Source: Candidatus Tectimicrobiota bacterium (GTDB taxonomy: Bacteria; JACPSX01). Taken from it: a stretch of DNA of 18,980 nt. Where the stretch lies: NCBI GenBank assembly GCA_016193065.1, contig JACPSX010000038.1:1-18980 (forward strand), written 5' to 3'. Position numbers and translations under genes: made by a program. The notes below the pieces were generated by a model. It ran no database searches. It was not told where the DNA came from and saw only the letters and a program-made list of their open reading frames with translations. Below, piece after piece: positions 1 to 18,980 of the stretch; positions within the stretch are counted from its first letter, which is position 1, and every line of letters starts with the position of its first letter.

Positions 1-23
1 TGAAAAATCGGTGCCAACAAGAC

Positions 24-89
24 GGGCTTCTTGAACAATGGATTGAAACGACCTTGCAGGTCGTCTCAATCCTTATAGGTTAGCCCCGT
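24..89 (-). repeat. Long imperfect inverted repeat at the 3' end of the zinc-ribbon gene
   Basis: The arms at 40-53 and 59-72 pair at 13 of 14 positions around a 5-base loop. An outer pairing follows (ACGGGCT at 22-28 with AGCCCCGT at 82-89), so the hairpin covers the stop codon and last codons of the gene ending at 80. No T-run follows the stem on the minus strand, so it is not a classic intrinsic terminator. The unpaired AAC (34-36) and GTT (79-81) on either side of the inner stem recall an attC fold, but the core heptamers do not fit the consensus. Terminator or processing hairpin is the default reading. Confidence 0.5.
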
Positions 90-967
90 TCGCGGTTGAG
101 CAACGTTGATAGCGCCTTGGTCAGTTCGGCCTCGTCCTTCAATGCTTGGGCGAGGCGCTCCGAGAGTTCGGAAAGTACGATACGGACGCTACTGGCGAGT
201 TCGAGACACTCCTCATCGGATCTGTCGTGAACCCCTTCACTCAAGGCACTATGCAACAGCGCAAGGGGGTTGTGCCCATTGATGAGGAGGCTCTGCGGGA
301 TAGCGGTCTTGACCATCGCGAGGGCCTTCGAAAACTGAGTCTCCGATACTGCCGCGTTGAGTTCCGAAATGGCGGTAGCGTCAGCGCCAAGTCTTTCAGC
401 GACTTTGATCACTTCGCCGATGATCCGATTCTTCTGGTTCTCGACAACACGTCGGTAGTAAATGAACGCGCCGACCCCAAGGCCCTGGTTCTCACAGCGT
501 CGACCCTTCAGGAACTCATCCCGGTCAGGTCCGATGAGCTTGATCAGTCTGGCGGGAGTAGGCGGCCCGAAGGTCGGTAGTTCACCGAACTTGTACCCCG
601 ATCCAGCCGCCTGCTGTCGCGCGTTCACCTTCGCAGCCAGCGAGAAGGTCTTCTGATTCTGTTGACAGTTCGAACAGCGGTAGGTCAGGTAAAAGAAGCT
701 GTAGTCGGTCAGAAGTCTAGGAGCATCGTCCCCCACGAAGCGAAAGAAGCGCGGGCCATTGCAGGACTCGTTCGTGCAGTGAAGCTGAAGCTCAGGCGTT
801 CGGATCTGGTCCACCTTCGTCCCGTAAAGACTGCTGTACCCCGCTTCGGCGAGATCCGGAACGCCGATGATCTGATTCGGCGGCGTGGACTCCAGAAACT
901 CGGCAAGGGGAAGGTGTATCGGCTCTCGCTTTACTGTGTTCGCGTCGTCGGCAGTAGGTGGCACCAT
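80..967 (-). CDS. Hypothetical protein with a zinc-ribbon-like Cys quartet (295 aa)
   Basis: I do not recognise this family. The visible feature is a CX4C...CX2C arrangement (Cys64, Cys69, Cys98, Cys101) typical of a structural zinc ribbon, followed by a mainly helical, charged C-terminal half (about 170-295) with no membrane segment or signal peptide, so it is probably cytoplasmic. The ATG at 967 is preceded by an AGGG about five bases upstream, which supports this start. An 82-bp repeat (987-1068) lies immediately upstream, and the gene ends inside a long hairpin. It stands alone and points the same way as all other genes in the left 8 kb. A nucleic-acid-associated or host-response role is possible but would be a guess. 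Confidence 0.7.
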   Translation of the reverse strand: MVPPTADDANTVKREPIHLPLAEFLESTPPNQIIGVPDLAEAGYSSLYGTKVDQIRTPELQLHCTNESCNGPRFFRFVGDDAPRLLTDYSFFYLTYRCSNCQQNQKTFSLAAKVNARQQAAGSGYKFGELPTFGPPTPARLIKLIGPDRDEFLKGRRCENQGLGVGAFIYYRRVVENQKNRIIGEVIKVAERLGADATAISELNAAVSETQFSKALAMVKTAIPQSLLINGHNPLALLHSALSEGVHDRSDEECLELASSVRIVLSELSERLAQALKDEAELTKALSTLLNRERG

Positions 968-986
968 AAGGCCCTCGTTCTAGGGG

Positions 987-1068
987 CTATTGAGTATACC
1001 GATCAGCATAGCACGGTTGCCGAAACGTCCCGCAACAGCCACGATTCTCTTGCCTTTCCAAGGAGTTA
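987..1068 (-). repeat. 82-bp dispersed repeat, copy 1 (pairs with 4699-4779)
   Basis: This stretch closely matches 4699-4779; both contain a CTATTGAGTAT start, a central CAGCATAGCACGGTTGCC and a GGGAGTT or GGAGTT end. Each copy lies about 20 bases upstream of the start codon of a minus-strand gene (967 and 4680). On the minus strand a TATACT sequence lies near the gene-proximal end, which could act as a -10 box, though no convincing -35 is at the right distance. Confidence 0.75.
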
Positions 1069-1131
1069 TCAAGAGATCTTCCACTTCCCCAACGGACGTG
1101 AAACACTGCCGTCATGGACGGCATAATCCAC

Positions 1132-1245
1132 TTATGGCTGCCGCAGGTTCGCCAACCCCGTCAATCCGTCTGCCGGACTACGAACCCCTCTCCCTCCTCG
1201 ATTCAAGACATGAGTGTAAATCGTCGTGGTCACGTCCCGATGACC
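1132..1245 (-). pseudogene. C-terminal remnant of an integron integrase (IntI-type tyrosine recombinase)
   Basis: Reading the minus strand from 1245 gives GHRDVTTTIYTHVL followed by NRGGRGVRSPADGL and a TAA stop at 1132-1134. The family pattern is the last catalytic box of tyrosine recombinases (the His of the GH motif and the nucleophilic Tyr of IYTH) followed by the THVL..GG.GVRSP.D tail that is characteristic of integron integrases such as IntI1, rather than of XerC or XerD. One residue is missing between TT and IY compared with the IntI1 pattern STTMIYTH. Everything upstream is lost: the match stops about 17 bases before the MITE-like element that begins at 1263. It is a non-functional stub of about 37 codons. 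Confidence 0.75.
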
Positions 1246-1262
1246 CGACGAAAAGGGCGAGG

Positions 1263-1540
1263 AGGGGACGTTGTTTCCGGGTGGACTTAACGATATCGCT
1301 CAAGACCCGGCAGATCATCGGATCGAGCCGCCCGGACAACCGCGGAGGTTGTCACCCCCAGAAATCAAGGAACTTGTGCTCCAGGATTCTCCATCTTGCC
1401 GATGGCGAGTTGGCAAAACAGCCTCCTTCTCCGAAAAAGAGGCTGGGTCCCGGGGGCATCCAATCTCGACTGTCTGGTCATGCCCTCTCATTCCCCCAAG
1501 GTGGTGAACCTGTCAAGTTCATGCAGAAACAACGTCCCCT
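1263..1540. mobile_element. MITE-like element, copy 1
   Basis: The ends are perfect inverted repeats, GGGGACGTTGTTTC at 1264-1277 and its complement at 1526-1539, with imperfect pairing continuing about 15 bases further inward (GTGGACTTAACG against ATGAACTTGACA). The interior aligns almost completely with 2584-2850; the main difference is about 11 extra bases near 1410-1425. No transposase is encoded, so it is non-autonomous. It abuts the integron-integrase stub and may have truncated it. No clear target-site duplication is visible. Confidence 0.8.
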
Positions 1541-1561
1541 ATCGCGCGCCGACAATTCAAT

Positions 1562-1669
1562 TCCTTCCCCCCGGGTACCCCGGGTGCCCTCTGGGCGTGC
1601 GGGGAAGGGCAGCCTGCCTGCCGCCTGCCTGTGCGTCACACGCAGACAGGCGCTTGCGGCGCAGGCAGG
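1562..1669. repeat. Composite REP-like palindrome with nested hairpin
   Basis: The left part (1562-1610) has complementary ends CCTTCCCC and GGGGAAGG enclosing CCGGGTACCCCGG and GCCCTCTGGGC. The same core recurs at 14114-14180 and, inverted, at 6304-6356. The right part (1613-1669) is a second palindrome with outer arms CCTGCCTGCCGC / GCGGCGCAGGCAGG and an inner hairpin of GCCTGTGCGT with ACGCAGACAGGC. It looks like one repeat nested in another. Confidence 0.75.
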
Positions 1670-1680
1670 GATGGGGGTGT

Positions 1681-1760
1681 TCTTCCAAATCAGAGCGGAA
1701 TCACTTCCGGAAGCGATATCGTCGCGGAAACGAAGATCTTTTCGTCAACGGAGTTTTCTG
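1681..1760 (-). repeat. Dispersed degenerate repeat (pairs with 6795-6867)
   Basis: This stretch aligns imperfectly with 6795-6867. On the minus strand both read as a short peptide-like string, EKIFVSATISLPEVIPL here and EKLLVAATTSLPEIIFL there. Neither copy has a start or a full-length frame, so I treat it as a repeat or a shared fossil of an unknown gene rather than a gene. Confidence 0.45.
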
Positions 1761-1788
1761 CCCCTTGACGACAGGGCGATCAGAGGGG

Positions 1789-2082
1789 TTAGAGCCTGCC
1801 CAGCCAATACTCAGGCCGGCGTCGTTGGTGTGCCACAGCCAGAACTTGAACAACCTCGCCGACCTCTCGGTACAAGATAGTGTATGGAAAGCGTTGCAGT
1901 GTGGCTCGCCGAATGTCCGGGCGCCGCTCTACTGGGTAACGATGCGGGGCCTGGCACACGTTCTCCATGGCAGACTCAAACTCAGCCAAATAGGAAGCAC
2001 CAAGACCTGGTTGCCTCGACTCGTAGTAGGCGACGGATTCGAGATGCTCTGCCTCCGCCGCTGTGTGAAACTCGTAGTTCAC
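1789..2082 (-). CDS. ParE/RelE-family toxin of a type II toxin-antitoxin pair (97 aa)
   Basis: The protein has the plasmid-stabilisation (ParE/RelE) fold pattern: an N-terminal strand (NYEFHTAAEAEH), a helical hairpin with YYESRQPGLGASYLAEFESA, and a C-terminal sheet with RRATLQRFPYTILYRE and VLAVAHQRRRPEYW. RelE members cut ribosome-bound mRNA and ParE members poison gyrase; sequence alone does not decide, though the long N-terminal helix pair fits ParE slightly better. Length is normal for the family. The start overlaps the antitoxin stop by 4 bases (2079-2082), implying translational coupling. The Arg-rich C-terminus is intact and no frameshift is seen, so it may be active. Confidence 0.9.
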   Translation of the reverse strand: MNYEFHTAAEAEHLESVAYYESRQPGLGASYLAEFESAMENVCQAPHRYPVERRPDIRRATLQRFPYTILYREVGEVVQVLAVAHQRRRPEYWLGRL

Positions 2083-2303
2083 CGGAGGAGCGCCCGAGCC
2101 TTACGCCTGACTTCTTCGGCCGGGATCGGCTGCACCTCGCCTCGATCAATCTCCCGCGCGCGCCGCTCCGCTTCGATGAGCCATGATTCTCTAATTTGTT
2201 CCTCCGAAAGCGACTCAAGGCTCAAGAGAAGCTTCTGTGCAAGCTTGGCACGGTCTTCCGGCGACAGGTTAAGCGCTTCCTGTTCAATTGCCGTCAAATC
2301 CAT
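2079..2303 (-). CDS. Antitoxin of the addiction-module component family (74 aa)
   Basis: This is a short, highly charged helical protein with the LSPEDRAKLAQKLLLSLESL pattern typical of the putative addiction-module antitoxin family (unstable antitoxins paired with ParE/RelE toxins). The C-terminal part (residues 45-74), rich in Arg and Glu, would wrap the toxin. It lies directly upstream of the toxin gene with a 4-base overlap, the usual antitoxin-first order. A GAGGTGGAG stretch just upstream of the ATG at 2303 is a good ribosome binding site. It probably autoregulates the pair, but no operator could be identified. Confidence 0.88.
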   Translation of the reverse strand: MDLTAIEQEALNLSPEDRAKLAQKLLLSLESLSEEQIRESWLIEAERRAREIDRGEVQPIPAEEVRRKARALLR

Positions 2304-2584
2304 AACTCCACCTCACTCCCAATCTCTTCGATCTCTAACGTATAGCTTCTTATCCCTAATGCCGAAGCGGAAGAAAAGCTAAGGTCACGCCCCCGAGGGC
2401 ATTGGGAATAAAGCGTGCTGGACAAAACCGCTGAGCGAAAATCTACCGCTTCCCATGGGGATTGTAAAGCGCAAAGGTGACGGAGGTGGGAGCAAAGAGA
2501 AGGGTACGGATGCGGGTTTTGAGAGGGATTGGGTCCGAGCCGATCCCTTCCAGGATTGTGCGGTACGACCCCAGACGGGACGAG
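2304..2584. other. Gene-free stretch without recognised content
   Basis: This stretch should hold the promoter of the toxin-antitoxin pair; TATACG on the minus strand near 2337-2342 is a weak -10 candidate without a good -35. Open frames here do not resemble proteins I know. The MITE-like copy 2 begins at its right edge, and the gene-free stretch continues through it to 2934. Confidence 0.4.
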
Positions 2585-2850
2585 GGGGACGTTGTTGCCG
2601 GGTGGACTTAACGATATCGCTCAAGACCCGGAAGATCGTCGGATCAAGCCGCCCAGACAACCGCGGAGGTCGTCCCCCCCGGAAACCTAGCAACCTGGGC
2701 GCCAGGATACCCCATCCTGCCTATGGCGAGACCTCCTTCTCCGAAAAAGAGGCAGGGTCCCGGGGGCATCCAATCTCGACTGTCTGGGCATGCCCTCTCA
2801 TCTTCCCCAAGAAGTGAACCTGTCAAGTTCATTCAGAAACAACGTCCCCT
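2584..2850. mobile_element. MITE-like element, copy 2
   Basis: This is a near-duplicate of 1263-1540. The left end is GGGGACGTTGTTGCC (one mismatch to copy 1) and the right end at 2836-2849 is a perfect complement of the copy 1 terminus. It is about 11 bases shorter in the interior. It carries no transposase. It sits just downstream of the AT-richer gene 2935-3681. Confidence 0.8.
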
Positions 2851-2934
2851 CGCGCTGCAAGCATCAAAAAGCAATTATGCAGGCCTGATCCTTCATTCCT
2901 TATAGGTTATCTGCTATCGCGGACTTTCATCGCT

Positions 2935-3681
2935 CTATAGAAACTTAAGGTAATCTATGTATCTAACTTTATAGCCATAGGCTTCAATGCCGTCTTCCAA
3001 TATATGCAAGAATGCGGCAAAATCTTCCGCTTCTCCGACCGAAAAGGCGGGATGCCTATAACGTCGCCTATCTTCATTAAGAGGCTTCTGCAAACATCTG
3101 CTTCTGAAAAGAGCACCTGATCTATTTCTCCCCAGTACCAGGCCAACGTCTTGATCAAAAAATTCCAGCATCGCATTCTGTAACAGTTTCTCTCCTTCTC
3201 CCGTGGTGATACTGACCCCTGAATCAAGAAGCAGAACAACATCCACGACAAAAGGAACAACTCTGTTGAGAGCCGAAGCCAAAAAGTTTCCTTTGGAGAC
3301 ATACCTGACGCTGTGGGGAGATGATTCGAGGAATAAAATACCATTGTCTCTGCAATACTGCATTATTTTCTCCTTGTGGGGGTGTGCGGAATAACATACA
3401 CACCAAGTGCTGATTCTTTTGGCAGTAAGATCGCCAATTAACTGTGAATCTCGTGAGTGATGTAAGCCGTGGTGCTCTGCGATGTTCTTGGCTATTATGG
3501 TACGTACCAGCGCACAACTTGCAAGAGTGAGACAAGCAGAATCGTGGCTTTCCGACTGAACTAAAACTACGGAGCTTAAGAAAGGGAGCATCAATTGTGA
3601 GATGCGCTCCTTCGTGTACGGCGGGTTGTCGTCATAGATGATCTCCTTTTGTTCCCTTCTTAGGAAGTCGAACAACCCCAT
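2935..3681 (-). CDS. Hypothetical protein, AT-richer orphan gene (248 aa)
   Basis: I do not recognise this protein. It begins MGLFDFLRREQKEI; this ATG is preferred over one ten codons upstream because GGAG lies 9 bases before it. There is no signal peptide; one moderately hydrophobic stretch (RVVPFVVDVVLLLDSG, about residues 138-153) is probably a buried strand rather than a membrane segment. Several Cys residues (near 51, 56, 92, 94) show no clear metal motif. Codon use is visibly AT-richer than all neighbours, which suggests separate acquisition. An attC-like inverted repeat lies just upstream (3715-3801), and a CAGATAAC identical to its core lies about 20 bases after the stop. This is what an integron cassette gene would look like. 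Confidence 0.7.
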   Translation of the reverse strand: MGLFDFLRREQKEIIYDDNPPYTKERISQLMLPFLSSVVLVQSESHDSACLTLASCALVRTIIAKNIAEHHGLHHSRDSQLIGDLTAKRISTWCVCYSAHPHKEKIMQYCRDNGILFLESSPHSVRYVSKGNFLASALNRVVPFVVDVVLLLDSGVSITTGEGEKLLQNAMLEFFDQDVGLVLGRNRSGALFRSRCLQKPLNEDRRRYRHPAFSVGEAEDFAAFLHILEDGIEAYGYKVRYIDYLKFL

Positions 3682-3714
3682 GATCTGAATCTCCATGCGG
3701 AAGAGCTGCAATGG

Positions 3715-3801
3715 CAGATAACGGCGCGGCGCGCCAGAGCAGCCAGTTGTTCGTAGGTTCCTATCCTCAGAACTCTATGCGGTCGCCCGGACGCTTATCT
3801 G
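3715..3801 (-). other. Candidate attC-like recombination site (imperfect inverted repeat)
   Basis: The ends CAGATAA (3715-3721) and TTATCTG (3795-3801) are exact complements, and the pairing continues imperfectly inward (GCG, CGG, CG, CC matches), giving an 87-bp site within the normal attC size range. On the minus strand it lies 28 bases after the lipoprotein stop and about 35 bases before the next start, as expected between cassettes. The right core reads GTTATCT, which departs from the GTTRRRY consensus, and the left core has G for the final C. It is a candidate only. Confidence 0.3.
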
Positions 3802-3828
3802 TTGCGAGCCCCGTTCTATTCACCGCGA

Positions 3829-4680
3829 CTACCTGACGACAGGAACCAAGTCTATCTTGTTGCCTGGTATTTCGCCGTCAGGCCAACTAATGACGACCAG
3901 TTCGTAGTGGTGGTAGTCTCGGGGTAACGCCCCTTTGTTGACTGTTTCGCTCACCAGGAGTCCGGTAGCTACATCGCGAACAAACGATGAAATGAAGACT
4001 ACCTTACCGTCCTCATAGCAGTACTCTTCGCCCGAAAAACCCCAAGGACGTTCACTCCACGTCTGAGAAATGACCAGACGGCTGAAATCCTTTGCCAACT
4101 GTGATGACACTGTGCCTTTGGGTTTTCCGCCGCTCAGGGCCACCAGTTTAATGTTCTTCGTTTCCGCAACCCTTTTGCCTGTTGTCAGGTCGTAAGTCTC
4201 GACGCGGGGAATCCCCAAACGAAGATCGGCGTCTTCATTCTGGAAGATGTACCGTGTTTCCCACCGTTGGTCCAAGGTGGCCTTCCGAATCTGAGCCCCT
4301 TGCCCCGTGAAGCGGAAGCGGGCCACGATGGAGCACCGCCGGCTTCCTTCGCATGGGAGGTCAAACGTAACCCTTAATCTTCGCTCCCGATCTTCGTCAA
4401 ACAATTCCGCCCCGTGAGCTACGGCGAAAGGTTCCCCGTTCTCGACAGTCCTGAATTTGGCCTCCGAGGCGATGTCATGCCCAACGTCTCCACCATACGA
4501 ATATGTTACCGAGATGGTGGGTGCAGAAGCGATAGAACTTCCCGGTGTCCTGGCAACTGCATGACCGCTTGTCTTCTTGTGATCACCAGAAGCCGTCTTT
4601 GTATCCTCGGTGCAACCAGCAACGACAAGAACTGCGAATAGGAGGGCGCATGCCAGCCTTCTCAGCAGGGCTTTCATCAT
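3829..4680 (-). CDS. Putative secreted lipoprotein of unknown function (283 aa)
   Basis: The N-terminus is a classic lipoprotein signal: a basic start (MMKALLRRLA), a hydrophobic core, and the lipobox VAGC with Cys23 as the lipidation site. The mature protein begins with a Ser/Thr/Lys-rich linker and then a mainly beta, soluble domain with no recognised family, including two Cys (GSRRCS and DLPCEG) that may form a disulfide. Release to the outer membrane or periplasm is expected. The start is supported by GGAGGATA just upstream of the ATG at 4680, although the second Met is equally possible. A dispersed repeat lies directly upstream (4699-4779) and an attC-like site downstream, so it could be a cassette gene. 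Confidence 0.75.
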   Translation of the reverse strand: MMKALLRRLACALLFAVLVVAGCTEDTKTASGDHKKTSGHAVARTPGSSIASAPTISVTYSYGGDVGHDIASEAKFRTVENGEPFAVAHGAELFDEDRERRLRVTFDLPCEGSRRCSIVARFRFTGQGAQIRKATLDQRWETRYIFQNEDADLRLGIPRVETYDLTTGKRVAETKNIKLVALSGGKPKGTVSSQLAKDFSRLVISQTWSERPWGFSGEEYCYEDGKVVFISSFVRDVATGLLVSETVNKGALPRDYHHYELVVISWPDGEIPGNKIDLVPVVR

Positions 4681-4698
4681 TATCCTCCTTCCTGCGAA

Positions 4699-4779
4699 CT
4701 ATTGAGTATGCTGGTCAGCATAGCACGGTTGCCAAAACTTCCCACAACAGCCCCGCTTCTCTTGCCCTTCCAGGGAGTT
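4699..4779 (-). repeat. Dispersed repeat, copy 2 (pairs with 987-1068)
   Basis: See 987-1068. This copy lies 19 bases upstream of the lipoprotein start. CATACT replaces TATACT at the putative -10 position, and TTGGCA lies 19 bases further upstream, so a weak promoter carried by the repeat is conceivable. Confidence 0.75.
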
Positions 4780-4984
4780 GAGAAAACACATCCCGCCTGA
4801 GCGCACTTCATGAGAAACAATCTCTGCGATCCATCCCCGACTTTCTGGTGGAGCAAGAGTTTAACCCGAAGAGGAGCTGGTAGTTGTCGGTGGGCCAATT
4901 TTAACCCCTTCCGGTCTGGGGGCACAAGGGGATTTTTCAGCGTCCGGAACGATTCCAAAGCCCTCGGGGGGGGCGGGAGGTCTT
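4780..4984. other. Gene-free stretch without recognised content
   Basis: No plausible gene, RNA or site was found. A frame that opens here on the minus strand continues through the 4699-4779 repeat and has no family resemblance. Runs such as GGGGGGGGCGGG near 4966-4978 are unlike the rest of the window. Confidence 0.4.
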
Positions 4985-5017
4985 CCGTTCATCCTTCGAC
5001 ACACTCAGGACGAACGG
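4985..5017. repeat. REP-like palindrome (CCGTTC...GAACGG type), unit 1
   Basis: The arms CCGTTCATCCT and AGGACGAACGG pair with a single mismatch around an 11-base loop containing TCGACACACTC. This belongs to the widespread bacterial intergenic palindrome family that reads CGTTCGTCCTGAGC..GTCGAA. Confidence 0.8.
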
Positions 5018-5049
5018 AGGAAGTCTTGAAATTGCTGAGGATTTACCGC

Positions 5050-5078
5050 TTGTGGTTCGACAGGCTCACCACGAACGG
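5050..5078. repeat. REP-like palindrome (GTGGTTCGACAGGCTCACCAC type), unit 2
   Basis: This is the partner unit of 4985-5017: GTGG and CCAC arms enclose TTCGACAGGCTCA, followed by GAACGG. The two units are separated by about 30 bases, a typical paired REP layout, downstream of mazF. Confidence 0.75.
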
Positions 5079-5143
5079 AAAAGGTCCGATGGAGGAAAGG
5101 CCCCCTGAATGTAGGGAGGACTTTCAAGTTGCTCCTCATCAGG

Positions 5144-5488
5144 TCAGGGAACAAACATTTCCTGCAGAACCGCCAGTACTGAAGCCACCGCGCTGGGTGC
5201 TAAGCGTCCCAATGGTCTCACCAATCGCTCGGTGTCAACCGTGCGTAACTGGTCGACTGCAACGAATCCCGCCCGCCCCTGAAAGCGGCATCGAACGCGC
5301 CATGGATAGGCACGTCCTCCCGTTGTCATAGGGGCGACAATTACTGTGCGAAGATGATGATTCAATTCGTCAGGAGAAACCACGAGGCAGGGACGCGTCT
5401 TGCGAATTTCGCTGCCGCGCGTGGGATCGAGCTGGACCAGGTAAACCTCGCCGCGAAACGGGGTGTCCCGCTCTATCGCCACTCCCAT
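5144..5488 (-). CDS. mazF: MazF/PemK-family mRNA interferase toxin (114 aa)
   Basis: The protein has the diagnostic MazF pattern: FRGEVYLVQLDPTRGSEIRKTRPCLVVS (split here at Pro22), the GSEIRKTRP loop with the conserved Arg, then VIVAPMTT with the catalytic-region Thr, and VAVDQLRTVDTERLV near the C-terminus. Family members are sequence-specific endoribonucleases that cleave free mRNA and are neutralised by the upstream antitoxin. Length is normal and no defect is visible. The start at 5488 overlaps the mazE frame by 16 bases, which implies coupled translation. A pair of REP palindromes lies 66 bases downstream and may serve as the transcript end. Confidence 0.93.
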   Translation of the reverse strand: MGVAIERDTPFRGEVYLVQLDPTRGSEIRKTRPCLVVSPDELNHHLRTVIVAPMTTGGRAYPWRVRCRFQGRAGFVAVDQLRTVDTERLVRPLGRLAPSAVASVLAVLQEMFVP

Positions 5489-5724
5489 TCCTCTTCGTCA
5501 AACCGCGTCGTTGTCGGCGGGTCAAGAAGCCGGTCGTCGCCCTGCTTCCGCATCCGCCGGGCTGCAGCCGCCCAACCTGCCCGAGGTCGGGCCGCTCTGC
5601 GTATCACAATGCGCCCAGGCTCGGCTTGCAGTTCGACTTCGTCCGGGAGCTGAGATTCCTCCAACAGCACCTTGGGGAGGCGTATACCGCGTGAATTACC
5701 GATCCGCACAATGCGAGTCTTCAT
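5473..5724 (-). CDS. mazE: MazE-type AbrB-fold antitoxin (83 aa)
   Basis: The N-terminal half is a textbook SpoVT/AbrB swapped-hairpin DNA-binding domain (KTRIVRIGNSRGIRLPKVLL, residues 2-21, then the beta segment to residue 47). The C-terminal half (residues 48-83) is an extended, Arg- then acid-rich tail ending DEEEWEWR, which would occupy the MazF active groove. It is the first gene of the pair. GAGGTG seven bases upstream of the ATG at 5724 is the ribosome binding site, and a good promoter lies just before it. Autorepression through the AbrB domain is expected from the family. Confidence 0.92.
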   Translation of the reverse strand: MKTRIVRIGNSRGIRLPKVLLEESQLPDEVELQAEPGRIVIRRAARPRAGWAAAARRMRKQGDDRLLDPPTTTRFDEEEWEWR

Positions 5725-5749
5725 CAGACACCTCAGTCAACGTGCTTAT

Positions 5750-5779
5750 ATTGTAATCACGCAGCAAACCGGTTGGCAA
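5750..5779 (-). promoter_or_regulatory. Likely sigma-70 promoter for mazEF
   Basis: On the minus strand TTGCCA (5774-5779) and TACAAT (5750-5755) are separated by 18 bases, with the -10 box 26 bases before the mazE ATG. This is the best promoter match in the left part of the window. Confidence 0.5.
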
Positions 5780-5833
5780 GAGCATTCATGAGGGGGTATT
5801 TCCCGCTGCGTACGGGGGATTGGTCTTGCCGTC

Positions 5834-6250
5834 TCAATGATTGGCGGGGCGGGCGGACACGAACCACTCCTTGCCCTGACGCCCGGGGGCCGAGTTCGAT
5901 GGCTCGTACGCCGTGAGGAACGAAAAGAAAGGGCCGAAGAGGCGCTCGATTTCGTCGCGCCGGACCGGGAAAGGTGGGCCGCCCGTGCCATCCCGCACCG
6001 GCCAGAAGTTTGCCAGAAAGTAACCTCCGGGTTTCAGGATCTGGAGAACCATCTGGACATACTCGGGGCGCCTCTTGGGATAGCCCAGCCGGGAGAAGAG
6101 TCAGGGGGGGCGGATCTTTTTTCAAGTGAGCGACCAGTGGAGGTGTACCCGCACCCAGCTCCTAGTGGTCCTTATTGCTGTTGTAGAGAGTTTCCCAGAA
6201 CTACGGGTCACTCACAGAAGATCCGGGAGGGTGAGCAACTGTCTATTCAC
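5834..6250 (-). pseudogene. Deleted, degraded copy of a TPMT-type methyltransferase
   Basis: The sequence aligns with 8184-8818 over its whole length but lacks about 218 bases of the middle, including the SAM-binding motif I segment. A stop also replaces the Trp of the DHW motif (TAG on the minus strand), with a second TAG a few codons from the start. The C-terminal frame is the better preserved one: QILKPGGYFLANFWPVRDGT, then FGPFFSFLTAYEPSN and GRQGKEWFVSARPANH. The start region keeps the GTG that overlaps the end of pdxA in the other copy. Different lesions in the two copies show independent decay after duplication. It lies upstream of mazEF and cannot make an active enzyme. Confidence 0.85.
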
Positions 6251-6303
6251 GGTGCGTTCCTACGTACAGACGCCGAAATGTCTTTTACTTCTTGCCCGAC
6301 CGC

Positions 6304-6356
6304 CCCTCACCCTTCCCCTCTCCGCACCCAAAGGGTACCCGGGGAGAGGGATGGGG
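6304..6356. repeat. REP-like palindrome, inverted relative to 1562-1610
   Basis: The arms CCCCTCTCC and GGGGAGAGG enclose GCACCCAAAGGGTACCC. Its core matches the reverse complement of the 1562 and 14114 copies. It lies inside the duplicated pdxA-end segment (6251-6405), so it arrived after the duplication or replaced part of it. Confidence 0.75.
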
Positions 6357-6361
6357 AAAGG

Positions 6362-6405
6362 AAAGGCGGTGCTGTGGTCCACCGAGGTGCGCAGAACCGG
6401 CAGAG
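6362..6405 (-). pseudogene. Fragment of a second pdxA (about 14 codons)
   Basis: On the minus strand this reads LPVLRTSVDHSTAF, nearly identical to LPVLRTSVDHGTAF at residues 291-304 of the intact PdxA encoded at 8815-9837. The order and orientation relative to the methyltransferase remnant match the intact locus. Confidence 0.85.
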
Positions 6406-6461
6406 AAAAGAGGATGGACAGTCGCGTTGGGGGGAGAGTCAGACATGACTCACGATCCTGC

Positions 6462-6749
6462 CTAAGCTGCCGACAATCGCACGACGCGCAATTTCTTCCG
6501 GCGCCGCTCCGCCCGCCACAGATCATACTGCACCTGCTGGTTGAGCCAGCTTTCCGCCGTCGTATTGAAGGCAATCGACAGGCGAACGGCCATCTCAGGG
6601 CTGATCCCAGCGCGGCCGTTCAGGATGCCGGACAGGGTCTTGCGGCTCACGCCCAAGGCCTTTGCGGCGGCGGTCACACTCAAACCCAACGGCTCCAGAC
6701 ACAACTTTCGGAGCACTTCACCAGGGTGGGGAGGATTGTGCATCAACAT
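6462..6749 (-). CDS. higA: HigA-family antitoxin, XRE-type helix-turn-helix (95 aa)
   Basis: The N-terminus [21 protein letters not shown] and the helix-turn-helix [22 protein letters not shown] (split between residues 25 and 46) are diagnostic of HigA antitoxins. The tail [17 protein letters not shown] is also typical. HigA binds and neutralises the ribosome-dependent RNase HigB and represses the operon. The first ATG (6749) is preferred because GAGG lies nine bases upstream. Its toxin partner should be encoded just upstream, but only the last codons remain (6759-6794), so this antitoxin is an orphan. It may still act as a repressor or protect against a related HigB. Confidence 0.93.
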
Positions 6750-6758
6750 GCTCTCACC

Positions 6759-6794
6759 TCAATGATAGTCCTCGTAATCTACTTCCTCGGCATT
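6759..6794 (-). pseudogene. C-terminal remnant of HigB toxin
   Basis: The minus strand reads NAEEVDYEDYH and a TGA stop nine bases before the higA ATG. HigB proteins end in a similar (N/D)AY(D/E)V..VDYH pattern at the same distance from higA. Upstream, the frame runs straight into the dispersed repeat 6795-6867 with no HigB similarity, so the rest of the toxin has been lost. Confidence 0.6.
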
Positions 6795-6867
6795 TTTTCC
6801 CCCAGAGGAAAATTATCTCTGGGAGCGATGTTGTCGCTGCGACGAGGAGTTTTTCGGCGTGGACGGC
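6795..6867 (-). repeat. Dispersed degenerate repeat (pairs with 1681-1760)
   Basis: This stretch is about two-thirds identical to 1681-1760 by eye, with the shared minus-strand reading EK..V.AT.SLPE.I..L. It occupies the position where the body of higB should be. Confidence 0.45.
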
Positions 6868-6873
6868 TTTGGA

Positions 6874-7194
6874 CTAGGGCATCAACTGCACCAGTCGGTC
6901 ACGGACCGAATCGCGAAACAACACTTCGATCTCAGCGATGTCGTCGTGCAACACATCCACGATTAGAAATCCTTCTTCCGGGTGAAGTGCAATCGTGCGG
7001 TGCCCTTTACCCCAAGGCCCTTTCGGATGCGGCAACGCGTACATTGTGGCGCAAAAATCGTCTCCGCACCGACAGCGGTCAACCACGTTCAAGCTGCTCA
7101 CTCTTTGCGCCAAGGCAATCTCGCCCTGGGCGTCGAGAAGTCGCGCCAGTTCAGCAGCCAACTCTGGAAACTGTTCTGCCAAACTGAACTTCAT
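6874..7194 (-). CDS. Conserved-looking small protein with CRCGDDFC motif (106 aa)
   Basis: I recognise the general pattern (an N-terminal helix EQFPELAAELARLLDAQGE, then VVDRCRCGDDFCATMY with Cys41, Cys43 and Cys48, then GHRTIALHPEEGFLIVDV) from conserved hypothetical proteins of soil bacteria, but no function is known to me. The CxC....C cluster could bind a metal. The DVLHDDIAEIEVLFRDSVRDRL tail would form a beta-strand and a helix. It is soluble and probably cytoplasmic. The start ATG at 7194 has only a weak AGGTGCC upstream. It lies between the higA remnant locus and the PIN pair, on the same strand; whether it belongs to a toxin-antitoxin system is unknown. Confidence 0.75.
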   Translation of the reverse strand: MKFSLAEQFPELAAELARLLDAQGEIALAQRVSSLNVVDRCRCGDDFCATMYALPHPKGPWGKGHRTIALHPEEGFLIVDVLHDDIAEIEVLFRDSVRDRLVQLMP

Positions 7195-7285
7195 GCTTAG
7201 GCACCTTTTCTAAGTCGTGAGTCGTTGTCCTAGGCTCCAGGTGAGCCGCGAGAGCTTTGCGAGCGGAGCTCAGCCGCCGCCTTTG

Positions 7286-7501
7286 TTAGCCGGTCTCGGG
7301 ACTCCGTACCTTCTTTATTGCCGCCAGGATCTCATCAAGCGTCAGATCCTTGAACACGTCTTCGCGTTCCTCCGTGTAGTCTCCGTAACCTGTCGTGAAC
7401 TGGTTCAGAAACCGCACGGTGTCTACTATGCCCATCTCCTTAGAGAGCAGGTCAATCGCGTGTCGCGTAATCTCACTCAAGGGTTTTGCCTGGACATTCA
7501 C
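7286..7501 (-). CDS. Probable antitoxin or partner of the PIN-domain protein (71 aa)
   Basis: This small, soluble, charged protein (LSEITRHAIDLLSKEMGIVDTVRFLNQF in two helices, then GYGDYTEEREDVFKDLTLDEILAAIKK) resembles conserved partners found next to PIN-domain toxins. Its start overlaps the PIN gene stop by 4 bases, so it is translated from the same message. The order is toxin first, the reverse of most VapBC pairs. No AbrB, RHH or Phd DNA-binding motif is evident, which leaves open whether it acts by masking the nuclease, by targeting it, or otherwise. The stop codon TAA lies in GGCTAACAAAGGCGG, which resembles the left half of an attC site, but no matching right half was found. Confidence 0.75.
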   Translation of the reverse strand: MNVQAKPLSEITRHAIDLLSKEMGIVDTVRFLNQFTTGYGDYTEEREDVFKDLTLDEILAAIKKVRSPETG

Positions 7502-7938
7502 TGCGTCACCTCCGCAATCAGCTCAAGCGGGGACACCACTTTGGTCTGTCCCGTATCCACCGCTTTGGCTCGTTTCAGAAATTGATCGTCGCATGTACAG
7601 AAGTAATCGGCCTTTGCTGCCACCGCCGAGGCCAGATGGAGCGCATCAACGGGTTTGATCCCTTCCGGTTGTAGTGCTCGTGCGCGTTCTTCCACTTGGT
7701 TGTCGATGGGAATGAACACTGTCGCTTTGCTTAATACTTTGAGGGCATACTCTTTTCGTACTGGATGCGGGTTGCGCTCGAGCTCGAATACAAGCGTATC
7801 GGAGGCCATCAACTCCACTTGCCCGGCTTCACAGAGCGCCAGGACCCCCAAAATAGCTTCCGCTTCTACTGCAATCCGAGGCTTCGTCTTGGTGTCAAGT
7901 GGGCGCTGAATGCTGCACATGTCGAGGTAAATCTTCAT
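7498..7938 (-). CDS. PIN-domain ribonuclease, VapC-like toxin (146 aa)
   Basis: The protein begins MKIYLDMCSIQRPLD with the first catalytic Asp at residue 6 and carries the other PIN acidic residues in place: Glu52 (FELERNP), Asp98 (GIKPVDALHLASA) and Asp117/118 (YFCTCDDQFLKRA). PIN domains are metal-dependent RNases; toxin members cut tRNA, rRNA or mRNA. The length and motif set are complete, so it is probably active. It is co-transcribed with the small partner downstream. No strong promoter was identified in the 245 gene-free bases upstream (7939-8183), although TAGACT near 7994-7999 on the minus strand is a possible -10 box. Confidence 0.9.
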   Translation of the reverse strand: MKIYLDMCSIQRPLDTKTKPRIAVEAEAILGVLALCEAGQVELMASDTLVFELERNPHPVRKEYALKVLSKATVFIPIDNQVEERARALQPEGIKPVDALHLASAVAAKADYFCTCDDQFLKRAKAVDTGQTKVVSPLELIAEVTQ

Positions 7939-8183
7939 AATAAGAGTCTACCTTTTGACTTCTTGGGTAGCGATGTACCGCGAAGAACGGCTATTGAGTC
8001 TACTGCGTCTATTCCTGCTGTATATCTCGCAGAGTTCTCCCTTGCGAGAAAAAGCCAATTCCATTGCAATATCGATTACTTACCTTGGATTTGTCAAGCA
8101 TCTTCTCATCCCCCCACACTGCCGATCTTGCAGTCTATCCGGGTATCAAGCCGCAGTGTATCCCCGGGCGAACCCCAAGCCCC

Positions 8184-8818
8184 TCACAGCCGATCGGCGG
8201 GGCCGGCGGACACGAACCACTCCTTGCCTTGGCGCCCGGGGGCGAGTTCGATGGCTCGTACGCCGTGAGGAACGAGAAGAAGGGGCCGAAGAGACGCTCG
8301 ATCTCGTCGCGCCGGACCGGGAAAGGTGGGCCGCCCGTGCCATCCCGCACCGGCCAGAAGTTGGCCAGAAAGTGTCCTCCGGGTTTCAGGATCTGGAGAA
8401 CCATCTGGACGTAATCAGGGCGCCTCTTCGGATCGATCGCGCAAAAGCAGGTGTATTCCCAGATCACGTCGAAGAAAGCAGGATAAATCTCCGGCAACTC
8501 GAAAATATCCCGGCATTCGAAGCGGAGGCGCCCGTCCCGATCCCCGCCGATCTTCTTGGCCTCGTTGATCGCGGTCTCGGAGAAGTCAAATCCCCAGACC
8601 TCATAACCCAGCCGGGAGAAGAGCCGGGCGTCGTGGCCGCGCCCGCACCCGAGAACGGCAACCTTGCCTTTCGAGGGTGGATCTTTTCTTAGGTGAGCGA
8701 CCAGTGGGGGTGCGGCGGCACCCAGCTCCCAGTGGTCCGCATCGCTGTGGTAGAGGGTTTCTCAAAATCGCTGATCGCTAACGGATAATTCTGAGAGTGA
8801 AGGATTGTTCGGATTCAC
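8184..8818 (-). pseudogene. TPMT-type SAM-dependent methyltransferase, nonsense and frameshift
   Basis: A GTG at 8818 overlaps the pdxA stop as GTGA, which implies translational coupling. The frame then reads FWETLY with TGG changed to TGA (8762-8764, codon 19), continues intact through HWELGAAAPPLVAHLRK, motif I KVAVLGCGRGHDARLFSRLG, WGFDFSETAI and FDVIWEYTCFCAIDP to LKPGGHFLANFWPVRDGTGG, and shifts frame near 8250. There a base is missing compared with the copy at 5834-6250. Correcting both gives about 211 codons ending at TGA 8184-8186, normal for this thiopurine-methyltransferase-like family. Family members methylate S, Se or Te compounds or unknown small molecules. The frameshift lies in a GC homopolymer and could be a sequencing error; the nonsense codon is less easily explained that way. 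Confidence 0.85.
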
Positions 8819-9837
8819 AGTGTGATCCCCGCTTCTCTTTTCCGGCGCTTCCGGGCCAGTTGGGCGGCGACTTTGATGGCCTCGATCATGCTCTTGGGGC
8901 TGGCAACTCCTTGCCAGGCAATGTCGAAGGCGGTGCCGTGGTCCACCGAGGTGCGCAGTACGGGCAAGCCCAGGGTTACCGAGACGCTCCCCTCAAAGTC
9001 GTAGGTCTTGGCCGCAATGTGTCCCTGATCGTGGTAGAGGGAGAGCACGCAATCGTATTTGCCCGCCAGCGCCAGATGGAAGACCGAATCGGCCGCCACC
9101 GGGCCATCCACTGCAACCCCGCGACGCCGGGCATCCTTGATCGCGGGTCCGATTTTTTCGATTTCCTCCCGCCCCAGAAGTCCTCCATCTCCTGCGTGGG
9201 GATTGAGGGCGGCAACTGCGATGCGCGGACGGGGCGTGCCGAGTGCTCTCATCTCTTCACGGATGCGGAGCAGGGTAGTGAGTACATTCTTGTATGTGAC
9301 TTCTCTCAAGGCGGCGCGCAGTGACAAATGACGCGTGAGGAAGAAAATCTTGAGCCTGCCGCACACGAACAGCGTGAGCGGCTCGCCGCCGCCGGAAAGC
9401 TCCGCCAGAAGTTCCGTGTGCCCGATCCCGCGGGCGCCGGCCCGGTGAATCGCCTCCTTGTGGATGGGCGCGGTGGCAATGGCGTCCACGATGCCCGCGC
9501 GAGCCAGTTCGAAGGCCTTTTCCAGGTAAAGGAGGGATGCCTTGCCCGCGGCGGCCGATATCTTCCCCGGCACCAGCTTGCGGGTTCCGAGCCCCGCAAC
9601 TTCAAAAACCGTCACGGTGTTTGGTCCAGTTTTCAGCGTCTCCAATGTGCGCACGCTTTTCAGATTTGCCTTGATTCCCACGGCCCGGGCGCACTCTTTC
9701 AGAATTTTGGTTTCTCCGATGATGATCGGATGACACACCCGGTGGAGACTGCGGGAGGCAAGAGCCTTGAGCGTGATTTCAGGACCGATGCCAGCCGGGT
9801 CTCCCGGGGTGACGGCAATGACCGGCTTTCTCTTCAT
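8815..9837 (-). CDS. pdxA: 4-hydroxythreonine-4-phosphate dehydrogenase (340 aa)
   Basis: This is a full-length PdxA. It starts KPVIAVTPGDPAGIGPEI and keeps GHTELLAELSG (His140, Thr141) in the substrate pocket, and the three metal-binding His residues as TRH (His170), NPHAGDGG (His214) and LYHDQGH (His269). The C-terminal signature LPVLRTSVDHGTAFDIAWQG is intact. The enzyme oxidises 4-phosphohydroxy-L-threonine in pyridoxal phosphate synthesis; close homologues (PdxA2) act in four-carbon sugar-acid catabolism, so the exact role is not certain. It has its own promoter region and is divergent from the ABC operon. It was followed by a coupled methyltransferase gene, now broken. A fragment of a second copy of its end lies at 6362-6405. 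Confidence 0.95.
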   Translation of the reverse strand: MKRKPVIAVTPGDPAGIGPEITLKALASRSLHRVCHPIIIGETKILKECARAVGIKANLKSVRTLETLKTGPNTVTVFEVAGLGTRKLVPGKISAAAGKASLLYLEKAFELARAGIVDAIATAPIHKEAIHRAGARGIGHTELLAELSGGGEPLTLFVCGRLKIFFLTRHLSLRAALREVTYKNVLTTLLRIREEMRALGTPRPRIAVAALNPHAGDGGLLGREEIEKIGPAIKDARRRGVAVDGPVAADSVFHLALAGKYDCVLSLYHDQGHIAAKTYDFEGSVSVTLGLPVLRTSVDHGTAFDIAWQGVASPKSMIEAIKVAAQLARKRRKREAGITL

Positions 9838-9901
9838 GGTTTGTCGTTTACACCGACCTTCTCTCTGTTGGGAATTCTTCGCTACAGAATGATTGGCGTC
9901 T

Positions 9902-9907
9902 ATTATA
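9902..9907 (-). promoter_or_regulatory. -10 box (TATAAT) for pdxA
   Basis: A perfect TATAAT occurs on the minus strand 65 bases before the pdxA ATG, inside a near-palindrome TCTATTATAGA. No good -35 is present at 17 bases, so an activator may be needed. The divergent ABC operon has TTGACT at 9929-9934 on the plus strand with a poor -10 (TTGTGC) 17 bases on. Confidence 0.45.
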
Positions 9908-10039
9908 GATGATCCGGGAAAAATTGCATTGACTTCCCGGGGTTAAATTCTTTGTGCGGAGCAAAAAAAGGGGGCGTTTTTCCCTGATGATCCGCACAGG
10001 CGTGTTTAGCCGGTTCATTTCCGCAGGAGGATGATCTAG

Positions 10040-11140
10040 ATGGAGACTGGGAGGCTGATGGGTATGGCCCGTTCACTTCTCCACGGGCGCAGGCGAGATT
10101 GTCTTCAGGCTCCAGCGAGAGCGGCAGTGCTATTGCTGGCGGCGTTTCTGCTGGCCCCCGCCTTGCTCGCGGCGGCTCCTGCCGGCACGGGCCTGCAGGC
10201 CGTCAGCGACGGGGCCAGGAAAGAAGGGACGCTCAAGCTCTACGCGCCTTCCACGCTGGGCCCCAGAGGAGCCCACCTCCTTCAGGAAGGAGTAAAGAAA
10301 AAATACGGGGTGGATCTGAACATCGCTTACACCTCCTCGGGCTCCATGACCCGGGACGTGGCGAAGGTGGTCACCGAGCTGGCCGCCGGCGCCCGCCCCA
10401 CCTGGGACATAATGCTGGTTACGGACGCCCACTACATTACTCTCGTGGAAAATGATTTTTTGGAGCGTGCCGATTACGGAGCGCTGGGCATCGATCCCAA
10501 GGCCATTGTCTATGACGGCGCCGCCGTGGCTTATGCCACCCAGTTCGTGGCTCCGGCCTACAACACGCAGCTCATCAAGCCGGCGGACGTTCCCAAGAAA
10601 TGGGAAGATCTGCTGGATCCGAAATGGAAGGGAAAAATCGGGGTCAGCACGGCCACTCACCACTGGGGCCGGCTCGCCCAGGTCTGGGGGGATGAGAAGA
10701 CGACCAAGTACGTGCGGGCCCTGGCCGAGCAGAAGATCGTCAGAGCACGGCTCCCTGAAGTCTATACCCGGCTTCAGTTGGGGGAAGTGCTGATTGCCGC
10801 GACCATGACGGACAGCCACATCGACGAGGCCAAGGAGAAGGGGGCGCCCATCGGCTTTATTGAAGCGGTTGAACCGATCATTGCCACCCACTACCTGGCG
10901 GCGCCTCTCAAGGGAGCGGAGCACAAGAATGCGGCGTTGCTCCTCGTCGCGTTCCTGGTGAGCCCGGAGGGCCAGGCGATCTGGGGCAAGGAGCAGGGTC
11001 AGACTTCCATGTTTGCCAAGGGGAGCCCGGCTTATAACTATGTGCAGAAGAAGAACGCCGTCTCGCTGGAGAAGAAATTCGCCTTGGGACGGTTTGAGGA
11101 TCTCACGAACAAGTACGGGAAGCTTCTGGGCTTCCGGTAA
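10040..11140 (+). CDS. Periplasmic solute-binding protein of an ABC importer, copy 1 (366 aa)
   Basis: The N-terminus is a long export signal (Arg-rich start, then AVLLLAAFLLAPALLAAAPA, cleavage after about residue 48). The mature protein has the two-lobed fold pattern of the Fe(3+)/thiamine/putrescine-type binding proteins (family 1-like): DGARKEGTLKLYAPS, TWDIMLVTDAHY, PKKWEDLLDPKWKGKIG and LLLVAFLVSPEGQAIW. It captures the substrate in the periplasm for the permease encoded at 12315. AGGAGG nine bases upstream of the ATG at 10040 supports the start, though inner Mets (residues 7 and 9) are possible. It is the first gene of the operon and is highly similar to the next protein. The paired Tyr of FbpA ferric sites is not evident, so iron is not assured. 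Confidence 0.88.
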   Translation: METGRLMGMARSLLHGRRRDCLQAPARAAVLLLAAFLLAPALLAAAPAGTGLQAVSDGARKEGTLKLYAPSTLGPRGAHLLQEGVKKKYGVDLNIAYTSSGSMTRDVAKVVTELAAGARPTWDIMLVTDAHYITLVENDFLERADYGALGIDPKAIVYDGAAVAYATQFVAPAYNTQLIKPADVPKKWEDLLDPKWKGKIGVSTATHHWGRLAQVWGDEKTTKYVRALAEQKIVRARLPEVYTRLQLGEVLIAATMTDSHIDEAKEKGAPIGFIEAVEPIIATHYLAAPLKGAEHKNAALLLVAFLVSPEGQAIWGKEQGQTSMFAKGSPAYNYVQKKNAVSLEKKFALGRFEDLTNKYGKLLGFR

Positions 11141-11165
11141 GCAACCGGCTTTGGGAGGGATAGTC

Positions 11166-12218
11166 ATGATGGGGCGGCTAGTTGCATTTTTTGCCTGCGC
11201 CGTTTTCGCCGCGGGAGTTCCGGGATTCGTGGAGGACGCGCCTGCGGCAACGGCCGCCAAAGTTTCTCTGCAATCGGTCATCGACGGGGCCAGGAAGGAG
11301 GGGGTCCTGGAATTCTACGCCTCCGCGGCCATGGGGCCTGAGGGGGGGCGCGCCATCAAAGACGCGCTCAATGGCAAGTTTAGGCTCAACCTGGATCTCA
11401 AGTTCACCGGCTCGGGTTCCATGACCCGGGATGTTGCCAAGGTCGTTACGGAGTTGTCGGCCGGGGCCCCTGCTACCTGGGACATCATGGTGGTCAACGA
11501 CGCGCACTACGCGACCCTGGTGAATAACGAGGCCCTGGACTCGGTGGATTGGGGGGGGAGTTTCGGAATTGAACCCAAGGCGATCTTTTATAACGGGCTG
11601 GCGGTGGCTGTCGCTACGCAGTTCGTGTCCCCGGCCTACAACAATCAACGGGTCAAGCCGGCCGACGCCCCCAAACGGTGGGAGGATCTCCTGGATCCCA
11701 AGTGGAAGGGGAAGATCGGTGTTTCCTCGGCAACTCACCACTGGGCCCGCCTGGCCCAGGTCTGGGGGGACGAGAAGACCACCAAGTTTGTGGAAGCGCT
11801 CGCCAAGCAAAGCCCCGCGCTGGGACGCGTTCCCGAGGTTTACACCCGCCTGCAGTTGGGGGAAACCTTGGTGGCGGCGACCATGGTGGATGATTACATC
11901 GACCAGGCCAAGAAAACCGGGGCTCCCGTGGTGTTCATTGACAATCCCGATCCGATCATTGCCACGCACTTCCTGGCCGCTCCTCTCAAGCGCGCCAAGC
12001 ACAGAAACGCCGCCATTCTCATAACAGCCTTCCTGGCCAGCCCGGAGGGGCAGGCGGTGTGGGCGAAGATCATGGGGCAGACGTCGATGTACTTCCAGGG
12101 AACCCCCGCCTACCAATTTGCCCAGAAGAAAAACGTGGTGCCTCTCGACTACAAGTTCGCCCTGACCCAGTTAGAGGACCTGAGCAGCAAATACGGCAGG
12201 CTGATCGGATACCGGTAA
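11166..12218 (+). CDS. Periplasmic solute-binding protein of an ABC importer, copy 2 (350 aa)
   Basis: This is a close paralogue of the preceding protein, aligning end to end without large gaps. Identical blocks include GSMTRDVAKVVTEL, KWEDLLDPKWKGKIGVS (written here from Lys to Ser), TRLQLGE and VSPEGQA or ASPEGQA. The export signal is MGRLVAFFACAVFAAGVPGF. The frame is open further upstream, but the ATG at 11166 with GGGAGGG six bases before it starts right at the signal peptide. It lies 25 bases after the first copy. Tandem duplication with divergence of the N-terminal and loop regions suggests two related ligands or two affinities delivered to one permease. Confidence 0.88.
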   Translation: MMGRLVAFFACAVFAAGVPGFVEDAPAATAAKVSLQSVIDGARKEGVLEFYASAAMGPEGGRAIKDALNGKFRLNLDLKFTGSGSMTRDVAKVVTELSAGAPATWDIMVVNDAHYATLVNNEALDSVDWGGSFGIEPKAIFYNGLAVAVATQFVSPAYNNQRVKPADAPKRWEDLLDPKWKGKIGVSSATHHWARLAQVWGDEKTTKFVEALAKQSPALGRVPEVYTRLQLGETLVAATMVDDYIDQAKKTGAPVVFIDNPDPIIATHFLAAPLKRAKHRNAAILITAFLASPEGQAVWAKIMGQTSMYFQGTPAYQFAQKKNVVPLDYKFALTQLEDLSSKYGRLIGYR

Positions 12219-12314
12219 AAGAAACTCCTGAAAACAATCCCTTGATCCCGCCCAGGGCTGGATTCATGGGATGGGCTACCGGAAAGAGAAACGCGGTGAC
12301 GGCAGCGGGCAGCG

Positions 12315-14102
12315 ATGAGCTCTGAACCCTCGGACATCTCCGCGCTCGATTCGCTCCCGGGTGTGCAAAGGCCGGCCAGGGCCTGGGGGCGTGTGCGCCG
12401 TCTTACGCTGGGGCAGTTCGTGGTTGGAGCGCTGACCCTGGTCATCGGGTTTGTCGTCTGCGTCCCCGTGGTCACCGTGTTTCTCATGAGCTTCCGAAAG
12501 GGGTTGCCGGGTCGGGCGGGTGCCCTGACCCTGGCGAACTATCGGGAAGTTTTCTTTGATCCTTTCACCTACCATGTCCTTCTCAACACGGCCTTCTTCG
12601 CCATCTGCACCCTGGCCGTCACCCTCCTGTTTGCGGTCCCCATCGTCTGGCTCCTCTACCGCACGGACCTGCCGTACAGGAGAACCGTCTACTTGCTGAT
12701 GACCGCGGGGATTCTCATCCCCACCTTTTTGCGCACCATCGGCTGGATCCTGCTGCTGAGTCCCCAGATCGGGCTCGTGAACCAGCTTGCCATGAGACTC
12801 CTGGGCCTCCAGGAGCCTCCCTTTAGCCTGTACAACATTCCGGGCATGGCGTTCGTGCAGGGAATTTCCTTTGTCCCCGCGGCCTTCTTCATGCTGTCGG
12901 CCGCCTACAGTGCCATGGATCCTGCGCTGGAGGAGGCCGCCTACGCCTCGGGAGTGAGCAAGATCCGGACGTTTTGCAAAATTAATCTGCCCATTACGGT
13001 TCCCGCCATTGCCGCGGTCATGGTCTATCTATTGATGACCGCCCTTTCCGTCTTTGAGGCTCCCGCTATCTTGGGGCTGCCCTCCGGGATCTTCGTTCTG
13101 AGCTCTCTGATCTATTTTGCCGTTACCCCCCAGGTGGGGCTCCCCAAGTACGGACTGGCCGGAGCGTACGGTCTCATCATGGTGGTCCTGGGACTGGTGG
13201 CGAGCTTTCTTTACTTCCGGATTGTCCGGGAAAGCCGCAAGTACGTGGTAGTGACGGGGCGGGGCTACCGCCCCAAGCTCATCGAGCTGGGCCGCTACAA
13301 ATCCGTGGCCGTGGCCTTCATCCTCGTTTACTTCTTATTTGAGATCTTTCTGCCCTTCGCGGTCTTGATCTGGGCCTCCCTTCTGCCGTACCTGCAGGTC
13401 CCCTCCCTGGGGGCGCTGTCCCAGGTGACGCTGACCAACTACCGGAACATTCCAAACTATTCCGGTTTGCGCCCGTTTCTAAACACGCTCACCTTGATCT
13501 CCTTCGGGCCGGCCCTGGCCATGGCACTGAGCATCGTGATCTCCTGGATCGTCGTTCGCACCCGCTTCCGCGTGCGGGGCTTCCTGGACGCCTTTGCCTT
13601 TCTTCCCCATGCGGTTCCGCACATCCTGTTTGCCGTGGCCCTGGCGTACCTGGCCCTTGTTTACCGCACCGTGATCCCCATCTATGGCAGCATCTTCATC
13701 ATCATCATCGCCCACGCGATCAGCTACATCAGTTACGGCACTCGGGCCATGAACAGCGCCCTGATCCAGATCCATCCGGAACTGGAGGAGGCGGGCCGGG
13801 CCTGTGGCGCCTCCACCGTGCGTGTGGTGGGCCGGATCACGGTTCCTCTGGTCTCGGCGGCGATTTTCAACGGCTGGCTCTGGATCGCCTTGCTCTCCTA
13901 TCGAGAGGTGACGATGGCGCTGGTTCTCTATTCTCCCGGCAGCGAGGTGGTCTCCACCCTGATCTGGAAAATGTGGGGCTCCGCTTACGTTCCCCAGGTG
14001 TCTGCGCTCGGGGTCGTGATGATCCTGATTGTTCTGATTCTGGTGATGGTCCTGCGCTCCGTCTTCCTGCGGGTCCGGGCCGGCACCCATGTTCCCGGTT
14101 GA
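12315..14102 (+). CDS. Two-domain ABC transporter permease, FbpB-like (595 aa)
   Basis: Two homologous membrane halves are fused, each with about six helices and an EAA loop that contacts the ATPase: LEEAAYASGVSKIRTFCKIN near residue 205 and LEEAGRACGASTVRVVGRIT near residue 489. The arrangement and length match the ferric-type/2-aminoethylphosphonate-type permeases of the same importer class as the binding proteins upstream. It sits in the inner membrane. The ATG at 12315 follows a 96-base gap and has only a weak ribosome binding site (GGCAGCG), so translation may be lower than for the binding proteins, as usual for such operons. No defect is seen. Confidence 0.93.
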   Translation: MSSEPSDISALDSLPGVQRPARAWGRVRRLTLGQFVVGALTLVIGFVVCVPVVTVFLMSFRKGLPGRAGALTLANYREVFFDPFTYHVLLNTAFFAICTLAVTLLFAVPIVWLLYRTDLPYRRTVYLLMTAGILIPTFLRTIGWILLLSPQIGLVNQLAMRLLGLQEPPFSLYNIPGMAFVQGISFVPAAFFMLSAAYSAMDPALEEAAYASGVSKIRTFCKINLPITVPAIAAVMVYLLMTALSVFEAPAILGLPSGIFVLSSLIYFAVTPQVGLPKYGLAGAYGLIMVVLGLVASFLYFRIVRESRKYVVVTGRGYRPKLIELGRYKSVAVAFILVYFLFEIFLPFAVLIWASLLPYLQVPSLGALSQVTLTNYRNIPNYSGLRPFLNTLTLISFGPALAMALSIVISWIVVRTRFRVRGFLDAFAFLPHAVPHILFAVALAYLALVYRTVIPIYGSIFIIIIAHAISYISYGTRAMNSALIQIHPELEEAGRACGASTVRVVGRITVPLVSAAIFNGWLWIALLSYREVTMALVLYSPGSEVVSTLIWKMWGSAYVPQVSALGVVMILIVLILVMVLRSVFLRVRAGTHVPG

Positions 14103-14113
14103 TCCCTGTTCAC

Positions 14114-14180
14114 TCCCTCCCTTTCCCTCCCCCCGGGGTACCCCGGGTGCCCTCTGGGCGTGCGGGAGGGATGGGTGGGG
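14114..14180. repeat. REP-like palindrome inside the ABC operon
   Basis: The core CCCCGGGTGCCCTCTGGGCG and the flanking CCCTCC/GGGAGG arms match 1562-1610. It fills the gap between the permease stop and the ornithine-cyclodeaminase-like start, and its last bases (GGGAGGG before an in-frame ATG at 14171) could even act as an alternative translation start. Confidence 0.8.
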
Positions 14181-14200
14181 GGCGTTTTCGGATTGGAGTT

Positions 14201-15199
14201 ATGACCCTTTTGCTAAACAATGAAGAAATTGCTCAACTGATCTCCATGCGCGAGTGCATCGATGTCCTGCGGGACGGCTACCGCGAGCACGGATTGGGAA
14301 GGGTCGCCCACCGCCGGCGCAGCAACATCGTCGTCCCGACCGGGGAGGGGAGAACCTACGTCTTTGCGAACTTTGAGGGCACCGTGATCAAACATGGGTA
14401 TCATGCCATCCGGCTGCGCTCGGACGTCAACGTGTGGCGCGATAAGGCCGGAGACCGGGCCATCAAGTACGCCTCACGTCCGGGGCTCTACTGCGGCTTG
14501 GTGCTTCTCTACAACATCCAGACCGGAGAGCTCGACGGGATCCTGAATGACGGCTATCTCCAGCTCATGCGGGTTTCTGCCACCAGCGCCTTAGCCGCGA
14601 GCTATCTCAGTCGTGAGGACTCCCGTGTCCTTGGCATGGTCGGTGCCGGCAGCCAGGCACGCAGCCACGTGGAGGCCATGTGCGCGATCAGGCCGATTGA
14701 GAAGGTCAAGGTGTACAGCTTGCGACGGGAGAGGCGGGAGTCCTTCGCCCGGGAGACGGCGGCGAAGCTGGGTGTGGGGGTTACGGCGGTTGGCAGTCCG
14801 CAGGCGGCTTTTGAGGAGTGCGACATTGTCTGCACCTGCACGGATTCACCCCGTCCCTTTGTAAAAAGTGAGTGGATTGGAGCCGGGATGCACATGAGCA
14901 GCGTGCGGCCCTTCGGCGAAGTAGGCCTCCCCGTCGTCTCCAAGGAGCGAGGCGATGGACCACGGGCGGTGGGCGGCAAAGACGAAAGGGATCTCCCGTC
15001 CGGAATGACTCTTGCCGAGTTGTGTGCCGGCCATGGGGCGGGCAGGACCAACCCCTTGCAGAGAACCTATTTTGCCAACAATGAGGGGCATGGCGTCCAA
15101 TTCTCCGCTGCCGGCGCCTTCGTCCTCAAACGTGCCAGAGAACTCGGGATCGGGCGGGATCTGCCCACGAGGTGGTTCCTGCAGGACATTACGACGTGA
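14201..15199 (+). CDS. Ornithine cyclodeaminase / mu-crystallin family protein (332 aa)
   Basis: The N-terminus LLNNEEIAQLISMRECIDVLRDGY and the Rossmann signature VLGMVGAGSQARSHVEAM (GAGSQA at 148-153) define the family; MRVSATSALAA precedes it and the tail ends RDLPTRWFLQDI. Members are NAD(P)-dependent: ornithine cyclodeaminase, alanine dehydrogenase, ketimine reductases and several uncharacterised enzymes. The stretch around residues 240-262 (VVSKERGDGPRAVGGKDERD) aligns poorly with my memory of the family and may hide a compensated frameshift or a small deletion. I chose the ATG at 14201 because it begins at the family's conserved N-terminus; the ribosome binding site (GGAG two bases away) is too close to be ideal. 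It lies between permease and ATPase, so it probably acts on the imported compound. Confidence 0.88.
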   Translation: MTLLLNNEEIAQLISMRECIDVLRDGYREHGLGRVAHRRRSNIVVPTGEGRTYVFANFEGTVIKHGYHAIRLRSDVNVWRDKAGDRAIKYASRPGLYCGLVLLYNIQTGELDGILNDGYLQLMRVSATSALAASYLSREDSRVLGMVGAGSQARSHVEAMCAIRPIEKVKVYSLRRERRESFARETAAKLGVGVTAVGSPQAAFEECDIVCTCTDSPRPFVKSEWIGAGMHMSSVRPFGEVGLPVVSKERGDGPRAVGGKDERDLPSGMTLAELCAGHGAGRTNPLQRTYFANNEGHGVQFSAAGAFVLKRARELGIGRDLPTRWFLQDITT

Positions 15200-15224
15200 G
15201 AAGCGGAAGGGAGTATTGGGTCCC

Positions 15225-16319
15225 ATGATCGAGATTCAAGGTGTGCGGAAATCCTACGCCACTGAATACGGGCCGGTGGAAGCCGTGCGGGGGCTGGATC
15301 TCCAGGTGCGCAAGGGAGAGTTTTGCGTCCTTCTCGGACCCAGCGGCTGTGGCAAGACGACGACGCTGCGCTGCGTGGCGGGGCTGGAGAGGCCGGACAG
15401 CGGCCGCATTGTCATTGGAGATCGGGTCGTCAACAGCAGCGCTTCAGGGGTCTTCGTGCCGGTGGAGAAACGAGATATCGGCATGGTCTTCCAGAGCTAT
15501 GCGGTGTGGCCCCACATGAGCGTCTTCCGCAATGTGGCCTTTCCTCTGACCGACGGCTGGCGCCGCGTCCCCCGTGCGGAAGTCGTAAAGCGAGTTAGTC
15601 GTGCCCTGGAGCGGGTCCACCTGGAAGGTCTGGAAAACCGCCCCTCCACCACGCTCAGCGGGGGCCAGCAGCAGCGCGTGGCCCTGGCCCGGGCCATTGT
15701 GACGGAGCCGGGAGTCCTGCTCATGGATGAGCCTCTTTCAAACCTCGATGCCCGGCTGCGGGAGGAGATGCGCGGCGAGATCCGCCGCCTGACTCAGAAT
15801 CTGGGGATGACCACCCTCTATGTGACTCATGACCAGTCCGAGGCTCTTGAGATGGGGGATATGATCTGCGTCATGAACCAGGGGGAGATTTTGCAGACCG
15901 GGACTGCGGAGGAGATCTATCAAAAACCCGCCAGCCGGTTCGTGGCCGAGTTTGTAGGGAAGATGAATTTTATCAAAGGACGCGTGGCAGCGGGCGGTGT
16001 GGTGGAGTCGCCCCTGGGCGGGATCCGTTGCCCGGTTCCTCCAGGCCTGCGGGAAGGACAGGAAGTTATCCTGGCCATCCGTCCGGAGCACCTGGAACTC
16101 CGCAAGGACGGGGACGGTTTCGGGGGCGAGGGCAATGCCGTCCAGGGTGAGTTGACAGCCTACTGGTACCAGGGCGACACGGCATTCTGGGAAGTTCGCG
16201 CGGGAGAGACGAACCTGGTGGCCAAGGTCTCCGCCGACCTCCGCGCCGGGATTGGCGCCAGGGTGAAGCTCGGCCTCCCCGCGGAACGCTTGCGGGTTTT
16301 TGCGGATTCCCCCGGATAA
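15225..16319 (+). CDS. ABC transporter ATP-binding protein, FbpC/PotA-type (364 aa)
   Basis: All nucleotide-binding motifs are present: Walker A GPSGCGKTT (38-46), Q-loop Gln90, signature LSGGQQQR (144-151), Walker B VLLMDEPLSNLD (164-175) and switch His202 (VTHDQSEA). The C-terminal part (about 240-364) is the TOBE-type regulatory domain of the iron/spermidine/molybdate-type importer ATPases (IRPEHLEL near residue 285). It energises the permease encoded at 12315. The ATG at 15225 is 25 bases after the previous stop, with GGAAGGGAG about 11 bases upstream. It is the last gene of the operon and converges with the epimerase gene; no terminator hairpin was seen in the 26 bases between them. Confidence 0.94.
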   Translation: MIEIQGVRKSYATEYGPVEAVRGLDLQVRKGEFCVLLGPSGCGKTTTLRCVAGLERPDSGRIVIGDRVVNSSASGVFVPVEKRDIGMVFQSYAVWPHMSVFRNVAFPLTDGWRRVPRAEVVKRVSRALERVHLEGLENRPSTTLSGGQQQRVALARAIVTEPGVLLMDEPLSNLDARLREEMRGEIRRLTQNLGMTTLYVTHDQSEALEMGDMICVMNQGEILQTGTAEEIYQKPASRFVAEFVGKMNFIKGRVAAGGVVESPLGGIRCPVPPGLREGQEVILAIRPEHLELRKDGDGFGGEGNAVQGELTAYWYQGDTAFWEVRAGETNLVAKVSADLRAGIGARVKLGLPAERLRVFADSPG

Positions 16320-16345
16320 CCCGCATCAACGACTCTTCTCTTCCC

Positions 16346-17281
16346 TCAGGTGCCGCGCGCCATGGAGTGTTGCCAGGTTTTGGCAATCGCGTTCCGCAGT
16401 GCCTGACGGACCTCGACGGGACCCCGGCTCGGCTTGAAACCCAGGCGTTCACGGATCCGCCGGTCGTCCAGTTTCCACTGGTCGGCCAGGAAGGCTGCAC
16501 CTGTCCAGTCCGGCGGGGGAACAACCATCACCCCCGCGGAGGACCCCGTCACTTCGGTCGCCATGCGGGCGATCTCCTCCCACGTCACGTACGCGCTGGC
16601 CAGATTGAAGATCTCCCCGAAGCCGGCGGGATTGAGGAGGATCAACTCCACGGCCCGGTTGAAGTCCTCCATGGAGAGAAAGCTGCCGCCGCAGTCCGCG
16701 GGAACCATCAGAGGCTGGCCGGAGGCCGCCGTCTGCAACATCTCCCGCAGGTGTCGGCCCCCGATCTCCTCTCCGAATGCCCACCAAAACCGGAGGATCG
16801 TGGCCGGAATGTTGTGGGTTTTCGCGGCCAGGAGAGTCAGCTTTTCCGCGAACTCCTTGGCCACGCCGTAGGCCGGTTTACGGGCTTCCAGGACGCGCAG
16901 CGGGTGGTCTTCATCAATGGGGATACGGAAGGGTTTCCCGTACACGACGGCCGTGCTCGTGTAAATGAAGTGCCGGATTTCCTGGGAGCGCGCCGCCTCC
17001 AGGAGCAACAGGTGACCGCGCAGGTCCTGTTCCAGGAGCACCCGCGGGTCCTCCGAGAACGACCAGGCGAGATGGATGATCGCCTCCACCCCGCGGGCGG
17101 CTTCGGCCACGGCGGCCGCCTCCTCCACCCCCCCCGGGACCAGCTCCAGCACCGGGTGATCCAGGCCCCGGAACGCCTGGAGATCCTTATCCAGCACGAC
17201 CACGTTGTGGCCGCGGAACAGAAGGGCCGGAACCAGTTCACGCCCCACGCTGCCGTTGCCGCCGGTCACCAGAATCCTCAT
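16346..17281 (-). CDS. NAD-dependent epimerase/dehydratase, extended SDR (311 aa)
   Basis: This is an extended short-chain dehydrogenase/reductase with the NAD-binding motif GGNGSVG (residues 7-13), the catalytic Ser/Thr region YTSTAVVYG (107-115) and the catalytic YGVAK (Tyr138, Lys142). The family acts on nucleotide sugars and related substrates (UDP-glucose 4-epimerase-like) but also on other hydroxy compounds; the exact substrate cannot be told. The WWAFGEEIGGRHLREM region forms the substrate-binding half. GGAGGTG just before the ATG at 17281 is a strong ribosome binding site. It lies 71 bases after the kinase-BON gene and may be in one transcript with it. Length and motifs are complete. 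Confidence 0.9.
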   Translation of the reverse strand: MRILVTGGNGSVGRELVPALLFRGHNVVVLDKDLQAFRGLDHPVLELVPGGVEEAAAVAEAARGVEAIIHLAWSFSEDPRVLLEQDLRGHLLLLEAARSQEIRHFIYTSTAVVYGKPFRIPIDEDHPLRVLEARKPAYGVAKEFAEKLTLLAAKTHNIPATILRFWWAFGEEIGGRHLREMLQTAASGQPLMVPADCGGSFLSMEDFNRAVELILLNPAGFGEIFNLASAYVTWEEIARMATEVTGSSAGVMVVPPPDWTGAAFLADQWKLDDRRIRERLGFKPSRGPVEVRQALRNAIAKTWQHSMARGT

Positions 17282-17352
17282 GTGCCACCTCCGGACATCC
17301 CGTCGTGTCGGGAAATCACCTCCGGCCAGGGGAAATTCCTGCGGGAAACCCG

Positions 17353-18156
17353 CTACTCTCTGTACACGCGAATCTGGTTATCGAGCGACCGAATCCCGTC
17401 CACGCTTTTCGCAATCTTCTCCGCCGCCTCTTTGGCCCCCCCGGAAAACACCAGCCCCTTGAGGGCCACGTTGCCGCTCTCGCACACGATTATAAGATCG
17501 AGCCGCATCGTCTCCCGGTCCGCCTTAAAGGCCGCCCTGATCCTGGCCTCCAGGCTGCGGTCTCGCAGCTTGGCCCGCGAGTCCTCCGTGGGTTGAAACT
17601 CCGGGTGGCGCGCAAGCTCCAGTATCTGCTGCACCGCCAGGTCCGGCGGAACGCGCTCGCTGTTCACCACCAGGTCGTAGAGAAGCGGATCCCCCCACTG
17701 CACGTCGAAAAACTGCCGGATCCGGGAACTGGCCCCTTCGTCCGCCTTGCGAATCAGCTTGGCGGCCTCGTCCCGGTCGAGGGATCGTCGGGCCATCACC
17801 CTGGGAATTCTCGTTTCCATGGGGGCGCACACTCGCACCCGGATGCAGTGCCGGATCGACCGGAGCAGGAGAGTCGCCCACCTCCCCATGATGACCACAT
17901 TGTCCTGCTCCGCAAGCCGGTAGACCTCGGACGCCAGCAGGGCAAATTCCACCTGGGTCTCCTCGGCCAGGCTGTCCCAGAAGCCCCGCTTGCTTTCCAC
18001 CACCGCGATCAGCTCGTCCTCGGCCACCCCGTACGTCTCCGCCGCTTCCTTGGTGATTTGATCGCGGATGTACTCATAACCGAGGCCCTGAGCCGCCTTC
18101 ATCGCGATGGCGGTGGCGCCGCTTCCATATTCCCGAGTGAAAGCCACGATCGGCAT
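17353..18156 (-). CDS. Cytidylate-kinase-like protein fused to a BON domain (267 aa)
   Basis: The N-terminal 190 residues match the cytidylate-kinase-like family: VAFTREYGSGATAIAMKAAQ (P-loop region, GSGA in place of the usual GSGG), LGYEYIRDQI, and a middle MGRWATLLLR followed by the RVRVCAPMETRI...R region. The C-terminal 60 residues (about 203-264) match a BON domain: RLDLIIVCESGNVALKGLV, then AAEKIAKSVDGIRSLDNQIRV. BON domains bind phospholipid or ligands, so the fusion may place a phosphotransferase near the membrane or add a sensor. The frame is open to 18354, but GAGGAGG seven bases before the ATG at 18156 and the family N-terminus set the start. The true substrate is unknown. Confidence 0.85.
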   Translation of the reverse strand: MPIVAFTREYGSGATAIAMKAAQGLGYEYIRDQITKEAAETYGVAEDELIAVVESKRGFWDSLAEETQVEFALLASEVYRLAEQDNVVIMGRWATLLLRSIRHCIRVRVCAPMETRIPRVMARRSLDRDEAAKLIRKADEGASSRIRQFFDVQWGDPLLYDLVVNSERVPPDLAVQQILELARHPEFQPTEDSRAKLRDRSLEARIRAAFKADRETMRLDLIIVCESGNVALKGLVFSGGAKEAAEKIAKSVDGIRSLDNQIRVYRE

Positions 18157-18317
18157 GGGAGAACCTCCTCTTCCGCGAATCTGCGGCGTTTTCCGGACGA
18201 CCAGAACTTCCTCCACTTCCTCCCTAAGGCGGGCTTTGCCCGCAACCCAAGTGTCAGTGTGAGCGTCTGTAGTCATCTGTCCGTGACAAGGCGGCGTCTT
18301 GCAAGAGTTTTCAAGGC

Positions 18318-18399
18318 CGTCATCCCGGCGAAGGCCGGGATCCAGTGTCTTCAACGATTCTCAAAATAGCTGGACCTCGGTTTCCACCGGGGTGACGAC
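18318..18399. repeat. Paired intergenic palindrome (GTCATCCCGG...GGGTGAC type)
   Basis: Two inner hairpins (CCCGGCGAAGGCCGGG at 18325-18340 and a degenerate partner at 18374-18391) lie in inverted orientation, and their outer halves pair with each other. This is a very common bacterial dispersed repeat. It lies between the TctA and kinase-BON genes. Confidence 0.85.
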
Positions 18400-18416
18400 T
18401 TCTGACCAGACGATGA

Positions 18417-18444
18417 AAGATGCGACGCATTTGCGTCACATCTT
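18417..18444 (-). terminator. Hairpin after tctA, terminator-like
   Basis: On the minus strand AAGATGTGACGC pairs with GCGTCGCATCTT (11 of 12) around an AAAT loop, 14 bases after the tctA stop. The following T-run is short (TT), so termination strength is uncertain. Confidence 0.6.
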
Positions 18445-18457
18445 ACGACGGAACAGT

Positions 18458-18980
18458 CTAAGCGGAACCCGTTTCCGGCTGCTCCCTTTCCTTCGCCTTG
18501 CGCTTGACCAGCTTTTTCACCCTCGTGCCCAGGAACGGCCAGAAGAAGATGATCGCCGCCGCGATGACCAGCGGCAGGGCTATCGGTGGTTGCAGGAAGA
18601 TCAGCAGCGATCCCCCGGACATGATCAGGCTCTGGCGCATCGCCGATTCCGCCATGTCTCCCAGAACCAGGGCAAGCAGCATGGGAGCCATGTTGTAGTC
18701 CAGCTTCTTGAAGGCCCACCCGATGACACCGAAGATCATCATGTACCAGATGTCGATCATCCGGTTGTTCACGGCGTAGGCCCCGATGGCGCAGATGAAG
18801 ATGAGCAGCGGCATCAGAATTGGGAAGGGTGTGCGGAGCACGGCCGCGAAGAGCGGCGCGAACGCCAGAACCACGAAGAGCCCCAAGAAGCTGGCGATCC
18901 AGGTGCTCCCGATGAGACCCCACACGAAGTCGGGATTGTCCTTGAAGAGCATGGGACCCGGCGTGAGTCCCCAGATCATG
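18458..18980 (-). CDS. tctA: TctA-family permease of a tripartite tricarboxylate transporter, C-terminal part
   Basis: The visible 173 residues (5' end beyond the window) match the C-terminal third of TctA: LTPGPMLFKDNPDFVWGLIG, then several hydrophobic helices, the DIWYMMIFGVIGWAFKKLDY block and the highly conserved MAPMLLALVLGDMAESAMRQ, ending in a Lys-rich cytoplasmic tail. TctA is the large membrane subunit that works with TctB and a periplasmic TctC to import citrate, other carboxylates or aromatic acids. TctB and TctC should lie upstream, outside this window. The reading frame runs past the window edge, so the ATG at 18979 is an internal Met. A terminator-like hairpin follows. Confidence 0.92.
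   Translation of the reverse strand, partial: MIWGLTPGPMLFKDNPDFVWGLIGSTWIASFLGLFVVLAFAPLFAAVLRTPFPILMPLLIFICAIGAYAVNNRMIDIWYMMIFGVIGWAFKKLDYNMAPMLLALVLGDMAESAMRQSLIMSGGSLLIFLQPPIALPLVIAAAIIFFWPFLGTRVKKLVKRKAKEREQPETGSA

Follow-up and report, generated by a model that had tools for sequence, protein, structure and literature searches.

A short minus-strand reading frame near one end of an 18,980-nt stretch of Candidatus Tectimicrobiota DNA (here called the window; contig C73 of its assembly) ends like an integron integrase and lies in a region with several toxin-antitoxin genes. Is this frame the remnant of a real integron, and were the genes around it once cassettes?

The window contains the 3' end of an integron integrase gene

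The last 43 codons of an integron integrase gene (intI) are found at the break marked by a palindromic repeat:

1132..1263, minus strand: intI 3' stub, 43 codons, with IntI homology from about 1245 to the stop codon at 1132-1134
1262..1541, minus strand: MITE-like palindromic element, 280 bp, at the intI truncation point, with terminal inverted repeats (ends 83% complementary)
2585..2851, minus strand: second MITE-like copy, about 86% identical and in the same orientation, past the ParE module

The stub frame (1263-1132) reads SSPFSSGHRDVTTTIYTHVLNRGGRGVRSPADGLTGLANLRQP and ends in a stop codon, with IntI homology starting at about 1245-1250. When it was compared with NCBIfam by hmmscan, the integron-integrase model TIGR02249 matched with an E value of 6e-8, and a second integron-integrase model, PRK15417, matched with 5.5e-5, whereas a XerC/D-type model reached only 0.25. 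In NCBIfam, the E value for IntI is thus more than six orders of magnitude lower than that for XerC/D. The initial annotation had placed an IntI-type tail at 1132-1245, and that range is correct. It had also named XerC/XerD or phage integrases as the best matches that would speak against its reading; the outcome was the opposite, with IntI profiles matching best. A tblastn search with complete IntI found this tail as its sole match in the window.

The catalytic His (in GH) and Tyr (in IYTH) are both retained, as had been proposed, although their spacing is one residue shorter than in relatives. The stub has TTT-IY where the aligned relatives L072 and L019 have TTTMIY, so that one codon has been lost. 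The RHR box and all N-terminal sequence are absent from the stub, as is the region of the additional domain. Such a stub could not be active. A sister tail in the genome, on C131, is 74% identical in amino acid sequence to the stub, and stub and downstream segment together are 84% identical to C131 in DNA sequence.

IntI homology ends a few bases from the MITE-like element at 1262-1541. That element, near which the stub had been described as cut off, is real, and its second copy lies at 2585-2851. The genome holds 16 matches to it, clustered on C233, C207, C73, and C292. Its copies encode MPRKSRLDAxGTLHHV-like N termini that resemble the start of a Y1 transposase. A Y1/REP-associated transposase may be their source, but the encoded stretch had no Pfam or NCBIfam match, and the two Y1 transposase loci of the genome do not carry the repeat. 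Exchange between MITE-like copies could perhaps have removed the rest of intI.

On C233 (L067, 7082-14261) and C207 (L068, 7896-12163), the palindrome is repeated about 1 kb apart, in one orientation per contig, between toxin-antitoxin genes (BrnT/CopG, AbiE, and MazF). The AbiE pair on C233 reads opposite to the other genes. The regular spacing and co-orientation beside toxin-antitoxin genes on these two contigs suggested that the repeats might be attC sites, but we rejected this idea. Their boxes are reversed (GTT...AAC, not RYYYAAC...GTTRRRY), and their length varies by internal deletion.

A recurrent segment after the stub is a putative attI

Directly behind the intI stop codon lies a segment that recurs in the genome and faces a different gene each time. 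Its features in the window are as follows:

987..1131, minus strand: putative attI region, 145 nt directly after the intI stop, with the crossover point between 987 and 986
1044..1072, minus strand: candidate cassette promoter Pc, TTGATA-17-GAGAAT (pattern match only)
80..967, minus strand: 295-aa gene that comes first after attI, a candidate first cassette, ATG 20 nt past the attI boundary
4699..4779, minus strand: 5'-truncated attI copy without intI, 88% identical to 987-1067
3829..4680, minus strand: 283-aa gene with a lipoprotein-like N terminus, ORF starting 19 nt past the truncated-attI boundary

The segment is identified as attI through its position, its recurrence, and its boundary. 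A sequence model (R3) found eight copies in the genome. Seven could be aligned (two on C73, here C73a and C73b for the window's first and truncated copies; one on C131; two on C48, C48a and C48b; and one each on C187 and C233), and the eighth, on C181, is weaker. The seven share a 3' boundary, immediately preceded by CTCAATAG, beyond which unrelated genes begin. Their mean pairwise identity is 66 to 74% in the 60 nt before this boundary and 25 to 28%, which is chance level, in the 60 nt after it. Crossover in attI is expected between G and TT. G stands at the 3' end in five of the seven copies and is followed by TT in three. The window's first copy reads G and then CC, with TT lost; its truncated copy shares the 3' boundary and continues with TT (R3 extends this copy to 4788).

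In contrast to the common 3' end, the upstream junctions differ. C73a and C131 run into an intI tail; C48a, C48b, and C187 retain approximately the last intI codons only; and C233 and C73b retain none. The copies are 81 to 183 nt long (some are cut to 81 to 101 nt), about 80% similar, and dispersed over several contigs. On C187, the copy directly follows a methyltransferase gene, and 5' truncation with a constant 3' end is seen across the truncated copies. The attI consensus carries a promoter-like TTGACA-17-GAGAAT, by pattern match a candidate cassette promoter.

On C187 (L070), the last intI codons and attI come immediately after the methyltransferase-like gene, and 3839-4433 of this contig matches window positions 8192-8785, in a SAM-methyltransferase-like gene (85% over 595 nt). 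Fragments of this one gene are also repeated within the window (5839-6081 and 8192-8433, 93%). On C131 (L072), the last 204 bp of an SLC13-like transporter gene flank the integron relic as a direct repeat (7571-7774 and 4299-4502, 81%). The 81 nt before the second copy of this repeat (4503-4583) recur at window positions 3-83 (89%), after the first gene behind attI.

The genome contains many intI relics and some attC sites

Fragments matching TIGR02249 lie on ten contigs. N-terminal pieces, read in frame, are on C49, C98, and C41; a middle piece is on C145; and C-terminal tails are on C49, C131, C188, C48, C103, and C73. The tenth contig, C273, reads VFPAMRIYIDRETGQRRRHHFHESVL at 1777-1887 behind an in-frame TAG and aligns to profile positions 206-242. 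This is the region of the additional domain, for which the initial annotation had pointed to relatives of the stub. It had also proposed a search of the rest of the genome for attI and an intact intI. attI turned up, in the eight copies above, whereas no match to TIGR02249 exceeded the family cut-off in this 86%-complete genome, only fragments. Because the assembly is a fragmented MAG (2.9 Mb in 294 contigs), an intact intI could be absent from the assembly only. Our count of about ten relics is one of places, not of ancestral integrons, and some could belong to a single locus split between contigs.

To search for attC, we used a covariance model (R1) built from twelve attC sites of other organisms' integrons, with this genome excluded. 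R1 found six sites at E<0.01 (C131, C196, C188, C48, C7, and C49); on C131, C188, C48, and C49, the strand that carries the site also has an intI relic 0.4 to 2.6 kb upstream. A retrained model (R2), based in part on this genome's own sites and the source of most attC found, added two sites on C62, along with weak sites on C187 and C48. The weak site on C48 comes directly after attI and one ORF (C48b: attI 3583-3725, ORF 3751-4128, attC 4145-4241). The two on C62 (2932-3032 and 5635-5703, minus strand) share an orientation, and with 2.6 kb between them they may form a small cassette array. The clearest relic is on C131, where intI tail (7394-7280), attI (7279-7137), a 116-aa ORF (7104-6754), and attC (6759-6669) can still be read in order.

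The window itself gave no attC with either model, even with filters off (best E values, 1.7 and 1.8), no CALIN (at least two clustered attC without intI), and nothing in Rfam. An attC-like stretch at 7156-7291, in which GGCTAAC contains a gene's stop codon, was unsupported by both covariance models. An R/L-box pattern search, used for candidate finding only, had no excess over shuffles (35 versus about 50), and TAACCTATAAGGA, considered as an attC half after three gene ends, occurs in those three copies only.

A related integron has the same layout

Among 84,980 species genomes, the best IntI tail was on CSP1-3 contig LDXQ01000044.1 (L080), with 72% identity. Its intI is near-complete, interrupted by a run of N. 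The region after it can be aligned with the window attI, with GTGCTAGGCTGAC-type repeats and an end in TCAAGAG followed by TT. The order on one strand is intI, attI, GNAT, attC (7129), ParE, attC (9500), a HicB-like gene, and attC (10650). Besides this main integron, the CSP1-3 genome has one further N-terminal intI relic.

In the window and on C131, the layout is likewise of the reverse type: intI, attI, and cassettes follow each other on one strand, with the cassettes 3' of intI. The position of attC relative to the intI relics on C188, C48, and C49 fits this layout. The 80 loci with the closest tails (L080 to L159) include 17 reverse loci (attC 3', in the direction of intI), 17 classical loci, and one mixed locus, in Acidobacteria, Planctomycetes, Nitrospira, Gemmatimonadota, and Deltaproteobacteria, among others, by a model (R2) that was trained on some of these same loci. 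Two of the 80, L113 and L148, are environmental-type intI genes on MAG contigs labeled Klebsiella pneumoniae, and these labels look doubtful.

Toxin-antitoxin genes and genes behind attI

The initial annotation counted four toxin-antitoxin modules beside the stub. Profile searches gave the following:

1789..2082, minus strand: ParE-family toxin (PF05016, E=9e-10)
2079..2303, minus strand: addiction-module antitoxin of the ParE pair (PF09720, E=7e-14)
5144..5488, minus strand: PemK/MazF-family toxin (PF02452, E=3e-29)
5473..5724, minus strand: MazE-like antitoxin (PF04014, E=5e-5; 23.6 bits, below the cut-off of 24.7)
6462..6749, minus strand: HigA-family antitoxin without a recognized toxin (TIGR02607, E=9e-33)
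7498..7938, minus strand: PIN-domain protein (PF01850, E=8e-10), with a small partner ORF without an assigned family at 7286-7501

The count of four is therefore roughly right. The ParE-type pair (1789-2303) and the MazEF-type pair (5144-5724) stand, the latter with MazE just under the Pfam cut-off; the HigA and PIN modules have one recognized member each. Farther along, at 10040-12218, two adjacent similar genes for substrate-binding proteins precede an ABC permease gene, an apparent tandem duplication.

Every attI copy has a different gene beyond its boundary, on the same strand. The first gene encodes an addiction-module antitoxin at C48a, with ParE behind it, BrnT at C233, and a 116-aa membrane-like protein at C131. 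In the window, neither the 295-aa gene at 80-967 nor the 283-aa gene at 3829-4680 matched a family above cut-off.

Discussion

The identity of the stub, the recurrence of attI with its boundary, the synteny with CSP1-3, and the attC sites elsewhere in the genome lead us to conclude that the stub is very probably the 3' end of the intI of a dead, fragmented reverse-type chromosomal integron, with attI adjoining. In the intact system, as gene order and established integron biology suggest, intI would have been transcribed toward attI, and cassettes would have entered 3' of it in the same direction. Cassettes would be circular, and IntI would join their attC, folded into a hairpin, to attI at a point between G and TT. 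This would put the cassette gene some 20 nt past attI, and its expression could come from a promoter that lies within attI (candidate, TTGACA-17-GAGAAT). We infer an order of decay in which intI kept only its last 30-odd conserved codons and the 280-bp palindromic repeat came to stand at the break, with the ParE module between it and the second copy. The window's attI has survived, with a gene still behind it. Such decay appears to have been repeated, leaving intI relics at about ten other places and seven other attI copies, some of 81 to 101 nt with the same 3' end.

Whether the toxin-antitoxin genes belonged to this integron is less certain. We consider it appreciably possible, though the less likely view, that they were never cassettes and that a repeat-rich region gathered stub, attI, and modules by chance or by exchange between MITE copies. 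The window has no attC, MITE-like repeats flank its ParE module, the toxin-antitoxin clusters of C233 and C207 coincide with MITE clusters, and the AbiE pair on C233 is oriented against its neighbors. However, a toxin-antitoxin gene comes directly first after attI at C48a and C233, and ParE and HicB-like genes lie among the attC sites of the CSP1-3 integron. Toxin-antitoxin systems are also among the commonest cassette functions (PMC8618304). The link between modules and integron that had been drawn beforehand is therefore reasonable, in view of the at least two attI copies that a toxin-antitoxin gene follows first. Since no attC is left in the window, a cassette origin of its own modules is unproven; they are probably former cassettes or neighbors of cassettes.

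The dispersed, 5'-truncated attI copies might be integrase products, half-sites that traveled with cassettes or received them at many places. We think this unlikely. If it is true, a single reverse integron spread capture sites with promoters, several of them in front of toxin-antitoxin modules, and lost its integrase afterward. The same pattern could also come from deletion alone, because only the attI end that faces a kept gene would be preserved.

It is more doubtful still that the 145-nt repeat is not attI but a mobile promoter or a transposable-element end that carries the last intI codons. Several copies have little or no intI, their upstream junctions vary, and the promoter-like motif is in their consensus. 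Yet the repeat follows the intI stop in both C73 and C131 and can be aligned with what lies behind intI in another phylum. Moreover, G precedes TT at its end in three of seven copies, a gene and a good attC come after the C131 copy, and no second repeated end was seen at the far side of the genes.

Least of all do we expect the stub to come from a XerC/D-like or phage-type tyrosine recombinase and to lie beside an ordinary intergenic repeat: GH...Y is common to all tyrosine recombinases, and the C131 tail, which is longer, reaches XerD (7e-5, against 4e-9 for IntI4, 2A3V, in the PDB) and PHROG integrases (3e-7), but the THVLNRGGRGVRSPAD tail is IntI specific in profiles, the stub has no PHROGs match, the repeat can be aligned with an integron attI region, and attC lie near sister tails.

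This case shows that attI can lead from a 43-codon fragment back to a real integron, one that attC-based searches would miss in the window. It also contributes a reverse-type integron whose alignable attI is common to this lineage and CSP1-3. A single genome with many dead integrons should be useful for studying how integrons are lost, how truncated attI sites arise, and whether toxin-antitoxin cassettes outlast the integrase.

The CSP1-3 integron is the closest comparison: it shares the nearest IntI tail, a similar attI region, the layout, and toxin-antitoxin cassettes. It differs from the window relic in its nearly complete intI, its three recognizable attC, and its being one main integron. 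Reverse-type chromosomal integrons are known in Treponema (PMC3607928), and in archaeal integrons attI is immediately downstream of intI (PMC9668308). As in those systems, intI is transcribed toward attI, with cassettes 3' in the same direction. In contrast to them, only relics are present here, many per genome, in a lineage without a close relative among those searched. The assembly yielded no 16S, and none of 24 named genomes closely matched its RpoB.

Decay of integrons is common. About one-third of intI genes are nonfunctional, and more than one-fifth of integron-bearing lineages have more than one intI (PMC2426708). The "pseudo-integrons" of that study resemble our case in their decayed intI and in numbering more than one per genome, but here about ten relics and eight attI copies are in one genome in which no intact intI was found. 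The delta-attI cassettes of class 1 and class 2 integrons (PMC12901181) are also shortened at the 5' side by variable amounts and keep the 3' core. The copies described here differ in being longer (81 to 183 nt), diverged to about 80% similarity, and spread over several contigs, with GTT retained in only three of seven. In Acinetobacter johnsonii, an integron is cut off at each end by a copy of one MITE (PMC3934969). Ours is likewise broken at a MITE-type repeat with two flanking copies, but the MITE is a different one, and the A. johnsonii example is a plasmid-borne resistance integron. The gene order was already known from Treponema and archaea; so many relics, and attI copies truncated at the 5' side, are less usual.
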